Source: Sphingorhabdus sp. YGSMI21
GTDB taxonomy: Bacteria; Pseudomonadota; Alphaproteobacteria; Sphingomonadales; Sphingomonadaceae
Assembly (NCBI RefSeq): GCF_002776575.1
Contig: NZ_CP022548.1
Location: 1,317,001 to 1,381,000, forward strand
Direction of reading: 5' to 3'
Length of the DNA stretch: 64,000 bases
The translations under genes and the position numbers were made by a program. The notes under the pieces are model-generated. The model made no database searches, had not been told where the DNA came from, and saw only the letters and a list, made by a program, of their open reading frames with translations. Each line of letters begins with the position of its first letter. Positions within the stretch are counted from its first letter, which is position 1. Positions 1 through 64,000 of the stretch are shown here, one piece after another.

Positions 1-415
1 GGGCAACGATTTTGCGGCCGGTCGGCGAGGAATAGAATTCGATCAGTACAGCCAGTTCGGCATCGGTGAAGGTCTTGCTATAAAGTGCCGCCTGGCGCGC
101 CTGCAATTGCGGCAGTCTTTCCAGACTGGACCCGTTGACAATAGGGATCATCGCCTCGGCAAACTGCGCTACAATACCGGGAAATTCCTGTTCCAGTTCC
201 ACCATTTCGGGATCACCGTCCAAAAGTTCCTGCATCAGTTCAACGGCCTGCTGGTCGTCGTCGGCGGTGCCGATGACATTGGCTTCGCTGTGCAATATTC
301 TCGACAGCTGCAGCGCTGGTGATACTGGCTGTGGTGCCACAGTGGCAGCGCTCTGGTCGGAGGCGGGCACTACGGGACCGCCAACGGCCAGCAAGAGAGA
401 TAGAAAAATTGTCAT
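1..415 (-). CDS. DUF2059-like exported protein, C-terminus outside the window
   Basis: The reading frame on the minus strand starts at 415 with a short hydrophobic leader (MTIFLSLLLAVGGPVVPA), which looks like a signal peptide, and runs off the left edge after about 138 residues. The last visible part (YSKTFTDAELAVLIEFYSSPTGRKIVA) matches the typical C-terminal pattern of DUF2059 proteins: a four-helix region with F-T-x-x-E-L and F-Y-x-S-P-x-G. The start overlaps the gltD stop as ATGA, so it is probably translationally coupled to it. Its function is unknown; the leader points to a periplasmic protein. The assignment rests on this motif alone. Confidence 0.7.
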   Translation of the reverse strand, partial: MTIFLSLLLAVGGPVVPASDQSAATVAPQPVSPALQLSRILHSEANVIGTADDDQQAVELMQELLDGDPEMVELEQEFPGIVAQFAEAMIPIVNGSSLERLPQLQARQAALYSKTFTDAELAVLIEFYSSPTGRKIVA

Positions 416-1866
416 GCCGCCACCTTCTCAGCCAATCTCTTCGTCCGCAAAAACCGGTGCATATGCTCGGTTACATCGCGGCCGTCCCGGATGCCCCAGA
501 CGACCAGGCTGGCGCCGCGGACGATATCACCGGCGGCGAACACGCCTTCCAGATTGGTCATCATTGACTTGTGATCGACCCGCAAAGTGCCCCAGCGGGT
601 GACGGAGAGGTCCGGCGAACCAAACAGGCCAGGCAGGTCTTCTGCATCAAAGCCGAGCGCCTTGATCACCAGATCGGCCTCGACGGTAAAATCGCTGTCC
701 GGCTCTACTTCCGGCGACCGGCGGCCGCTGGCATCGGGCGCGCCAAGACGCATCCTGTTCGCGCGGACCGCGGTGACATGGTCGGTGCCCTCGACCGCTT
801 TCGGGGCGGACAGCCAGACAAATTCGACGCCCTCTTCCTCGGCATTGCGCACTTCATTCTGCGAACCGGGCATATTGGCGCGGTCGCGGCGATAGAGGCA
901 TTTGACCGATTTCGCGCCCTGCCGAATCGAGGTGCGGACGCAATCCATCGCGGTGTCGCCGCCACCGATGACGACGACATTCTTGCCCTTGGCATTAAAA
1001 CGGCCATTGTCGAAGTCGGGAACGGTGTCGCCAAAGCTCTTGCGGTTCGAGGCGATCAGGAAATCGAGCGCTTCCTCGACGCCCGGTGCGCCGACGCCCG
1101 GCATCTGGATTTCGCGTGCCTTGTAGACCCCGGTCGCGATGAGGATCGCATCATGCCTGTCGCGCAATTCTTCCAGCGTTGCATCGCGACCGACTTCGAA
1201 ATTCTCTTGGAACTCGATGCCGCCGTCTTTCAGTCGCTTCACCCGCCGCATGATCACATGCTTTTCCAGCTTGAAGCCGGGTATGCCGTAGGTCAGCAGC
1301 CCGCCAGCGCGGTCGTGCCGGTCATAGACATGCACATCATAGCCGGCGACGCGCAGATATTCGGCGGCGGTCAGACCCGCTGGCCCGGCACCGATAATGC
1401 CGACCGACTGGCCCTTGGGGCGACCGGGCTGCAGCGGTTCGACCCAGCCTTCTTCCCAGGCGGTGTCGGTGATATATTTTTCGACCGAGCCGATGGTGAC
1501 CGCGCCATGGCCGGAAAATTCGATCACGCAATTGCCCTCGCACAAACGGTCCTGCGGGCAGATGCGGCCACAGATTTCCGGCATGGTCGAGGTCAGATTC
1601 GACATTTCATAGGCTTCGCGCAGCCGGCCCTCGGCGGTCAGGCGAAGCCAGTCGGGAATATGATTGTGCAGCGGGCAGTGGACCGAACAATAAGGCACGC
1701 CGCATTGCGAGCAGCGGGCGGCCTGTTCGGCTGCCTTGTCGGGGGCATAGCGATCGGCAATCTCGCGAAAATCCTCGGCGCGCAGATCGGGGTCGCGTTT
1801 CTCGGGATAGGCCTGGCCCTTCTCGACAAATTTCAGCATTTCCAGTTTCTGCGGGCTTTTTGCCAT
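412..1866 (-). CDS. gltD: Glutamate synthase (NADPH) small subunit
   Basis: This protein of 484 residues is the beta subunit of GOGAT. It takes electrons from NADPH through FAD and iron-sulphur clusters to the large subunit, which makes glutamate from glutamine and 2-oxoglutarate. The N-terminus has the cysteine clusters expected for two 4Fe-4S centres (CSQCGVPYCSVHCPLHN, then CGRICPQDRLCEGNC). A first dinucleotide fold (GIIGAGPAGLTAAEYL) and a second one (VVVIGGGDTAMDC) follow, with the C-terminal FAD motif GVFAAGDIVRGASLVVWGI. Length is normal for the family. The large subunit gltB is not in view; a DUF2059-like gene follows with an ATGA overlap. Confidence 0.95.
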   Translation of the reverse strand: MAKSPQKLEMLKFVEKGQAYPEKRDPDLRAEDFREIADRYAPDKAAEQAARCSQCGVPYCSVHCPLHNHIPDWLRLTAEGRLREAYEMSNLTSTMPEICGRICPQDRLCEGNCVIEFSGHGAVTIGSVEKYITDTAWEEGWVEPLQPGRPKGQSVGIIGAGPAGLTAAEYLRVAGYDVHVYDRHDRAGGLLTYGIPGFKLEKHVIMRRVKRLKDGGIEFQENFEVGRDATLEELRDRHDAILIATGVYKAREIQMPGVGAPGVEEALDFLIASNRKSFGDTVPDFDNGRFNAKGKNVVVIGGGDTAMDCVRTSIRQGAKSVKCLYRRDRANMPGSQNEVRNAEEEGVEFVWLSAPKAVEGTDHVTAVRANRMRLGAPDASGRRSPEVEPDSDFTVEADLVIKALGFDAEDLPGLFGSPDLSVTRWGTLRVDHKSMMTNLEGVFAAGDIVRGASLVVWGIRDGRDVTEHMHRFLRTKRLAEKVAA

Positions 1867-2135
1867 GCCGGATACTCGTTTCCCGTAAATTTTTGATGGT
1901 CGAAACAGCCCGGTTGTCGGGATGTGCGGGCTGAACTAGCCAAAAAAACGGCGGGAGTCACGCGAAAATTGCAAGATAGGACAGTATATATGACATATAT
2001 CTCTGCAAAGAACTTGTCCTTACACAGAAACTTTTCGCCGCCGCCCTAAACAGTATCGGATCGGCCCTATATTTTCCTCACGACAAGCAGATTCGGAAAA
2101 GCTATTGAGCGCAAAACCATATTACGGGCTGTCCA

Positions 2136-2930
2136 ATGACCTTCATGCAAATGCTGCTCCTCGCGATTGTGCAGGGCGTTACCGAATTTCTTCCGATATC
2201 CTCTTCGGGCCATTTGATCCTGTTGCCGGTCTTCACCGGCTATGCCGACCAGGGTCCGATGATCGATATCGCGGTCCATGTCGGTTCGCTGCTCGCGATC
2301 ATCACCTATTTCTTCAAGGATGTCTGGTCTCTGGGCCGCGGCGGGCTGGCCACCATCGGTATCGGCCAGGCCCCGGCCGAGAAAAGATTGTTCTGGTGGA
2401 TCATCCTCGGCACCATTCCGGCCGTGATCGTCGGCCTGTTTCTGAAGACAGGCGGCTATCTCGACGGTTTTCGCAGCACCACATTGGTCGCGGTCAACCT
2501 GATCGTCTACGGCATTTTGCTGGGCATCGCCGACCGCTTCGGGCGGCAGGTCAAATCCTTCGAGGATCTGACGCTCAAGGACGGCATCATTGTCGGCCTG
2601 GCGCAGGCGATGGCGCTGATCCCCGGCACCAGCCGTTCCGGCGTGACCATGACCGCAGCCCGCTTCCTGGGCTATACCAGAGTGGAGGCGGCGCGCTTTT
2701 CCTTCCTGCTGTCGATTCCGGCGGTGGCCGGCGCCGGCGTGCTGATCATCCCCGACCTGATGGGGGCGAGCAGCGCGTTGCTGAAAGAAGCACTGATCAC
2801 CGGCGCGCTGACCTTTCTGGCGGCGCTGGCGACCATGACCTTCCTGATGCGCTTTCTGCGCAAGGCCTCGATGATGGTCTTTGTCGTCTACCGCGTCGCG
2901 ATGGGCATCGCGCTGTTGGCGCTTTTCTAG
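2136..2930 (+). CDS. uppP: Undecaprenyl-diphosphatase (bacitracin resistance protein)
   Basis: UppP removes a phosphate from undecaprenyl diphosphate, recycling the lipid carrier for peptidoglycan and other envelope polymers in the inner membrane. The 264-residue protein has the family's two signature regions: GVTEFLPISSSGHLIL near the N-terminus, with the catalytic glutamates, and the internal LIPGTSRSGVTM motif. Six to eight hydrophobic helices are visible and the length is typical. No strong ribosome-binding site precedes the start at 2136, but the sequence matches family N-termini from that methionine. It converges on the reductase gene, with 22 bases between their stops. Confidence 0.96.
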   Translation: MTFMQMLLLAIVQGVTEFLPISSSGHLILLPVFTGYADQGPMIDIAVHVGSLLAIITYFFKDVWSLGRGGLATIGIGQAPAEKRLFWWIILGTIPAVIVGLFLKTGGYLDGFRSTTLVAVNLIVYGILLGIADRFGRQVKSFEDLTLKDGIIVGLAQAMALIPGTSRSGVTMTAARFLGYTRVEAARFSFLLSIPAVAGAGVLIIPDLMGASSALLKEALITGALTFLAALATMTFLMRFLRKASMMVFVVYRVAMGIALLALF

Positions 2931-2952
2931 TCCAGCCTTTGTCTGGCAGCGA

Positions 2953-3894
2953 CTAGATCGCCTTGGCGCGCGCGCCAAAGCGGCCGTGCGCGGTATATTT
3001 TTCCATCCAGCCGCTGGCGATGGCCGCGATCGGGGTTGGTGCCACGCCGAAAGCGTCCAGCCCCTTCGCGCCGGCAGAGACGACATTGTCCTTCTGCAGC
3101 ATCTTATACTGGTCGGTGGTGATCGGGGAGCCCGGCAGCATCGCCAATATTTTCGCAGCGGCATCGGGCACATCGACAAAGGTCCGTTCGCGGCCGGTCA
3201 TCCTGGCAATGCGCCGGTTGAGATCGCCCATGCTGATCACTTCCGGCCCGCCCAGCTCGAAGGTCTGGCCGGCATAAAGCTCCGGATGGCTTAAGGCTTC
3301 GGCTGCGGCATCGGCGACATCGCCGGCGAAGATCGGCTGGAATTTCGTGCTGCTGCCGATGATCGGCACGACGGGCAACATCTGGATCATCGCGGCGAAG
3401 CGATTGATGAACTGGTCTTCCTGGCCGAAGACAATCGACGGCCGGAACAGGATCGCGTCGGGAAAGGCTCTGAGAACCGCCTGTTCGCCGTCGCCCTTGC
3501 TCTTGCCATAGCGCGAGGGCGATTCGCTGTCGGCGCCGATCGCGGACATATGCAACAGGGTTTTGCATCCGGCATCGGCCGCCGCTTCGGCAACATTGCG
3601 CGCGCCGCCGACATGGACCGCCTCGAAATTGCCGTTCAATATGCCGACCAGATTGACCACGCCGTCGCAGCCGTGGATCGCACGGGCCACGCTGTCGGCT
3701 TTGGTCACATCGGCGCTGACAAATTGCGTCTGGCCGAGATTGCCGAGCGGTTTGATATGCATCGCGTTCTTGATATTACGCTCGGCAATGCGCAGCCGCG
3801 CCCCGCGCTCCAGCAGCGCCTGCGCCACATAGCGGCCGAGAAAGCCGCCGCCGCCAAATATGCAAATCAATTGTCCGTCGAGATCCATGTCCAT
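2953..3894 (-). CDS. NAD(P)-binding SDR, complex I NDUFA9-like family
   Basis: This atypical short-chain dehydrogenase belongs to the group that includes the mitochondrial complex I accessory subunit NDUFA9. The Rossmann motif IFGGGGFLGRYVAQAL is at residues 9-24 of the chosen start. Later come VNLVGIL, a KSKGDGEQAVL region with the active-site lysine environment and FRPSIVFGQEDQFINRF. Upstream in-frame codons exist to 4080, but that extension is arginine-rich and lacks family similarity, so the start at 3894 (MDMDLDGQ) is preferred. In alphaproteobacteria this protein is often next to uppP, as here; a role linked to quinone or complex I is an inference. Confidence 0.85.
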   Translation of the reverse strand: MDMDLDGQLICIFGGGGFLGRYVAQALLERGARLRIAERNIKNAMHIKPLGNLGQTQFVSADVTKADSVARAIHGCDGVVNLVGILNGNFEAVHVGGARNVAEAAADAGCKTLLHMSAIGADSESPSRYGKSKGDGEQAVLRAFPDAILFRPSIVFGQEDQFINRFAAMIQMLPVVPIIGSSTKFQPIFAGDVADAAAEALSHPELYAGQTFELGGPEVISMGDLNRRIARMTGRERTFVDVPDAAAKILAMLPGSPITTDQYKMLQKDNVVSAGAKGLDAFGVAPTPIAAIASGWMEKYTAHGRFGARAKAI

Positions 3895-4135
3895 TTTCCA
3901 CTCGTGCCCTGGTTTGTTCACTTGCCTCTGCCTCAGCCGGGCGGGTGAAGCAACAGCCGATTCCTTCCCCGGCATAGCATATTTCCCGCCGCCACGCCTC
4001 CGATCCGCACGGCCCGCGCACCGGTGGCCGGCAGCAATGCGTTTTTTGCCGATATGAATCATTGACAGCAGAACCACCAAGCGGCTAATCGCCCGCCTCT
4101 ATCAGGTGGTATCGACATGATCACCGCCTGCATGG

Positions 4136-4222
4136 GCCCAGATGGCGGAATTGGTAGACGCGCATGCTTCAGGTGCATGTATTCGCAAGGATGTGGAGGT
4201 TCGAGTCCTCTTCTGGGCACCA
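4136..4222 (+). tRNA. tRNA-Leu(CAG)
   Basis: The acceptor arm GCCCAGA pairs with TCTGGGC near the 3' end, followed by A and an encoded CCA. The D-arm shows GGCGGAATTGGTAGACGC, the anticodon arm is CATGC-TTCAGGT-GCATG with anticodon CAG, there is a long variable arm as in class II tRNAs, and the T-arm is GGAGGTTCGAGTCCTC. The gene is the apparent insertion site for the ICE that follows. Confidence 0.97.
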
Positions 4223-4225
4223 TTT
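4195..4225 (+). other. Candidate left attachment site (attL) at the 3' end of tRNA-Leu
   Basis: The integrase starts 165 bases beyond the tRNA 3' end, and tyrosine integrases of this family usually recombine inside the T-arm and 3' end of a tRNA gene. No second copy of the tRNA 3' sequence was seen up to position 64000, so the right attachment site must lie outside. The exact core is not defined by this sequence alone. Confidence 0.5.
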
Positions 4226-4386
4226 GTTCTTCCCTTGTTCTCTCTAATAGTCTATAAAACCCGCAGAAACGCTAGGTTTCTGACTTCGTGTTGTTCCAGC
4301 TTGTTCCATCAAATCTTGGGCCTTCTCGGAGTTTTTGTGGGCCTTTTTGTGGGCCTTTTGGAAAACCACATTGGGAAGGACTCGAA

Positions 4387-5613
4387 TTGGCTTTATCCGA
4401 CACTCGCATCCGTTCATTACGTCCTCGCGACAAGACTTACAGGGTCGTCGACGAACGTGGGCTTTATCTCCAAATAACGCCAGCTGGAGGAAAACTCTGG
4501 CAATTCCGTTATCGAATGGAGGGCGTTGAAAAGAAGCTCTCTATCGGAAGCTACCCCGAAATTGGTCTGCGACAAGCACGCGACGCTGCAATAGATGCCA
4601 GACAGCTGGTGGCCGCCGGAGGCGACCCAGCATTCGACAAGAAAAAAGAAAAGCTGCGCAATGAGTTTCTGGCTGCGCATACCTTCGGCGATATTGCTCT
4701 GGAATATATTGAAGGCATCATGGCTCAAAATGGTCGGGCTGAGGCAACAATCATAAAGGCACAGTATTTTCTGCGCCAGCTAAAGCCAGGCATTGGCAAG
4801 CGGCCGATTGACAAGATCGAACCTTTCGAGATCTTGGCGATATTGAAGCGGCTTGAAGCGCAGGGTAAGCATGAGACAGCCAAGAAATGCCGTTCCTTCG
4901 CCAGCCGGGTATTCCGTTATGCTGCCGCAACAACGAGGTGCAGCGGTGATCCAACAACGATGCTTCAGGGAGCGCTGATCAAACCGAAACCCAGCAATTA
5001 TGCAGCAATACTGGATCCCATAGACTTTGGAGGACTGCTGCGCGCAATCGAAGGTTATGGTGGTAATTTGCTCACGCGATATGCCTTATTAGTTGCCCCA
5101 CATGTTTTTGTCCGACCCGGTGAACTAAGACATGCGGAATGGCACGAAATTGATCTCGACGAAGCAGTTTGGAAAATTCCGCCCGGCAAGATGAAGTCAC
5201 GGCGGATGCATGCAGTACCGCTGTCGCGGCAGGTTGTCGGCTACCTTGACGAGCTCTCGTCATACATCGGAACTGAAGGATATGCTTTTCCATCAATACG
5301 TTCGTTCAAAAGGCCCATGAGTGAGAACACATTAAACGCGGCCTTTCGCCGGATGGGCTTTGGCAAAGATGAGGTTACAGCGCATGGGCTTCGCGCTACC
5401 GCTTCGACACTGTTAAACGAGTGCGGATTGTGGAACCCCGATGCTATTGAACGTTCTCTTGCACATGGTGACAGCAATGCAGTGCGCGGCGTCTATCATC
5501 GCGGCCTACATTGGAAAGAACGTGTCGAGATGGCACAATGGTGGAGTGACTATCTCGATGAACTGCGCGAAGGCGGCAAAGTAGTGCAATTCAAGTATGC
5601 GCGACGAAAATAG
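4387..5613 (+). CDS. Tyrosine integrase of the ICE (P4/DUF4102 type)
   Basis: The integrase catalyses insertion and excision at the tRNA-Leu gene. The N-terminal arm-binding domain has the DUF4102 pattern SDTRIRSLRPRDKTYRVVDERGLYLQI and LSIGSYPEIGLRQARDAA. The catalytic domain shows RPGELRHAEW (first arginine), HGLRATASTLLNE (H-x-L-R) and VRGVYHRG, the likely nucleophilic tyrosine. The open frame extends to 4288, but family proteins begin right at the SDTxI segment. A TTG codon at 4387 follows GGAAGG at a good distance, so I take TTG as the start. The preceding 100 bases hold a short direct repeat, GTGGGCCTTTT, twice. Confidence is high for function and moderate for the start. Confidence 0.93.
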   Translation: MALSDTRIRSLRPRDKTYRVVDERGLYLQITPAGGKLWQFRYRMEGVEKKLSIGSYPEIGLRQARDAAIDARQLVAAGGDPAFDKKKEKLRNEFLAAHTFGDIALEYIEGIMAQNGRAEATIIKAQYFLRQLKPGIGKRPIDKIEPFEILAILKRLEAQGKHETAKKCRSFASRVFRYAAATTRCSGDPTTMLQGALIKPKPSNYAAILDPIDFGGLLRAIEGYGGNLLTRYALLVAPHVFVRPGELRHAEWHEIDLDEAVWKIPPGKMKSRRMHAVPLSRQVVGYLDELSSYIGTEGYAFPSIRSFKRPMSENTLNAAFRRMGFGKDEVTAHGLRATASTLLNECGLWNPDAIERSLAHGDSNAVRGVYHRGLHWKERVEMAQWWSDYLDELREGGKVVQFKYARRK

Positions 5614-6023
5614 TGCCTATACCGTCTCTGTCTTTTTAGTTGGACAGTCCTGACAGCCCGGTATCGGAGCTGAAGGTGCAAGAATCAGCAGTTAGTTCAT
5701 CCGCCGCTGCGATGGCAGCTTCGCGCCCTCATTCAAGTCATTCGAGCCGCCACTCAACTACCTAAAAGCGGACAATCTGCCGGAGCGATCGTTTTGGCAA
5801 CAAAGGGAACCATCCTGACAGTCCGGTTTTGCATGAAAGGTGAGATAAACCGCCCTTCGTTCATCCAACTGCCAAGGCCGTTCGGCGCGGCGACCAGAAT
5901 GGCGATCCTGACTTTATGGCGCTGGGCGGCAGATTCTCGATCGAACAGGTCAATGCGCCGCTGTTGCTCGCGCTCCTTCCTAAACTTGACCATAATGGCG
6001 CATCACAGGGTATACGGGTTTCA
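5614..6023. other. Gene-free stretch after the integrase
   Basis: No reading frame with recognisable homology was seen on either strand. The stretch contains a copy of an intergenic repeat at 5711-5774. Two partly similar segments, around 5645 (GACAGTCCTGACAGCCCGGT) and 5812 (CATCCTGACAGTCCGGT), share CTGACAG. A 79-codon minus-strand frame at 5754-5993 overlaps the repeat and is not convincing. Confidence 0.5.
5711..5774 (-). repeat. Intergenic repeat, copy 1
   Basis: Read on the minus strand, this segment has GTCCGCTTTTAGGTA, then CGAATGACTTGAATGAGGG, then CGCGAAGCTGCCATC. The same blocks in the same order, with small differences, occur at 33162-33227, and a more diverged version at 13511-13575. 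All three lie between genes. Confidence 0.6.
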
Positions 6024-6713
6024 TCAACCGCCATAATCATCGTCAGAATATTCGTGTTTGGCCGCCAAGGTTTTCAATGCGATCTCGTTGCCTGTCGCTA
6101 CGAAGTGAGAGACAAATGCCGAGACGCTACTGTCGTTAGCGCTGAAACCGACAATTCCCCAGCGTGTAAGAAAATCGCCCAGTTGCCGCATGCGCTCAGT
6201 TGTCGTGTCGGGCTGCGTCTTGAGCTCCAGAAGGCGTAACAGATTCACATCGCCCGCAAGGCTGGCCAGGTCATGATCGGAATATGCCGGTCGTCCAGCC
6301 GCGACACTGTGAGCTATCAAAATCGTCTTTACGCACCAAGCGATGCGCCGGCTGGAGAATGCTGGCGCTGCTAGTATATTCTGATGCAACATCAAGAAGG
6401 TCGCAAGATCCGACGCGCGGCGAATTTCGAGGGAATAATCGTCCTTTGGTTTCCACAGCCCCCTTAGCTGCGGAATGAATCCGGTAGGGTCATACAAAGG
6501 TTGGGCATCAATGACGAGATGCCCGGTGAAGAGGTCGCCCCGCTGAGCACGGGTAGCAAGGTCATCGATTGGATAGATGGACAAGGAAACTGTTCCGGAA
6601 GTCGTGACCCGGGCTGTCCCCTCAGTGACCACGAGAAGGATGTCAGTATCCGATTCCGGCTTGTGATCGCCCCTTGCCCTGCTTCCGAAAAGTGCGACCG
6701 CGATCGCGGTCAT
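6024..6713 (-). CDS. Pol-beta-type nucleotidyltransferase (MNT-like)
   Basis: The protein begins MTAIAVALFGSRARGDHK, followed by SDTDILLVV. This is the GS-x(10-13)-D-x-D active site of the DNA polymerase beta nucleotidyltransferase superfamily. The rest (about 190 residues) is helical and may be a substrate-binding or HEPN-like tail. The start is only nine residues before GSRARG, shorter than usual, and an 11-codon frame (6745-6710) starts just after the WYL stop and overlaps this start as ATGA. So an N-terminal frameshift or coupled translation is possible. It lies 33 bases behind the WYL gene and probably shares its mRNA. A role in the facing ubiquitin-like defence operon is an inference. 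Confidence 0.78.
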   Translation of the reverse strand: MTAIAVALFGSRARGDHKPESDTDILLVVTEGTARVTTSGTVSLSIYPIDDLATRAQRGDLFTGHLVIDAQPLYDPTGFIPQLRGLWKPKDDYSLEIRRASDLATFLMLHQNILAAPAFSSRRIAWCVKTILIAHSVAAGRPAYSDHDLASLAGDVNLLRLLELKTQPDTTTERMRQLGDFLTRWGIVGFSANDSSVSAFVSHFVATGNEIALKTLAAKHEYSDDDYGG

Positions 6714-6746
6714 AGAACAGCACGCAAAATATTAGCCGATTTCATT

Positions 6747-7712
6747 TCAGGAGATATCCGCGTTTGTTCGCGCTGCATCGAGAGCGGCCCGGGTTTCGGC
6801 TTTGGCTGCGCTGACCGCCATCTCATAAGCCTTGCGATTTTTCAGTTTCAAATGAAAGCGTTCGGCCCTGACCGTCTGTCCGGTTCCGTCGCCAAATTCG
6901 ACCTTTTCCGCCAGATCCAGCAGATACTCGATGTCGAGATAGAAGCACATGCTGACAGGCAGGCTACAGCGCAGCTCATTGTTCACCATGCCGCGTTCTT
7001 CGGCAATCGTGACGCGATAGCCTTGCGGTAAAGCGGGGTTGGGGATGATGATCATCTCGAATTCGGTGTGCCAGGCCCTGTCGCACTCCGAACTCACCGT
7101 TGATCGATCAAGCAGCTTGATGCTTGCTATCCGATCAAGATTATAATCGCGAAAACTATCATGCTCCCGGCTCCAGGCCCTGACATGCCAACGCCCCGCC
7201 CCGTGCCCCAACGCATGAGGCGCGATGTGCTTTTGCGTTTCGGTTGTTCCTGTCAGCGAGCGATATTCGATTACTGCCTCTCTGCCGGATCTGATCGCGT
7301 CCAATACACCCATGATAAATCGCCATGGAGTCGGCTTATGCGCCAAAGCAGCAACCTTGGCGGCAGGCATTTTTTTGAACCAGCTGTCTTCTTTTGCCAT
7401 GATGCCGCTTCGGACGGCATGAAGCTGCAGTAAGTATCGGTCGGTGAAATCCCCGACAAACTTCGGTGCAAATTTGGGCTGCCTGACATACGCCTTCTCG
7501 ATTGGATCATAGGCCATGTTGTCGGGCGCGGCGTCGAGATAGCGACCGATATCAAGCGAAGCCTGCTGTTCTGAAATCTGAAAAGCTTCCCGCAGCCCGC
7601 GGCGTATAACCCTCCCTTCCCAAAGCAGCCGGAATTCGATGAATTCAAGCCGTTTCAACTGACCCCATTTGAGGGTTGAAGATGCTTGCGATGCTGGATC
7701 CGTTACACTCAT
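6747..7712 (-). CDS. WYL-domain transcription regulator (CapW/BrxR-like)
   Basis: An N-terminal winged-helix region (LKRLEFIEFRLLWEGRVIRRGLREAFQISEQQASLDIGRYL) is followed by a WYL domain (AVIEYRSLTG, then HIAPHALGHGAGRWHVRAWSREHDSFRDYNLDRIASIKLL) and a C-terminal WCX-like part. This order is that of CapW and BrxR, repressors of CBASS and BREX defence operons that are thought to sense a ligand through the WYL fold. The start at 7712 is preferred to the one five codons upstream. It is transcribed away from the metallo-hydrolase operon, and the 164-base gap holds direct repeats that could be its operator. Function as the local repressor is inferred from family and position. Confidence 0.85.
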   Translation of the reverse strand: MSVTDPASQASSTLKWGQLKRLEFIEFRLLWEGRVIRRGLREAFQISEQQASLDIGRYLDAAPDNMAYDPIEKAYVRQPKFAPKFVGDFTDRYLLQLHAVRSGIMAKEDSWFKKMPAAKVAALAHKPTPWRFIMGVLDAIRSGREAVIEYRSLTGTTETQKHIAPHALGHGAGRWHVRAWSREHDSFRDYNLDRIASIKLLDRSTVSSECDRAWHTEFEMIIIPNPALPQGYRVTIAEERGMVNNELRCSLPVSMCFYLDIEYLLDLAEKVEFGDGTGQTVRAERFHLKLKNRKAYEMAVSAAKAETRAALDAARTNADIS

Positions 7713-7728
7713 AAAAAATAATACCATC

Positions 7729-7755
7729 CTAAAAACTTGACGGGACTAAAAACTT
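7729..7755. promoter_or_regulatory. Direct repeats in the WYL / hydrolase divergent promoter
   Basis: CTAAAAACTT occurs at 7729-7738 and again at 7746-7755, a 17-base period. A TTGACG hexamer (7737-7742) overlaps the first copy and could be a -35 box for the plus-strand operon. This is a plausible binding site for the WYL regulator, but no experiment supports it. Confidence 0.45.
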
Positions 7756-7876
7756 TACCCATCTAATAAATAGAAGGGTGCCACGAGTCGCTGCCAGGCG
7801 CAACAGAGAATTGCGATAGGGCGACAATCGGCGGACGGCAACATCGGTTAACAAGGTTCAGGCTGAAGGGAATAAC

Positions 7877-9052
7877 ATGACAACTTCGATTACATTTTTC
7901 CCCGTTTGCAACGGGGATATGACCCTGGTCACTTTGGACAATGACCAGAAGCTTCTTATTGACTTGCATGTCCGCAAGGCCGCGGACGATGAAGACGACG
8001 ATACGCCTGATGTGATGTCACAGCTGCGCGGTGAGCTTTCCCGCGACGAAAAGGGCAGGCTCTTTGTCGATGGTTTCCTCCTCAGTCATCCGGACAAAGA
8101 CCATGTTTGCGGTCTCGAAACGCACTTTCACTTGGGGCCGCCTGACGAATGGGACGAGGACTATGACAAGATTCTGATCCGGGAAATGTGGTCGTCACCC
8201 ATTGTTTTTCGTCGGAGCTCCAAACATCATATCTTGTGCAGCGATGCCAATGCCTGGGCGAAGGAGGCTCGCAGGCGCGTCAAATTGCATCGCGATACGG
8301 GAAGCTTCGGTGCCGACGGGGACCGCATCCAGATCATGGGCGAAGATATCGACGGTAAAACAGACGATATCCCGACCATTGTCACCAAGGCTGAGCAATT
8401 GGTCACGACGCTGAACCGGGCATCGGCCGGGGCATTCGAGGCGCGGCTGCTCGCACCCCTGCCGCAGGGTGACGATGAAGAATTGGACGAACTGCTTGCA
8501 AAAAATCGGTCGTCGATCATCCTGCGCTTTTCTCTCCGCGGCGACGGTCATGCGGACAAATGCCGGTTTCTGACTGGCGGTGATGCGGAAGTCGCAATAT
8601 GGGAACGCCTGTGGGACACGCATGGCATGGATCACGCAGACTGGCTCGAATATGACATATTGCAGGCGCCCCATCATTGCTCCTGGCACAGCCTTAGCTA
8701 CGACAGCTATTCGACATACGGGGAGGACGCAGAGGTTTGCGAAGGCGCGCGCAGCGCGCTCAGCCAGATAAGGAAGGGCGCGATCGTCGTCGCAAGCTGC
8801 GAGCATATCGATCCCGAAGATGCCGATCCGCCCAGCGACCGGGCCAAGCGGGAGTATATTTCTATTGTAGAAGATGACGATGATCGCTTCATTTGCGTGA
8901 CAGATATCTGGGACGACGAAAAACAGCCGCTAAAATATGAAATCGGATCGAGTGGAGCCATCAAGGTTGTCAAAAATGCTGTCAAGGCTGCTGCGGCAGC
9001 GCTCGGCGTAGCCGCAACCGCCGCGCATGCGCGGCCGCACGGCAATCGTTAA
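7877..9052 (+). CDS. Metallo-beta-lactamase-fold hydrolase of ubiquitin-like operon
   Basis: The 391-residue protein has the metal ligands of an MBL-fold hydrolase: SHPDKDH at residues 70-76 (H71, D73, D75, H76), TGGDAE at 233-238 and QAPHHCS at 263-269. ITFFPVCNGDMTLVTL and LLIDLH at the N-terminus form the first strands. The arrangement resembles the ComEC-type branch, which often acts on nucleic acids or small phosphodiesters; the substrate here is unknown. There is no signal peptide, so it is cytoplasmic. The stop overlaps the next start as TAATG, so it is made together with the E2-E1-JAB protein. Such hydrolases are known partners of E2-E1-JAB fusions in bacterial ubiquitin-like operons. 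Confidence 0.85.
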   Translation: MTTSITFFPVCNGDMTLVTLDNDQKLLIDLHVRKAADDEDDDTPDVMSQLRGELSRDEKGRLFVDGFLLSHPDKDHVCGLETHFHLGPPDEWDEDYDKILIREMWSSPIVFRRSSKHHILCSDANAWAKEARRRVKLHRDTGSFGADGDRIQIMGEDIDGKTDDIPTIVTKAEQLVTTLNRASAGAFEARLLAPLPQGDDEELDELLAKNRSSIILRFSLRGDGHADKCRFLTGGDAEVAIWERLWDTHGMDHADWLEYDILQAPHHCSWHSLSYDSYSTYGEDAEVCEGARSALSQIRKGAIVVASCEHIDPEDADPPSDRAKREYISIVEDDDDRFICVTDIWDDEKQPLKYEIGSSGAIKVVKNAVKAAAAALGVAATAAHARPHGNR

Positions 9053-11301
9053 TGCCCGATGCCGGCCCCTTGCATGCAGAAAAGCTGCTGCGGATTGCAG
9101 CTGCGCATCCGGAATTTGCTAGCGGTAAAATACAGGACGACAAGCTGGTCCGCATCGAACTGAAAGTGGAAATGCCTATAGCCTATAAGGCCGACAACAT
9201 AAGCGTGACTGGCGTGCGAACCGTGGAGCCGGTCATGTTGCATCTACCGGACGACTATCCTTGGAAATCGCCGCGCGTCACGCTGCGCGACGATTTCCCG
9301 AGGCACTTTCCGCACTTGCTGCCAGGTCCGAACACCTCCCCGCCCCGTCCCTGTCTGATCGATGGCGATCCGGATGAATTTTTCCTGCAATATGGCTTGG
9401 TAGAATATGGTGTATATAATCTAATCGAACAATTGGCAGTCTGGTTGCGAAAGGCCGCTATCGATCACCTCAATGATCCGGCGCATGGCTGGGAGCCGAT
9501 GCTGCGTCGCGAAATGCGAAGCATCCTGATCTGCGACGCACAAGCTGCGCGCAAAACGGTCACGAAAAGCGGAGGATGCGTCATCTGGGGCGCGGAGTAT
9601 ATTCGCTACGGTAAAGGCGGCAGCGCCGGATTTCTAATTACGAGCGATGCCGAACGCAAGCCGCTCGACCGCAAAGACAAGAACCAATTTGCATATTCGG
9701 AAGCCGACGGTCGCGGAAATACCATCGCGGCTGTAATCTGGCCTGATAAGCAACCTGACGGGCGTCCACACATATGCGACCAATATTCGCCGGAAGATGT
9801 GTCGATGCTGGGTGATTTGCGCAGGCGTGCAAAAATTTACGGATGTTCGCGGGGGCTGGATATGCTTCTCAGCAACTTGGACCGTCGATGGAACAAGCGC
9901 GTGCTCGGCGCTACTGTTCCCATCGCCATCATCCTATGTGTAAGGCGGCCGTTTCCGCTGGTCCATTCGGACTCTTGCATCGAGCTTCTGCCTTATATGC
10001 TCGAGATCAATCCTTGCGAAAATCGCACGGAGCTGATTGGAGGCGGCGAAGACGGGCCGGTCGAACCTATTGCCCACGTCCAGTCCCTTACCGGAGAGTT
10101 GCTGCGAACAATGTCCGATGTTCCAGAAAGGCCGTCGCTGGCTATTTTGGGGTGCGGAAGCGTCGGTTCGAAACTTGCGCTTCATGCCGTCCGCGCTGGC
10201 CAATCCATCACTGCGATAAGCGATGCAGGCTGGCTACGGCCGCATAACATGGCGCGGCACGCAGCAGGAGCAGACCGGGTATTTTCGGAGAAAGCGGATG
10301 CCCTGGCGAAGGAACTGTTCCCTTTCGGGCAAGTTCCTGCGGTCAACAACGGCGATATCGCAGCCGGATTGCGCACTGAAAGCATTCGGCCCAACCTCGT
10401 GCCGAAAAATACGGGTATGGCAATCAATGCCACCGGTTCGCTTTCGGTGCGTGAGGCCATCGCCGCATCGGCGGTTCCTCGCGAACGCACTCGCTATGCT
10501 GAAGCTGCACTTTTTGGCAAGGGCCGGATCGGATATTTGTTCGTCGACGGGAAAGGCCATAATCCAAGTCATTGTGACCTGATTGCCGAGTTCTACGCCT
10601 CTTGCGATGATCCAGAGGCGATGAAGCTCATATCAGACCCGGATTTCGGCTTGGAGCAAGTCCAGATCGGCCAAGGCTGCGGCTCGCTGACCATGGCTAT
10701 TGACGATGCGCAAATTTCGATGATGACGGCAGGCCTGTTCCGCCAAATCGGCCACAGCTGTGACCAATTGGCTAACGAGGGGCTGCTGGTAGTCGGTGTA
10801 AGCGAACCCGATACACCCGCCACAAGATGGCAGCGACGTCTCGTCGCGCCATTTGAAACAGTGATGATCGAGGAAAGCGGCGGCTGGCAGCTTCGCATTG
10901 CGCCTCAAATCGCTGATCGGATACGCAGCGAGGCAAAAGACTTTCACTCAGCGGAAACGGGTGGGTTACTCATCGGCCTTTCCAGTGAACGGCTCAAGAC
11001 GGTGACGGTCGTCGATTTGCTCAATGCACCGCCTGACAGTACACGTTCCGCCAGTTTGTTTGTCTTGGGCAAGGAGGGCTTGAAGGACGCAATTGAGCAA
11101 CGCCATGAGATGAGCGGCAAGACGCTATTCGACGTGGGGACGTGGCATAGCCATCTTTCCGACGAAGGACCTTCAGTTGTCGATTGGCAGACCGCAGCGG
11201 ATCTCAAGGTAGACCGAACGCCGCCATCCGTACTGCTTATAGTGACACCCAGAAGATTCCATGCGATTTTAGGGAAGGACAACAACGGTGAGCGAGCCTA
11301 A
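9052..11301 (+). CDS. Single-chain E2-E1-JAB ubiquitin-conjugation-like protein
   Basis: The 749-residue protein fuses three activities. Residues 1-140 are E2-like: LPDDYPWKSPRVTLRDDFP precedes PRPCLIDG with the probable catalytic C101. Residues 360-600 are a ThiF/E1 adenylation domain with the Rossmann loop LAILGCGSVGSK at 363-374 and a likely catalytic cysteine in GQGCGSLT (C543). Residues 605-740 are a JAB/JAMM peptidase: E635 in AETGGLLIG, then H699-S-H701, S708 and D711, a perfect H-x-H-x7-S-x2-D. Residues 150-350 form a middle domain I do not recognise. Type II CBASS splits these roles between Cap2 (E2-E1) and Cap3 (JAB). No cyclase or ubiquitin-like substrate gene was recognised nearby, so the target is unknown. 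Confidence 0.92.
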   Translation: MPDAGPLHAEKLLRIAAAHPEFASGKIQDDKLVRIELKVEMPIAYKADNISVTGVRTVEPVMLHLPDDYPWKSPRVTLRDDFPRHFPHLLPGPNTSPPRPCLIDGDPDEFFLQYGLVEYGVYNLIEQLAVWLRKAAIDHLNDPAHGWEPMLRREMRSILICDAQAARKTVTKSGGCVIWGAEYIRYGKGGSAGFLITSDAERKPLDRKDKNQFAYSEADGRGNTIAAVIWPDKQPDGRPHICDQYSPEDVSMLGDLRRRAKIYGCSRGLDMLLSNLDRRWNKRVLGATVPIAIILCVRRPFPLVHSDSCIELLPYMLEINPCENRTELIGGGEDGPVEPIAHVQSLTGELLRTMSDVPERPSLAILGCGSVGSKLALHAVRAGQSITAISDAGWLRPHNMARHAAGADRVFSEKADALAKELFPFGQVPAVNNGDIAAGLRTESIRPNLVPKNTGMAINATGSLSVREAIAASAVPRERTRYAEAALFGKGRIGYLFVDGKGHNPSHCDLIAEFYASCDDPEAMKLISDPDFGLEQVQIGQGCGSLTMAIDDAQISMMTAGLFRQIGHSCDQLANEGLLVVGVSEPDTPATRWQRRLVAPFETVMIEESGGWQLRIAPQIADRIRSEAKDFHSAETGGLLIGLSSERLKTVTVVDLLNAPPDSTRSASLFVLGKEGLKDAIEQRHEMSGKTLFDVGTWHSHLSDEGPSVVDWQTAADLKVDRTPPSVLLIVTPRRFHAILGKDNNGERA

Positions 11302-11959
11302 GTCGTTGAAAGAGCAAAATGCCTGGCTAATCAGGGCCGCAATGATTGCGCATATCGCGGGCTTTGCATGGATTGCACTCGAGCCTGCGAAAATTATCAA
11401 AGGCAGCGTATCGGATTTCTTGCATAAGCTGGAGGCAGTGGCCCTTCCCGGGTCGATGTCTCTCGGCCTGATTGTGATTGCTTCGCTCGTCCTTCTTGGG
11501 TTGGTACCGCCGAACTGGCGTGATCGCATCATTCATTTGCGCTGGCAAAATCCACTGCCGGGATGCCGTGCATTCACAAGCATCGGCCCCGCCGCAAGCC
11601 ACGTCGATATGGACGGCCTGTCGGCAAGACTGGGACAATTGCCAAGCGATGCAGCGGAACAGAACAAGCTGTTTTACAGGATTTATAAGCCGTTGCGCGA
11701 TGATGTGGGCGTTTGCGATTCACACCGGCGATATCTCGCAGCCCGCGATATTGGGACCATTACCGCCCTTCTCGTTGTCCCGCTCTCATTACTGGCGTTC
11801 GTCGCCACCGACAATGCTGGCCGGTCGATGCTTTACGGGTTGTTCTTACTTGCGACATATCTGTTTTGTGCGATCGCGGCCAAGAACTACAGCCTGCGCA
11901 TGGTACAACATGTGCTGGCGCTCAGCGCCGCACAGCCGGAGACCGCTGTTGCTTCATGA
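11288..11959 (+). CDS. Four-helix membrane protein of the ubiquitin-like operon
   Basis: Translation starts at a GTG (11288) inside the end of the E2-E1-JAB gene, a 14-base overlap. Of 223 residues, four stretches are hydrophobic enough to cross the membrane: WLIRAAMIAHIAGFAWIAL, SMSLGLIVIASLVLLGLV, ITALLVVPLSLLAFVAT and MLYGLFLLATYLFCAIAA. They are arranged as two hairpins, with a cytoplasmic segment of about 80 residues between them. I do not recognise the family. In defence operons a membrane protein in this place is often the killing or sensing part, but that is an inference. Confidence 0.7.
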   Translation: MSEPKSLKEQNAWLIRAAMIAHIAGFAWIALEPAKIIKGSVSDFLHKLEAVALPGSMSLGLIVIASLVLLGLVPPNWRDRIIHLRWQNPLPGCRAFTSIGPAASHVDMDGLSARLGQLPSDAAEQNKLFYRIYKPLRDDVGVCDSHRRYLAARDIGTITALLVVPLSLLAFVATDNAGRSMLYGLFLLATYLFCAIAAKNYSLRMVQHVLALSAAQPETAVAS

Positions 11960-12042
11960 TTCGTCGCCAGCATCATCCGAATCTTGCGACGACCGACCTG
12001 ATATAAACACAAACAAGACTCCGAGCACGAGAGGTATTTCAG

Positions 12043-13194
12043 ATGAAGCGAATCGCAATTTTTCTCGACGGGACCTGGAACCAGGGCGACGACAACACTA
12101 ACGTTTGGAGAACGCACGCTATTCTGGCTGAAGAGGGAGCAGACGGCTGCAAACAGCTCGCGCGCTACGACATTGGTGTCAACGGGTTTTTTGGCGGTAC
12201 GTTTGGGAAGGGCCTCGTCGACAATGTTCTGGAGGCTTACGAATGGCTAATATCGAAGCACGACGACGGTGATGAAATCTTCATTTTCGGGTTTAGTCGC
12301 GGCGCTTACACCGCACGAAGTTTGGCTGGATTGATAGCAAAATACGGGCTGCTAAAGCCCGGTTCACCCATAAGCACCCGGCAAATACTAGCGAGGTATC
12401 AGCGTCCGGAAGAGGAAACAATCTGGAATTTGCTCGACGCAGACGCTGAAGAAGAGCGTCTTTCGCAAAGGTTAGAGATTTCAACAGAAGAATCATTGCT
12501 AAAGAAATATTCCAAACGGGTTCCGATTAAAATGGTCGGCGTCTGGGACACGGTCGGCGCATTGGGCTTGCCGTTTTTTGGGATCGAAGGAGTAAGCCGC
12601 AGTACATTGAATTGGCTTCATACAGGATTACGTCGCTCAATTGAGCACGGGTTCCACGCGCTCGCGATCGATGAGCATAGGAAGTCATTTGCCCCTACAT
12701 TATGGTCGGCGCGGCAGGGCATTATGGCTGCACCTCGGTCATTGAGCAGTGTCGAACAGCGATGGTTTGCTGGAGCCCATGGAAACGTCGGCGGCGGCTA
12801 TGAGCTCGATTTTCTTGCACAACCTCCACTTCGTTGGATACTTCAAAAGGCTTCGAGCCTTGGTTTGTGCTTCCGCTTTCAGGTTGAGCTTGATGGTGAT
12901 ATTTTTGCAGCCAATGTGACTGACTCCTATCGACCATTCATGAAAGGTACGTATCGCAAGTTTGTTAAACGTTTTCACCGCGTAATTGGAGCGCAACCTT
13001 ATAAGGACGGGGCTGGGAATGTGCACACGACGATTAACGAAACGATCGATGAAACCGTTTTTGAAAGATGGCGATCGCGCGATGATTATCGACCGGTATC
13101 CCTTCAAAGATGGGCAGAACTTTATAAGGTCGAGATAGCAGAAACGATAGGGACCGTTGCTATTGATGGAACGCCGTTACTTGAATCGAAGTAA
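12043..13194 (+). CDS. DUF2235 alpha/beta hydrolase (Tle1-like phospholipase fold)
   Basis: The start MKRIAIFLDGTWNQGDDNTNV is the DUF2235 signature. The nucleophile elbow is IFGFSRGAYTAR with S85 in G-F-S-R-G, an acid is likely in VGVWDTVGALG, and the histidine is in WFAGAHGNVGGGY. The family includes type VI secretion lipases (Tle1), but this 383-residue protein has no secretion adaptor domains. It lies 83 bases behind the membrane-protein gene on the same strand and its codon use is more AT-rich than the upstream genes. It may be the lipid-cleaving effector of the defence operon or a later insertion; the sequence does not decide between these. Confidence 0.85.
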   Translation: MKRIAIFLDGTWNQGDDNTNVWRTHAILAEEGADGCKQLARYDIGVNGFFGGTFGKGLVDNVLEAYEWLISKHDDGDEIFIFGFSRGAYTARSLAGLIAKYGLLKPGSPISTRQILARYQRPEEETIWNLLDADAEEERLSQRLEISTEESLLKKYSKRVPIKMVGVWDTVGALGLPFFGIEGVSRSTLNWLHTGLRRSIEHGFHALAIDEHRKSFAPTLWSARQGIMAAPRSLSSVEQRWFAGAHGNVGGGYELDFLAQPPLRWILQKASSLGLCFRFQVELDGDIFAANVTDSYRPFMKGTYRKFVKRFHRVIGAQPYKDGAGNVHTTINETIDETVFERWRSRDDYRPVSLQRWAELYKVEIAETIGTVAIDGTPLLESK

Positions 13195-13677
13195 GCCACT
13201 TGCGCCTTTCGTCTGTGTGCAAGTCGTTGAGAAATCTCAAATTGGAATAGACGCACGTTAGTTGCTGCATCACTGTGGTGCAGCGACATTAAGCGGTATT
13301 TCAGCGGTCATAAACGGTTAGGGGCATCGATCACCGTGCTCCTTTATCCAATTGCCCCTGAACATGATTGGTCCGCTTCCTATCCGGTCATGCTCAATTT
13401 TCAGCCATAAGCGAGGCTGAAATTGGGAATGGCCATTTCGAACTCGCCAGTTACCGAAATCGGCCGTTCCATAGTTTTATGCCTTGTAGCCGTTCTACCG
13501 GAAAGAAGGCGACGTCCGCTTCGGGTATGTGGCGAGAGGGCTGCAACGACCGAAATTGGGGCGAAACCTGTCACTATGTTGGTTGACAAAAGACAGCGTT
13601 TGAGACTCCGATAACTGCGGCTTAGCGTCATAGAATTAGTAAGCCAATTACGACTCTCAGCAATTCGGACCCCCAAT
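13195..13677. other. Gene-free gap between convergent genes
   Basis: The DUF2235 gene and the lytic transglycosylase gene end towards each other across 483 bases. No homologous frame was seen. A diverged copy of the intergenic repeat lies at 13511-13575. The overlapping minus-strand frame 13401-13826 runs through the transglycosylase in another frame and is rejected. Confidence 0.5.
13511..13575 (+). repeat. Intergenic repeat, copy 3 (diverged)
   Basis: The segment reads GACGTCCGCTTCGGGTATGT, then GACCGAAATTGGGGCG and AACCTGTCA. It follows the order of the better-matched copies at 5711-5774 and 33162-33227 but with more changes. It shares CGACGTCCGCTT exactly with the 33 kb copy. Confidence 0.45.
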
Positions 13678-14304
13678 TCAACCAACAATAGCTTTCCAGC
13701 GGGAAATGACATTTCTAACATATCCCGGTGTTTCGCGATTTTTGGGGATTCCCCTCGCACGTGCAACTGCTCCGGGACCGGCGTTGTAGGCTGCAAGCGC
13801 AAGATGGATTGCCCCGAACTTCCCAAGCATTTCCTTTAGGTATCGTGCACCCCCGTCAATGCTGGCATTGGGATCGTGCCGGTTGGTTACGCCGAGATAG
13901 CGAGCCGTTCCCGGCATTAGCTGCGCCAAGCCAGCTGCCCCAGCCGGACTTATCGCCATTGGATCGAAGCGCGATTCTTGCCAGATCAATGCCTGCAGCA
14001 ACCCGATTGGAATACCATGGCGCAATTCGGCTTTTCGAATTGCAGCTTCATATATTTTCTCTCGAAACGACGATCGAGTTGGAGAGTGAGTTATGGGCTG
14101 AGCAGCTTGCTCGACATAAATATCTCCAGCATCAGAGCTGACATCGTTTCTCGGCCAAATATCGTGTTGAAAGAGTTCAAATTGTCCAGTCGAAGGAAGC
14201 AGCCCTTCCGCGCTTCCTGTTTCATTTTCCTGCATATTTTCACCGGATGTCGCGCCGCCGAGAAGCGCCGCGACAGGCAACAAAACCCAATATAATTTCA
14301 GCAT
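13678..14304 (-). CDS. Lytic transglycosylase (SLT/VirB1-like)
   Basis: This exported muramidase-type enzyme opens peptidoglycan so the conjugation machinery can cross the wall. The N-terminus MLKLYWVLLPVAALLGGATS looks like a signal peptide. The catalytic domain (residues about 85-205) has LIWQESRFDPMAISPAGAAGLAQLMPGTA, with the catalytic glutamate in Q-E-S, and LALAAYNAGPGAVARARGIP. The 208-residue length fits VirB1-type enzymes. It is far from the type IV secretion operon but has the same GTTTTCCTACAG motif upstream as traA, which suggests joint control. Confidence 0.92.
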   Translation of the reverse strand: MLKLYWVLLPVAALLGGATSGENMQENETGSAEGLLPSTGQFELFQHDIWPRNDVSSDAGDIYVEQAAQPITHSPTRSSFREKIYEAAIRKAELRHGIPIGLLQALIWQESRFDPMAISPAGAAGLAQLMPGTARYLGVTNRHDPNASIDGGARYLKEMLGKFGAIHLALAAYNAGPGAVARARGIPKNRETPGYVRNVISRWKAIVG

Positions 14305-14356
14305 ATTTGATCTCCATATTGCTTCGAATCAAATAAGAACATAATATGAACATTGA

Positions 14357-14369
14357 TCTGTAGGAAAAC
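14357..14369 (-). promoter_or_regulatory. GTTTTCCTACAGA motif upstream of the lytic transglycosylase
   Basis: On the minus strand this reads GTTTTCCTACAGA, 53 bases before the start codon. The same 13 bases occur 73 bases before traA (63866-63878), and an 11-base match occurs 66 bases before the gene at 34974-35207. The TTCCTA core equals the half-site of the operators next to the S24 repressor. AT-rich sequence with TATTAT follows and could be a -10 box. Confidence 0.55.
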
Positions 14370-14441
14370 GCTTTCTGTGGGTCCGAAGAGGGGAGTGAGC
14401 TTAAATTGGGGGATCAGATTTGTTTAGAAGGATGCTTCCCC

Positions 14442-15353
14442 ATGTCCCAAATTGTCCGCGCCCAGTCCCGGTCGTCTCTCGAAGAAACGGCTCGTGATCT
14501 TTGCAAAAAATTGAACGGCCACTGGTCAAGTACCAAGGGAATGGCCTGCTGCCCTGCGCATCAAGATCGCACGCCATCGCTCGGAGTGAGTATCGGTAGA
14601 AATGCAATACTCTTTCACTGTTTCGCGGGCTGTACGCAGAGCGAAGTGCTAACTGCCCTGGCGCACCAAGGCGTGGATCAGCGCGATCTGTTCGATGGCG
14701 GCAGCGTACCGTTCGATGGACCCGCGCGCGCGAACGTCCGGCCATCACGTGCGGCGCTGCGTATATGGCGCGAAGCCGGGTATATCTCTGGCACACGCGC
14801 CAAAGCCTATCTCGAAGCCCGGAGCATATTGGCCTCATCGCCAATGCTGCGTTTTAACGCCCAAACACCATTGGGCCCGAAAGGGATGGTCCGTTTTCTG
14901 CCGGCCATGATTGCAGCTGTCAGTCTCGACCAAGGTGTCATTGCCGTTCACCGGACTTTTCTGGATGAAACGCTTCCCTGCAAAGCTGGTTTTGAAAAAC
15001 CCAAGCGCGCGCTTGGTCGCCTCGGCGAAGGCGCAGTTCGTCTGTTTCCTCCAAAAGATGGCTGTCTTGGCTTGGCAGAAGGTGTGGAAAGCGCGCTCTC
15101 AGCGTGCGCGCTCACCGGCATTCCCTGCTGGGCAACGCTTGGTAACGAGCGCTTTGGTCTTGTTGCCATCCCGGAAAGTGTGACCGAGCTACATCTCTTC
15201 GTCGATGCCGACCAGGGCGGTGACCTCGCCGCGAAACGAGGCCAGTCAGCCTATTTGCGAGGTAGTCGCCGCATTCTAGTCCGCACACCATCATTGCCCG
15301 GAACTGACTGGAATGACGAGCTGGTGAACTGGACGGCGCGGCGAAAGGTTTAA
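14442..15353 (+). CDS. CHC2 zinc-finger / Toprim primase-like protein
   Basis: The 303-residue protein starts with a zinc-binding region: CCPAHQDRTPSL at residues 36-47 and FHCFAGC at 58-64, as in DnaG-type primases. The second half is a Toprim domain: LGLAEGVESALSA with the acidic residue and HLFVDADQGG with D-x-D. Proteins of this type are common on alphaproteobacterial plasmids and ICEs next to the strawberry-notch helicase, as here (81 bases before it), and probably prime the transferred strand. The start at 14442 is preceded by AGAAGGA; the 12 extra codons upstream are not conserved-looking. Confidence 0.88.
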   Translation: MSQIVRAQSRSSLEETARDLCKKLNGHWSSTKGMACCPAHQDRTPSLGVSIGRNAILFHCFAGCTQSEVLTALAHQGVDQRDLFDGGSVPFDGPARANVRPSRAALRIWREAGYISGTRAKAYLEARSILASSPMLRFNAQTPLGPKGMVRFLPAMIAAVSLDQGVIAVHRTFLDETLPCKAGFEKPKRALGRLGEGAVRLFPPKDGCLGLAEGVESALSACALTGIPCWATLGNERFGLVAIPESVTELHLFVDADQGGDLAAKRGQSAYLRGSRRILVRTPSLPGTDWNDELVNWTARRKV

Positions 15354-15434
15354 GAGGAAAGCAGGCTTTTTGAGGGGTGACCATGGGTCTGACAATAGCG
15401 TCAGGCCGGTCGCGCAAACCTCAGGAGGCCACTC

Positions 15435-18400
15435 ATGAATTTCCAGACATCCCTATTTGTCAACCCCGAATCCACTGCTGGCACCACTATGCCTGCGCTC
15501 ATTAAAGTTGCGCAGCAGATAGCCTATGCGCTTAGCTGCGGGCGGCATCTCAAGCGAAATGATATCAATGAATTTTTTCAAACCGCAACAGGCGGCAGTG
15601 ATGCGGCGCATTCCTGGTCCATCGCCGACAGCAATCATGCGATCGAACTGGGCGCGCTGCTCTGGCTTAGAGACCGCAGCCGGATAGGGAGCAATTCTCC
15701 ATTGGCAGAAGTTGAAGCCAGGCTTGAATGGCTGAATTCCGCACTGCCGCCCCGCCATGTGCGCAGCGAGGAGCAAAATACACTTCAGCAATTTTCCACG
15801 CCGCCGATACTCAGCTGGCTTATGGCAAAGGCAGCGCAGCTCTCGAAAGCTGACCTTGTCCTCGAACCATCGGCCGGCACGGGTATGCTGGCGCTTTGGC
15901 CAGCTATCCAAGGAATTCCTGTACTCCTCAACGAGATTGATCCTGCGCGCAGACTTGTTCTACGCGAGCTTTTTCCGGGCGCTGCTATCTCAGCCCATGA
16001 CGGCGAGCTGATCGATGACCTTCTTCCCGCAGCGCCTCGGCCAAACGTTGTACTCATCAATCCACCCTTTGCGCAGAGCGCCGAACGCGGCAAGGACGCC
16101 AAGACGGCGATGCGTCATCTGCGCGCTGCTTTTCGTCTGGCATCGCCGACAGCACGTATCGTTGCAATCATGCCCGAAAGCTTCAAGGCTAAAGACTTTG
16201 TTCGAGGTAACGATCCGGCAGGGCTGCTTCTTGATCTGGTCATCGAGGGAGCCTTTCGCGAAGTAGGTACCGGCGTGTCGGTGCGCCTGGTTGTGATCGA
16301 CAAGGGCAGCAATAGGGAGGCCGCTGACACACAGCTGGTGGCATCGCTCGGCGCACTTCATGATTCTATCGCAGCCCTGCCCGGTCGGCAATCTTCTGCT
16401 GTGCCGAACTTTGCGCCACCTGTGCTTCGCCACGCATATCTGCCGCCGAGCGTTGAACGACGCAACCGGCCACTGGCACCCTTTGCGAACCGGGGCGCAG
16501 AAATTGCCGTTTGCGAGGCCCTCGACTATGTTGTTCTTGATAACCCGGCGGAACTGCCCGAGCAGGTGGGTATCTATCTGCCCTACCGGCCAAGCCGCGT
16601 ATCGATAAAAGAAGCACCGCCGCACCCGACGCCGCTGGTGGAATCGGTTGCGATGGGTTCGGTCCCAGCGCCAATTGTCACCGCAAACCCTCTGCTACCT
16701 GCTGGCTGGAAAGACATGGAGCTCCTCTCGGAGGCGCAGTGCGAAACACTCATCTATGCAAGCGCCGCCTTCGCACGCGATTTGCCTGGTAGATTTGCAC
16801 CCGATGATAAAGGCAGCCAGTTAGCAATAGCCGAAGATGGTCACAGCTACCGTCAAGGCTTTTTCCTTGGCGATGGAACCGGCGCTGGCAAAGGCCGTCA
16901 GATAGCTGCGATTATCATGGACCGCTGGCTTGCGGGCGAGCGCCGCCACATCTGGATATCCAAGAACGAAGCGCTGATCGAGGACGCGCGGCGGGACTGG
17001 CAGGCCCTTGGCGGATTGCCGCTCGATATCCAGCCCTTGTCGGCGTGGAAACTTGGTCAAAAGGTTGGAAGCTCGCAAGGCATCCTGTTCGTGACCTATC
17101 CGACATTGCGCTCGGGCCGGATGGAATGCACAAGACTTGATCAGATAATCCAGTGGGCCGGAGGTGATTTCGAGGGCGTTATCGCCTTTGATGAAGCCCA
17201 TGCGATGGCCAATGCGCTTGGCAGCATCGGTAGCCGCGGACCGGTCAAGGGATCCCAACAGGGAATAGCAGGCCTTCGCTTGCAAAATCTCCTGCCGCGT
17301 TCACGTGTCCTCTATGCTTCGGCAACCGGTGCTTCGGATATTGCCAATCTTGGCTATGCGACGCGTCTTGGTCTGTGGGGCACAGAAACCGCCTTTGCGA
17401 CCTATGACGACTTTCTGAGCAGTATCCGCGCGGGCGGTATTGCGGCAATGGAATTGGTTGCCCGGGATCTGAAAGCTCAAGGCCTCTATCTTGCCCGAGC
17501 GCTTTCCTTTGCTGGCGTCGAATATGAAATTCTTGAGCATCAACTTACCGCTGCGCAGATCGCGGTCTACGATGCCTATTCAGCGGCCTGGTCAATCATC
17601 CATCAAAATCTGGAAGCAGCACTTGAGGCAACACGCGTGGTTGACGAGGACAGCGGTGATACGCTCAACCGCAATGCCAAGGCAGCGGCCCTGTCCATCT
17701 TCGAAGGCACTAAGCAGCGCTTCTTTGCGCAGCTCTTGCTTTCGATGAAGCTCCCGAGTCTAATTCCGGCTATCGAACAGGTGCTCGCAAATGACAAATC
17801 GGTCGTCATCCAGCTGGTATCGACATCGGAAGCAATGCTCGATCGGCGGATCGCCGAACTCAGCGATGAAGAGCGCGAAGCCCTCGACATTGACCTGTCG
17901 CCCCGCGAATATGTGATCGACTATTTGTCCAAAAGCTTTCCGGTTCGCTTGATGCAGCTGTTCACTGATGAGGAAGGCAATCTACGTTCCGAAGCAATGA
18001 GCGATGCGCAGGGCAATCCCGTTCTTTGCAGCCGCGCGGTTGCCGCCCGTGACAAGCTCATTGAGAAGCTCTGTGCGCTTCCGCCCATTGCCATTGCGCT
18101 CGACGCAGTGATCGATCATTTTGGAAAACAGGCCGTTGCCGAAGTCACCGGACGCACCCGCCGGCTGATAACCGACCTCAAAGGCCAGCAGCAACTCGAA
18201 CGCCGGTCGCCGCGCTCAAACCTCACGGAGGCGCAGGCCTTCATGGACGGGGCCAAGAGGATCCTGATATTTTCAGACGCTGGCGGCACCGGTAGGTCCT
18301 ATCATGCGGACTTAAACGCCCAAAACCAGCAGCGCCGGGTCCATTTCCTGCTCGAGCCGGGCTGGCGGGCGGACAACGCCATTCAGGGCCTTGGCCGCAC

Positions 18401-19682
18401 CAACCGGACCAACCAGGCCTCCGCGCCTTTGTTCCGGCCTGTAACCACCGATGTCAAAGGCGAACGCCGCTTCATATCGACAATCGCGAGGCGTCTGGAT
18501 ACGCTGGGTGCGCTCACCCGGGGCCAAAGACAAACCGGCGGTCAAAATCTTTTTGATCCGGCCGATAATCTCGAAAGCGATTATGCTCGCGATGCGCTGA
18601 CTCGCTGGTTTCATTTGCTCTATGACGGGAAGCTAGAAGCGGTCTCTTTTGCCCGCTTCTGCGAGCTGACAGGCCTGAGGCTTGAGAACCCAGATGGCGG
18701 CCTCACTGACAATCTGCCCTCGATCCAGCGCTGGCTGAACCGCATCCTTGCGCTGCCGATCGCCATCCAGAACGCCATCTTCGATGAATATCTGGGGCTC
18801 ATCGAGGCGCGCATCGAAGCCGCCCGCGAAGCCGGAACGCTCGATCTTGGCATCGAAACGATCGCGGTCGATAATTTTGCGATTGTTTCGGATCAGCTGC
18901 TGCGCACCGATCCGGTATCGGGCGCGACCACGCATCTGCTCAGTCTCGATGCCGAGCGGCAACTCAATCCGCTACGATTTGAGCGTTTGGCGGGGTTGGA
19001 TGACCTGTCGTCGCCCCATGTTCAGCCTATGCGCAATGCACGCTCGGGCGCCGCCGCGCTTGCTATCCCGGCTCGCCGTATCATCAACGATGACGGATCA
19101 GTGACTGAGCGCAAACGTCTCCTGCGTCCGCTCAAATCTGCCAACTGGACAATCGAAGCGCTGAGCGAAAGCCTCTGGGAGCCTGTCGACCTTGAATCAT
19201 TCGAGCGCATCTGGCGCGCCGAAGAACAAGAGGCCACCAGGCGCCGCGAGCACATGAGAATATATCTGACCACCGGGCTGCTCCTGCCGGTCTGGAACAA
19301 GCTTGGCGACGAGCATATCCACGTCGCTCGTATTGTTGCCAAGGATGGACGCGCGCTGATTGGCAGGCAGGTTGATGCCGCCGATCTTGCAGCGATTTCA
19401 GAAAGCTTCGGTCTTGCGCATTCAGGCAGCGTTCCGGCCAGCGATATCGCAAATCTGGTCATGACAAATGGCAAGCCCATAGCGCTCGCCAGCCAAGATG
19501 CGCTCGATGTGAAGCGATCATTGGTCAATGGATCGCAGCGCATTGAGCTTACTGGTTTCAGTCCCCAGCGCCTCGACTGGTATAAGGCAAAGGGCTGTTT
19601 CACCGAAATTATCCGCTACCGCACGCGGCTATTCGTGCCGACGAATGAGGCTGCCAGCATTTTGGCCGATCTCGCGGTCTGA
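15435..19682 (+). CDS. Methyltransferase-helicase fusion, strawberry-notch type
   Basis: This very large protein (1415 residues) is typical of alphaproteobacterial conjugative elements. An N-terminal class I methyltransferase-like domain has LVLEPSAGTGMLAL (about residues 140-153) and the N6-adenine-type catalytic motif LINPPF (about 208). A superfamily 2 helicase follows, with the Walker A-like GDGTGAGKGRQIA (about 478-490), DEAH in VIAFDEAHAMAN (about 585), and a C-terminal part with GGTGRSYHADLNAQNQQ and IQGLGRTNRTNQ (about 950-1000), the signature of strawberry-notch helicases. It may protect or remodel incoming DNA, but this is not known. CAGGAGG lies just before the start. Confidence 0.9.
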   Translation: MNFQTSLFVNPESTAGTTMPALIKVAQQIAYALSCGRHLKRNDINEFFQTATGGSDAAHSWSIADSNHAIELGALLWLRDRSRIGSNSPLAEVEARLEWLNSALPPRHVRSEEQNTLQQFSTPPILSWLMAKAAQLSKADLVLEPSAGTGMLALWPAIQGIPVLLNEIDPARRLVLRELFPGAAISAHDGELIDDLLPAAPRPNVVLINPPFAQSAERGKDAKTAMRHLRAAFRLASPTARIVAIMPESFKAKDFVRGNDPAGLLLDLVIEGAFREVGTGVSVRLVVIDKGSNREAADTQLVASLGALHDSIAALPGRQSSAVPNFAPPVLRHAYLPPSVERRNRPLAPFANRGAEIAVCEALDYVVLDNPAELPEQVGIYLPYRPSRVSIKEAPPHPTPLVESVAMGSVPAPIVTANPLLPAGWKDMELLSEAQCETLIYASAAFARDLPGRFAPDDKGSQLAIAEDGHSYRQGFFLGDGTGAGKGRQIAAIIMDRWLAGERRHIWISKNEALIEDARRDWQALGGLPLDIQPLSAWKLGQKVGSSQGILFVTYPTLRSGRMECTRLDQIIQWAGGDFEGVIAFDEAHAMANALGSIGSRGPVKGSQQGIAGLRLQNLLPRSRVLYASATGASDIANLGYATRLGLWGTETAFATYDDFLSSIRAGGIAAMELVARDLKAQGLYLARALSFAGVEYEILEHQLTAAQIAVYDAYSAAWSIIHQNLEAALEATRVVDEDSGDTLNRNAKAAALSIFEGTKQRFFAQLLLSMKLPSLIPAIEQVLANDKSVVIQLVSTSEAMLDRRIAELSDEEREALDIDLSPREYVIDYLSKSFPVRLMQLFTDEEGNLRSEAMSDAQGNPVLCSRAVAARDKLIEKLCALPPIAIALDAVIDHFGKQAVAEVTGRTRRLITDLKGQQQLERRSPRSNLTEAQAFMDGAKRILIFSDAGGTGRSYHADLNAQNQQRRVHFLLEPGWRADNAIQGLGRTNRTNQASAPLFRPVTTDVKGERRFISTIARRLDTLGALTRGQRQTGGQNLFDPADNLESDYARDALTRWFHLLYDGKLEAVSFARFCELTGLRLENPDGGLTDNLPSIQRWLNRILALPIAIQNAIFDEYLGLIEARIEAAREAGTLDLGIETIAVDNFAIVSDQLLRTDPVSGATTHLLSLDAERQLNPLRFERLAGLDDLSSPHVQPMRNARSGAAALAIPARRIINDDGSVTERKRLLRPLKSANWTIEALSESLWEPVDLESFERIWRAEEQEATRRREHMRIYLTTGLLLPVWNKLGDEHIHVARIVAKDGRALIGRQVDAADLAAISESFGLAHSGSVPASDIANLVMTNGKPIALASQDALDVKRSLVNGSQRIELTGFSPQRLDWYKAKGCFTEIIRYRTRLFVPTNEAASILADLAV

Positions 19683-19821
19683 CTGGTCATAGCGCTTTCA
19701 CCAAATTGAGCCGAACCGGCGTAAAACCAGCCCCAAAAGCCTTGAAAGAAGAGCGATGCTCGGGGGGTTTATGAACCCGCCTTTCGGGCTGGTTCGTCCA
19801 TCTCAATCAGGAGTAAATATC

Positions 19822-21792
19822 ATGATCCAGTCTATTGCCTTGAACAAACTCGTTCCCAGTCCCCGCAATGTGCGCAAGTCTTCCGATCCAGCAGCTGACG
19901 CGCAGTTGAAAGCCGATATTGCAGCGCGTGGTCTGCTGCAGAATCTTCTTGTCCGCAAAGCACGGCGCGGAAAATTCGAGGTCGAAGCCGGTGGCCGTCG
20001 TCTGGCAGCCCTGAAGTCTTTGGCCGAAGAGGGCGTGTTGAAGAAAAATATGCCGGTCACTTGCCTGGTGATCGAAGGCGACGAGCACGAAATGCGCGAA
20101 GCCAGCCTTGCGGAGAATTTTCAGCGGTTGCAGATGAACCCCGCCGACGAAGCGCAGGCTTTTGCAGCAATTATCGAAGCGGGCGCATGTGCAGCGGATG
20201 TTGCGCGCCGTTTCGGCGTCACCGTGCGATTTGTGGAGGGCAGACTGCGGCTCGCTGCGCTTGCGCCTTGCGTCTTTGAAAGTCTGGCTGCCGGAGAAAT
20301 CACGCTGGATATCGCCAAAGCCTATGGAGCAACCTCGGATATCGATCGGCAAGCTCAAGTATTTGCCGAGGTTCAGAACGCCTATTATCAGATCACCGCC
20401 GACAGTATTCGCCGCATGGTACTCGAACGCAGCGTACGCGGCAACGATCCCCGGGCTATTCTTGTCGGGCGCGACGCCTATATTGCTGCTGGTGGCCGCA
20501 TTGAGCGCGAACTGTTTGACGACGAAGCAAGCGAGAGCTGGCTCGATATCACTTTACTCGAGGAACTGGCAGCCAGGGCCATGGACGCAGCGGCACAAGC
20601 AAAAGCCGGCGAAACCGGTCTTGCCTGGGTCAAACCGACACTCGACTGCTACGTCAGCCACGAGCTCGTAGGCGGTCTTACCCGGCTTCCTGCTGAACCA
20701 GCCCCGTTGGAAGCCGACGAAGCGGCACGTCTGGGTGAACTCGAAGCGGCCTACGACGTCCAGGCAGCGATTTTGGAAGATGAGGATAGCGCCGAAGACG
20801 AGGTGATGAAGGCAGAATCCGAACTTGCCATAATCGACAAGGAACTGCGCGCCCTTAGCAATCGCCCACCCATTCTTGCCGAAGAGCTGAAACAAGATGC
20901 GGGCGCGTTCCTCATCCTCTCTCGCGAGGGCGAACCGATGCTGGTACCCCAATATTATAGCGCAAGTGAACCGGATAATGTGAACGACTGCGCGCTTGAG
21001 CCCGTCGAAAGTGGATCCCAAGATGCAGGCAAACCTGCAATATTGTCCCAGCGCCTTCTTGATGAACTCTCGATGCAGCGCCGCGATATACTCGCGCTCT
21101 ATCTTGCCAGTGATCCTGCGCTTGCGCTCGATCTTATGGTCTTCACGCTCGCTGACCAGGATAGTCATGATTGGCAGAGGGCCAAGGCGCTTACAATTTC
21201 CGGGCCAGTCGCACATGGCCCAGTGACGGGATTTGAGGCCAAGGACGCGCCAGCCACCGCAGCGCTTGCAGAAACATCGGCTGCATTGGACGAAAGCTGG
21301 CGAAGCGGTGACGGAGAAGTCGCTCGCTTCCTCTTGTTCCGCGGTCTTACAGACGATGCCCGCAGCCAATGGCTCAGCCATGTGGTTGCACGGACGCTGG
21401 TTGCCAGCCTGGCTGTAACTGGCGAGCGCCAGAACCCGCTGCACGACTGTCTGGGCAGCATGCTCGGTATCGAAATGGCGCATTGGTGGCGGCCAACCGC
21501 AGCCAATTATTTTGACCGGATACCCAAGGCGCGCACCCTTGAGGCGTTCGATGCCGTCGGCGGACCTGAACTTGTTAGCCGCTACGCCGCATCCAAAAAG
21601 GCAGATCTGGCTGCGACCGCCGAACGCATCTTCTCCGGCAACTTCATTGCCGAAGCAGGCGTGAAGGAACGCGCATTGGCATGGGTGCCCGCTGTCATGG
21701 CTTTCCCGCCGCTTAGCCCCGCAGGCGATTCAGCTGATTGTCCGGACGCTCACGATGCCAGCGACAAGGAGATAGCCGACCAAGCGGCCTGA
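19822..21792 (+). CDS. ParB/RepB/Spo0J-type DNA-binding protein
   Basis: The N-terminal ParB nuclease-like domain is clear: IALNKLVPSPRNVRKS, then LLQNLLVRKARRGKFEVEAGGRRLAALKSL and the arginine-rich-turn region EASLAENFQRLQMNPADEAQAFAAI, followed by a helix-turn-helix (ACAADVARRFGVTVRFVEGRLRLA). The C-terminal 450 residues are not conserved ParB and hold an acidic helical stretch (LEAAYDVQAAILEDEDSAEDEVMKAE). No parA is adjacent, so this is not a standard partition pair; such long ParB-like proteins are usual in leading regions of conjugative elements. ATG at 19822 follows AGGAG; the track upstream to 19756 is leader. A terminator follows. Confidence 0.9.
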   Translation: MIQSIALNKLVPSPRNVRKSSDPAADAQLKADIAARGLLQNLLVRKARRGKFEVEAGGRRLAALKSLAEEGVLKKNMPVTCLVIEGDEHEMREASLAENFQRLQMNPADEAQAFAAIIEAGACAADVARRFGVTVRFVEGRLRLAALAPCVFESLAAGEITLDIAKAYGATSDIDRQAQVFAEVQNAYYQITADSIRRMVLERSVRGNDPRAILVGRDAYIAAGGRIERELFDDEASESWLDITLLEELAARAMDAAAQAKAGETGLAWVKPTLDCYVSHELVGGLTRLPAEPAPLEADEAARLGELEAAYDVQAAILEDEDSAEDEVMKAESELAIIDKELRALSNRPPILAEELKQDAGAFLILSREGEPMLVPQYYSASEPDNVNDCALEPVESGSQDAGKPAILSQRLLDELSMQRRDILALYLASDPALALDLMVFTLADQDSHDWQRAKALTISGPVAHGPVTGFEAKDAPATAALAETSAALDESWRSGDGEVARFLLFRGLTDDARSQWLSHVVARTLVASLAVTGERQNPLHDCLGSMLGIEMAHWWRPTAANYFDRIPKARTLEAFDAVGGPELVSRYAASKKADLAATAERIFSGNFIAEAGVKERALAWVPAVMAFPPLSPAGDSADCPDAHDASDKEIADQAA

Positions 21793-21824
21793 CGTCCTCC
21801 TGACAGGTTTGTTTGCTCGGCTGA

Positions 21825-21858
21825 GGCGGTCCATCCACATCTGGATGGGCCGCCTTTT
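21825..21858 (+). terminator. Rho-independent terminator after the ParB-like gene
   Basis: A 12-base-pair stem (GGCGGTCCATCC with GGATGGGCCGCC, one G-T pair) with loop ACATCT is followed by TTTT. It lies 33 bases after the stop. Confidence 0.85.
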
Positions 21859-21980
21859 CGCTTGGCCGCATCGATCAGCCGCACTTCACAAGCCCGGTAC
21901 CAATCCAGAGGGAAGAGGAGAGAGAGGCTTTTGCCGACATGAACCGGACAATCTCGTCCGGAGATTTCAGGAGAAAAGCC

Positions 21981-22619
21981 ATGTATAAGAAAAAAGCCTC
22001 TAACCGCCGCCATTCACGGCGAAACGCAGTGTCACCTGCCCAGCGAATTACAGCTGCGATTATAGAAAAACTGGAAACCGGCACCAAGCCCTGGGTTCAG
22101 CCATGGCTCGGCATTCCTCTCTCCCGGCCCTTGCGCAGCTGCGGAACGCCCTATCGAGGCATGAATGTTTTCTGGCTCTGGATGGTAGCCGAATCTGAAG
22201 GATTTGGTTCGCCCTATTGGATGACATATCGCCAATGCGCGAAGCTCGGCGGACAGGTCCGCAAGGGCGAGAAGTCGGCGATAGCCATCTTCTACAAAAG
22301 CTATTTAAAGGACGTGGAAGAGCCCGATGGCGGCGATACGCAAGAGACGCGGCGCGTTCTCAAAGCCTATAGTGTATTCAATGCCGACCAATGCGATGGC
22401 CTACCGGAATTATATCACCCCAAAGCCGAAGTACCGGCAGTAGAGCCGGAAGGACGCATGGCTGAACTCGACACTTTTTTCGCGTCCATCGGTGCCAATA
22501 TTCGGCAACAGGGCTGCGAGGCTTATTACCAGTCAGGGCCCGACCGGATCACCATGCCGCTTCCAGAATTGTTTAATGGCTATGATCATTATTACGCTAC
22601 ACTGGCCCATGAATTGTCG
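21981..22619 (+). pseudogene. ardC: ArdC antirestriction protein, 5' part (split by RIT element)
   Basis: ArdC binds single-stranded DNA and has a zincin-like metallopeptidase domain; it protects incoming conjugated DNA from restriction. The 213 residues before the break carry the N-terminal domain (ITAAIIEKLETGTKPWVQPW, YRGMNVFWLW, YWMTYRQCAKLGGQVRKGEKS) and end at HELS, within the HELSH zinc motif. The RIT element begins at the next histidine codon. Read-through continues with foreign residues to 22937, so any product lacks the catalytic half. Ribosome-binding site: CAGGAG. The rest of the gene is at 25709-26023 in frame. Confidence 0.92.
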
Positions 22620-22649
22620 CATAATGCCGTAACCGGGATTATGCCGCAT
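22620..22649 (+). repeat. RIT left terminal inverted repeat
   Basis: These 30 bases are identical to the reverse complement of 25651-25680. They contain the submotif TTATGCCG and its near-inverse ATAATGCCG, likely recombinase-binding sites. The repeat starts exactly where ArdC similarity stops. Confidence 0.9.
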
Positions 22650-22704
22650 AGCCTCCACTGGGGGTTTAATTTCCGGGCTTTGACCATGCGGCGGTTCGGC
22701 ATAA

Positions 22705-23697
22705 TCAGAGTCCTTCGAGGAACGCGAGGAGGCCATCATCGGGCCGGTATCGGCCTGTCGGCACCTGCGGAGCAGCGACCCGAGCGAGTGCCTTTTCCTT
22801 CATTCGCATATCGGCGTGGATGTATATCTGGGTGGTTGCGACCGACTCATGTCCGAGCCAGAGAGCGATCACCGCTTGATCGACGCCATGATGCAGGAGG
22901 TCCATCGCGGTGCTGTGGCGCAGCGTATGCGGTGTGACACGCTTGGTCCCGATGCTCGGGCACGCGCGCGATGCCGTGAGGCAGTGCTTGCGGACCAGAT
23001 GTTCAAGTGCATCACGGCTCAGCCGCTCACCCCGGATCGACGGGAACAGCGGGCTGTTATCGTCACAGCGCTCGCTCATCCATGCCGCCAGCAGCTTGGC
23101 GGTGTCGCGGCGCAGCGGTGTGCATCGCTCCTTCCGGCCCTTGCCCATGCAACGGATATACGCGCCCGTACCAAGCGTCAGATCGCCGCACTTGAGGTTC
23201 ACCAGCTCGGACGCCCTGAGACCCGTCTGAACCGCGAGCAGGAGCAGCGCATGATCACGCCGTCCGGCCCACGTCGCACGATCAGGAGCCGCCAGCAATG
23301 CCGCGATCTCCGGTGTATCGAGGAACGTCACCGTGCGTTTCACATAGCGTTTGCTGGGCATCGCCAGCACGCGCTGACAGTGGAGCAGCCAGGTCGGATC
23401 GGTCATCGCGACATAGCGGAAGAACGAGCGGATCGCGGCAAGCCGGATGTTGCGGCTGCGGGCGCTGTTGCCGCGCACGGTCTCGCAATGAACGAGGAAG
23501 TCGGCAACCAGATCGGCGTCGATATCCTCGACCGCGAGCTTGACCGGCGGCTTACCGCAGCGCGCACCCGCGAACCGCAACAGCAGGCGGAACGTGTCGC
23601 GATAGCTTGCAACCGTATGAGGGCTGGCTTCCATCTGGGTGCACAGCCGGTCAGTGAAGAAGCGCTGGATCAGCGCAGGCAAGGTTGCAGCGCTCAT
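22705..23697 (-). CDS. RIT tyrosine recombinase C (third gene)
   Basis: The protein of about 330 residues has an N-terminal SAM-like core-binding domain (TLPALIQRFFTDRLCTQMEASPHTVASYRDTFRLLLRFA). Its catalytic domain shows QTGLRASELVNLKCGD (arginine), KRVTPHTLRHSTAMDLL (H-x-L-R-H) and WLGHESVATTQIYIHAD (histidine and tyrosine nucleophile). The start at 23697 overlaps the stop of the middle recombinase as ATGA; six upstream codons are ignored. All catalytic residues look present. Confidence 0.9.
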   Translation of the reverse strand: MSAATLPALIQRFFTDRLCTQMEASPHTVASYRDTFRLLLRFAGARCGKPPVKLAVEDIDADLVADFLVHCETVRGNSARSRNIRLAAIRSFFRYVAMTDPTWLLHCQRVLAMPSKRYVKRTVTFLDTPEIAALLAAPDRATWAGRRDHALLLLAVQTGLRASELVNLKCGDLTLGTGAYIRCMGKGRKERCTPLRRDTAKLLAAWMSERCDDNSPLFPSIRGERLSRDALEHLVRKHCLTASRACPSIGTKRVTPHTLRHSTAMDLLHHGVDQAVIALWLGHESVATTQIYIHADMRMKEKALARVAAPQVPTGRYRPDDGLLAFLEGL

Positions 23698-24626
23698 TGG
23701 TCCGTCTCCCCGCAAGAGGTTGCCCGCGCCATCGCCAGATCGAGCAGTTCGGGCACCGCTTCGAGATACCAGAACGTGTTGTCGGGGTCGGTATGGCCCA
23801 GATAAGTGGTCAGCCGGATCATCTCGCGGGCCGGATCCTTGCCGGTACGGTACCAGTTTATCATTGTGCGCACCGCAAAGCTGTGGCGCAGATCATGGAT
23901 ACGCGGTCCCCGGCCATGCCGACCATATCGCTGATGCGCTCGCAAGCCGATATGCTGGCATACCTGCGCAAAGTTGTAGCGCGTGCCGCAATCGGTCGGC
24001 CTTGCTCCCTTGCAGTTAACGAAGAAGGATGTCGGGACACTTCCCAGCAACCGGTCGCGCTCGGCAGCATAGGCGACGAGCCTTGTCACCACCGTGGGAT
24101 CAAGGGGAAGCAGCCGCTCCTTACCGAGTTTTCCGCGCCGAACGCGCAGCACACCGTTCGCAAGATCATCATGGTCGAGCGCAAGCGCTTCGCTGATCCT
24201 GAGACCCGTCACCGCAATAAGCCCGAACAGGGTCGAGAAGGTCAGTCCGCGCATACCGTAGATCGAGGGCAGCGCCCCCGCAGCCGCGATGATCGATGTG
24301 ATCTCGGCCTCGCTGTATATATACGGGCGCGAGCGCCCGGTATGGCCCGGCAGCAGCCCACGCGGCGGGACTTCATGGGCGGGATCAATGTTGCTCAGCC
24401 ACTGCGCGAACAGCCGCACCTTGCCAAGCCGGGCCGAACGTGTCGATGTGCTGACGTCAGGCAGGCTTGCATCCCAGCGCAGGAACAGCGCCGTATCAAT
24501 GCGCGCAGCGCCTTCCTGATCGGTAAACCGGGCGAACCGGCGCAGTACCCGTTCATCGGTGCGAAGGTCATAACCGAGGCTGCGCCTAACGCCAAGATAG
24601 CGGTCCAGTTGGGATGTGACATTCAT
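23694..24626 (-). CDS. RIT tyrosine recombinase B (middle gene)
   Basis: The protein of 310 residues starts MNVTSQLDRYLGVRRSLGYDLRTDERVLRRFARF, a typical middle-gene N-terminus in RIT elements. The catalytic residues are in VTGLRISEALALDHDD, RIHDLRHSFAVRTM and YLGHTDPDNTFWYLEAVPELL. It overlaps both neighbours by ATGA, so the trio is one transcriptional and translational unit. Confidence 0.9.
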   Translation of the reverse strand: MNVTSQLDRYLGVRRSLGYDLRTDERVLRRFARFTDQEGAARIDTALFLRWDASLPDVSTSTRSARLGKVRLFAQWLSNIDPAHEVPPRGLLPGHTGRSRPYIYSEAEITSIIAAAGALPSIYGMRGLTFSTLFGLIAVTGLRISEALALDHDDLANGVLRVRRGKLGKERLLPLDPTVVTRLVAYAAERDRLLGSVPTSFFVNCKGARPTDCGTRYNFAQVCQHIGLRAHQRYGRHGRGPRIHDLRHSFAVRTMINWYRTGKDPAREMIRLTTYLGHTDPDNTFWYLEAVPELLDLAMARATSCGETDQ

Positions 24627-25561
24627 TGTCCGCCTCCTGCAACCGGCCATGGCTGCGCGATGGACCTGAGGCCCTCAATATCAAGCCGAGCATATATCAT
24701 GGTCGATGATCGCGAGCGGTGTCGCAGCATATCGCCCACCTCGTCGAGCGATGCACCAGCATTGATGAGCCGGGTCGCAAGGCTATGACGCAGGAGGTGC
24801 GATCCCACATAAGGTGTGACCGGCTTCTGCCCCGTGGCCGCCAGTGCATCCTTGAGGATAGCGTTGGCGATCTGGCCGTCCTTGAACCCGCGATGCGGCG
24901 CACGGTGCGTGACGAACATCGTTCGGCAGGTCGTCGGCCCACGCTCCTCACGAAGATACCGGCTCAACGCTTCGCCAACCTCGGCTGTTATTGGCAGCCT
25001 GTCATGCAGCCCGCCCTTGCCGCGCACGAGCAGTTCGCCCGCTCGCCAGTCTATATCATCAAGCTGGACCTTGATAATCTCGGAAGCGCGCAGCCCCAAC
25101 CGCGCCATGAGCAGCAACATTGCATAATCGCGTGCGCCATGACGGGGATTGCTGTGCACCGAAGCGAGAATGGCCTCGACTGCACCGGGCGACAGGTGCC
25201 GGGGCAGCCGCGCATTCCAGCGCTGGGCCGTCTTTGGTATACTCAAGGCCAGATTTGCCGAGGTCGCCCCGCACGCGAACAGATATTGGAAGAAGGTCCG
25301 CAAATGGGTCGTCACTGTCTTGTCGCGATATGGCGTCCTGCGCGCCAATATGTGCTGCACAAAGTTGGTAGTGTCGGCGGCGCGAAGGCGCGTCAGGTCG
25401 ATCATTCGGCTCCCGAAGCGGTGATCGAGGAACCGGTTGGCGAAGCGAAGCGTGTGGTAGATGGTGCGCGGACTGAGGCCTCGCTGCCTTACAAGATAGT
25501 CCTCAAAGTCCATCAGCAACGCTGCTCGTGTGCGCTGTATCTCGTTAATAGATTCAGTCAT
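24623..25561 (-). CDS. RIT tyrosine recombinase A (first gene)
   Basis: This first gene of the trio encodes 312 residues from MTESINEIQRTRAALLMDFEDYLVRQRGLSPRTI. The catalytic motifs are ARLGLRASEIIKVQLDD, VGSHLLRHSLATRLI and MLRHRSRSSTMIYARLD. The frame extends 21 codons further upstream into the element's end, but the chosen start fits family N-termini. The promoter must lie in the last 120 bases of the element, between the start and the right repeat. Confidence 0.9.
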   Translation of the reverse strand: MTESINEIQRTRAALLMDFEDYLVRQRGLSPRTIYHTLRFANRFLDHRFGSRMIDLTRLRAADTTNFVQHILARRTPYRDKTVTTHLRTFFQYLFACGATSANLALSIPKTAQRWNARLPRHLSPGAVEAILASVHSNPRHGARDYAMLLLMARLGLRASEIIKVQLDDIDWRAGELLVRGKGGLHDRLPITAEVGEALSRYLREERGPTTCRTMFVTHRAPHRGFKDGQIANAILKDALAATGQKPVTPYVGSHLLRHSLATRLINAGASLDEVGDMLRHRSRSSTMIYARLDIEGLRSIAQPWPVAGGGQ

Positions 25562-25650
25562 AATCATCATACTCCATATTGTTGGAGCAGCAAAGATAAT
25601 GCCGAACGCCCTTGGCGGTATCATACTGAAAGCCGCCTTTCTTCGATGCG

Positions 25651-25680
25651 ATGCGGCATAATCCCGGTTACGGCATTATG
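25651..25680 (-). repeat. RIT right terminal inverted repeat
   Basis: It is the exact inverse of 22620-22649. Outside it lies a 20-base perfect palindrome at 25685-25704 that the left outer flank does not have, so the two ends are not symmetric. Confidence 0.9.
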
Positions 25681-25708
25681 ACCATTATGCCGATATCGGC
25701 ATAAGGGC

Positions 25709-26023
25709 CACTGGACCGGGCACAAATCGCGCCTTGATCGCGATCTTAAAAACCGCTTTGGCAGCGCTGCCTATGCCGCAGAAGAACTGGTAGCCGAACT
25801 TTCAAGCGCCATATTGGGCGCAGAGCTTGGATTGCCGGTAAGTCATCTTGATAGTCATGCGAGCTACATCAGCCACTGGCTCAAGCTGCTGAAATCTGAT
25901 GACCGCGCCATGTTGACTGCTGCGGCACGAGCCGAAGAAGCCGCATCGCTCCTGCTGCGCCTCGGCGGCAAAGAGCCGATGAGTGCGCAGGATAGCGACG
26001 CTGAATTTGCCGAAGCAGCCTGA
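25709..26023 (+). pseudogene. ardC: ArdC antirestriction protein, 3' part
   Basis: The frame resumes at HWTGHKSRLDRDLKNRFGSAAYAAEELVAELSSAILGAELGLPV, which completes the zincin motif (H-E-L-S-H-W-T-G-H, with the later glutamate in A-E-E-L-V-A-E). It runs to the normal end, with the ISHWLKLL segment. With the 5' part it gives 317 residues, normal for ArdC. The remnant has no start of its own. Confidence 0.92.
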
Positions 26024-26031
26024 AGGAGATC

Positions 26032-26451
26032 ATGGGACGTTCGGTGAGCTTTCCAACCGGCGCCATCACTGCCTATCAGCTCATCGAAGCAGGCGATGAT
26101 CATTGGGACCTGGAACTTGAGACGCTTGTCAAGGATATTATCCATCAGGCCAAACAAGCTTTTCCGTCACTTGACCTCTATAATGGCTGGTGCGGACGTG
26201 AGGACAGCATCCTAATGCGCAACGCTTTTGCTGAACTTGGTACTTCGGTATATTGCGGTCTCGCAGCCATCTGGATCGCCGCGCGTGATGACAATCGCTA
26301 CTGGGACAATGATAGCATTGCTCCCTTGAAGGGACGCACAGATCAAAGGCTCTCCCAAATTGAAGCCCGCTTTCTGGAGATGTTTTCCCAATATCGTTGT
26401 ATCGGCCATTTCTCGAACGGCGAAGCCATATATGAGCCAGTGTCGGGCTGA
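26032..26451 (+). CDS. Conserved hypothetical protein behind ardC
   Basis: The 139-residue protein follows ardC by 8 bases with AAGGAG before the ATG, so it was in one operon with the intact ardC. I do not recognise the family. It is soluble, rich in aromatic residues and helical (YNGWCGREDSILMRNAFAELGTSVYCGLAAIWIAARDD). Its promoter may have been lost with the RIT insertion, unless the element reads outwards. Confidence 0.65.
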   Translation: MGRSVSFPTGAITAYQLIEAGDDHWDLELETLVKDIIHQAKQAFPSLDLYNGWCGREDSILMRNAFAELGTSVYCGLAAIWIAARDDNRYWDNDSIAPLKGRTDQRLSQIEARFLEMFSQYRCIGHFSNGEAIYEPVSG

Positions 26452-26768
26452 TACGATGCATTCCTTAAATGCTCGCTACCGGTTCGTCTTGGCATGAACT
26501 TGTTATTGCCCTTCGATCGTTGCGCGCTGGCTGCATTGCTGTACGCCTCTTGCCTCCTTTCAGGACAGGCCCTTGGACCGGTCGGCAGCCAGCCGCAACC
26601 TCAAAGGACTGCGGCCCGTGTGGCCCGCGCCAGCCTTGCCTTTGAGGTTTCCCGCCGTTGGCGGTGCGGCATGTCTGCCTATTCCCGGTCCGATGCGGGC
26701 ACTGCCGGAGGCAACAGCGCGTCGCAATCCCGCTGACCGCTTTGCTTCCAATATCAGGAGGCAAAACC
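26452..26768. promoter_or_regulatory. Long GC-rich leader before the DUF2493 gene
   Basis: This stretch of 317 bases has no convincing gene. An 11-base perfect inverted repeat, AACCTCAAAGG at 26597-26607 and CCTTTGAGGTT at 26639-26649, encloses a GC-rich loop. Similar long leaders with inverted repeats precede ssb. They could act as single-strand promoters or regulatory leaders in the leading region; this is an inference. Confidence 0.4.
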
Positions 26769-27710
26769 ATGTATGACAATTTTACCCGGTCGCTGTCAGG
26801 ACTTGATCTTTCAGGCTTGTCGATCACCACGCCGCCATTTGGCCCCACAGATTTTCCATGTGAAAACGCGATCCAGCAGACGCTTGCCGGCGTCTGGTCT
26901 GATCTCTTTGCGCTCTTCAGCGATACCGCTCTGGAAGCTGATGGCGAAGACATCGCGTGGGGCTTCGTCAATCTCTTCCACCGGGCCGCTTCGCGCAAAT
27001 CCTCGGCTGTTGACCGCGCAACCGACGAAATCCGGGCGTTTCTTGCAAGCGCCGATGGATCAGAGATCCACAGTTCCAATCTCGAAGAGCAGATCGAGTG
27101 CGCACAGGCTGCTGAAGCAAGCATGATTGCCTTTGAAGCCATGCGCGAAACAGCGGCATCTCTCTATATCCACGAAACCGGCTCGTCCTGGAAGCCGATG
27201 ACCGGTTCCCGGCCAAATCATGCCAACGGCATCACATCAGCGGTGATCAATGGCCGTGATTTTCTCCGCGCTCGCGCGCAAAGCCGCCAGAAAGCCTATA
27301 TTCCCGAAGGTACGCCAGTAATCTTCGCTGGCGGCCGAACAAAACAAAACAGCACTGACGATGCGAAGCGATTTGCCGAAAACATATGGGAAACACTCGA
27401 CAAGGTATCGAACTGTGTTCCCGATATGGTTCTTGTCCATGGCGGTGACACCAAGGGTGCAGATCGCTTAGCCGCATCCTGGGCGGAACGTCGCGGCATT
27501 CAGCAGCTAGTCTTCTCGCTCGACCGTCGCCTCGGAGCCCGGGCAGGATTTAAGCGCAACGAGCAGATGCTCTCCCTCAATCCGCGATATTTGATTGCCT
27601 TTCCTGGTACAGGTGTTCTGGAACGACTTGTGATCGAGGCCAAGACGCGCCGTGTAACGGTTGTTGATCGCCGCGGCCTGTTTGGGACTTCTCCAAAATC
27701 GCCTGGGTGA
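26769..27710 (+). CDS. DUF2493 (SLOG-like) protein
   Basis: The last 130 residues of 313 form a DUF2493 domain: VIFAGGRTKQNSTDDAKRF, then MVLVHGGDTKGADRLAASWAERRGI and GFKRNEQMLSLNPRYLIAFPGTG. This Rossmann-like fold (YspA, SLOG superfamily) is predicted to bind nucleotides or related ligands. The first 180 residues are helical and specific to plasmid and ICE versions. ATG at 26769 follows CAGGAGG. Family members with this long N-terminus are frequent beside ArdC and ParB in sphingomonad plasmids; the role is unknown. Confidence 0.85.
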   Translation: MYDNFTRSLSGLDLSGLSITTPPFGPTDFPCENAIQQTLAGVWSDLFALFSDTALEADGEDIAWGFVNLFHRAASRKSSAVDRATDEIRAFLASADGSEIHSSNLEEQIECAQAAEASMIAFEAMRETAASLYIHETGSSWKPMTGSRPNHANGITSAVINGRDFLRARAQSRQKAYIPEGTPVIFAGGRTKQNSTDDAKRFAENIWETLDKVSNCVPDMVLVHGGDTKGADRLAASWAERRGIQQLVFSLDRRLGARAGFKRNEQMLSLNPRYLIAFPGTGVLERLVIEAKTRRVTVVDRRGLFGTSPKSPG

Positions 27711-28100
27711 GCGATAGATATATATGCAGTGCCAATGTAGATTTCTGGACAATCGTTTTAACGGAAGAATAAATCCTATCTGCTTTGTCCAACATCGCTG
27801 GATTCAGGAATGATTTGCAGAATAGCTGCCGGTCAGCAATCGCTACGGATTGCGACATTTTCGACAGCCCGTTCATTTCCTACAACCAGCCATTCAATTA
27901 GATACGTGAAATGGCTTGGTGTGGGCCGGCAGCGGTCTGCCCGCTCTTGGGAGTCGGACTTTGGAATGCATACATTCGGCCAATCCAACTGATCCGACAA
28001 CAGCCGCTGACAAATCTGCTGGAAGGCGGCAAACTCTGGAAATATGGCAAGAGCGCACCCGTTTTGCTGACTTGGTGCTTTCGGGCTAGGCTGCGCGACA
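27711..28100. other. Gene-free gap between DUF2493 and the DUF3800 gene
   Basis: Only short frames without recognisable similarity are present on both strands, and base use is mixed. This looks like the left edge of the second cargo block. I see no repeats or strong hairpins here. Confidence 0.4.
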
Positions 28101-29222
28101 TCAACCAGCGAGAATCTCGCTTTCGAGCATGAAGCTCGCGCGTCGCCGGTCCTCGTCCGAGATCACATATTGCGCGAAGGCGGGACACACGTCGGTCGAG
28201 CGGTCGAGCAAGCGTGCGAGCAATGCCAGGCTGGAACGCTGTCGATCGCCCATACGGGCGAGGTCGTCCGCAATCTCATCCGCCGTCGTCTGATTGAGAT
28301 AGGTGAAGAGTTTGCCGAGTAGACCGGCAATTGGGTCCGAAAGCTGGATTCCCTGCTCAGATTTGGAATCGGCGAAACGGAAATGCTCCAGCGCCGCGCC
28401 GTCATCGGTCAATTCGATGGATCGGAGATAGGTCTCGATCTGCTGCTCATCGTCGAGGATGTGGCTAGCGTTTTTGAAGAGGCACAGTCGGTTCAGGAAG
28501 AAGGTGCCGAAACCATCGATTAGGATGTTGGGGGATTCATCCTCAAGATAGGGCAGCGACGGAAGGCCGCGAGCGATCTGTAGCAGGCCCTTGAGCATAT
28601 AGAATTGAAAGTGCGGCAGCATGTTCTCGCGATAGTCGAGGAGATCAAGCAGCTCGGCGACAAAGGCGCCGCGCCGTTCATGTCCCACGTCGGGATAGCT
28701 GTAGCGCCCCAACAACTCGGCCGTTCCGTCAACGTCGTCGCGCAGCAAGGTGTACAGGCTGTCTTTGAGCATCATGTGTACGGCGACCAATTGGGGAGCG
28801 TCAGCTTCGCTTAGGATCGCATCGACGATATCGACGATCGACCAGTAGAGCAGGTCCGTGACCTGATAGTGGACGAGAAAACCTTCATCCGAGAGCCATC
28901 GCAGGAAGCACTCGACCTTTGCCGAATCGAGAAGTTCAAGAAGGTCGCCGTTGCCAAGGAGCCTGAGCTTTATTTCTTTGACGTTCGGCTGAAAGCGCAG
29001 CGCAGCGCGCAACGAACCTAGGTTGATCGCCCGCGGCGCGCCGGCGTGCACGATGCCGCCGAGGACGAAGCAATCTGGACGACGAATGTTCATTCCGCCG
29101 GCGGTAAGGTGCAGCTTTCTGACGTTGTTGGTCTCGTCATAGTAGAAGGTGAAGACCTCATCGATCCCGGGCAAGCGGTACATCGCAATGATGGGATCAC
29201 GCAGTTCGTTGACGTCGATCAT
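28101..29222 (-). CDS. DUF3800-like RNase H-fold protein
   Basis: The N-terminal motif VFTFYYDETNNVRKLHL and the C-terminal FADSKSEQGIQLSDPIAGLLGKLF are the two anchors of DUF3800-type proteins, which are thought to be RNase H-like nucleases. D and E of YDETN and the aspartates of ADS and LSD are the probable metal ligands. The protein has 373 residues from MIDVNEL. An upstream ATG at 29282 gives 20 extra charged residues and has no ribosome-binding site, while AGGGG precedes 29222. It faces the QueC-like operon across 168 bases, so it may belong to the same system. Such proteins recur in phage-defence islands. Confidence 0.72.
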   Translation of the reverse strand: MIDVNELRDPIIAMYRLPGIDEVFTFYYDETNNVRKLHLTAGGMNIRRPDCFVLGGIVHAGAPRAINLGSLRAALRFQPNVKEIKLRLLGNGDLLELLDSAKVECFLRWLSDEGFLVHYQVTDLLYWSIVDIVDAILSEADAPQLVAVHMMLKDSLYTLLRDDVDGTAELLGRYSYPDVGHERRGAFVAELLDLLDYRENMLPHFQFYMLKGLLQIARGLPSLPYLEDESPNILIDGFGTFFLNRLCLFKNASHILDDEQQIETYLRSIELTDDGAALEHFRFADSKSEQGIQLSDPIAGLLGKLFTYLNQTTADEIADDLARMGDRQRSSLALLARLLDRSTDVCPAFAQYVISDEDRRRASFMLESEILAG

Positions 29223-29390
29223 AAATTCTTTGCCCCTACGTTCCTTCTCCCGCTCGTCGCGCCGGAGAGGGATAATCATCATGTCTTTTTCGATGTGGCA
29301 GGTCCACCGTTTAAGAGAAATGTCAGGTTTGATAAATTAGTAGGTTGACAATGTCAGAGTGAAGGCGCAGATAGAATGCGGGAGTTCCGC

Positions 29391-29960
29391 ATGAGTGATG
29401 GTCCATATAAATCGCTGCCGATGAAACCGCGTTGGCGGCGAGCCGCTAAGTGCGCCTACAAGGAGGCCTATTCGCCGGAGGAGGTCGTGGAGAGCGTCAC
29501 TCGGGCATCGCATGCCGACTGGCGCAGCGAAGTGCGGCAGACATTCGTTAGCAGCGTGGCCGCAATCGTTAATTCCATCGGCCAGCAATCCTTATTCGCC
29601 GATCAGATTCTGAGCGATCTTGGCAGCCTTCAGAGGATATGTGCCTCCCCGATGGAATCGACTTTCGTTCTTACCACGATGGAAGCCGTTCGGTCGGGGC
29701 AGTCCGGGGCAGCTGCCGTTCAGCGGGCTGCCGAGGATGCGCTCTCCGACCGCCTGCTCAGCAATTATCGCCAAGTGGAAGAGCATGTCCGCCGCGATGA
29801 CGGATTGCAGAATGCGCGTTTCGTCCGGAGTAGGTTTGATGCCGCCCATCAGCAGGTCGATTTCCAAGGTCTTGCCCGCGCACTTTTGAGGACCGGCGAT
29901 CCTTTGCCGCGACGAACCCGCGCTTCAAATACCGATCTTGATGCTGGAGTACCGCTATGA
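29391..29960 (+). CDS. Unknown protein, first gene of the QueC-like operon
   Basis: The 189-residue protein begins MSDGPYKSLPMKPRWRRAAKCAYKEAYSPEEVVESV and is mostly helical, with a basic C-terminus. I know no function for it, but the MSDGPxxSLPM start has the look of a conserved family. Its stop overlaps the QueC-like start as ATGA. In QatABCD and type IV CBASS the QueC-like enzyme acts on the N-terminus of a partner protein. By analogy this protein could be the substrate of its neighbour; that is speculation from position only. Confidence 0.65.
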   Translation: MSDGPYKSLPMKPRWRRAAKCAYKEAYSPEEVVESVTRASHADWRSEVRQTFVSSVAAIVNSIGQQSLFADQILSDLGSLQRICASPMESTFVLTTMEAVRSGQSGAAAVQRAAEDALSDRLLSNYRQVEEHVRRDDGLQNARFVRSRFDAAHQQVDFQGLARALLRTGDPLPRRTRASNTDLDAGVPL

Positions 29961-31348
29961 CCGCCAGAACCTATCACGCAAGTCGCGAAGACGCGGTCTT
30001 GATAGACGCCGTCGAGGCTGGCTCCCGTCTGCGCGACGGTGCTGCCGGTGCCCTTCTGGACTCTGCGATCAGCCTGTCGACCGCGGGCTTGGAGAGCTAT
30101 TTCTACACAGGCTGGCGACCTGAATTGGTCGACCTGATGGTGATCGCCGGAGCCGCAGAATTTTGCGATCTCAGCGTTCGGCGTCCGCGATGGGGCTGGG
30201 CACGGTCGTTCGATCTGCGTGTCGCCGTCCATGACCTTGCGCGATGGGAAGACAGAGCCGTCGGCTTAGCGCTGGAAGATGCGCTGACATTTTTGACTGG
30301 CGATCAGTGGGCGATCTCGTTCGTCGAACGCGAGCACGACATCGCGCGTGTCGGCCAAGGGACACTGGGCTTCGACGTCCGCGATCGCATTATCATGCCC
30401 TACAGCGACGGCATCGATTCACGGGCCGTCTCGGCCCTTGTTGAAGCGGAAGAAGGGGGCGGGCTCGTGCGGGTGCGCCTCGGGACCAAGGGCGCTGATA
30501 CTCGTTCGCGCGATCCGAGGGAGCGCCGGTTCATGTCGGTTCCCTATCAGGTCCGGCTTGACGGGCGACAGCGGGTCGAATCCACCGCACGATCGCGCGG
30601 TTTCAAATTTGCGGTGATCACCGGAATCGCCGGAGTTCTAGCGGATGTCGAGCGCATTGTGGTGACCGAGAGCGGCCAAGGTGCGCTTGGTCCGATCCTC
30701 GCCAGCTTGGGGCAAGCCTATGCAGATTATCGGGTGCATCCAGCTTTCACCCGCCGGATCGAAGCGTTATTCGCGGTGCTCACCGGCAAACGAATCCGGT
30801 ACGAATATCCGCGGATCTGGTCGACTAAGGGAGAAACCGTAATAGCGGCCAATGCGCTGGCATCTGCTCCCGGCTGGTCGAGCACCCGCTCCTGCTGGCA
30901 GAATTCACGGCAAGTCAGTTTCGCGCAGCAGCGGCGCCAGTGTGGTATTTGCGCGGCCTGTATGCTTCGCCGGCTTAGCATGCACGCGGCAGAGGTAGAC
31001 GAACCTGCATCCAATTATATCTGGGAGAATCTTTCTGCTCCCGACATCGCATCGGGTGCCGTACCGGGCTTCACCCTTATGACCAAAGCTCTTCGCGAAC
31101 ATGCTATCGCCGGCGTGCTGCATCTCGACCATCTTTCCGCACTGGCCGGATCGCCCATCCATCGTCGGACCATTGATCGTGTTGCACGCGAGACCGCCAA
31201 CGCCCTCTCAATTGATCCCGTCGAAGGGGAACGAAGGGTTCATGACCTCTTGTCGCGTCATCGCGACGAATGGCTTGCCTTCCAGTCCAGCTTGGGGCCG
31301 AACTCGTTTGTTTCCCAGCTTGCCCAGGTGTCCCCATGGCCGCGGTGA
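29957..31348 (+). CDS. Divergent QueC-like ATPase (defence-type, QatC/Cap9-like)
   Basis: QueC makes the nitrile of preQ0; divergent relatives QatC and Cap9 serve phage defence. Here the PP-loop motif is PYSDGIDSRA (S150-S155), where SDGIDS replaces the usual SGGxDS. The zinc site of QueC is intact: C313, then C329-x2-C332-x2-C335 within QCGICAACMLRR. About 140 N-terminal and 120 C-terminal residues are additional to QueC. No queD, queE or queF gene was recognised nearby, which argues against a plain queuosine role. It is locked between an unknown protein and an XRE-ImmA gene by short overlaps. The class is well supported; its reaction is not known. Confidence 0.82.
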   Translation: MTARTYHASREDAVLIDAVEAGSRLRDGAAGALLDSAISLSTAGLESYFYTGWRPELVDLMVIAGAAEFCDLSVRRPRWGWARSFDLRVAVHDLARWEDRAVGLALEDALTFLTGDQWAISFVEREHDIARVGQGTLGFDVRDRIIMPYSDGIDSRAVSALVEAEEGGGLVRVRLGTKGADTRSRDPRERRFMSVPYQVRLDGRQRVESTARSRGFKFAVITGIAGVLADVERIVVTESGQGALGPILASLGQAYADYRVHPAFTRRIEALFAVLTGKRIRYEYPRIWSTKGETVIAANALASAPGWSSTRSCWQNSRQVSFAQQRRQCGICAACMLRRLSMHAAEVDEPASNYIWENLSAPDIASGAVPGFTLMTKALREHAIAGVLHLDHLSALAGSPIHRRTIDRVARETANALSIDPVEGERRVHDLLSRHRDEWLAFQSSLGPNSFVSQLAQVSPWPR

Positions 31349-32517
31349 CCGGCAGCCTTACGCCCGAAGCGCTTGGAGAACTTCTGCGAGAAGCTCGAGA
31401 GAATGCGAAGCTGACCCAGGCGGCGGCGGCGCAGGCGCTCAATGTGGCACGCACTACGCTGGTTGCCATCGAACAGGGGCAACGCCGTGCTCGCATCGAG
31501 GAGCTTCAAAAGCTTGCCGCGCTGTATCGCGTCTCACTCAATGTCTTATTACGACAGGATGGTGTGAGGGTCGATCTGCGTCCGAGATTCCGGAAGGCTG
31601 GCGAAGACGATCAGGAGGTGGAAAGCGCGGTTGCCCTTCTCAACAGTCTGGTCCAAGCTGAGCTGGAGCTTGAAAATCTGCTCGGCATTAAGCGTGCTCG
31701 CAACGACCCACCGGAGCGGCCGCTGTTGCCCGGGAACGTAATTTTGCAAGCTGAACAGGATGCTGCGGAACTGAGACAATGGCTCGGACTTGGCATGGCG
31801 CCAATTCACGACATGCTCAGCCTATTGGAGGTGCAACTCGGTGCGCGCGTATTCGTTCGACAGCTACCGGCGAGAGTGTCCGGTCTCTACGCATTCGACG
31901 AGGAAGCGGGTGCGTGCATCCTTCTCAACGCGGCGCATCCCCGGGATCGCCGGACGCAAACCGGCGCCCATGAGACCGGGCATTTCATTTCGACACGCCG
32001 GGCGCCCGACGCGCTCTATAGTGACTCGCCGGAAGCAACACGTGAGGAGCGCTATGCGAACGCTTTTGCGCGATGCTTACTGACCCCTGCAAGGGCAGTA
32101 GCTGCCCGGTTCCAGGATGTCACCGCCGGGGCGGCACGATTGACCCGCCGCCACATTATTATCCTCGCGCACGCCTTTGGCGTGTCGCGCGAGGCCATGG
32201 TGCGCCGTCTCGAAGAACTCGGCCTCACCAAATCCGGAACTTGGGACTGGTTCGCGGACCATGGTGGGATCACTGACGAACAGGCTCGTGAGGTATTGGG
32301 GGACGCTATCGCGTCGGATCCCGCAAAGGGGGATGCGACTCGGCCGGTCTCGATGCGATTGAGCTTGCTGGCCAGCGAAGCGTGGCGACGGGGTCTGTTG
32401 AGCGAGGGACAGCTGGCGCGGCTGCTGCACATCGACCGGGTCGAGGCTCGCGAGATGATCGACGAATTTGAAGAGGAAGGAGCGGTCGACGATGAGTCAC
32501 CCTGGCTCCTGGCTTGA
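31336..32517 (+). CDS. XRE / ImmA-IrrE-type regulator-protease
   Basis: Residues 10-75 form a helix-turn-helix (LGELLREARENAKLTQAAAAQALNVARTTLVAIEQGQR). Residues 160-260 are a zinc peptidase of the ImmA/IrrE family with H212-E213-x2-H216 in GAHETGHFIS and a further ligand in REERYANAFA (about E238). The C-terminal 120 residues are helical. ImmA/IrrE enzymes cut repressors after a stress signal; fused to XRE they often act as antitoxins. Its start lies inside the end of the QueC-like gene (13-base overlap) and its end overlaps the PIN gene by 26 bases, so antitoxin for the PIN protein is a good guess. Confidence 0.88.
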   Translation: MAAVTGSLTPEALGELLREARENAKLTQAAAAQALNVARTTLVAIEQGQRRARIEELQKLAALYRVSLNVLLRQDGVRVDLRPRFRKAGEDDQEVESAVALLNSLVQAELELENLLGIKRARNDPPERPLLPGNVILQAEQDAAELRQWLGLGMAPIHDMLSLLEVQLGARVFVRQLPARVSGLYAFDEEAGACILLNAAHPRDRRTQTGAHETGHFISTRRAPDALYSDSPEATREERYANAFARCLLTPARAVAARFQDVTAGAARLTRRHIIILAHAFGVSREAMVRRLEELGLTKSGTWDWFADHGGITDEQAREVLGDAIASDPAKGDATRPVSMRLSLLASEAWRRGLLSEGQLARLLHIDRVEAREMIDEFEEEGAVDDESPWLLA

Positions 32518-33127
32518 CGATGCCGGATCGCTGGTAAGCGATGCCAGCGTCTGGATCAATCTCGTCGCAACCGAACGCGCGGATGTCGTCCTTCGAGCGT
32601 CGTCGGTGCGTCACCTCATCACATCGACGGCGCTCGGCGAGCTTGAGGCCGGCCGCGCGAAGGGGCGGCGGACTGCAATTGTGATTGCGGAGCTGATCGA
32701 GATCGGACTGATCAGCGAGGTAGCGCTCAGGCCCGCGGAAGAGGAAACCTTTCTTGGACTGGTTGCCGGCCCTATCAGTAAAACTCTCGACGATGGCGAG
32801 GCCGCGACAATCGCATACGCCCTTGGATCGGGATCGGTCGCGCTGATCGACGAACGTAAAGCGACGGCTCTCTGCGGGAATCAATTCCCGTCGGTCAAAG
32901 TGATGAGCACTACGGATCTGTTGCTTTCCCAGGCTGTGCAAAGCGCGATGACCGCCGATGATCTCGCGGACAGCCTGTTTCGGGCCTTATTGGTTGCGAG
33001 AATGCGGGTGCCCGAACACCATCTGCCTGAAGTGTGCAGGTTGCTCGGCCCGGAACGTCAGCAGCAATGCCGCAGTTTGCCGGCTACCTGGAGGAGGCCG
33101 CCCGATGCACGATTGGCAGTAAACTGA
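32492..33127 (+). CDS. PIN-like nuclease (DUF3368 type)
   Basis: The acidic PIN residues are visible: D17 in VSDASVWIN, E50 in LGELEAG, D101 with GEAATIAYA, and D120 in LIDERKA. The motif string DDGEAATIAYA followed by LIDERKA is characteristic of DUF3368 PIN proteins, predicted RNases and often toxins. The 211-residue length is longer than usual, because a helical tail of about 60 residues follows. It ends the four-gene operon. The start at 32492 is the one inside the XRE-ImmA gene. Confidence 0.82.
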   Translation: MSHPGSWLDDAGSLVSDASVWINLVATERADVVLRASSVRHLITSTALGELEAGRAKGRRTAIVIAELIEIGLISEVALRPAEEETFLGLVAGPISKTLDDGEAATIAYALGSGSVALIDERKATALCGNQFPSVKVMSTTDLLLSQAVQSAMTADDLADSLFRALLVARMRVPEHHLPEVCRLLGPERQQQCRSLPATWRRPPDARLAVN

Positions 33128-34486
33128 CCGTTCGCCATTCAAGCCTCTCGGTTTCCGAGCGACGTCCGCTTTTGGGTAAGTCAAACAAGTCCCCGAATGA
33201 CCGAGATGAGGGCGCGAAGCTGACATCCCAAACGGACTGTTTAAATGTCCGCTTCGACTATTAGCAATCCAGAAGCGGCCTTCGGCAAACCACTCACTCC
33301 GGTCATTCAACCAAATCACTTATCATTGGGACGCCAGCATTATCTTCTGCTTTTGGTCAGCTCAGGAATTTTGTTGGTCCAGGCCCCGTTAGAGCTATCA
33401 CGCAATGGCGCATATTTAAGTTGAAACATCTGTAGTGTTGACTATCCTCTTCCGTGTTGGCGGGGAACATAATTCCTCACGGGAACCAGCATTGGTAACT
33501 TTATGGGCGTTTTAGACGTCTGCCAACAAGAGACTGCGGGGTAGCGCATAAACGGCGTTGTCCAGCGCGAGCCAAGGCTCCCGACTGAGGGGCGGTATCT
33601 TTTAAAGGCCGCTGCGCATCCGCTTTGAAGCAATTCAAAGACAGGATGTTTATGGCAAACCAACTACAAAAAATACGTAGCAAAAGATGCAAGCCCAAAA
33701 CGGGTTTTGCTATTATTGCAGACAACCAATGTGCGGCGAAAATGCGGCTGACTTTGCTGCGCGATTCGGGATTTAGTCAAGACAGGCTTTACTGCTCCGA
33801 TGTACAGCGGAACATCTAGACGCACGATGCACAGGAGGACTTGATTCGCTTCAGAACGTCGTAGCCGCATGCTATTTCTGTAATTCCAACCGGCACCGCT
33901 CACCCAAACCGCTGGATCCTTTCCGCTATGCCAAAAGAGCATCAACACGGCTCAGGTCCGGACGCTGGCATGGCATTCTTATCTCCCCGTTATAGCCAAT
34001 ATCTGTGTTTGCGTGACGCCGCGTCTGACCGGGTGATATAGACGATGAGACGTTTCTTTGCGCGGCCCTTTTGAGCGGCGATGATTCAATTTCGCTAAAC
34101 GGCAGCGCCAATATTTCGTCCCTTGGCTATACCATCAAGATACGCTGGGCATCACGCCGCATTTTGCTCTCTGCATCAAACATTCCGCCCCGATAAGGTC
34201 TGCCGAGTGATAGCAAGATAACCGGTCATTATTTCAATAGGCTTTGACGATCCCCGAACCGCCATACCGAAACCCAATCCGGCTTTTTCGCGAACCTGTC
34301 TGAATCAGGACAGCAGGAAACATGCAACCCGCTTTGCTTCCGGCCGTGTTGCCGGTCTGCGACCGGCTGCCCGCACCACCCGGGCAAAGCAGGTTCCCCT
34401 TCGGTGCAGTTCCCTCATGCCCTGCTTCTTTTGACTGTTCGCAAGCCGGAAATGGTTTCCGGATTTGTTAATTCAGGAGAAATATC
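33128..34486. other. Long gene-poor stretch (about 1.36 kb) before ssb
   Basis: Several frames of 60-95 codons occur on both strands (for example 33625-33819 plus and 33664-33948 minus), but none has a recognisable domain. It holds intergenic repeat copy 2 at 33162-33227. The last 150 bases before ssb are GC-rich, with inverted-repeat potential between GCTTTGC (around 34335) and GGGCAAAGC (around 34382). The rest may be decayed cargo. Confidence 0.5.
33162..33227 (+). repeat. Intergenic repeat, copy 2
   Basis: It contains GTCCGCTTTTGGGTAA, CCGAATGACCGAGATGAGGG and CGCGAAGCTGACATC in order, closely matching the inverse of 5711-5774. It lies 35 bases after the PIN gene. Confidence 0.6.
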
Positions 34487-34873
34487 ATGACCAATATCGC
34501 AATACTGACCGGCCGCATCGCACGCGATCCCGAAGCCAGAGAAACCCAGGGTGGAATTACCGTCACATCGATCACAGTCGTGACCGACCGCCCCGCCCGG
34601 AACAAGGATGGTAAAACCTACAAGGATGACAATGGCTATACCGTCAAGGATAGCGAATTTCACCGCGTAACCTGCTTCAACGGTCTCGGCAAAAACGTCG
34701 CGCAATATTGCACCAAGGGTCAGCTGGTCGCGGTCGAAGGCCGCATCCACTATACCCAGTGGGAAGATAATGATGGCATCAAACGCTATGGCTGCGAGAT
34801 CCTCGCCGACAAGGTTGATTTCCTCACCAAAGGCAGTTCGCAAGACAATCAGGATGCGCCCGAAATCGATTGA
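34487..34873 (+). CDS. ssb: Single-stranded DNA-binding protein
   Basis: The OB fold of SSB is recognisable: MTNIAILTGRIARDPEARETQGGITVTSITVVTDRP, then DSEFHRVTCFNGLGKNVAQYCTKGQLVAVEGRIHYTQWEDNDG. It has 128 residues and a short acidic tail, so it is an ICE copy rather than the chromosomal one. It probably coats the transferred strand during entry. CAGGAG lies before the start, a long leader precedes it, and a strong terminator follows 29 bases after the stop. Confidence 0.95.
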   Translation: MTNIAILTGRIARDPEARETQGGITVTSITVVTDRPARNKDGKTYKDDNGYTVKDSEFHRVTCFNGLGKNVAQYCTKGQLVAVEGRIHYTQWEDNDGIKRYGCEILADKVDFLTKGSSQDNQDAPEID

Positions 34874-34902
34874 TCACAGGTTGCATTGCAGCCATAAAAT
34901 TC

Positions 34903-34936
34903 AGGCCTCGCCGGACAACCGGCGGGGCCTTTTTCT
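34903..34936 (+). terminator. Rho-independent terminator after ssb
   Basis: AGGCCTCGCCGG pairs with CCGGCGGGGCCT around the loop ACAA, followed by a run of T residues. Confidence 0.9.
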
Positions 34937-34973
34937 TGTTTTTTAAGCGCGCAAGATGGGTAAAAGCTGCACC

Positions 34974-35207
34974 CTAATTTTCTGCGATACCAAGCCGGGC
35001 AAGTGCGTCAGATTCGCCCATAGCGCCAAGCGCGATTGCGATCCGCTTCAAGTTTTTAGGTGTGAAGCTCTCTATCCCGCTGCCCAGAAATATCTGACCA
35101 ATCTCGAGGGCTGCATTTTGCTCTAATGTTCGCTGCTTTTCAGCAAGCGCTGCTTTTTCGGTTTCGAGTCTTTTCAGTGCGGCAAGCGCGCTGCGCTTCG
35201 TAGGCAT
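34974..35207 (-). CDS. Small conjugation-accessory protein (TraC/TraD-like or DUF6437-like)
   Basis: The 77-residue protein has a charged coiled-coil start (LAALKRLETEKAALAEKQRTLEQ) followed by ALEIGQIFLGSGIESFTPKNLKRIAIALGAMGE. It resembles the small accessory proteins found beside relaxase genes in alphaproteobacterial plasmids, which share a coiled coil followed by a G-x-x-x-x-x-x-G-I/L segment. The family name is uncertain. Its promoter region carries the CTGTAGGAAAC motif also seen before traA and the lytic transglycosylase gene, so co-regulation with transfer is likely. Confidence 0.6.
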   Translation of the reverse strand: MPTKRSALAALKRLETEKAALAEKQRTLEQNAALEIGQIFLGSGIESFTPKNLKRIAIALGAMGESDALARLGIAEN

Positions 35208-35566
35208 TACAGGATCCTTTCAAATCCCCTCTTTTGTGCTCGCCCTGTTAGCTTAGTGGCACACATTCTGAGCTGTAGGAAACGGGAAATTTTCAATCTC
35301 TTCATAGTCGCTTTGGCGGAGGATGGAGGGGTGTGCTGCTCACTATCTATCAAGTTTGAGGTCCGGTCCTGTCCCGCGTCAAGGACGGGCGGGGCCCCAC
35401 CATTTTGCCCACATGGCGCCCTTATGAGGGCGTTTATCCATGCGAACAAAATCGTTTCCCCCACCGCCGCTATCGCGGTCACCCTTCGGGCGATCCTGTG
35501 ACCCGGTCCAGCAAGCGAACCTCTCAACTTTTCCTGTCGTTTTCGACAAACTTCAGGAGGATTATC
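35208..35566. promoter_or_regulatory. Divergent intergenic region with GC-rich leader
   Basis: There is no gene in these 359 bases. They separate the minus-strand accessory gene and the plus-strand gene at 35567. The left part holds the transfer motif at 35273-35283. The right part is a GC-rich leader with hairpin potential (for example GTCCGGTCCTGTCCCGCGTC and the GGGCGCC/GGCGCCC-like segments around 35400-35430). Confidence 0.4.
35273..35283 (-). promoter_or_regulatory. GTTTCCTACAG motif upstream of small accessory gene
   Basis: On the minus strand this reads GTTTCCTACAG, 66 bases before the start codon at 35207. It matches the motif before traA and the lytic transglycosylase with one T fewer, and is followed by a similar C-x-C-A step. 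Orientation relative to the gene is the same in all three. Confidence 0.5.
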
Positions 35567-35788
35567 ATGTCATTTCAAGTCTGCATTTCTTCACCAACGC
35601 AGAGCTATTTTGAAGCTCTGGAATGCGCCGAGCGCAGGGCGTTACACAGTTACTTTGACCAGCATATATTGGAAGATGATGAGCTTGGCTATATTGCCGT
35701 AGATGAAGGAGATTACAACGCGCTACCCGCTGCTCTTTACTCCCGCGTCGTGCACACGGTTCACGGTGCTTTGCTAGACGATTTCTGA
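35567..35788 (+). CDS. Small conserved protein of the transfer region
   Basis: The acidic 73-residue protein (MSFQVCISSPTQSYFEALECAERRALHSYFDQHILEDDELGYIAVDEGDYNAL) is preceded by AGGAGG at good spacing and followed directly by a strong terminator, so it is an isolated real gene. I do not recognise the family. Its place between ssb and the candidate oriT suggests a leading-region gene. Confidence 0.65.
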   Translation: MSFQVCISSPTQSYFEALECAERRALHSYFDQHILEDDELGYIAVDEGDYNALPAALYSRVVHTVHGALLDDF

Positions 35789-35797
35789 TCTGGATCA

Positions 35798-35830
35798 GGG
35801 CAGGAACTGCAAGCAGTTCCTGCCCTTTTT
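35798..35830 (+). terminator. Rho-independent terminator
   Basis: GGGCAGGAACTGC pairs with GCAGTTCCTGCCC around AA, followed by TTTTT. Confidence 0.92.
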
Positions 35831-36245
35831 CATGCTCGCTCCGAATTAAGCGGATAGTGAAAACGTGCCAAATGAGCGCGGGCACAAGTGCCGACGCGCG
35901 CGCTTTGGGTCAGCTGGATGAAGGCGTTCAAGTTTTTATGGAGAAGATGCGCCGAATTGCTGGATCCCTGCTTAGCGGCTGGGGACAGGGGTGCACACCC
36001 TACGCAGCGGGCTGCCTTCGCAATATGCATTAAATTCAATAGTTTAATATCAAAAACTTGCATTGGTCCCAAATAATTTAAGCGTGATTTACAAGCCGGA
36101 TTCGCGATTTGCCTGCAATTTATATTCTTTTAATGTACTGAAAATCAATAATTATAAAGCCTTTGACTTTACTTTGTTCACGATTTATTCTCATCATACC
36201 TTCCGCAAGGTGAACCAGGTTCCATATTCCCACAGGAACCTGATC
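35831..36245. other. Candidate oriT / relaxosome region
   Basis: This AT-rich gap of 415 bases lies directly upstream of the relaxosome-like gene, traD and traI, the usual place of oriT in MobF elements. Small inverted repeats cluster at its right end: ACCTT-CCGC-AAGGT (36198-36211) and CAGGTTCC with GGAACCTG (36216-36223 and 36235-36242). The second touches the ribosome-binding site of the next gene. No nic site could be assigned from sequence alone. Confidence 0.5.
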
Positions 36246-36575
36246 ATGAACAAGCATATCAGTCTTCAAACCTACGTTCCAAAAGCTCTTGCCGTTTGGG
36301 TGAGATCACAGGCAGATGATCGTAAGGTCAGTGTCAGCATTGTCGTGCGCGACCTTCTGGTCGATGCATGGCATGCGCAAAATTCTGCTGGTGGCAAGAT
36401 CCTTCCGCTCGATTCCCAGCGCCAGAATATTTTTATCAGCATAGCGCTCGATGCTCTTTTGGCAGGCCATCCAGATAGCAGCTTGAGGAAACGAACGCTC
36501 GAAGCCTATCACCGTAAACTGGCTCGTCTGGGACTGACTTCGGCTCCTGTTTCAGGAGGCGATGATGAAGCGTAA
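36246..36575 (+). CDS. Ribbon-helix-helix-like relaxosome accessory protein
   Basis: The 109-residue protein starts MNKHISLQTYVPKALAVWVRSQADDRKVSVSIVVRDLLVDAWHA, a beta strand and two helices in the arrangement of ribbon-helix-helix DNA binders such as TraY and TrwA. These bend oriT DNA and help the relaxase. The inverted repeat just before its start suggests it also represses its own expression. The gene overlaps traD by 14 bases. The frame continues upstream to 36063 but the AT-rich extension has no ribosome-binding site. Confidence 0.72.
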   Translation: MNKHISLQTYVPKALAVWVRSQADDRKVSVSIVVRDLLVDAWHAQNSAGGKILPLDSQRQNIFISIALDALLAGHPDSSLRKRTLEAYHRKLARLGLTSAPVSGGDDEA

Positions 36576-38898
36576 CCTCCTCAATTTCACGCGCGGCAGT
36601 CAGCTACTTGGGCATTTTGCATTCATGTTTGCCGCCGGTCTAAAAGGACCGGTGATAGTAGCTGCAGTGGTAACGATCGGGCTGTGCTGGTGGAACGTTA
36701 CAAGCGCTCTGGATGATCATCAACTCTACCTGGTCTGGATGCAAATTTATGCCAGCCTTTATGCCTTTATGGAGTTTGATCCGGCAAAGCTGGTAAACCT
36801 CAAATTGGCAGCTGGCGGGCATGCGCAGTTGCCAATGTCACTGATACGCGATTTCCCGCTGATGAGAGAAGCAGTGGCCGCTTTTTGGGACGCGGTCCGC
36901 TTTGCGATTATTCTTGGTGCCTCGGTCCTGACGCCGACTTTCATCTTCTTCTATTGGTTCGCCGAACATTTCGGCGGCAAGTCCAAGGAACGTAAACATG
37001 AACGCGGCGCGATGCTGGTAACGTTGCCGGAACTGGAACAGGAGATTGAACGGCATAACCGGATCGAACAGGGGCGCGAGATGCGCGCCGAACTGGGTTT
37101 CAAATGGCATTTGGCAGGCCGCGCGGCCTTGGAACATGCGGGCTATTATGTACCTTCGCATCTGGCGGGGTTGAGCTACCCATGGCGGCTGGAACAAAGC
37201 CATGCGATGATTATCGGCACAACGGGAACAGGTAAAACCGTCGCATTGTTTGATCTGGTATCCGAAGCGCGCCGACGCGGCCAGCGGGCGGTGATCTTTG
37301 ATCTGACCGGGGCGTTTGTCGAGACATTTTATGATGCGTCCCGCGACGTCATTTTGAATCCTCTTGACGAACGTTGCCCGGCCTGGAGTGTCTTCAATGA
37401 TTGCTCAAGCGAGGGCGAGTTTCATGCGGCAGCAGAAGCATTGGTGCCTCATGATGGCGGGGGTAGCGAGCAGTTCTGGGTGCTCGCCGCGCGTATGCTA
37501 TTTGTGGAAATGTGTCTTCATTTAAGGGCCAAAGGCGAAGCAACCAATGAAGCGCTGGCGTCCAAATTAATGACCGCCGACCTTGCGCAGGTGCATAAAC
37601 TTATGCGCGGAACCATGGCCGATCCACTTACAGCTCCCGAAGCTGCGCGCATGGCTGAGTCCATCCGTGCGGTATTCAACGCCAATGCCAAGGCGCTCAA
37701 ATTATTGCCCACAGATGGACCTGCATTTTCCCTTCGAGACTGGGTGCGCGGCGACTGCATGGCCGGATCCATATTGTTCATTTCAGCGCGCTATGTCGAG
37801 ATGAGTATTTCGTCCCAGCTTCTCACCTTGTGGATGGACACCGCGATGAATACACTGATGACGACGGACCGAACAAAGGATCTTCGCCTCTGGTTCCTCA
37901 TCGATGAACTTGGCGCACTCCACCGCCTGCCAGCACTGGAAAAAGGGCTGCAAACGGCCCGAAATTTTGGTGGGGCTATCGTGACCGGCGTGCACGCTTT
38001 CGCCAAGCTGAAAGAGGTCTATGGGGAGAATATGGCGATGACACTTTCTTCGCTCGCGCGTACCAAGCTTATCCTTGCCACCGCAGACCGCGAGACTGCG
38101 ACCTGGTGCTCTGACTTTATCGGGCATCGGCAGGTAAAGGATATGGAGGAGGGCTATAGCTACGGTTATAATAACGCCCGCGATGCGGTGAGCCTGACGC
38201 CGCGCCGTCAGGTTGAACCATTGCTCCTTCCCGACCAGTTCATGAACCTGCCGAGGCTCTCCGGCTATATCAAGTTTCCAGACGGTTTTCCCGCAGCGCC
38301 CATTGCTCTGACGCCGCGCGACTGGCCGCGAATTGCCGAAGGCTTCATTACCCGTGAAGCCGTCAAAACCAATCCGACCATGTTCGACCATGGATCGCCT
38401 GAGAAAGTACAAACTGAACGCAGAACAAGCGACAATGGTGAACATCCATCCGCCAACGATGATGGAGCCGGGAAACCGGTCGAATTGCGTCAAATGGACC
38501 TATTGTCGGGTTTGGAAAACAAAGACGATGATCCCGCAAAATCGAGTGATCCCGAAACGCGGGATAAACCTGCCGAAATATTGAAACACAGCACCAGCGC
38601 GCCTGCTGAAACTCGAGGCAGCGATCCGTCCTTGGTGGCCGCCGGCTATCACGCCACGTTGCCTGTAGAGAACCTTGTGACGGGCGACGACCAAGCTGCA
38701 CAGGATGGTTTGAATGAAGGCCATGGTCAAAACGAGGCAACCCAGATCGCGGGAATAGCAGCAGCGGCATCAGCTCCAAATAATGCGTTACCGCGTATCC
38801 AAAGCGATATCCGTCCGCCGCAGGAAAAAGACCTATTGGAAGGCGCTGTCGACGCGCACGAAGAGCCCGATCTCGGTGACTGGGAGCCTGACATGTAG
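36562..38898 (+). CDS. traD: Type IV coupling protein TraD
   Basis: TraD is the hexameric ATPase that brings the relaxase-DNA complex to the secretion channel. Two membrane helices lie near the N-terminus (GPVIVAAVVTIGLCWW and FAIILGASVLTPTFIFFYWF). Then come Walker A GTTGTGKT (residues 219-226), Walker B LRLWFLIDELGALHRL, and the TrwB-AAD-like region HAFAKLKEVYGENMAMTLSSLARTKLILATADRETA. The tail after residue 600 is acidic and of low complexity, as in other TraD proteins. CAGGAGG precedes the start; the relaxase follows after 48 bases. Confidence 0.94.
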   Translation: MMKRNLLNFTRGSQLLGHFAFMFAAGLKGPVIVAAVVTIGLCWWNVTSALDDHQLYLVWMQIYASLYAFMEFDPAKLVNLKLAAGGHAQLPMSLIRDFPLMREAVAAFWDAVRFAIILGASVLTPTFIFFYWFAEHFGGKSKERKHERGAMLVTLPELEQEIERHNRIEQGREMRAELGFKWHLAGRAALEHAGYYVPSHLAGLSYPWRLEQSHAMIIGTTGTGKTVALFDLVSEARRRGQRAVIFDLTGAFVETFYDASRDVILNPLDERCPAWSVFNDCSSEGEFHAAAEALVPHDGGGSEQFWVLAARMLFVEMCLHLRAKGEATNEALASKLMTADLAQVHKLMRGTMADPLTAPEAARMAESIRAVFNANAKALKLLPTDGPAFSLRDWVRGDCMAGSILFISARYVEMSISSQLLTLWMDTAMNTLMTTDRTKDLRLWFLIDELGALHRLPALEKGLQTARNFGGAIVTGVHAFAKLKEVYGENMAMTLSSLARTKLILATADRETATWCSDFIGHRQVKDMEEGYSYGYNNARDAVSLTPRRQVEPLLLPDQFMNLPRLSGYIKFPDGFPAAPIALTPRDWPRIAEGFITREAVKTNPTMFDHGSPEKVQTERRTSDNGEHPSANDDGAGKPVELRQMDLLSGLENKDDDPAKSSDPETRDKPAEILKHSTSAPAETRGSDPSLVAAGYHATLPVENLVTGDDQAAQDGLNEGHGQNEATQIAGIAAAASAPNNALPRIQSDIRPPQEKDLLEGAVDAHEEPDLGDWEPDM

Positions 38899-38946
38899 GA
38901 TAGATAATATCGGGAGCGAGGGGCTCATTCACCATAGGTCATTCTT

Positions 38947-41871
38947 ATGCTCTCCATTGCCAATGTGCGCTCTTCTTCCGCCGCCGCAACTTATTTTGCT
39001 GCCGACAATTATTACGCCAAAGCCGATGCCGACCGATCAGGAATATGGGTAGGAAACGCTGCTGAAACGCTGGGCCTTAGCGGTCAAGTGGATGCCAAGG
39101 CCTTTGATGCTTTACTGAGCGGCAAACTGCCTGGAGCTATTCAGGTCGGTAATCAAAACCAGGCGCACCGGCCTGGAACTGATCTCACATTTTCGCTGCC
39201 GAAAAGCTGGTCGCTTCTGGCATTGGTCGGCGGTGATAAGCGTATTGTCGAGGCATATCGTGAAGCTGTGATCGCAACGCTGGCATGGGCCGAGAAGAAT
39301 GCAGCAGAAACCAGAATTGTAGAAAAGAGACAGATCAAAACGGTGCCAACCGGTAATCTCGCTATTGGCTTGTTCCAGCATGATACCAATCGCAATCAGG
39401 AACCTAATCTGCATTTTCATGCTGTTGTCGCCAATGTCACGCAGGGCCCGGACGGGAAATGGCTCAGCCTCAAAAATGATCGTCTCTGGTCGCTCAATAC
39501 TTTGCTTAACAGCATGACCATGGCGCGGTTCAGAATTGCCGTTGAAAAGCTTGGCTATCAGCCGGGCGCGACCGGCAAGCATGGCAATTTTGAGGCCGAG
39601 GGTTTCACAAGAGCCGACATTATGGCCTTTTCTTCCCGGCGTCAGGAAATTGTCGATGCGGTTCACCGCCTCGGAATTCAGACGCCCAAAGCGCGGGATA
39701 TCGCAGCGCTTCAGACCCGATCGGCAAAAGCCCCGATAGCAGACCGTGATGAATTGGCGTCGAGTTGGCGCGGCGCAGCTGATGATATTGGTCTTGATCT
39801 ACAGGGCAAGATTTCATCTGCTCTTGATCGCGCCGAAATGCTCGATGCGGCTCCAAGCTTCGCCAAAAATCTGGCCGACCGCGGTAAAAAACTGCTGCGC
39901 GATTTTGCAGCGCGTATTCGCGGAAATGCGGATGACCCGCTGATTCCAGACCATATATTCAAGAAAGATGCTGAAACCATTGCAGCGGCGCAGTGTGTTG
40001 CATCTGCCGTCAGGCATCTTGGACAAAGAGAGGCCGCTTGGTCGCGCGAGGCTTTGCTCAAAACCGCACTCGACTTTGGATTGCCAACGACCATTGATCA
40101 TGTCGAACAGCAGGTGCGTGCTCTGGTCCGCTCGGGCACTCTTGTCAAAGGCGCAGGCGGACAGAAAGACTGGCTTACCTCGCAGGACGCAATAACGCTT
40201 GAGGAGCAGATATTATCCCACGTCGCACTCGGACGCTCAGCGGTTTTGCCTATTGTCGGCAGCGATGTTGCGTCCCAGCGTGTTCAAGCCGTGTCTGCGC
40301 TTAACCACGGCCTGACGCTCAACGAGGGACAGGAAGCCGGTGCCCGGCTCATATTGTCGTCTCACAATCGGACTGTAGCGGTTCAGGGGGTTGCTGGCGC
40401 TGGCAAATCTAGCCTTCTCAAACCTGTTTCAGAGCTATTACGAGAGGAAGGCAAAAAGGTCCTGGGGCTTGCCGTCCAGAATACGCTCGTCCAGATGCTG
40501 GAACGCGACACTGGTATATCGTCAATGACGCTGGCGCGGTTTTTAAGGAACCATGCCAAATTGCTGGATACGCCGGCTGATCGCGCACTGCTTTCACAGG
40601 CAAGACGGCAACTCAAAGATCATGTTCTGGTTCTCGACGAGGCTTCAATGGTGTCCAGTGCCGACAAGGAGAAGCTCATCCGCCTGGCCAATCTGGCGCG
40701 TGTCGACAGGCTGGTGCTCATCGGGGATCGCAAGCAGCTCGGCGCTGTTGATGCTGGTAAGCCTTTTGATCTGATCCAGAAAGCTGGCGCCGAACGCGCG
40801 GTCATGGACGTCAATCTGCGCGCGCGCGATTCAGGATTGCGCCGCGCACAATCCGCCGCGCAATCAGGTCAGGTCGCCAAAGCCATGGGCTATCTCAAGG
40901 ATCATACCGTCGAAACCAATGGCGACAGCGCGGTCATGGCCGCCGAACGCTGGTTGTCGCTTGCGCCATCGAAGCGCGAAAATACCGCTATCTATGCGTC
41001 GGGGCGGGCTCTGCGGTCTGCGGTCAATCAGGCCGTCCAGACCGGCTTAAAAGCCAATGGCGAGCTTGGACAGGCACCTTTGCGCCTGTCCACTCTTTCC
41101 CGCGTTAACGCCACGCGCGAGGAGCTGCGCTATATGTCGGCCTATAAAGCAGGCATGGTGCTTGAGGTCGAAGCCCGCGATCGCAAACAAGGTCTGAGGC
41201 CGGGCCAATACCAAATAGCTGCCGTTGATGCGCCCCGCAGAATCGTGAAATTACGCGATAGCAAAGGGAACATAGTGCAGTTTCAGTCCTCCAAAATGCG
41301 GTCTGCGAAAGGCGCAGATCGATTGGCCTTATTTGAAGAAAAGCAGATCGACATTCATAGCGGAGACCGCATTCGGTGGACCAAAAATGATCACCGGCGC
41401 GGCCTCTTCAATGCAGATCAGGCAAAGATTATCGATATCAACAACACCTATGTCACGCTGGTAACATCAGCCGGCCTTGAACATAGGCTCAAACGCAGCG
41501 ACCCAATGCTCAAGCGGCTTGATTTAGCCTATGCGCTCAATGCCCATATGGCGCAGGGCCTGACGTCTGACCACGGTATCGCGGTTATGGATAGCCGCGA
41601 AAAGAACCTTGCCAACCAGCAGACATTTCTGGTGACGATAACCCGGCTGCGCGACAGTCTGACACTATTTGTTGATAATGCCAGCAAGCTCAGCAGCGCG
41701 GTAGCTCATAATCCAGGCACGAAAACTTCTGCACTGGAAGTAACCGAGCGGCTCCGTCAAGCTGCTGCGACGGGGTTGAAAGCGGGCAGGCCGGCCCAGG
41801 AAAAACCGCTCGGCAAAGACAAGCCGGAAATTGCGAAAGACATGGTGAAGCCGTTCGAAATCGGGATTTAA
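38947..41871 (+). CDS. traI: MobF-family relaxase-helicase TraI
   Basis: TraI nicks oriT, stays bound to the 5' end and unwinds the strand for transfer. The relaxase domain has catalytic tyrosines in SAAATYFAADNYYAKADADRSGIW (Y16, Y22, Y23) and the metal histidines in LFQHDTNRNQEPNLHFHAV (H145, H156, H158). The helicase domain shows Walker A GVAGAGKS (481-488) and VLVLDEASMVSS. The C-terminal helicase motif is AYALNAHMAQGLTSDHGIAVMDS. With 974 residues it is close to the length of TrwC and shorter than F TraI (about 1756), so it lacks extra domains. Confidence 0.95.
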   Translation: MLSIANVRSSSAAATYFAADNYYAKADADRSGIWVGNAAETLGLSGQVDAKAFDALLSGKLPGAIQVGNQNQAHRPGTDLTFSLPKSWSLLALVGGDKRIVEAYREAVIATLAWAEKNAAETRIVEKRQIKTVPTGNLAIGLFQHDTNRNQEPNLHFHAVVANVTQGPDGKWLSLKNDRLWSLNTLLNSMTMARFRIAVEKLGYQPGATGKHGNFEAEGFTRADIMAFSSRRQEIVDAVHRLGIQTPKARDIAALQTRSAKAPIADRDELASSWRGAADDIGLDLQGKISSALDRAEMLDAAPSFAKNLADRGKKLLRDFAARIRGNADDPLIPDHIFKKDAETIAAAQCVASAVRHLGQREAAWSREALLKTALDFGLPTTIDHVEQQVRALVRSGTLVKGAGGQKDWLTSQDAITLEEQILSHVALGRSAVLPIVGSDVASQRVQAVSALNHGLTLNEGQEAGARLILSSHNRTVAVQGVAGAGKSSLLKPVSELLREEGKKVLGLAVQNTLVQMLERDTGISSMTLARFLRNHAKLLDTPADRALLSQARRQLKDHVLVLDEASMVSSADKEKLIRLANLARVDRLVLIGDRKQLGAVDAGKPFDLIQKAGAERAVMDVNLRARDSGLRRAQSAAQSGQVAKAMGYLKDHTVETNGDSAVMAAERWLSLAPSKRENTAIYASGRALRSAVNQAVQTGLKANGELGQAPLRLSTLSRVNATREELRYMSAYKAGMVLEVEARDRKQGLRPGQYQIAAVDAPRRIVKLRDSKGNIVQFQSSKMRSAKGADRLALFEEKQIDIHSGDRIRWTKNDHRRGLFNADQAKIIDINNTYVTLVTSAGLEHRLKRSDPMLKRLDLAYALNAHMAQGLTSDHGIAVMDSREKNLANQQTFLVTITRLRDSLTLFVDNASKLSSAVAHNPGTKTSALEVTERLRQAAATGLKAGRPAQEKPLGKDKPEIAKDMVKPFEIGI

Positions 41872-41931
41872 ACGACAAAATGGGTGCTACCATCACTGGA
41901 CATATCTTTGGGACTATCGCATGTGGTTTGG

Positions 41932-42375
41932 ATGATGTTTAATCTGCTCCTGCTCTTCGCCTTGAAGGTGGCCATTGTTCCAAGCGGTGAAACGTTCACC
42001 TGCACGCCTATCAGGGTCTGGGATGGCGATGGACCAATTTGGTGCGCTGAAGGTCCAAGAATTAGACTATCCGGCATAGCCGCCCGCGAAATGGATGGCA
42101 CCTGCAGGTCCGGTCATCCTTGTCCCAATGCAACAGCAAAAGCAGCCCGCGATGCACTCGTCAATCTTGTCGGCCGTCCGATCGGCACGTCCAGCGAAGG
42201 TCATATTCTGGTGAGTGGCCGCGCGATGCGGTGTAGGTCCGATGGCGGAGCTGGTGGATCGAGAACCGCAGCCTGGTGCGTCTCGCCCAAAAGCGGCGAT
42301 ATCAACTGCGCAATGGTGCGCGGCGGATGGGCCGCCCGGTGGGACAAATATTGGAAGCGGCATCGCTGTGCCTGA
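41932..42375 (+). CDS. Exported SNase-like (thermonuclease-fold) protein
   Basis: A hydrophobic N-terminus (MMFNLLLLFALKVAIV) is followed by FTCTPIRVWDGDGPIWCAEGPRIRLSGIAAREMDG, the pattern of staphylococcal-nuclease-like domains (R-V-x-D-G-D-T, I-R-L-x-G-I-x-A-P-E), here with D-G-D and A-A-R-E. Six cysteines suggest disulphides in the periplasm. Small exported nucleases of this kind are common next to MobF relaxases. The frame extends to a GTG at 41884 without a ribosome-binding site. The later part is diverged and catalysis is uncertain. Confidence 0.72.
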   Translation: MMFNLLLLFALKVAIVPSGETFTCTPIRVWDGDGPIWCAEGPRIRLSGIAAREMDGTCRSGHPCPNATAKAARDALVNLVGRPIGTSSEGHILVSGRAMRCRSDGGAGGSRTAAWCVSPKSGDINCAMVRGGWAARWDKYWKRHRCA

Positions 42376-42502
42376 TCAGTCGAGCAGGCCAAACAAGAGC
42401 TGGCGGGAGAGGCTGCTCTATTTTGCGGCGGGTCTTATAGCTCTTTTGATACTGGGCTGGCCGCTTTATACGCTCTTTCACTGGATAATTGCCAAGCTGT
42501 AA
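42368..42502 (+). CDS. Small membrane protein (44 residues)
   Basis: A GTG at 42368 overlaps the end of the SNase-like gene and opens 44 codons with one clear membrane helix (LLYFAAGLIALLILGWPLYTLFHWII) after a basic start. It ends five bases before the convergent S24 repressor. Coupled translation with the nuclease is likely; the function is unknown. Confidence 0.5.
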   Translation: MPDQSSRPNKSWRERLLYFAAGLIALLILGWPLYTLFHWIIAKL

Positions 42503-42506
42503 ATGC

Positions 42507-43142
42507 TTACAACGTGCGGCAGAACCAAATGACCCGGCCAACGATATGAATGGACGCGCGGTCCACGTCATCCCAGGTCGGATAGGCTGTATTATCACTG
42601 GAGATCGTGATTTGTTTGCCGCCAGGTTTGAGGGCAACCCGTTTGACGACAAGCGTATCGTCTGAACGCAAGACGTAGATTCCGTCTCTCAGGCGCGAGC
42701 CGTGATCGGAAGCATCAACAAGCACCTCATCACGGTGGCTGAGAGTTGGCTCCATAGATTCTCCGAGCACACGAACAATCGAAAGGCTTGAACTTTTGGA
42801 CGGTGTCAGTTTCTTGAGCCATCTCTCGTCAAAGCCAAAGCGGGTCTGGCTATTTTCGCTTTCGGCAATCGCCCCAAACCCTGCCGAAGCATCCACGTCG
42901 AGGACAGCGATTTCGACAAGTCCGTTATGGATAGCAGGCGGCGGTCCGCCAAGCAGCTGCTCATCGACGCCAAAGTAACGCGCTAGCTTCCGGCGATCTT
43001 CGTCATCAAGCTTGCGCGGGCTGCCGCGTTTTATAAATTGCTGGATGTAAGCAGGATTGCGGCCAAGTAGCCGAGATAGGCCTGAATAATCATCCTTGTT
43101 TTGCCGGATAAGCCGGTCCAGCTCTTCTCTAACATTGTCCAT
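42507..43142 (-). CDS. LexA/CI-like repressor with S24 self-cleavage domain
   Basis: The N-terminal half is a helix-turn-helix (VREELDRLIRQNKDDYSGLSRLLGRNPAYIQQFIKRG). The C-terminal half is an S24 peptidase: FGAIAESE before the cleavage zone, VLGESMEPTLSHRDEVLVDASD with the serine in E-S-M-E-P, and LVVKRVALKPGGKQITISSDNTAYP with the lysine. Such repressors are cut when RecA filaments form after DNA damage and then release ICE transfer genes. It faces the gene at 43261 across two TAGGA-type operators. ATG at 43142 has AAAGG upstream; a TTG six bases before it is ignored. Confidence 0.9.
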   Translation of the reverse strand: MDNVREELDRLIRQNKDDYSGLSRLLGRNPAYIQQFIKRGSPRKLDDEDRRKLARYFGVDEQLLGGPPPAIHNGLVEIAVLDVDASAGFGAIAESENSQTRFGFDERWLKKLTPSKSSSLSIVRVLGESMEPTLSHRDEVLVDASDHGSRLRDGIYVLRSDDTLVVKRVALKPGGKQITISSDNTAYPTWDDVDRASIHIVGRVIWFCRTL

Positions 43143-43179
43143 CGGCAATGCCTTTCATTCAATCCAGTCATTTTGCTCA

Positions 43180-43193
43180 TAGGAATTATCCTA
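43180..43193. promoter_or_regulatory. Operator O1 in the S24 repressor divergent promoter
   Basis: TAGGA-ATTA-TCCTA, an inverted repeat of 5 with a 4-base spacer. It lies 38 bases before the repressor start. Confidence 0.65.
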
Positions 43194-43207
43194 GACAATA
43201 TGGATTC

Positions 43208-43220
43208 TTCCTAATAGGAA
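43208..43220. promoter_or_regulatory. Operator O2 in the S24 repressor divergent promoter
   Basis: TTCCTA-A-TAGGAA, a perfect inverted repeat of 6 around one base. It shares the TAGGA half-site with O1 and with the motif upstream of traA and the lytic transglycosylase. Confidence 0.7.
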
Positions 43221-43260
43221 CAAAACAAGAACACAAGTGAAAACTGATTCGAGGAAGGTA

Positions 43261-43446
43261 ATGAAACTATTAGACCGTATCGAATTGCACCTGAAGCAAA
43301 CCCATATTTCTGCAACGCGCTTTGGGAGGCGAGCAGTTGGCGATCCTAGGTTCGTGTTGGACCTAAGAATGGGGCGAAGACCGAGGCGACGGACGGTTGA
43401 GAAGGTGGAAAAGTATCTAGGCGAGACAAGTAACCAAATATTCTAA
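43261..43446 (+). CDS. Small HTH-like conserved protein facing the repressor
   Basis: The 61-residue basic protein (MKLLDRIELHLKQTHISATRFGRRAVGDPRFVLDLRMGRRPRRRTVEKVEKYLGE) has the look of a minimal helix-turn-helix protein. S-A-T-x-F-G-R-x-A-V-G-D-P-x-F-V-x-D-L-R-x-G-R-x-P is a familiar pattern in alphaproteobacteria. GAGGAAGG lies before the ATG at 43261, so the longer GTG-started form from 43237 is rejected. Its place opposite the S24 repressor is that of a Cro- or activator-like switch gene. Confidence 0.72.
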   Translation: MKLLDRIELHLKQTHISATRFGRRAVGDPRFVLDLRMGRRPRRRTVEKVEKYLGETSNQIF

Positions 43447-43496
43447 TAGGCTTTGGGAAGTCTTTCCAGAGCCTGGCGTAGGATCTGAACCATATT

Positions 43497-43703
43497 GTGG
43501 ACAAAGAATATGCGAAGATCTATGACTTTGTTGTCGTTCTGCCACAAAATGCTATCTCATCGACTAAGGAAGCGGGCGATTTTCTTCGCAACGAATTGGG
43601 AAGGGTTGCCGATTTTGCGCAAAACTCACTCTATCCAGCAAGCTCAATCGAACCGCTAATGCCATGGTTGAGCCGTTATGGCTTAGAGCATTTGGCGGTA
43701 TGA
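43497..43703 (+). CDS. Possible small hypothetical protein
   Basis: A GTG-started frame of 68 codons (KEYAKIYDFVVVLPQNAISSTKEAGDFLRNELGRV). No clear ribosome-binding site or known domain. Codon use is plausible, but it may be chance. Confidence 0.3.
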   Translation: MDKEYAKIYDFVVVLPQNAISSTKEAGDFLRNELGRVADFAQNSLYPASSIEPLMPWLSRYGLEHLAV

Positions 43704-43856
43704 ATTTGCTTAAGGGCGCTAATGCTTCAACGTAGGTTTACGAATGCATTCCGCTGTCTCTATCATATTGGCTTTGGCTAACCATTTATTGAAAATATGT
43801 AATCACTTCGAACATTCAGAACTTTCCCAAGATTGCCATGGGCAATGTCGGACGAT

Positions 43857-45161
43857 TCATTTGATCTCAAGATTGCGGAAGCCGCTACTGACCTTTTCTG
43901 CCATTTTTCTAGGAATTTCCGAGATCTGAGCAAATTGATCCCACTTACCGATTGCGGATTTAATCTCTGCTATGATCGCTTTGGTTTCTGCTGCTTTGAG
44001 GTCGGCAAATTTTCCAAATGTGATGAGATCCTCCAAGTTAAAATTGTCTGTTTTGCCTGCGAGTGACATCTGATGTTCGCTCGTCCAGACCCCGCTAGGA
44101 TTATATGCATAAGTGACATCAAATGCTGGCGATAGACTCCAGCTTCCATCGCGGTCCATCAGGAATGCAATATTTTTGGTATGATCGTCCTGATTGCGAA
44201 TGAATATATTGAGCAGAGCGCGTCGGACTTGCTCTTTTAGAGCATCGCGCCCGAGACCCAGAATGCGAATGGTTTCAATGGCCTGTTCATAGCTATATGC
44301 CCGAGCTAGGTTAAAATCAAAATGCCGCATTGCGCAAAGCGATTGCATGTGCAGTTTACGGCCATCTTCGGTACGATCAAAACGCTGTGTCATAAAGTGA
44401 GCGCGGCCACCTTCTTCATGGAGCCGAGACCGCATCATGGCAATACCCGCTTCCTTGGCGAGTAAATAGCAGGCATATTCCAGTCTGCCATAGCCCATCG
44501 GATCAGCGAGCTCTTTGTCGGCATTGCCGGAAACACCGTCAAATTTGAGGAGCCACTGGGTATAGCCCGGGCCTGCTTTCAATTGCCCTGAATGAAACTC
44601 GCCGGTCTCCTCATTCCATGCAAGGACTGCCTTCGCCCGCGCGCCGCCCGCTGAAGTTCCCACGCGCAATATTTCCTGAAGAGCATGGTGATCGTCGTCG
44701 CCATTCAGCACACCCGCCAAGTCCTCACGGGCGGCTATAACGCGATTGGCAAGCTCGATTAGCGGCGCAAGTTCAATTGGTCCGCCCTGGCTCCTTGGTT
44801 CGCCTGCGGCTGGTTCAAATTCCAATGCGCCCATTCCGCGCCGACCAGTATAACATAGTCGCTCGACAGGATCGAAGCTGTCTGGGCTTCTTCCCTGTTC
44901 TGCAAGCCAGCGATTGATGAGGGCGTTACCAAATTTGTCCGGCAGGCTGTCCGCGAGCATTCCAGGCAACCCCTTGAAGGTCTCAAATGGCAATGCCGGG
45001 AAATCATAGACGCCGCTTCGCAGCGGCATGCTAAGCGGCGCGGCCTCAATCCCGCTGCGAACGAATTCCGGAGTATATTCAAAGACGCCGATATTTCGGC
45101 CTTCATCCCATAATACAGCGCCGATTTGACGGCCCCAGAGATTGATGACCGCACGTGTCAT
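43857..45161 (-). CDS. hipA: HipA-type serine/threonine kinase toxin
   Basis: HipA toxins phosphorylate a cell target (GltX in E. coli) and induce growth arrest. The 434-residue protein has the N-terminal NLWGRQIGAVLWDEGRNIGVFEY and YDFPALPFETFKGLPGMLADSLPDKFGNALI, the phosphate-binding GTSAGGARAKAVLAW, QWLLKFDG with the ATP lysine, and the catalytic FIRNQDDHTKNIAFLMD (D and N) with LSPAFDVTYAY. All kinase residues look intact. The start overlaps the hipB stop by 4 bases. Confidence 0.92.
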   Translation of the reverse strand: MTRAVINLWGRQIGAVLWDEGRNIGVFEYTPEFVRSGIEAAPLSMPLRSGVYDFPALPFETFKGLPGMLADSLPDKFGNALINRWLAEQGRSPDSFDPVERLCYTGRRGMGALEFEPAAGEPRSQGGPIELAPLIELANRVIAAREDLAGVLNGDDDHHALQEILRVGTSAGGARAKAVLAWNEETGEFHSGQLKAGPGYTQWLLKFDGVSGNADKELADPMGYGRLEYACYLLAKEAGIAMMRSRLHEEGGRAHFMTQRFDRTEDGRKLHMQSLCAMRHFDFNLARAYSYEQAIETIRILGLGRDALKEQVRRALLNIFIRNQDDHTKNIAFLMDRDGSWSLSPAFDVTYAYNPSGVWTSEHQMSLAGKTDNFNLEDLITFGKFADLKAAETKAIIAEIKSAIGKWDQFAQISEIPRKMAEKVSSGFRNLEIK

Positions 45162-45517
45162 GGCGTTTTATCGTCCCATGTCCACTCTTCCGTTTCAATC
45201 TCGCCTTCGGGCCGCCGGACCCGTTGTCGGGTTTTGCCCTTATCCGACCGTGGATCGAGCGGACTAAGGGTCGCATCTGGGACGATCTCGAGCAACCGGT
45301 CCTCCAGCTCCAATGCGCGCATCACCCGGACAAGGCTATCGATTGTCCCGCCTTTGCCGCCCTCTATGCGCGCGAGCGTCGAGCGTGAAATTCCTGACAT
45401 TTCTGCTAATTCCGCCTGCTTGAGGTTGCGCGAAATACGGTATGCTTCCACTCTCTGGCCGAGACTCGCCAGCGTTGCCGCAAGCGGCCTATGCTGCGTT
45501 TCCATATAATGTGCCAT
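45158..45517 (-). CDS. hipB: HipB-like XRE antitoxin
   Basis: The 119-residue protein has a helix-turn-helix, RISRNLKQAELAEMSGISRSTLARIEGGKGGTIDSLVRVMRAL, and a proline- and acid-rich tail that should bind the toxin (SPLDPRSDKGKTRQRVRRPEGEIETEEW). It also represses the operon. I take the ATG at 45517 after AAAGGC rather than the first codon at 45583, since the extra 22 residues lie within the AT-rich operator region. Confidence 0.88.
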   Translation of the reverse strand: MAHYMETQHRPLAATLASLGQRVEAYRISRNLKQAELAEMSGISRSTLARIEGGKGGTIDSLVRVMRALELEDRLLEIVPDATLSPLDPRSDKGKTRQRVRRPEGEIETEEWTWDDKTP

Positions 45518-45540
45518 TGTTAAGCCTTTAACGCTAAAAA

Positions 45541-45660
45541 ATACATTTGTGTATCGATTATGCTTCATTATTGAAATATGCATAATATGTCAATATTCAA
45601 TCATTATGATCTAATATTCAAATTATGTATCGAACATAATGCATTAAAGTAGAGTGCAGC
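45541..45660. promoter_or_regulatory. AT-rich operator region of hipBA
   Basis: Direct repeats AATATTCAA at 45592-45600 and 45613-45621 are two helical turns apart (21 bases). GTATCGA occurs at 45551-45557 and 45627-45633. These are likely HipB-binding sites and promoter. Confidence 0.55.
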
Positions 45661-45746
45661 TCTGAACAGGGTGATTTGTTGCAGTCGAAAATAGACATCG
45701 ATGATGATATAGTGAGAACTGCCAGGACGCATTGGAGTGAAGGACC

Positions 45747-45956
45747 ATGACTGACGAGCAAAAACAACAAAATCGCCAAGATCCAAAATGGGAGGGGTTT
45801 CAGGAAATTGACCGTGCGATCGCCGAAAACCGGCTTACCGCCTATACATGGAAAAAGACCTGGGCCGACCCTTGGGGGAAGGCAGGGCTAGTTGCATTTT
45901 TCTTATTACTCTTGGCTTTCGTCATATATGTTATCATTTATGATGGATTGCTTTGA
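45747..45956 (+). CDS. Small single-helix membrane protein
   Basis: The 69-residue protein has a charged N-terminus (MTDEQKQQNRQDPKWEGFQEIDRAIAENRLTAYTWKKTWADPW) and one C-terminal membrane helix (AGLVAFFLLLLAFVIYVIIY). GAAGGA precedes the start. It lies between hipBA and the end of traG, convergent with traG. No family was recognised. Confidence 0.6.
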   Translation: MTDEQKQQNRQDPKWEGFQEIDRAIAENRLTAYTWKKTWADPWGKAGLVAFFLLLLAFVIYVIIYDGLL

Positions 45957-45959
45957 GCA

Positions 45960-48668
45960 CTATTCTCCCCATTCCTTGATATCGTCTGCGGCCTTTTCGG
46001 TAGCCCCTTTCGCGCCTTTTGTCTGCTTGCCCAGATAGCTTTTTACAGTTCCAATCCGTTCGCGGCCACGTTGATGTACGCTACTTACCTCTTCGACAAT
46101 CGAGCCGTCGCCAGACGATCCGCCCACTGGACTACGTCCCGATTGCGAAAGCGATACACTACCTCGCACATCTCCCGCGCTGCCCACGCCCGGCTTACTG
46201 ACGGGCGCAAAGGCCGGAAGGTTGAGATCAGTCGCAACTTCATCGTGAAGCTGATCGGCATAGCTTTCAACAAAACGCGCCTGCAACTGCTGACCTTTCG
46301 CGCTCAGTTGGAAATCGATGTCATCAAAGCGTGCCTGACCATAATAGTCACGGTTGGCATCTATTTCTGACATTCCCCAGTCGCGATAGGCCTGACTGAG
46401 GTTAAGCGATCCGGCAACATTATTATTCTCATACCATGTCGCCTGGTTCTCAAGCCTGCTGGCAACCTCCTGCGCGCGCCTTGCTTCAACGGTATAGCTT
46501 TGCGCTTCCGTAAGCGATTTGGTGAGCCCCGACGCGCTGCTCGAGACCTGCGAGCTGTTGCTCGTACTTACGCTGCGCAAGAAACTGTCACGCGTGTTCG
46601 ACCAGTTGTTGGTCTCCGAGATCTGTTTGAGCGAACCTAGGATTTTGCTACGGTCTTCCGAGGCAATGCCAATATCACTGTCCGTCCAACTTTGATTCCG
46701 GCCGCCTTTAAGCCCCGCATTTCCTTTCACTGCTCCTCTTTCCGCTTTTACACCCAATCCGGCATCACCATTGAGAAACCATGAGATGGTAATGTCATCG
46801 GAAGCCCGGCGTGACAGGCCATATTGCTGCTGCAGACCTTTGGATGCATTGTCGACTTCACTGAATGCACTGCCAATGCTGCTGCTGGAACCCTGACCGC
46901 TGGAGGTCTCGAAAGACGTGCCCCTGCTGTAGGTGTCGCGCAGCTCATTGAACCTTGTGATCGCAGAGCTGGTCGATTGCTGGGCCATGTTGGAGAAGGT
47001 CTCGCTCTGGCTGCGGCTGTTGCTCGCCAGCGTTGACAGCCTCGATGTGAAGTCCTGCCCCAATGTCGGGGTGAAGGGATATTGCGAATTCGGGACGGTA
47101 GCAAATTCAGCATCGGCAAAACTGGTCGTCTGTGTCCCGCTTTCGCCAAAGCCGCGTGTCTGTGCTGCGCCATAGCCGATATTGGGGGCCAGCGAGGCTT
47201 GCGCGAATTGCCGTGAAAACACACTGCTATTGTCGAGATTGCTGTTGCCAATAGAGACATTGCCAGTGCTGGCTTCGCGCGCCGCTTCTTCCGCAGCATT
47301 CTGGCTCGGATTAAGATATGACGTAGCCTGCGACGAGATCGCCATCGCACCTTTGGCAACGCCGCCTGCAAGAAACGGGATCGACGCGACCAGATAGCCC
47401 GCCAATATACCAATATCGCTGTTGACGTCGCTCATCCCTGTAAAGGTGGCAAGGCTAAGCCCGCTGCCGCCGGCCACCGCACTGACTTCGCTTGCGCCTT
47501 TGAACATCAGGATCATGTGCAGTATGACAAACAACGGCCCCCATGCGGCAAGATAGAAGAAGCCGGTCACATAGCCGCGCAGCGCGACCGGGCCGGTTTT
47601 CGGCATCAGGAAGAGCGGAAACAGCACCGGGAATAGCGCGTAAAACACCACCGTCAGCACCACATTGAGGATAGGGACCCATTTCATAGCATTGTGCGCA
47701 ATCGAGGCATAAGTGCGTTCGGTCTGGATATCCGCGCGGGTCTGCGCAAACACATCAACGCTTGATGTTCCGCTGGCCCCGGCCATGCCATGCATCGCCT
47801 GATTCATCGCATTGATCGTCAGCACCTGCCGGAAAATGTCGCTCGCATTTGTCGAGACGCCTGCCAAATAATTATAGGCAACCGGAAGATCCGCTATCAG
47901 CTTGGCTTTGGCGAGCGCTGCGGTCTGCTTCGGGTATAACTGGCGACCAAAAGTGCCACTCATCGCGTCAATCAATCCCGCCCACTGTGCGTTTAAATTA
48001 TCATAAGCCTCGCGGCAGGTAATGATACTGGCCGTGACACTGTCATCGGCCTGCCGCGTCAGAAATTTCTGTGCACGCGCCTGACTGCCCGGCGCAATCG
48101 TCGTCCAGATATTATTGCTCTCGGAGATTTCCTTCATCGATATCCGGCCAAGCAGCAGATCATAAAATACGCATTGACGAAAATGCTCGTCGAGATTGGT
48201 GGCAAATTCCGGATCGGAAATGCGCAAGGATTTCGTTGCCTCGAACAAGCGCGCGCCATAGATCATGCCATTTTTGGAGTAATTGAGATCATTTGGGAGA
48301 CCGAACACGACCTCCGAGCTTCGCACCAGATAATCGCCGATCTGGCTGGTAAAGCTCGCCATGAGCGCTAATCCTAATGGCACATTGGCGACCGCGCTCG
48401 GAGCGAGGCCGGGATTGACGCGGTCGGTGACCTGCACATCCATCCGCGGCACCATGAGGCACATATAGATGAGCGTTGCGCCCAAAAACCAGTTGAGCCA
48501 GGCGCGCCAGTCCTGATTGAATGCGAGCACAATGACGGCCAATGCAAGCCCCATCACCATGGTGACCTGGATCAGGCTCTTATAGCCGCCCGCGCCGGTC
48601 CAGCTGGCAACTGCATTGAGGACATTGACGATATATTCGCCGCCGCCGACCGTAAAAATCTCGAGCAT
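45960..48668 (-). CDS. traG: Mating-pair stabilisation protein TraG
   Basis: TraG of F-type systems spans the inner membrane and helps pilus assembly and mating-pair stabilisation. The N-terminal domain (MLEIFTVGGGEYIVNVLNAVASWTG, then RAWLNWFLGATLIYMCLMVPRMDVQVTDRV) and a cluster of membrane helices around residues 330-450 are typical. The C-terminal 450 residues are serine/glutamine-rich and probably periplasmic, as in F TraG, where that part stabilises mating pairs and takes part in entry exclusion. The length of 902 is close to F TraG (about 938). It is the last gene of the tra operon. Confidence 0.93.
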   Translation of the reverse strand: MLEIFTVGGGEYIVNVLNAVASWTGAGGYKSLIQVTMVMGLALAVIVLAFNQDWRAWLNWFLGATLIYMCLMVPRMDVQVTDRVNPGLAPSAVANVPLGLALMASFTSQIGDYLVRSSEVVFGLPNDLNYSKNGMIYGARLFEATKSLRISDPEFATNLDEHFRQCVFYDLLLGRISMKEISESNNIWTTIAPGSQARAQKFLTRQADDSVTASIITCREAYDNLNAQWAGLIDAMSGTFGRQLYPKQTAALAKAKLIADLPVAYNYLAGVSTNASDIFRQVLTINAMNQAMHGMAGASGTSSVDVFAQTRADIQTERTYASIAHNAMKWVPILNVVLTVVFYALFPVLFPLFLMPKTGPVALRGYVTGFFYLAAWGPLFVILHMILMFKGASEVSAVAGGSGLSLATFTGMSDVNSDIGILAGYLVASIPFLAGGVAKGAMAISSQATSYLNPSQNAAEEAAREASTGNVSIGNSNLDNSSVFSRQFAQASLAPNIGYGAAQTRGFGESGTQTTSFADAEFATVPNSQYPFTPTLGQDFTSRLSTLASNSRSQSETFSNMAQQSTSSAITRFNELRDTYSRGTSFETSSGQGSSSSIGSAFSEVDNASKGLQQQYGLSRRASDDITISWFLNGDAGLGVKAERGAVKGNAGLKGGRNQSWTDSDIGIASEDRSKILGSLKQISETNNWSNTRDSFLRSVSTSNSSQVSSSASGLTKSLTEAQSYTVEARRAQEVASRLENQATWYENNNVAGSLNLSQAYRDWGMSEIDANRDYYGQARFDDIDFQLSAKGQQLQARFVESYADQLHDEVATDLNLPAFAPVSKPGVGSAGDVRGSVSLSQSGRSPVGGSSGDGSIVEEVSSVHQRGRERIGTVKSYLGKQTKGAKGATEKAADDIKEWGE

Positions 48669-48685
48669 GTCTGGCTACTCTCCTG

Positions 48686-50122
48686 TCACGGAACGAGGCT
48701 GCGGGTCTGAACGCCGCGCGACCAGTCTAGCGCTGCTGCCATCGAGGGCGACATTGAAGCCGCGAGCAGATTTTCGATCATCGCGGTCTTCTCAATGATC
48801 TGCATGATGGCTGAGACTTTCGCCTGGCCCGTGGCTTGCCGCTGTGCAAGACCAGCCCGAACATCAGCAAGCTGCCCGCGCCACAGGCTGAGCTTGGCTT
48901 CGTCAGCGGCGATGAAACTGGCCATAGAGCGGCCAGATTCCGATACGATCCGTTCCAAAATGGCATAAAGAAGATCGATGCTGGCAATTTCTGCCAGCGT
49001 CTCACGATCATCGGTGGGCATGCCGCGGCCATAAGCGGCCTGCACGGTGAGGATTTTATAGAGCGGCACCGACGCGACCTGCAGAAGTTCCTTTTCCGCA
49101 TCGCCAATCGCGCTGTCGCTGCGGATCGCATTGACCATGTTGCCGATCATCGCTGCCACGCGGGGACGGATCGCTTTTGAGGTAGCGAGGCTCATATTGC
49201 GGAACGTCGGATTGAGGCATTGATCGGCTTCGTCGCAGTCAAAAACCTTGATCGTTTGGCTTTGCGTTCCGTCGAGCAAAGCGGTGACCAGACTTGAAGA
49301 CGCATCGCCGCCAAAAGGTGTGAACTTGCCGGGGCTATCGTCTTTGGGCGGTACATAGATGACCGTGCCAATCAGCGTCATTGCATATTCGGCAAGCTCG
49401 CGGTCAAATGTTCCGTTCGGATTGAAAAAGGCCGATTTCTTCAAGATATGCCATGTGTAATTGCGCGCCACACCGGGATTTACGTCGGCGTAGTCAGCGC
49501 CCGCGCTCGCATTGGTCGCGCTCCTTTGGCCTCTCGTGCCGCAGCCATGTTTGGCTGCGGCATAATCGGTAAATATGCCTTCCGAATTACCAATGGCTTC
49601 GCAGATCGCCTTGTCGGCGAGATCGCCTTTCGGCCAGACGCCGCCCACCAGCCCCTGCGCCATCTCGCAGCTGTTGATATTGAGATTGTTCATCAGTTGG
49701 GCTTTTTGGGAAAACTCCTGCATGATTTTCGAGCATTCGGGACAGACTGTGTCGATGGCGAGGCTGAAGGCAAAGCCCACCGCATTATTGGCCACGGCTT
49801 TGAGCATCGCCACAATTTCACTGGCATTGATGAAGGAGAAGCTGCCTGCAAATATATCGATGCCGCCGCATCCAGCGCGTGCGCGGGGTAGCTGCAGATT
49901 GGCGATATTTGTCGTTTTCTGGGGAAAGCGCGTCCAGACATTGCCGAGGCTGTAATAGCCTGCCGACTGGCCCTGGAACGCCGTCGGCCCGGTTACATTC
50001 GCTGCCCCGCCCATGTCATCCATGAAGCGGTCCATGCTGTCACCGACGTGGGCCGCGACCGGGCTGACGGCAAGATTGAGCGCCGCCAAAAGCCCCGCGA
50101 TTTTGGATAGCTTAGTAGTCAT
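48686..50122 (-). CDS. traH: Pilus assembly protein TraH
   Basis: The 478-residue protein has a signal peptide (LSKIAGLLAALNLAVSPVAA) and the TraH pattern: GGAANVTGPTAFQGQSAGYYSLGNVWTRFPQKTTNIANLQLPRARAGCGGIDIFAGSFSFINASEIVAMLKAVANNAVGFAF, with paired cysteines in VCPECSKIM. TraH works in the periplasm in F-pilus extension and retraction together with TraF. It overlaps the TraF stop by 11 bases and is 17 bases before traG. Confidence 0.93.
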   Translation of the reverse strand: MTTKLSKIAGLLAALNLAVSPVAAHVGDSMDRFMDDMGGAANVTGPTAFQGQSAGYYSLGNVWTRFPQKTTNIANLQLPRARAGCGGIDIFAGSFSFINASEIVAMLKAVANNAVGFAFSLAIDTVCPECSKIMQEFSQKAQLMNNLNINSCEMAQGLVGGVWPKGDLADKAICEAIGNSEGIFTDYAAAKHGCGTRGQRSATNASAGADYADVNPGVARNYTWHILKKSAFFNPNGTFDRELAEYAMTLIGTVIYVPPKDDSPGKFTPFGGDASSSLVTALLDGTQSQTIKVFDCDEADQCLNPTFRNMSLATSKAIRPRVAAMIGNMVNAIRSDSAIGDAEKELLQVASVPLYKILTVQAAYGRGMPTDDRETLAEIASIDLLYAILERIVSESGRSMASFIAADEAKLSLWRGQLADVRAGLAQRQATGQAKVSAIMQIIEKTAMIENLLAASMSPSMAAALDWSRGVQTRSLVP

Positions 50123-50954
50123 GTCCGGCTTCCTTCGAAGTGAGAAGATAGATACGGTCCTGCAGCTCGTCGGCCGACAGGACGCCGTAACCGATCGGGA
50201 TGGGCCGCTTGGTCAAGCTGTCCCACAGCACCAGCGCCGGGGTAATTTTAGCCTCCAGCCCCATGCGCGTTCGCTCGCTGGTTTCGACCTTATAACCCGG
50301 GAAATGCGCCGACGGGCCGCCATCGGTGGATATGGCGCGTATGGTTATGTTCCAGCGGGCGGCAACCGATTTGACAATCGGGCTCATCACTTCGCAGGCA
50401 CCGCAGCTTTGGGCAAAAAAGTAGAACAGTCCGTAGCGTGATGACAGGCGCGCCATAACTGCATCGCGGCCCTGCTGGCGGTTGTCCTGCCATTGCCTTT
50501 TGGCGAGCGTCGAAACCGGCCGCTCCAGCGTATAATCGAGACCCGGGTCCTGCCAGATTGCCCGCTGCCAGACATCAGAGAACAGCGAAGCGCGGTCGAG
50601 CTGCTCGCGCTGGAAGCGAATATAGGCCGTCACATTGGCTGGCGTCGGTTCGATGATGGCTTTGGCTTTGAGTTCGCGCAGCGATTTTGTGATCGCGCCG
50701 AGCTGCTCGACCGCGGTTTCTGCAGCATGCTCTTGTTCTGACGGACCAGGAACTTCTACCTTTGGCTGGACACAGTAAAAATAATAGCCCAGTCGCCGTT
50801 CCTGGCAGTAGAGCGCATCGGCAGGATTGGACGCTGTTTCCTGCGCGCTGGCCGAACTGGCCGACCCTTCAAACATGGCGCAAAGCATGAGGATGATGGC
50901 AGCTAGCACGTAGAGATGTTGTTGCGGGTTAAGATAAAAAGCACGCTGCTTCAT
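50112..50954 (-). CDS. traF: Pilus assembly protein TraF (thioredoxin-like)
   Basis: The 280-residue exported protein has the TraF layout: a signal (LYVLAAIILMLCAMFEGSASSA), a helical part, and a thioredoxin-like fold (GLFYFFAQSCGACEVMSPIVKSVAARWNI) that here keeps a C-G-A-C pair, which would make it redox-active (F TraF lacks one). The tail TPALVLWDSLTKRPIPIGYGVLSADELQDRI is typical. Together with dsbC upstream it may form disulphides in TraN, TraH and TraU. Confidence 0.92.
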   Translation of the reverse strand: MKQRAFYLNPQQHLYVLAAIILMLCAMFEGSASSASAQETASNPADALYCQERRLGYYFYCVQPKVEVPGPSEQEHAAETAVEQLGAITKSLRELKAKAIIEPTPANVTAYIRFQREQLDRASLFSDVWQRAIWQDPGLDYTLERPVSTLAKRQWQDNRQQGRDAVMARLSSRYGLFYFFAQSCGACEVMSPIVKSVAARWNITIRAISTDGGPSAHFPGYKVETSERTRMGLEAKITPALVLWDSLTKRPIPIGYGVLSADELQDRIYLLTSKEAGHDY

Positions 50955-52693
50955 GGTCCGCTCCGTTCATAATAATCGCTTATCTTCTGCTGGATAAGCG
51001 CGCTGGTCTCCAGTTCATCGGGAAGCCGCGCAGCTTCGGTAAATTCGGCATAGACTTCGCTAAAATCCATCTGGCTGAGATCAAGCCGGGCAAATTCATC
51101 GAGCGTGAACCCGGCGCATTGTTCTTCCCTAGCTTTGGCCCAGGGCTTGGGAAGCTGCTTGCGGCCTTGCTCTTGCAGGATGCGCGACAGTTTCGATTCA
51201 AAGCAGCAATAAGCCTTGCGCTTGGTAGTGCAGACCCCAAGAAACTTGCTTGAACAATAAGTACCAACATAGGCGCACAGGCCCCGGGCATCGCGTTCGT
51301 GGAGCAGGATTTCTTCACGGTCGCAGCCCAGCGCGACCAGCAGGCTGACGCCGGGGATCAGCGGAAAGCCCTTGCCCTTGCAGCAGTTAAGCACGCCAAA
51401 AACTTTCGAGGAGCAGGTTTCGCGGCTGCCTTTGAACAAGGTCAGCGTCTCGGGATCAAATTGTCCGCGCGCCTCGTCCATGGCATGCAGCGCCGTGGCT
51501 GCGTCTTTGAATTCATCATTCGCTTTGCGCTCAATCGTTTCGCAGGATCCGTCGATGCAATAAACATCACCGTCGCAGACATATTGCGTGCCCGTACCAT
51601 CGCCGCCGGGAACCGGACACTCGTAGACACGCTCGATAGTCGAACAGGGGCTGTCTTCGCTGATGCAGTCCTCGCGCACAAAGCGACAATCGGACCTCGC
51701 TTCAATCTCGTTGCAGTCATTGCCAGCGCTCCGGCGAATACATTGGTAGCGGCGCTCCCAGCCCCAACAGCTTAGGGTGACAGCAACGCCGTCTACGATC
51801 CGGGTTTGTGGAGCCTCATCGGTACATGTCTCGGATATTTGACTGCAATCGGCTTCATCACTCCAGCTTTGGCACCGGCTCTCATCGCGACTGATTGTGA
51901 CGATATTTTCTGAGGTGACAAGGTACGGAGTCTCGCCCACAACTGATGAAGAACAGGTCATTTCCACATAAGGTTCGCCTGGCTCGACACAGTAACGCCC
52001 CTGTTCCCGATTGCCTCCCCATTGCAGGCAGGGTCCGGGGCGCGATCCCGTAGCCTGACATCTATCCGCTTTGAAAATATCGCACGAAGGAGCAACGCCA
52101 AAACCATAGGTGCTTATCGCGTGACAGAGATAGTGATAACGGGGTTGCTGTTCTATTTCGGCTAATAGCGTGACGCTGCACATACCGCTGCCCTGCTCAA
52201 TGATCGTGCCAGTGTTGCAGGTCGCAAAATAGCTGCCCGCCGTCCCGCTGCCCGGTGGTAGCGGAACACAGGTGCCTTTCTCGCCGCCGATCGCCATGCC
52301 GCTGGTATATTCAAGCGGTGTTTCATTGATTGCGCCGGCTCGGGCAATGACCCGTTCGATCTCAGCTGGCGTGAAGCGCGCGCGCCGCCGGACGCTGTCT
52401 TCGATCGTTTGAAGACCCGTATGCGAGCGAGCAGCGCTCCGCGCTTCCGCCTCAAGCCGTTCAGGCTGCTCGGCCAGATCGGAAAGCGCGCTTGCCTTGT
52501 CCGCATCAAAATTGGGAATGCGGTCAGCATCAGGGCTCGTGGACGCCGCCGTTTTTGCTTTTTCAATCTGCGCCTGACCAAAGGCCTTGCCATCGGCGCG
52601 TGCGCTTTCCTGCGTCTGGGAATGCGCTAACGAGGCAAGCGCAATCCAGCCAAAGAGTGTGATAATGGGGGCAGGGATGTGTCGCCTCGTCAT
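50951..52693 (-). CDS. traN: Mating-pair stabilisation adhesin TraN
   Basis: TraN is an outer-membrane protein that recognises recipients. The 580 residues have a signal peptide (ITLFGWIALASLAHSQ) and about 40 cysteines, many in the C-terminal half (for example CSSKVFGVLNCCKGKGF and CAYVGTYCSSKFLGVCTTKRKAYCCFESKL), the known hallmark of TraN. It overlaps traF and trbC by 4 bases. The length is a little below F TraN (602). Confidence 0.93.
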   Translation of the reverse strand: MTRRHIPAPIITLFGWIALASLAHSQTQESARADGKAFGQAQIEKAKTAASTSPDADRIPNFDADKASALSDLAEQPERLEAEARSAARSHTGLQTIEDSVRRRARFTPAEIERVIARAGAINETPLEYTSGMAIGGEKGTCVPLPPGSGTAGSYFATCNTGTIIEQGSGMCSVTLLAEIEQQPRYHYLCHAISTYGFGVAPSCDIFKADRCQATGSRPGPCLQWGGNREQGRYCVEPGEPYVEMTCSSSVVGETPYLVTSENIVTISRDESRCQSWSDEADCSQISETCTDEAPQTRIVDGVAVTLSCWGWERRYQCIRRSAGNDCNEIEARSDCRFVREDCISEDSPCSTIERVYECPVPGGDGTGTQYVCDGDVYCIDGSCETIERKANDEFKDAATALHAMDEARGQFDPETLTLFKGSRETCSSKVFGVLNCCKGKGFPLIPGVSLLVALGCDREEILLHERDARGLCAYVGTYCSSKFLGVCTTKRKAYCCFESKLSRILQEQGRKQLPKPWAKAREEQCAGFTLDEFARLDLSQMDFSEVYAEFTEAARLPDELETSALIQQKISDYYERSGP

Positions 52694-53448
52694 GGGCGCA
52701 TTCCTGCTTGCAGGCGTTTAAGGTGAAGGCCTGCTAGCTGCGCACCGGGGCCGCCGCCTGATGCAAAGCGTTCCAGAACATGGGCAGCCGAGACATTTCC
52801 GGTCATGCGATCAAAGGGCGGGACAATGCTGGTGCAGTCAAAGCCGTCACAAGGCTCGAAATCAGACGAAGCCATCACGAACGTCGGCGCGGCCGTGACA
52901 CCGAATGCGCGAAACAGGCGTGGGTCGATGCCCAGACCATCCGTCTCTTCTCCGCTTTCCCAGAGCGCAGCAAGGCGCGCCTTGAATTTGCCCGCGTCGC
53001 CCTCAGGAAAACCGCGCAGCACGACAACGCCGCCTGCATCGCTCATATCCCTGAGCAGCGCCTTCAAACTTGCCGCCGGCATCGACAGGCTGGCAAAGGC
53101 GATGAAGCGCGGTGTTCCCTTGAACGCCGCCTGTTCCGCTTCTGCATGATCGCGGATCATCGCATCAAAATCGAATCGCAGTTCGTTTTTGGTTGAAACA
53201 GTTTCGACGCTTTGCCGGTAACTGCCTGCATTTTGCCGCGCTTCGTTCTGAAGCGTTCGGGCTTCAGGCGTGATATTCTGCGCCCGCTCACGGACATTGG
53301 CAGCCAGCGCCTCGGCTTCCCCTGCATGGCGCTTCGCATTTTCCCTGATGGCTTCGATATCAAGGCTGTCATCTGCCTGTTGCTGCGCGGCAGCAATGCC
53401 GCCAATGGCGAAGGTCAATAGGCCTAAAGTGGGCAACAATTTTTTCAT
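52690..53448 (-). CDS. trbC: Pilin assembly protein TrbC (type F)
   Basis: The 252-residue protein has a signal peptide (MKKLLPTLGLLTFAIGGIAAA) followed by a charged helical stretch and the TrbC domain (PRFIAFASLSMPAASLKALLRDMSDAGGVVVLRGF, then RLFRAFGVTAAPTFVM). It has a thioredoxin-like fold without the cysteine pair. The upstream frame to 53649 is only the shadow of traU; the ATG at 53448 overlaps the traU stop as ATGA. Confidence 0.9.
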   Translation of the reverse strand: MKKLLPTLGLLTFAIGGIAAAQQQADDSLDIEAIRENAKRHAGEAEALAANVRERAQNITPEARTLQNEARQNAGSYRQSVETVSTKNELRFDFDAMIRDHAEAEQAAFKGTPRFIAFASLSMPAASLKALLRDMSDAGGVVVLRGFPEGDAGKFKARLAALWESGEETDGLGIDPRLFRAFGVTAAPTFVMASSDFEPCDGFDCTSIVPPFDRMTGNVSAAHVLERFASGGGPGAQLAGLHLKRLQAGMRP

Positions 53449-54470
53449 AGCGCGCAGCAGTTCCGTTTGCGCCAGACGAGATAGCCCATGTCTTCGCCAA
53501 TGGCGGGAATGACCTGTCCGGCAGATTGAAAGGTGGTCGAGGTGCCAATCGGCGGACAGGCGAAGCGGCCCTTGGTCGCGGGATTGGGATTGGTCATCTG
53601 GAAGCGATATTGCTGCTTGCGCATCACCGGCATCAGATATTTGCCGCACAGCCCTTTGCTGCCCATCGTGCCCCAGGCCACCAGCTGCCGATGCAATTTA
53701 TACGCAAAGCGGGACAGGACCAGTCTTGAAGCCTGGACATGGCCAATGGAAGCCGACACATTGCCGTTCATCGGGTACATTGAACCCTGACAGCCAGCGC
53801 ACCAGAATAGTTCGTCGCGCGGCAGATTGGCGGTGGCGGCGACGCAATCGGCAGCGCAGGCAGCGAGCGCCAGCGGATTGGCAAACAGGACGGCTTCCGG
53901 GTTGATGATCGCGGTGAGTTCGCTATCCTGCCACAGCGGATCAATTTCGCTGATGTATAATATATCGATCGAGCCGGGCTCAAGGCAGAGGAAATCGGCA
54001 ACAATTTCCATCCAGTAGATCAGCGGATAGGCATACCAGTGAACATGCCAGCTTGAATAATATTGGCTCGCCCCGCCGACCGCCGATGGTCCGGAGATTG
54101 ACCGGTAGCCGATATCAAAGCCGGGATCGAGCTTGGTCCCGCCCAGATTGACAAAACACCAGGGCTTCATCGAGACATCGGCCAGACGCACCGGTTCCCA
54201 AAATCCCATGGCGATGCCGGGACGAATGCCGCATAGACACAGCGGACTGGCGGGGTTTTTGGGATCAGGCTTGTTTGAAGGCCATATTTTGAGACCGCCC
54301 ACGGAAATAGGAAACAGACAGGACCAGCAGATATCGGTGATGGGATTGACAAAACTGCCGGTGCATTTGCCAGGACCCGCATCCGCACGGGCTGGACTGG
54401 CGAGGCTGACGATCATCAGCATCGCCAGCAGACAAGCAATTTTGCGATATAAGCCTATGTCTTTTATCAT
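53445..54470 (-). CDS. traU: Conjugal transfer protein TraU
   Basis: TraU is a periplasmic, cysteine-rich protein needed for DNA transfer more than for pilus formation. The 341 residues have a signal (CLLAMLMIVSLASPARA), the start GKCTGSFVNPITDICWSCLFPISVGG and further cysteine pairs (CLCGIRPGIAMGFWEP, ELFWCAGCQGSMYPMNG). The ATG at 54470 overlaps the traW stop; codons up to 54686 are shadow of traW. Confidence 0.94.
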   Translation of the reverse strand: MIKDIGLYRKIACLLAMLMIVSLASPARADAGPGKCTGSFVNPITDICWSCLFPISVGGLKIWPSNKPDPKNPASPLCLCGIRPGIAMGFWEPVRLADVSMKPWCFVNLGGTKLDPGFDIGYRSISGPSAVGGASQYYSSWHVHWYAYPLIYWMEIVADFLCLEPGSIDILYISEIDPLWQDSELTAIINPEAVLFANPLALAACAADCVAATANLPRDELFWCAGCQGSMYPMNGNVSASIGHVQASRLVLSRFAYKLHRQLVAWGTMGSKGLCGKYLMPVMRKQQYRFQMTNPNPATKGRFACPPIGTSTTFQSAGQVIPAIGEDMGYLVWRKRNCCAL

Positions 54471-55099
54471 GGCGCTGACCTCTGATCGGGCAAGAGCGCG
54501 ATCTCGCTGATTTCGAGAAGCCTTCCGTTCTGGCGCACACGCGCTGGCAGCGCTTTGATGCCAAAATGCCGGACGAGCCTGCCGCCCTGATCGAAGTAAA
54601 AGCGCCGTTGCTCCGCGCGCATTAGCGCCAGCGGCGCACCCTTGGTCAGAATCAGCTTGGCACTGTCTTTTTGCCCGAGCGCCCATTTAAGCTGCGCTGG
54701 ATTATCTCCATCGAGAAAGAGCAGTGGCGATCTGAGTTTTACACTGTCGAGTGGATTGACCCGCGCGCCGCGCGTCCAAATGCGTTCGCCATTGGCGCCA
54801 AATATGTCATCGGCAAGCGTGATGGTCGGATCAAACTGCCAGCTTCGGCCCCTCCGGGCGTTTGCGAGACCCGTTACCGCTTCGGGTCGTTCTACCCTCG
54901 CCAATGTGCGACGCTTAAGTTCGGCATTGCGCCGGTCCATCTCTCCGCTCTTTTGCATCGAGATAAGGCGCGTCTGGATCTGTTCGAGCAGATCGCGCTC
55001 TATCACCGGAAAAACCGATCCTTGCTGGCCGTAATCCCGGGCCTGCGCCTGGCCTGCGCAAAGGAAAAATGCAGCAATGATGGCAGCAGCTGTCTTCAC
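54467..55099 (-). CDS. traW: Pilus assembly protein TraW
   Basis: The 210-residue exported protein has a signal (AAAIIAAFFLCAGQAQA) followed by RDYGQQGSVFPVIERDLLEQIQTRL, the TraW signature. The WALGQKDSAKLILTKGAP and KALPARVRQNG segments in the C-terminal half are conserved with TrbC-like partners. It overlaps both neighbours by 4 bases. Confidence 0.92.
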   Translation of the reverse strand: MKTAAAIIAAFFLCAGQAQARDYGQQGSVFPVIERDLLEQIQTRLISMQKSGEMDRRNAELKRRTLARVERPEAVTGLANARRGRSWQFDPTITLADDIFGANGERIWTRGARVNPLDSVKLRSPLLFLDGDNPAQLKWALGQKDSAKLILTKGAPLALMRAEQRRFYFDQGGRLVRHFGIKALPARVRQNGRLLEISEIALLPDQRSAP

Positions 55100-55623
55100 A
55101 GGATTGCCCTCCCGCTGCCCAATATCTGGGCGCCGCAGACAAAGCCGATGTCAGCGTAGCGGCTGTCAAAGCCATCTTTATGAGCGCTTCCGGCATAATA
55201 GCAGCCATCAGGTATTGCGCCTGCAGGACCTTTGGTAAGCTTCAGACCCAGGCGGGTTTCAGATTTTGTTCGGGCAACGAATTTTCCGTTGATCAGAACA
55301 TCCTTGCCCTTGTGGGTCACAATATCACCAGGCATGCCGAGTTCATATTTGCCAAAGAGCTGCGGACTGCTGCCAAACTGGGCGCTGAGAATTGTGGACG
55401 GCCTGGGTTCGAAAAAGATCAGCCCGCCGCGTTTGATCGGCATGTGCTTGTCGAGCCAGAAGGCCCAGTTTGGCAAGCTTGGGCTGGCATTGAGCAAAAA
55501 GGCATGACTTTGGCGAAAGTCTTCGAATGGCTGCGCAGCAAAGGGCAAGGAGGCGAGCGCGGTTAAAATAGCGATGCGCTTGATGCGTCGGTGCGCTTTT
55601 GTGGATAAGGACTTGATTGTCAT
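55096..55623 (-). CDS. S26-family signal peptidase of the transfer operon
   Basis: The 175-residue inner-membrane protease resembles RP4 TraF and LepB. The catalytic serine is probably S49 in NASPSLPNW and the lysine K92 in FGKYELGMPGD, followed by the conserved G-D and NGKFVARTK. It may process the pilin (TraA) or another tra product, which would replace host LepB or TraQ-type maturation. Such a gene is a standard member of this F-like operon in alphaproteobacteria. Confidence 0.88.
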   Translation of the reverse strand: MTIKSLSTKAHRRIKRIAILTALASLPFAAQPFEDFRQSHAFLLNASPSLPNWAFWLDKHMPIKRGGLIFFEPRPSTILSAQFGSSPQLFGKYELGMPGDIVTHKGKDVLINGKFVARTKSETRLGLKLTKGPAGAIPDGCYYAGSAHKDGFDSRYADIGFVCGAQILGSGRAIL

Positions 55624-56006
55624 CTGCCGTCTCCCGCTTTGAGGCGTGCGGCAATCCGGCGTTCAAGTTCCACCGTTGCATCGGGTGCGTCTCCTGCGAG
55701 CACAGCTTCGGCGACCAGGATGATCCGGCCACCCTGGCCCATATCCTGAACAGCCTGCTCGCTGGCGCTTAGAAAAACGCCAATATTGGCTTTGGCTGTT
55801 TCCGGATCTCCTGAGCCGCGCGCCTCTGCTTCGACAAATTTTCCTATTGTCTCGGCAAGCCGAACGGTGGCGATCTCGGGTTTTTGCGGCTGCAATATCA
55901 TGCGGCTCACCCATCCGGCCCAGAGCAGGAGGGCGATGCAGCCGAGCAGAAGGAGAAGCCGCGGCAAAAAAGATTTCCTTTGGAATGTTTCCGTTTGATC
56001 GGTCAT
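55620..56006 (-). CDS. trbI: Type-F transfer protein TrbI
   Basis: The 128-residue protein has one membrane helix near the N-terminus (LLLLLGCIALLLWAGWVSRMIL) and a periplasmic helical part (RLAETIGKFVEAEARGSGDPETAKANIGVFLSASEQAVQDMGQGGRIILVAEAVLAGDAPDATVEL) as in TrbI of F, which affects pilus retraction. It sits between traC and traW, the normal TrbI place. Confidence 0.88.
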   Translation of the reverse strand: MTDQTETFQRKSFLPRLLLLLGCIALLLWAGWVSRMILQPQKPEIATVRLAETIGKFVEAEARGSGDPETAKANIGVFLSASEQAVQDMGQGGRIILVAEAVLAGDAPDATVELERRIAARLKAGDGR

Positions 56007-56416
56007 TGGGCGGGTTCTCCGTCACTTTTGTCAGGAAAGGCTTCGGCAAGCGTTCGGAAAAAGCGCGGCATGCGGGCGAGAAGCAGCGCGCCCGTAGCTG
56101 CGATGAAGGCGATTTTGAGATCTGTAGAAAACAGCAAGCGCTGGCCGGGTTCTGCGCTGTGATAATGGACCGCCAGATTGCCAAGCTGGGTGAAGAGCAG
56201 CCCCAAATCCCATCCCACCAGAAACAGAAAGACAAACAGCGGCAGTCCCAGAACGATGAGGATGGTGGAGACGGCAAGGCGCGTGGTTTCCAGGAACAGG
56301 AAGCAGCTTCCCTGTATCAGGTCTTTTATCGGGATGGACGGCGCTTTGCCCGGCCTTGCCACTGGTTCTCTGCTGACCTGCGGGATGGCGGGTGTGTGCA
56401 TGGCACGACGCATCAT
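56003..56416 (-). CDS. Membrane protein between traC and trbI
   Basis: The 137-residue protein has two or three membrane helices (TRLAVSTILIVLGLPLFVFLFLVGWDLGLLF and DLKIAFIAATGALLLARMP) and a proline-rich start. Overlap with traC and trbI by 4 bases shows that it belongs to the operon. It is not one of the F core proteins I recognise; function unknown. Confidence 0.72.
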   Translation of the reverse strand: MMRRAMHTPAIPQVSREPVARPGKAPSIPIKDLIQGSCFLFLETTRLAVSTILIVLGLPLFVFLFLVGWDLGLLFTQLGNLAVHYHSAEPGQRLLFSTDLKIAFIAATGALLLARMPRFFRTLAEAFPDKSDGEPAQ

Positions 56417-58971
56417 GCTGCTCCCTGCGCAGCTATCTGAGCTGCGACATGGGCAATAGCGTCGGCCAGGCTCCGGCCGTTCATCTGTGCCTGTTCGATC
56501 GCCGCATAAACATCGGGCGAGGAGGAATAGACCGTGGCTGAAAAGGGATCGAGAACGAGTCGGCCGATGGCCTGCGTGTCCGGGCCCTTGATAAAGACTT
56601 CGCTATATTCGGTGCCCGAGCGTTTTAGGCTGCGGATCAGCGTTTCGGTCCGGTCATCCATATCGAGCCGGTCATTCTTGCGAAAATCGGCTATCGTCTC
56701 GGCTTTCTGCTGCAAGACCAGCATCCAGTCGCTATTTTCAAGCGCAGCGCGCGCGCCATCCGATTTATAATAATCATTGAGCGACTGGGTTGCTGTCGCC
56801 AGTGCGCCGCCATATTTGCGCGCCGTGCGCGCATAGGTCTCGACAAATTCGCCCATCGAGCCGCCGCGCAGCATGCTCCATGCTTCATCGATCAGCAGCA
56901 TTTTCTTGGTGCTTCTGACCCCGCGCGTCATCGACTGGCTGGTCATGAACATGATGGCGGACAGAACTACGCTTCTGAGATCCTCGCGGCTTGCGAGATC
57001 CGACATCTCAAAAACGGTGAAGTCATCGTCAAGCGCAAAGCTGGCAGGCCCGGTGAAAAAGCCGCCATAGCTTCCGCCTTCCAAATAAGGCGCAATCGAT
57101 AGAGCGAGATTTTCGGCAATCGGGTTGGCTGTCGCAACGAGCGTGCGGGCCACATCATCAATGCTCGCCCCGCTGCCAAGACTTTCCCAGACTTTGGTCA
57201 CCGCCTGGTCAATCAGGCCGTGCTCAACATCGCTCGGCGCTTCGCTGTGCCGCGCCATCTGCGCGATGATCGCCTTGATCATGGCAAAACAATCGAGCCT
57301 ATAATCCTCGTCATCCACCGCGCGGGCATCGTCGACCATCGAAAAGGGGTTGAGCGAAAAGCCTGATTTGAGGGTAAACTCGACAAAGCGCCCGCCCTGC
57401 AATTTGACCGAATGCTCAAACGAGCGGCCATCATCGATCACCACCACTTTTGCGCCTGCACCGCGTAAAGCGGCGCATAGCTCTTGCAGCAGCACCGATT
57501 TTCCCGAACCCGATTTGCCGCAAATCGCGATATTATGGTTGCCTGCGTCATTTTCAAACGGCGACCACCAGAAGGGCTGACCGCGCCGTCCAACCAGCAA
57601 CAAATGAGGGATATTGCCGCCCAGAAACTCGCCCTGCATCGGCGCAATATGCGCGGCCGTCGTCGAGAGCATGGTCCGGAACCGCTTGAGCCGCTGCATG
57701 TCATCGCCCAGACCATCGGCTAGGCTTAACGGGAAGGATGCGATCAGGCCCTGTAATTGCAGAAATCGCTCGTCGGTCAGATCCCAGCCGGCGGCTTTAT
57801 AGACCGCCTTGACCGTGCGCTCATGGGCGTCGCCCTGGCCCAATGGCGAATAGCTGGTGAGGCCATAGAAAAGTTTGACCAGTCTTTTGCCAGCCTGCAA
57901 TTCTGCCTGGACATGGCTCCATTCGGCAGACTGCTCGGCAAGGCGCGGCAAAAAGCGCGCACTCTTCGATTGGCTGAGGCTGGTTGTGCGCATGAACTTA
58001 TAGCCTGCTTTGGCCGAGGCCGCCTCCTGATCGGGATATTGCAGGCAAAGCATCGTTGCCACTGGACAAGGAAATCGCAGCTTGTCGGTGAACATATCGC
58101 CGATCAGCCGCGCGCATTCCCATGGACTCCAGCGTTCGGGCATCGCGCGGACCCCATAATGGCGCAGATCAAAGCGGTCGGGATAGACCTCGCCAATCTG
58201 CGGGCTGCCTTCGCTATCGCGGCCAAGATTTCTAAATCTCTCGGTCCGCAAGATCAGGCGGTCGTCTTCCACCTCCAGTTCAATATCGCGGCGGATCGCC
58301 TGGTCGGCAATCGGGTCGAGCGGATTCCAGCTGGAAGGCTCTGCGTCGCGCGCACTGGTGGGTGAGGTCAGATCATCAATCAGCCCCAAAAGCTCTGCGG
58401 GCTCCATTTCCCGCGCGCCAAGTCCCAGGGATTGCAGCATGCCGATCAGCCCTTCGCGGCACTGGACCAGTTCGCTGTCCCCGGTGCTGCTCAGGTTTGG
58501 CACGCCCAGAGATATCACCAGCCGGGTCGCGCGGGCATGAAAAGGCGCGTGCGCCGAGCCGGATTTCCAGACAAGATCATAGAGCCGGTCGGTGCGCGCG
58601 CGGGCGATCGCTTCATAGATGCCGCCCTGTTCATAGCGGCGGGCAAACCAGGGTCCGACAATATGGGCTATTCTGGGGGAGGCAAAATTGAGTATTTGCA
58701 GACTACTGCCTTGCGGCATGCCTTCGGAGAAGAATTGCGCCAATATCTCGCCGCTGCGTTCGTCCGCGCCGATGAGCGGCGTCACATCAAGGATGAAGCC
58801 TTTCGATCGCGCATTGCAATAGAGCCGCGTTCCTTCGTCGAACGCCCGGTAGGGGAGCCAGTTCGAGAGCATATCGATGGCCAGATGCGGGCGCGGCGCA
58901 TCGGGGCTGGCCGTATCAGAAAACAGACCGGTCAGGAGCGCGCTTCGCGCTTTTGCGAGCGACAGGGTCAT
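56413..58971 (-). CDS. traC: Type IV secretion ATPase TraC
   Basis: TraC (VirB4 family) powers pilus assembly. The 852-residue protein has the N-terminal TraC domain (LPYRAFDEGTRLYCNARSKGFILDVTPLIG) and the ATPase domain with Walker A GKSGSGKS (485-492), Walker B KMLLIDEAWSML, and the motif YARTARKYGGALATATQSLNDYY. Length and layout match F TraC (875). Confidence 0.95.
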   Translation of the reverse strand: MTLSLAKARSALLTGLFSDTASPDAPRPHLAIDMLSNWLPYRAFDEGTRLYCNARSKGFILDVTPLIGADERSGEILAQFFSEGMPQGSSLQILNFASPRIAHIVGPWFARRYEQGGIYEAIARARTDRLYDLVWKSGSAHAPFHARATRLVISLGVPNLSSTGDSELVQCREGLIGMLQSLGLGAREMEPAELLGLIDDLTSPTSARDAEPSSWNPLDPIADQAIRRDIELEVEDDRLILRTERFRNLGRDSEGSPQIGEVYPDRFDLRHYGVRAMPERWSPWECARLIGDMFTDKLRFPCPVATMLCLQYPDQEAASAKAGYKFMRTTSLSQSKSARFLPRLAEQSAEWSHVQAELQAGKRLVKLFYGLTSYSPLGQGDAHERTVKAVYKAAGWDLTDERFLQLQGLIASFPLSLADGLGDDMQRLKRFRTMLSTTAAHIAPMQGEFLGGNIPHLLLVGRRGQPFWWSPFENDAGNHNIAICGKSGSGKSVLLQELCAALRGAGAKVVVIDDGRSFEHSVKLQGGRFVEFTLKSGFSLNPFSMVDDARAVDDEDYRLDCFAMIKAIIAQMARHSEAPSDVEHGLIDQAVTKVWESLGSGASIDDVARTLVATANPIAENLALSIAPYLEGGSYGGFFTGPASFALDDDFTVFEMSDLASREDLRSVVLSAIMFMTSQSMTRGVRSTKKMLLIDEAWSMLRGGSMGEFVETYARTARKYGGALATATQSLNDYYKSDGARAALENSDWMLVLQQKAETIADFRKNDRLDMDDRTETLIRSLKRSGTEYSEVFIKGPDTQAIGRLVLDPFSATVYSSSPDVYAAIEQAQMNGRSLADAIAHVAAQIAAQGAA

Positions 58972-59582
58972 GGCTGCAATTCCGCTTCGGGCATGTCGAT
59001 GCTTTGCGGGCGAATAAGTTGAGGGGCCCGGTCATGCAGGGGAGCAATCACGCCGGACCCCTCTGGTCCCGGCGGGAGGACGCCGGGATCTGCCATTGGC
59101 ACTGGCGAGGGGGAAACCAGCGCGTCCGGCAAGGGAAAAGGATTGGCAGCAGGAGCTTCGCCTTCATGCTCCTGCTTGCTGTGCTTTTGATTTTGGTTGT
59201 CTTGGCTACCAATGCCGCGCGCGATCGCTTTGCCAATATCGGCCGTACTTCTGGGAGCCTGATATTTGGCGCTGGCTGCCTCGGGCAGCGCGACATGGAC
59301 CACGCGCGCTTCGTGCATCCGGCCTTCAGCATCCCGGTAAGCTGCGAGTACGACCCTGAGCATCCGGCCAGTGGAGCCAGAAGTCATGGCTGCTCCTGAC
59401 GGGGCTGCCAGTATTGAAACCCCTTGCCCGGTCGCCTCGGCATCAATCGCCGAAGTTGGCGCGCAGGTTCCGCCAGGCGCGCGGCAATCAAAGCTGCCGC
59501 TGATATTGCCGCCAAGACTGGCGCAGCCGCTGAGTACAAGTATCGCTGATGCGAGCGCCGAATAGGTGAGAGGCTTGGCCAT
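58968..59582 (-). CDS. traV: Outer-membrane lipoprotein TraV
   Basis: The lipobox LVLSGC is at residues 15-20 of MAKPLTYSALASAILVLSGCASLGGNISGSFDCRAPGGTCAPTSAI, with two further cysteines (C33 and C40) as in TraV. TraV, TraK and TraB form the outer-membrane core of the channel. A region rich in proline follows. It overlaps dsbC and traC. Confidence 0.9.
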   Translation of the reverse strand: MAKPLTYSALASAILVLSGCASLGGNISGSFDCRAPGGTCAPTSAIDAEATGQGVSILAAPSGAAMTSGSTGRMLRVVLAAYRDAEGRMHEARVVHVALPEAASAKYQAPRSTADIGKAIARGIGSQDNQNQKHSKQEHEGEAPAANPFPLPDALVSPSPVPMADPGVLPPGPEGSGVIAPLHDRAPQLIRPQSIDMPEAELQP

Positions 59583-60460
59583 CAGCGCGCTCCTCCTTGT
59601 GCTGCGGATGCGCTTAGAAACGTCCGTATTTCCGGAGCGCTGCGATAGCCTTGCAGAACGGCGCCATCAGATGCGCGGACCATCACCGGCGTTCCGGAAA
59701 AACCTTGTCTACGCGCAAAACCTTCATTGGCATCAAGACCGCTGGTATCGCAGGAGCTGCGTCCATCCGTTTGCCCTCCGGCATAGGCGCGGTGGAGGGC
59801 TACCGCCTTGTTAGCAGCGCAGATCACGCTTTCGGCAATGGCCCGGCTCTGTGCGCCGAAGATTGAAATCGGCCGTTCCTCGACCCGGACGCGCGCCTTT
59901 TTCAGTTCTTCTGTGAGCCGCTTGCAATAGCTGCACTGGAAATCCGAGAAGACGATGACCTTGGGGCCATTGGGATTGCCCCAGAATATCGCTCCATTTT
60001 TCGGCAGACCTTCAAGATTGACCTTTTGCGGCGCAGCATTGGCCGTTGGCCGCCCGGCATTTATTTTCTGGCTGGCGGAAGCCGTACCTGCCGCCAGCAG
60101 GTCGGGATTGATAGCCAGTAATTTGGCCGCCGTCAGATCAGCGCGCGTTTCCATATCGTACAGACGTCCGACAAACAGATATCGCGCGCGCTCATCGATA
60201 TAGAAGAGCGCCTTGCCCGACACCACTTCGCATAGCCCGCCAAAGCCTTCGCAGCCAAGGCTGGTGATGGGCGTTTTGGGAAGCCGCAATTTGAGCGCGG
60301 CGACAACCTGGCTTTTTCCGCTATCAGTAAACCCGTTCACGCCCGTGACCGCTGCGATGGCCGAGGCGGTGACGAGTCCCGCGCTGGCGACAGCGAGTAT
60401 GGCTGCCAATGCCGTGGTCTTCAGGCATCGTTTTTGGGTAGAAAAATCGGCATTGTTCAT
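59582..60460 (-). CDS. dsbC: DsbC-type thiol:disulphide interchange protein
   Basis: The 292-residue periplasmic protein has an N-terminal membrane anchor or signal, a dimerisation domain (ALKLRLPKTPITSLGCEGFGGLCEVVSGKALFYIDE) and a thioredoxin fold with C-S-Y-C in VIFSDFQCSYCKRLTEEL and GTPVMVRASDGAVLQGY. It probably isomerises disulphides in cysteine-rich TraN, TraU and TraH. Its place between traB and traV is typical for this type of operon. Confidence 0.92.
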   Translation of the reverse strand: MNNADFSTQKRCLKTTALAAILAVASAGLVTASAIAAVTGVNGFTDSGKSQVVAALKLRLPKTPITSLGCEGFGGLCEVVSGKALFYIDERARYLFVGRLYDMETRADLTAAKLLAINPDLLAAGTASASQKINAGRPTANAAPQKVNLEGLPKNGAIFWGNPNGPKVIVFSDFQCSYCKRLTEELKKARVRVEERPISIFGAQSRAIAESVICAANKAVALHRAYAGGQTDGRSSCDTSGLDANEGFARRQGFSGTPVMVRASDGAVLQGYRSAPEIRTFLSASAAQGGAR

Positions 60461-61767
60461 TTTTTTGTGCTCCTCACGTGGACGCCGTCGAGGAAGACGA
60501 TCTCGACCGAAATGCCGGTCGGCATCTCGACGACGGGTTGATATTGTTCCGCTCTCTCGATGAGATATTTGGATACGGTATCGGCGGCATCGCCCGCGCC
60601 CTGGCCGAGGCCGCCGGTAATTATGTCGGCACCCGACAGGCTGCTGCGCTTGCCATCCTCGCCGATGTTGCCGGCAAAGATGCCATTGGCATTGGCCGAG
60701 AAACCGCGCCCGAAGCCGCCGACAATACCGGCCAGCAGTGCCTGGCTGACAAGACTACCCTCGCGGCTGACGATGCGTCCGCGCACGCCCGATTTTCCGG
60801 CAAAGCTGATAAAGCCTTTGACCTCGCTTACCGCATAGCGGCCGCCCGGCTGCGCGCAGGTCATTCGTGCCAGTTTGACATAGACCTTCTCTGCTGAAAG
60901 ATCGCCGCGTGCGGCACCGTTGACAAGGCATCCGGTTATGTCGGTGGTGAGCAGCTTACCCCTTCTCATCACCGAGCGGGCAGGTCCTGTAATACGCAGC
61001 ACCACGGGAAGCGGATCGCTCTGGCTGGCAACGCCGGTGGATGCGTCGACACCGACAATTACCCGTGCCGGCGCATAGCTGTTGGGCGGCAGATATTCCG
61101 GGCTGTCTTCGAGCAGCAATGGCGATACAGGCGTGCTCGTTGCCGCTTTGCTTTCTTTAGTGGGCGCGCTGTCTGAAAAGCTGAGCAGGCTTACCTTGCT
61201 GTCGCCCTCAGCAGCGTGGGCTTGCGCGCCCGGTGTTCCGGGAGCGGTTGTTCTCGTTCCGGCGCTACCGGGACCAAAGTCGGGCTGCGGCGGTAAAACC
61301 GGAGGCGCAGCTGCTGTTTTTTGGAGTTCACTTTTGAGCGATGCATTTTCCGCCGAAATGGCATCGATCGCGGCCTGCCCGTCGCTGCGCATCTGCGCGT
61401 TTTCCTGACGCAGCGCATTGAGTTCCTGTTCGATGGCCGGGCGCGGCAATTGTGCGTCCTTGAGCGACTTTTGCTCGCGCGCCAGCGCGTCGAGGCGATT
61501 GCCATAGCTTGCTACGAATTCGCGGCTAGCGAGATCGCGGTTGACGAGCCCGCCGGTATCGATGGTTACTGCGCCTGTAGTGCCGCTGTTGCCCGCATCA
61601 TCGCCGCTAAATATGATCCAGCTGCCGCCGATCAGAGCAAGCGCGCCGATACCGCCGAGCAGCAGTTTCTGACGCCGTGCAATTTGGTGGTTGAGACTGC
61701 GGCGGGCGTTTTGACGCTGCGCTTCCGGCGGCGTTTCGGCTGCCTGATTATCTGGCTGCTTGTCCAT
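60457..61767 (-). CDS. traB: Transfer channel protein TraB
   Basis: The VirB10-like scaffold crosses from the inner to the outer membrane. One N-terminal helix (LLLGGIGALALIGGSWIIFS) is followed by a coiled coil (LDALAREQKSLKDAQLPRPAIEQELNALRQENAQ) and a long proline/alanine-rich linker. The C-terminal TrbI/VirB10 domain contains LPPNSYAPARVIVGVDASTG, ITGCLVNGAARGDLSAEKVYVKLARMTC and VRGRIVSREGSLVSQALLAGIVGGFG. Its start overlaps the traK stop. Confidence 0.94.
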   Translation of the reverse strand: MDKQPDNQAAETPPEAQRQNARRSLNHQIARRQKLLLGGIGALALIGGSWIIFSGDDAGNSGTTGAVTIDTGGLVNRDLASREFVASYGNRLDALAREQKSLKDAQLPRPAIEQELNALRQENAQMRSDGQAAIDAISAENASLKSELQKTAAAPPVLPPQPDFGPGSAGTRTTAPGTPGAQAHAAEGDSKVSLLSFSDSAPTKESKAATSTPVSPLLLEDSPEYLPPNSYAPARVIVGVDASTGVASQSDPLPVVLRITGPARSVMRRGKLLTTDITGCLVNGAARGDLSAEKVYVKLARMTCAQPGGRYAVSEVKGFISFAGKSGVRGRIVSREGSLVSQALLAGIVGGFGRGFSANANGIFAGNIGEDGKRSSLSGADIITGGLGQGAGDAADTVSKYLIERAEQYQPVVEMPTGISVEIVFLDGVHVRSTKK

Positions 61768-62582
61768 CAGTTGATGCCTCCTTTGGCAAAGACAAGGAAG
61801 GCGCTGGCGCTCTGACCGGGACCAAGACGATCGGCTCCATAGGCAAAGGCGAGCGCGCCTGCGGGCGCATCGCGCTCGCGCGTGAGATCGAGCGTCTGCG
61901 CGCTTTTGTTGCGGATCAGGAAATGCTGGCCGGATAGCTGCGCGCCGTCATATTGCGCGATCAGCTGGACTTCGAGGCCGCCGATAACTTTGGGACGGTC
62001 GATTTTCTGCATGGCGGTAAAGCCGGGCAGAACGGCGTCTGTCGCCATGGCTTCAATGAGCCGGATCGTAGCGTTCTCAGGCCCTGTTTCTTCTTCCCAG
62101 TCTCTGGCTTCGCTTTTTGCGAGCGCGGGATTGCTGATAAATATCTGACTTGCACCCGCCATTTCTGCGCGACAGGCAAATTTATAAACATAGCCTGCCT
62201 TCGAGGTCGCAAAGAAGCTGACCTTGTCCGAGGCATATTGGACGGGAACCGAGATATAGATATCGCCGCGCACCGGCTCATGGGTGACGCTGAAATCATT
62301 ATAGGGATAGCCGCTCGCCATTTTGGACACATTGGCAAAGCCGTCATCGACCAGCGCAATGCGGGTGAGCTCGCCGCGCGAGAGCAGGCAATCAATCTGG
62401 GCGTTGTCCGCAGCCTCGACAAACTGGTCGGCATGGGCAGGCGCCGCGGTCAGAGCAAATGCCAGGATTGCAATTCCCAGCGGCTTGAAGCCGGTATCGG
62501 GTCTGCGCGTAGCGCCAAGGCTGAACAGGCCAAGGCCGGTGCCCGCTAGCGCAGCCGTGGAAAGGTAAGCAAAAAGGCTCAT
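61767..62582 (-). CDS. traK: Outer-membrane channel protein TraK
   Basis: The VirB9-like periplasmic secretin component of 271 residues. The N-terminal part has a hydrophobic start, then ALTAAPAHADQFVEAADNAQIDCLLSRGELTRIALVDDGFANV and LPGFTAMQKIDRPKVIGGLEVQLIAQYDGAQLSGQHFLIRNKSAQTLDL, both typical of TraK. The unusual long N-terminus (about 50 residues before the processing site) may include an extra helix or a start further downstream. Confidence 0.9.
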   Translation of the reverse strand: MSLFAYLSTAALAGTGLGLFSLGATRRPDTGFKPLGIAILAFALTAAPAHADQFVEAADNAQIDCLLSRGELTRIALVDDGFANVSKMASGYPYNDFSVTHEPVRGDIYISVPVQYASDKVSFFATSKAGYVYKFACRAEMAGASQIFISNPALAKSEARDWEEETGPENATIRLIEAMATDAVLPGFTAMQKIDRPKVIGGLEVQLIAQYDGAQLSGQHFLIRNKSAQTLDLTRERDAPAGALAFAYGADRLGPGQSASAFLVFAKGGIN

Positions 62583-62587
62583 GCAGA

Positions 62588-63154
62588 TCAGTCCTTGTTC
62601 GATTCATCTTGGGGGAGACGGCGGAAACCGGTGAGCGCGAGGCTCAGGCCGCGCTGCGACCAGCGAAATTCAAAGGAGCGAGCCTCGCTCGCAATCACCT
62701 GCGCGCCGACAAAGGTCTTGAGCGTTCCGGTTGCAGTCGAGACCAGGGTAGCCGGATCGACGGTGAGCCCCCGGATGATGAATGACTGGCTGACATCGGA
62801 GCCGCGCTGTTCTTCGACAATTTTGACCAGTTCGGCTTTGAGACGGCCATGCGCGGCCGGATCGGCAATTTTGAGAATTTCATCCATCCAATAGTCGAGG
62901 CTTTGCGGCGAGCGGTTGAGCAGCATCAACGCGGTGTCGCGGGTCACCAGTTCGAGATAGGCGGCTGAAACGCCTGCGCTCGAGACGCTCATTTGCTGCG
63001 CGGTGACAGGGACCAGCACGACCTCGCGCGCTTTTGTCATCGCAAAACCGGACAGGATGATAGCAGCGAGACCGGTGACGCTTGCCAGCACCGCAAGGCG
63101 ATTGCGCTGGCGCAAATAGGACTGGGCCTGTTCGTGGGCAAATTGAGCGCGCAT
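62588..63154 (-). CDS. traE: Transfer protein TraE
   Basis: The 188-residue protein is VirB5/VirB8-type TraE, with one membrane helix (LAVLASVTGLAAIILSGFAM) and the periplasmic pattern LVPVTAQQMSVSSAGVSAAYLELVTRDTALMLLNRSP, followed by FIIRGLTVDP and KTFVGAQVIASEARSFEFRWSQRGLSLALTGF. AGGAGATAG precedes the start. It lies 11 bases behind traL. Confidence 0.93.
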   Translation of the reverse strand: MRAQFAHEQAQSYLRQRNRLAVLASVTGLAAIILSGFAMTKAREVVLVPVTAQQMSVSSAGVSAAYLELVTRDTALMLLNRSPQSLDYWMDEILKIADPAAHGRLKAELVKIVEEQRGSDVSQSFIIRGLTVDPATLVSTATGTLKTFVGAQVIASEARSFEFRWSQRGLSLALTGFRRLPQDESNKD

Positions 63155-63165
63155 TCTCTATCTCC

Positions 63166-63453
63166 TCAACCGGCCAGACGACGGTGACAGGAGGGCGGCG
63201 TGGCTTTGAGGCCAAGAAAACTGGCTGGCAGATACCAATAGACAGCATGAATAAGCCGCGCTGCTTTCCCGCCCGATTTTGACTTCCGCAAAGCAAACCA
63301 GGAGACGCAGGAAAGCGTGATGCCGATAAAGACATGCTGGGCCAATATGCCCCAAGCAAAGGGAATCAGAATTCCGGCAAACTCATCGATGGTCCAAAGA
63401 CCAATAAGTTCAGGATCATCCAATCGTCTGGGGATAAGATATCTGTCAGCCAT
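63166..63453 (-). CDS. traL: Transfer protein TraL
   Basis: The 95-residue membrane protein starts MADRYLIPRRLDDPELIGLWTIDEFAGILIPFAWGIL, the TraL signature, and continues with a second helix and the tail LIHAVYWYLPASFLGLKATPPS. Its place between traA and traE is conserved in F-type operons. Confidence 0.93.
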   Translation of the reverse strand: MADRYLIPRRLDDPELIGLWTIDEFAGILIPFAWGILAQHVFIGITLSCVSWFALRKSKSGGKAARLIHAVYWYLPASFLGLKATPPSCHRRLAG

Positions 63454-63481
63454 GTGCCGCCCTCCTATTCTTCGCTCAGGC

Positions 63482-63793
63482 TCAGATGACCGCGGTCACG
63501 ACCGAGGTAACGATGGGAACACCGGTGCCGACACCGATGCCGACGCCAACCGGCACTGCAATCTGGCCAAGGGAAAATCGGCCCGAAGCAAGACCAATCA
63601 GGCCAGCTGCAAGGCTAAGGACGGTGATGATTTTGCCGCCCGAGCCTTCGAGAAAATCGGTAAATTTGGCGAGAGCAGGATCAAAAGTGGTATCAGCGCC
63701 TGCATAAGCAGCGCCCGCACAGGCAAGGGCGACGCTTGCGGGAATGATATAGTCAGCGATCCGGCGACGGGTCTTGGGCAAGGTTTGTGTCAT
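63482..63793 (-). CDS. traA: Pilin precursor TraA
   Basis: The 103-residue protein has a leader (RRRIADYIIPASVALACAGAAYAGA) with a likely cut after AYA. The mature part has two hydrophobic helices (IITVLSLAAGLIGLASG and IAVPVGVGIGVGTGVPIVTSVVTAVI) separated by a short loop, as in F-like pilins. It is the first gene of the 18-gene operon and its promoter region carries the shared GTTTTCCTACAGA motif. GGAG lies before the start. Confidence 0.88.
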   Translation of the reverse strand: MTQTLPKTRRRIADYIIPASVALACAGAAYAGADTTFDPALAKFTDFLEGSGGKIITVLSLAAGLIGLASGRFSLGQIAVPVGVGIGVGTGVPIVTSVVTAVI

Positions 63794-63865
63794 GGCGTAC
63801 TCCAGATGTTAAACGGGCAGCGACTGTTCGTTCGCTGTATGTTCTTTCTGGAATAAGATCTGGTC

Positions 63866-63878
63866 TGTAGGAAAACAG
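63866..63878 (-). promoter_or_regulatory. GTTTTCCTACAGA motif upstream of traA
   Basis: The motif lies 73 bases before the traA start and is identical to 14357-14369. It contains the TTCCTA half-site of the S24 operators. It is a good candidate for the operator or activator site of the main transfer promoter. Confidence 0.6.
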
Positions 63879-64000
63879 GACGTGCGATTTTTGGAAGTTA
63901 TCCAAGCAAAAACCGACAATAGGGCATATGGCGGCAGACTTCTGCGCAGATGGGATGCCAGATTGCGCTCATCTTGCCGCGATTTGCGTAAGGCGCGACG

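Follow-up and report, generated by a model that had tools for sequence, protein, structure and literature searches.

The locus studied here lies in a 64,000-nucleotide stretch of the Sphingorhabdus sp. YGSMI21 genome (the window) and raises the question of what a QueC-like enzyme does in one operon with an XRE-ImmA protein and a PIN nuclease. The features are listed in Table 1. ORF coordinates give overlaps of 4, 13 and 26 bases between genes 1/2, 2/3 and 3/4, the same values as in an earlier note made from the sequence, and the start sites are consistent with those of homologues. The proposal in that note depended on the gene order recurring in other genomes, as it does: of 80 loci retrieved with gene 2 as the only query, 77 had all four genes in the same order. 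Gene 1 was present in 80 of these loci, XRE-ImmA in 79 and PIN in 77, the 4 absent genes lying beyond contig ends in 3 loci. The set was also observed in all 16 fetched plasmid loci, with one gene in two frames at two loci, and relatives of gene 2 and gene 3 share an identical set of 25 plasmid records (E<=1e-30). The four genes are a conserved operon found across many bacteria. Its setting is mobile, since conjugation genes are present in the window and a defence or toxin-antitoxin type gene lies within 4.5 kb in 8 of 12 annotated plasmid loci (a generous count, made by gene names). No carriage of the operon was observed in the viral contigs or phage records searched, and our literature searches returned no name for the four-gene set.

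Table 1. Features of the locus, with positions in the window.
Feature	Position	Strand	Description
DUF3800 protein	28101..29282	-	PADLOC defence candidate PDC-S51; neighbour, not part of the system
Operator-like/-35 element TTGACAATGTCAG	29345..29357	+	palindrome TGACA-A-TGTCA overlapping a TTGACA hexamer
Gene 1	29391..29960	+	189 aa; QatB-like partner/putative N-terminally modified substrate; starts M-S-D-G-P
Gene 2	29957..31348	+	463 aa; QatC-like QueC-family protein with N- and C-terminal extensions
Gene 2 residues			S-D-G-I-D-S loop; Y255-A-D257-Y-R259; Zn cysteines C313/C329/C332/C335
Gene 3	31336..32517	+	393 aa; XRE HTH - ImmA/IrrE (M78) metallopeptidase; UPF0175-like C-terminus
Gene 4	32492..33127	+	211 aa; PIN-type nuclease, putative RNase toxin

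Gene 2 is akin to QatC. It matched the PADLOC QatC model (E 5.9e-27) and QatC by profile comparison (E 2.4e-29), scored 99.9 bits against the NCBIfam QatC model, under its 280-bit cut-off, and matched Pfam PF06508 over residues 262-341 only (E 4.8e-6). QatC was placed as its sister in the tree, with modest support. The QatC motifs D(x)4R, RxRxxxF, ExG, HP and P(x)4TK (PMC13329287) are common to gene 2. The AlphaFold model (mean pLDDT 86.2) bears out the long extensions described earlier, with strands and helices at 14-124 and helices at 377-456, and judged by length and predicted secondary structure these extensions are QatC-like. The four zinc cysteines, already noticed in this protein, are conserved in 92 of 92 family rows. 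Its SDGIDS in place of SGGxDS is likewise real and family-wide, with D, E or N at the second position in 89 of the 92 rows (D 55, E 23, N 11, K 1, G 1, gap 1), so that S-[D/E/N]-GxDS is, by alignment, a trait of the gene 2 family. An acidic or Asn residue in this loop could alter or abolish the ATP chemistry. Y255 is kept in 88 of 92 rows and D257 and R259 in all 92; by sequence alignment only, these residues correspond to YPDCR of QueC (2pg3). At this site most family rows have Y-x-D-Y-R-x-H-P, and six QatC rows have S-T-R-T-x-H-P.

Gene 1 gave no solid match in Pfam, the PDB or QatB, and its profile was not significantly similar to six QatB proteins (hhalign probability 1%), leaving homology to QatB by sequence unsupported. 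Its N-terminus is M-[S/T]-D-G-P in 98 of 100 homologues (S 89, T 9), and the mean majority fraction is 0.77 over residues 1-15 versus 0.45 over residues 16-189. The conservation is thus mainly N-terminal, as expected for a putative N-terminally modified substrate. Position 15 is aromatic (W 85 and Y 9 of 98), reminiscent of Pro16/Trp18, which are conserved in the tail of QatB and are lost, together with defence, when residues 16-22 are deleted (PMC13279940). A resemblance between GGPxxxTPLxPxW of QatB and DGPxxSLPMxxxW of gene 1 was considered and is not claimed, as the six QatB proteins vary in P-to-W spacing and PxW occurs in only 27 of 98 gene 1 proteins. The earlier suggestion that the QueC-like enzyme has the first protein as its substrate or partner gains support from a gene order as in qatBC, the strong N-terminal conservation and the QatC kinship of gene 2.

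Genes 3 and 4 resemble a known pairing. Gene 3 has HTH_3 and Peptidase_M78 domains (Pfam) and matched the PADLOC models RmrA (E 3.2e-23), capP (E 1.8e-14) and capH (E 4.6e-7). HExxH is present in 98 of 99 complete ORFs scored, the exception (L026) being an unrelated HTH within a qatABCD locus. Gene 4 of the window had no Pfam match at E<=1 and a weak match to PADLOC PDC-S70 (1.1e-5); PF01850 was matched by 6 of 42 aligned gene 4 members, and among 93 sequences the acidic residues D17, E50, D101 and D120 occur in 93, 92, 93 and 90. A fused XRE-HExxH protein adjoins a PIN nuclease with catalytic acids, as in COG2856-Xre/PIN. PMC2701414 lists COG2856-Xre together with PIN as a toxin-antitoxin association, and likewise UPF0175 together with PIN.

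Upstream of gene 1, the palindrome is exact in the window, where 0.13 would be expected allowing one mismatch, and a half-site ATGTCAG lies at 29320-29326. TGACA-N0-3-TGTCA was observed in 77 of 98 gene 1 upstream regions (90 bases each), and 90 TGACA copies begin at -52 to -46. TTGACA, which is also the plain -35 consensus, was present in 94 of the 98. The palindrome TTGACAwTGTCAG upstream of the operon is unique in the genome, and TTGACAWTGTCAG occurs as a single copy in its 4,060,755 bases. We regard the palindrome TGACAATGTCA as a candidate operator, to which XRE-ImmA may bind. With this element, the intact protease and nuclease residues and the UPF0175-like tail, the sequences favour the earlier idea of XRE-ImmA and PIN as a sensor-toxin part: gene 3 would be a putative repressor, protease and antitoxin, and the pair is likely the output arm.

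Several known systems share parts of this arrangement. In qatABCD the partner gene likewise lies directly upstream of, and overlaps, a QueC-family enzyme with both extensions, and QatC-type motifs, a conserved partner N-terminus and a four-cysteine zinc site are common to both. However, QatA KAP ATPase and QatD TatD nuclease had no Pfam or PADLOC match here, where XRE-ImmA and PIN stand instead. QatB begins MGTS, unlike gene 1, and QatC carries STRT (invariant Thr278/Thr280) where gene 2 carries YxDYR along with its divergent loop. QatC has thus lost the Y-x-D substrate motif of QueC and Cap9, whereas gene 2 keeps it. Type IV CBASS also uses a QueC-family enzyme, Cap9, thought to modify a protein N-terminus (N-terminal deazaguanylation of the CD-NTase), and by sequence alignment its Y-x-D nucleobase-recognition motif is also in gene 2. 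Gene 2 is a much larger enzyme, however, and CD-NTase and Cap10 had no Pfam, PADLOC or NCBIfam match among the operon proteins. The essential acceptor in QatB and CBASS is Gly, while that of gene 1 would be Ser/Thr. COG2856-Xre/PIN and RosmerTA have the same XRE-ImmA HExxH protein, with a UPF0175-like tail, overlapping a PIN-type nuclease gene, here additionally linked to two QatBC-like genes. CapH/CapP of CBASS is a switch of an XRE repressor and an ImmA-type protease; here the HTH and protease are one fused chain and the genes controlled are not CBASS.

We think it somewhat probable that the locus is a mobile immunity or abortive-infection operon of two joined modules, one QatBC/Cap9-like and the other a protease-type toxin-antitoxin pair. 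The mode of action of genes 1 and 2 would be that of QatB-QatC and of the Cap9/CD-NTase pair. Gene 2 would bind ATP, activate the carboxylate of a purine-like base and, with Met removed, join the base to the amine at the start of the gene 1 protein, here Ser/Thr-Asp-Gly-Pro instead of Gly. Because gene 2 keeps the Y-x-D recognition pair, the base would most likely be 7-carboxy-7-deazaguanine (CDG). In the second module, XRE-ImmA would repress the operon at TTGACAwTGTCAG and hold the PIN RNase via its UPF0175-like tail. Infection would alter how much gene 1 protein is present or how it is tagged, and so switch the ImmA protease; with the repressor/antitoxin lost, the PIN nuclease would cut RNA and the cell or phage would be stopped. 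Putative contact between the two modules is suggested only by the operon structure. More tentatively, the operon may represent a distinct immune class built on a dedicated sensor protein: a QueC-family ligase would attach a nucleobase to the N-terminal Ser/Thr of this sensor, whose tagged or untagged state would directly govern a metalloprotease-antitoxin holding a PIN RNase. A nucleobase-tagged protein would then switch a protease-controlled toxin.

The same four-gene defence system might instead have gene 2 attach another carboxylated metabolite or AMP to the gene 1 N-terminus, which we consider unlikely. The divergent loop fits such a tag, and the QatC reaction is itself still open (PMC13279940). 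An obligatory tie to host CDG supply was not upheld: 4 of 46 examined carriers (G214, G225, G237 and G241) had no convincing QueC, QueD or QueE (20-30-bit matches or none), so that the base cannot be taken to be CDG. Three of these four are MAGs. A further carrier, G218, has QueD, with no convincing match for QueC or QueE. Against a non-deazaguanine tag are the retained deazaguanine-reading Y and D (88 and 92 of 92) and the QueE model TIGR04508, which 38 of the 46 carriers match (E<=0.001), 24 passing its cut-off.

It is rather improbable that the operon is a toxin-antitoxin system for plasmid or ICE maintenance, with genes 1 and 2 merely tuning XRE-ImmA/PIN and the benefit being element stability and not phage defence. 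The listing of such pairs as toxin-antitoxin modules (PMC2701414), the 25 plasmid records and the nearby conjugation genes would suit it, but both protein-modifying QueC branches that we found described are antiphage, defence genes are often among the neighbours, and some loci are on chromosome-sized contigs (e.g. L036, L086). We disfavour, as very improbable, a metabolic or DNA/RNA base-modification enzyme lying by chance beside a toxin-antitoxin pair. Relatives of gene 2 are annotated as 7-cyano-7-deazaguanine synthase in many plasmid records, but the four genes are tightly linked, gene 2 scores 19.4 bits against the canonical QueC model TIGR00364, far under the 150.3 cut-off, and the host genome has canonical QueC and QueE elsewhere. 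A housekeeping queuosine gene is ruled out by this score and the separate QueC.

As an immune operon, the locus would add a third QueC-family branch to the two that we found described, QatC and Cap9, and would pair a QatC-like body with a QueC/Cap9-like substrate motif. What QatC attaches, and why, would therefore become directly testable, with a small gene 1 of nearly invariant N-terminus and an output that resembles a common PIN nuclease kept behind a metalloprotease. In a published survey, qatA adjoins only 34.3% of the QatC cluster (PMC13329287), and systems like this one may account for part of the members lacking an adjacent qatA.

The earlier note had also drawn attention to a DUF3800 gene facing the operon. 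The divergent gene is real (Pfam E 1.8e-7; PADLOC PDC-S51 E 2.1e-102), but it is ruled out as a fifth operon member and is an occasional neighbour, with relatives in 6 of 107 loci, window included (flanks of about 1.5-4.5 kb).

The four genes are a real conserved system, nameless in the literature searched; judged from its sequences, it is a variant of QueC-family protein-modification immune systems combined with a protease-type toxin-antitoxin pair, with modification, toxicity and defence as putative functions. The earlier note had the four open reading frames overlapping by 4, 13 and 26 bases, as the window sequence confirmed. Their products are a 189-aa protein that no known family matches solidly (gene 1), a 463-aa member of the QueC family with QatC as its nearest relative (gene 2), a 393-aa XRE-ImmA protein (gene 3) and a 211-aa PIN-type protein assigned via its relatives (gene 4), while the divergent DUF3800 gene matches the PADLOC candidate PDC-S51. 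No name for the set was found among the titles and abstract openings listed from the open literature, and the available portion of a QueC family survey covers QatC, Cap9 and other clusters with the four-gene set unmentioned (PMC13329287).

A pattern scan of an 84,980-species collection with the gene 2 alignment returned 253 stretches, 228 of them relatives, from which the best 80 were taken (L028-L107); taxa in the record titles included alpha-, beta- and gammaproteobacteria, Acidobacteria and Candidatus Entotheonella. Every open reading frame of at least 60 aa in 107 loci was searched by profile for operon genes. Within the best 80 of 228, gene 1 was observed in 80, XRE-ImmA in 79 and PIN in 77, although near-copies and same-genome pairs (L028 and L037) make these fewer than 80 independent events; the loci with missing genes (L043, L067, L077) all lay at contig ends. 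Since the loci were searched with gene 2 only, genes 1, 3 and 4 are independent evidence for the set. Seven loci outside the family (L004-L008, L026, L027) held no gene 1 or PIN relatives and no XRE-ImmA except one unrelated HTH (L026), a weak control with flanks of about 1.5 kb or less in five of the seven. One of them, L007 (G056), had a QatC-like domain within a longer open frame of about 600 aa. Split genes were also seen among the relatives, with gene 2 in two frames at L021:4486-5872 and gene 1 in two frames at L019:3886-4462 and L080:3846-4477, the other operon genes being whole.

Among 72,556 plasmid records, 92 had any match to gene 2 and 25 (H1-H25) contained relatives with at least 37% identity over most of the length; XRE-ImmA relatives (E<=1e-30) were also observed in 25 records, and comparison of the two lists found them identical. 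All four genes were present in 16 of 16 plasmid loci fetched out of the 25, two of which, L021 and L019, are the ones with gene 2 and gene 1, respectively, in two frames. In a sample of 199 genomes from the host's taxonomic family, members of the gene family at >=40% identity were observed in the window genome, G105 and G009, and searches of viral contigs and phage records gave 0 matches.

The gene 2 profile matched QatC structures (9VLK, E 2.4e-29; 9ZEE, E 4.3e-27) and QueC 2PG3 (E 0.0021). A 53-row tree including one QueC split off 46 family members by one branch (82/95) and six QatC by another (99/99), although the support is modest given the long branches. S150, G152, D154 and S155 were conserved in 91 of 92 family rows and the zinc cysteines in all 92, with D (55), E (23), N (11), K (1), G (1) or a gap (1) as loop residue 2. 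Y255 (88/92), D257 (92/92) and R259 (92/92) lie in a stretch that the profile aligner sets against YPDCR of QueC, whose Tyr and Asp are tied to deazaguanine recognition (PMC13279940). QatC has Thr where QueC has the Tyr/Asp of this motif, whereas the gene 2 family keeps Y255 and D257. The AlphaFold model (mean pLDDT 86.2, pTM 0.88) has a predicted alpha/beta extension at the N-terminus and a helical one at the C-terminus, matching the published description of QatC.

Gene 1 relatives are diverse, at 25-44% identity to the window protein with two exceptions at 72-75%. With starts picked by x-D-G following a start codon, 98 of 100 began M-[S/T]-D-G-P-[H/Y/F] (S 89, T 9; H 57, Y 33, F 8), the exceptions being L023 (MRDGI) and the split L080. 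Ser or Thr at position 2 allows removal of Met. The picked codon was the annotated start in 10 of 12 annotated plasmid loci (L022 was off by one codon, L023 the exception) and was ATG in 97 of 98. The mean majority-residue fraction was 0.77 for residues 1-15 versus 0.45 for the remainder, where A39, E131, H132 and G186 were invariant. Profile comparison of gene 1 with six QatB sequences was not significant. Conserved N-termini are likewise known from QatB (MGTS), where this end is essential in qatABCD, and from the CD-NTase of type IV CBASS (MGGS), where it is the modification site; the enzyme in both systems is a QueC-family protein (PMC13279940).

The candidate base that gene 2 would join to the gene 1 N-terminus is 7-carboxy-7-deazaguanine (CDG), and canonical QueC and QueE are adjacent to each other in the host genome. 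Queuosine genes were examined in 46 carrier genomes, covering 46 of the 80 loci. The QueE model TIGR04508 matched 38 of these at E<=0.001, 24 exceeding its cut-off. On the eight misses plus two matched genomes, TIGR03365 matched 6 of 10 (four weakly, 20-24 bits) and the QueC model TIGR00364 9 of 10 at E<=0.001 (5 exceeding cut-off); on the eight plus one more, TIGR04322 matched 1 of 9 and the QueD model PF01242 4 of 9. Model searches left four of the 46 carriers, the isolate G214 and the MAGs G225, G237 and G241, without convincing QueC, QueD or QueE. These genomes weaken the case for CDG as a universal substrate, but CDG stays plausible in that role; G223, with QueC present, was matched by neither the QueD nor the QueE models, so the models may miss genes.

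All 22 aligned XRE-ImmA proteins matched HTH_3 and Peptidase_M78 with H212, E213 and H216 invariant, and HExxH was present in 98 of 99 complete frames, the remaining one being the unrelated L026 HTH. UPF0175 was matched at E<=0.05 by 15 of the 22 (best 1.5e-5; window protein 0.018, residues 344-373). PIN residues D17 (93/93), E50 (92/93), D101 (93/93) and D120 (90/93) were conserved; PF01850 was matched by only 6 of 42 members, and by profile no PDB chain was matched at E<=0.1. A 2009 toxin-antitoxin listing has Xre-COG2856 fusions and UPF0175 adjoining PIN genes (PMC2701414), and ImmA antitoxins were listed with PIN-like partners in 2023 (PMC10440598).

Within the 90 bases 5' of gene 1, TTGACA was observed in 94 of 98 loci and the inverted repeat TGACA-N0-3-TGTCA in 77 of 98. 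By itself TTGACA equals the usual -35 consensus as well, and the palindrome is the telling part; the only genome copy of TTGACAWTGTCAG is the one at 29345-29357. The simplest reading is a putative XRE operator overlying the -35 element. Ninety TGACA copies begin between -52 and -46, and 64 begin between -21 and -16, where many loci have a second half-site adjoining the ribosome-binding site. In the window and its nearest relatives this second TGACA is replaced by an ATGTCAG half-site further upstream, and there are apparently two operator layouts.

Features around the operon in the window
Feature	Position	Strand	Remark
Three tandem tyrosine recombinase genes	22708-25624	-	
YspA/cpYpsA-related SLOG-domain protein	26658-27710	+	between recombinases and operon
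Palindromic element TTGACAATGTCAG	29345-29357		upstream of gene 1
Conjugation genes: SSB, TrwB-type coupling protein (TrwB/TraD), TrwC relaxase, TraG, TraC, TrbI	34487-61767		

The window contains recombinases, which we take to resemble the trio of recombinase-in-trio elements, together with conjugation genes, and an integrated conjugative element therefore probably carries the operon as cargo. Defence- or toxin-antitoxin-named genes, with names read generously and without a background count, were observed within 4.5 kb in 8 of 12 annotated plasmid loci, including AbiE/AbiJ, RelE/ParE with an Eco57I-type methylase, AbiEii, Lit, reverse transcriptase, Fic, VapC and Shedu.
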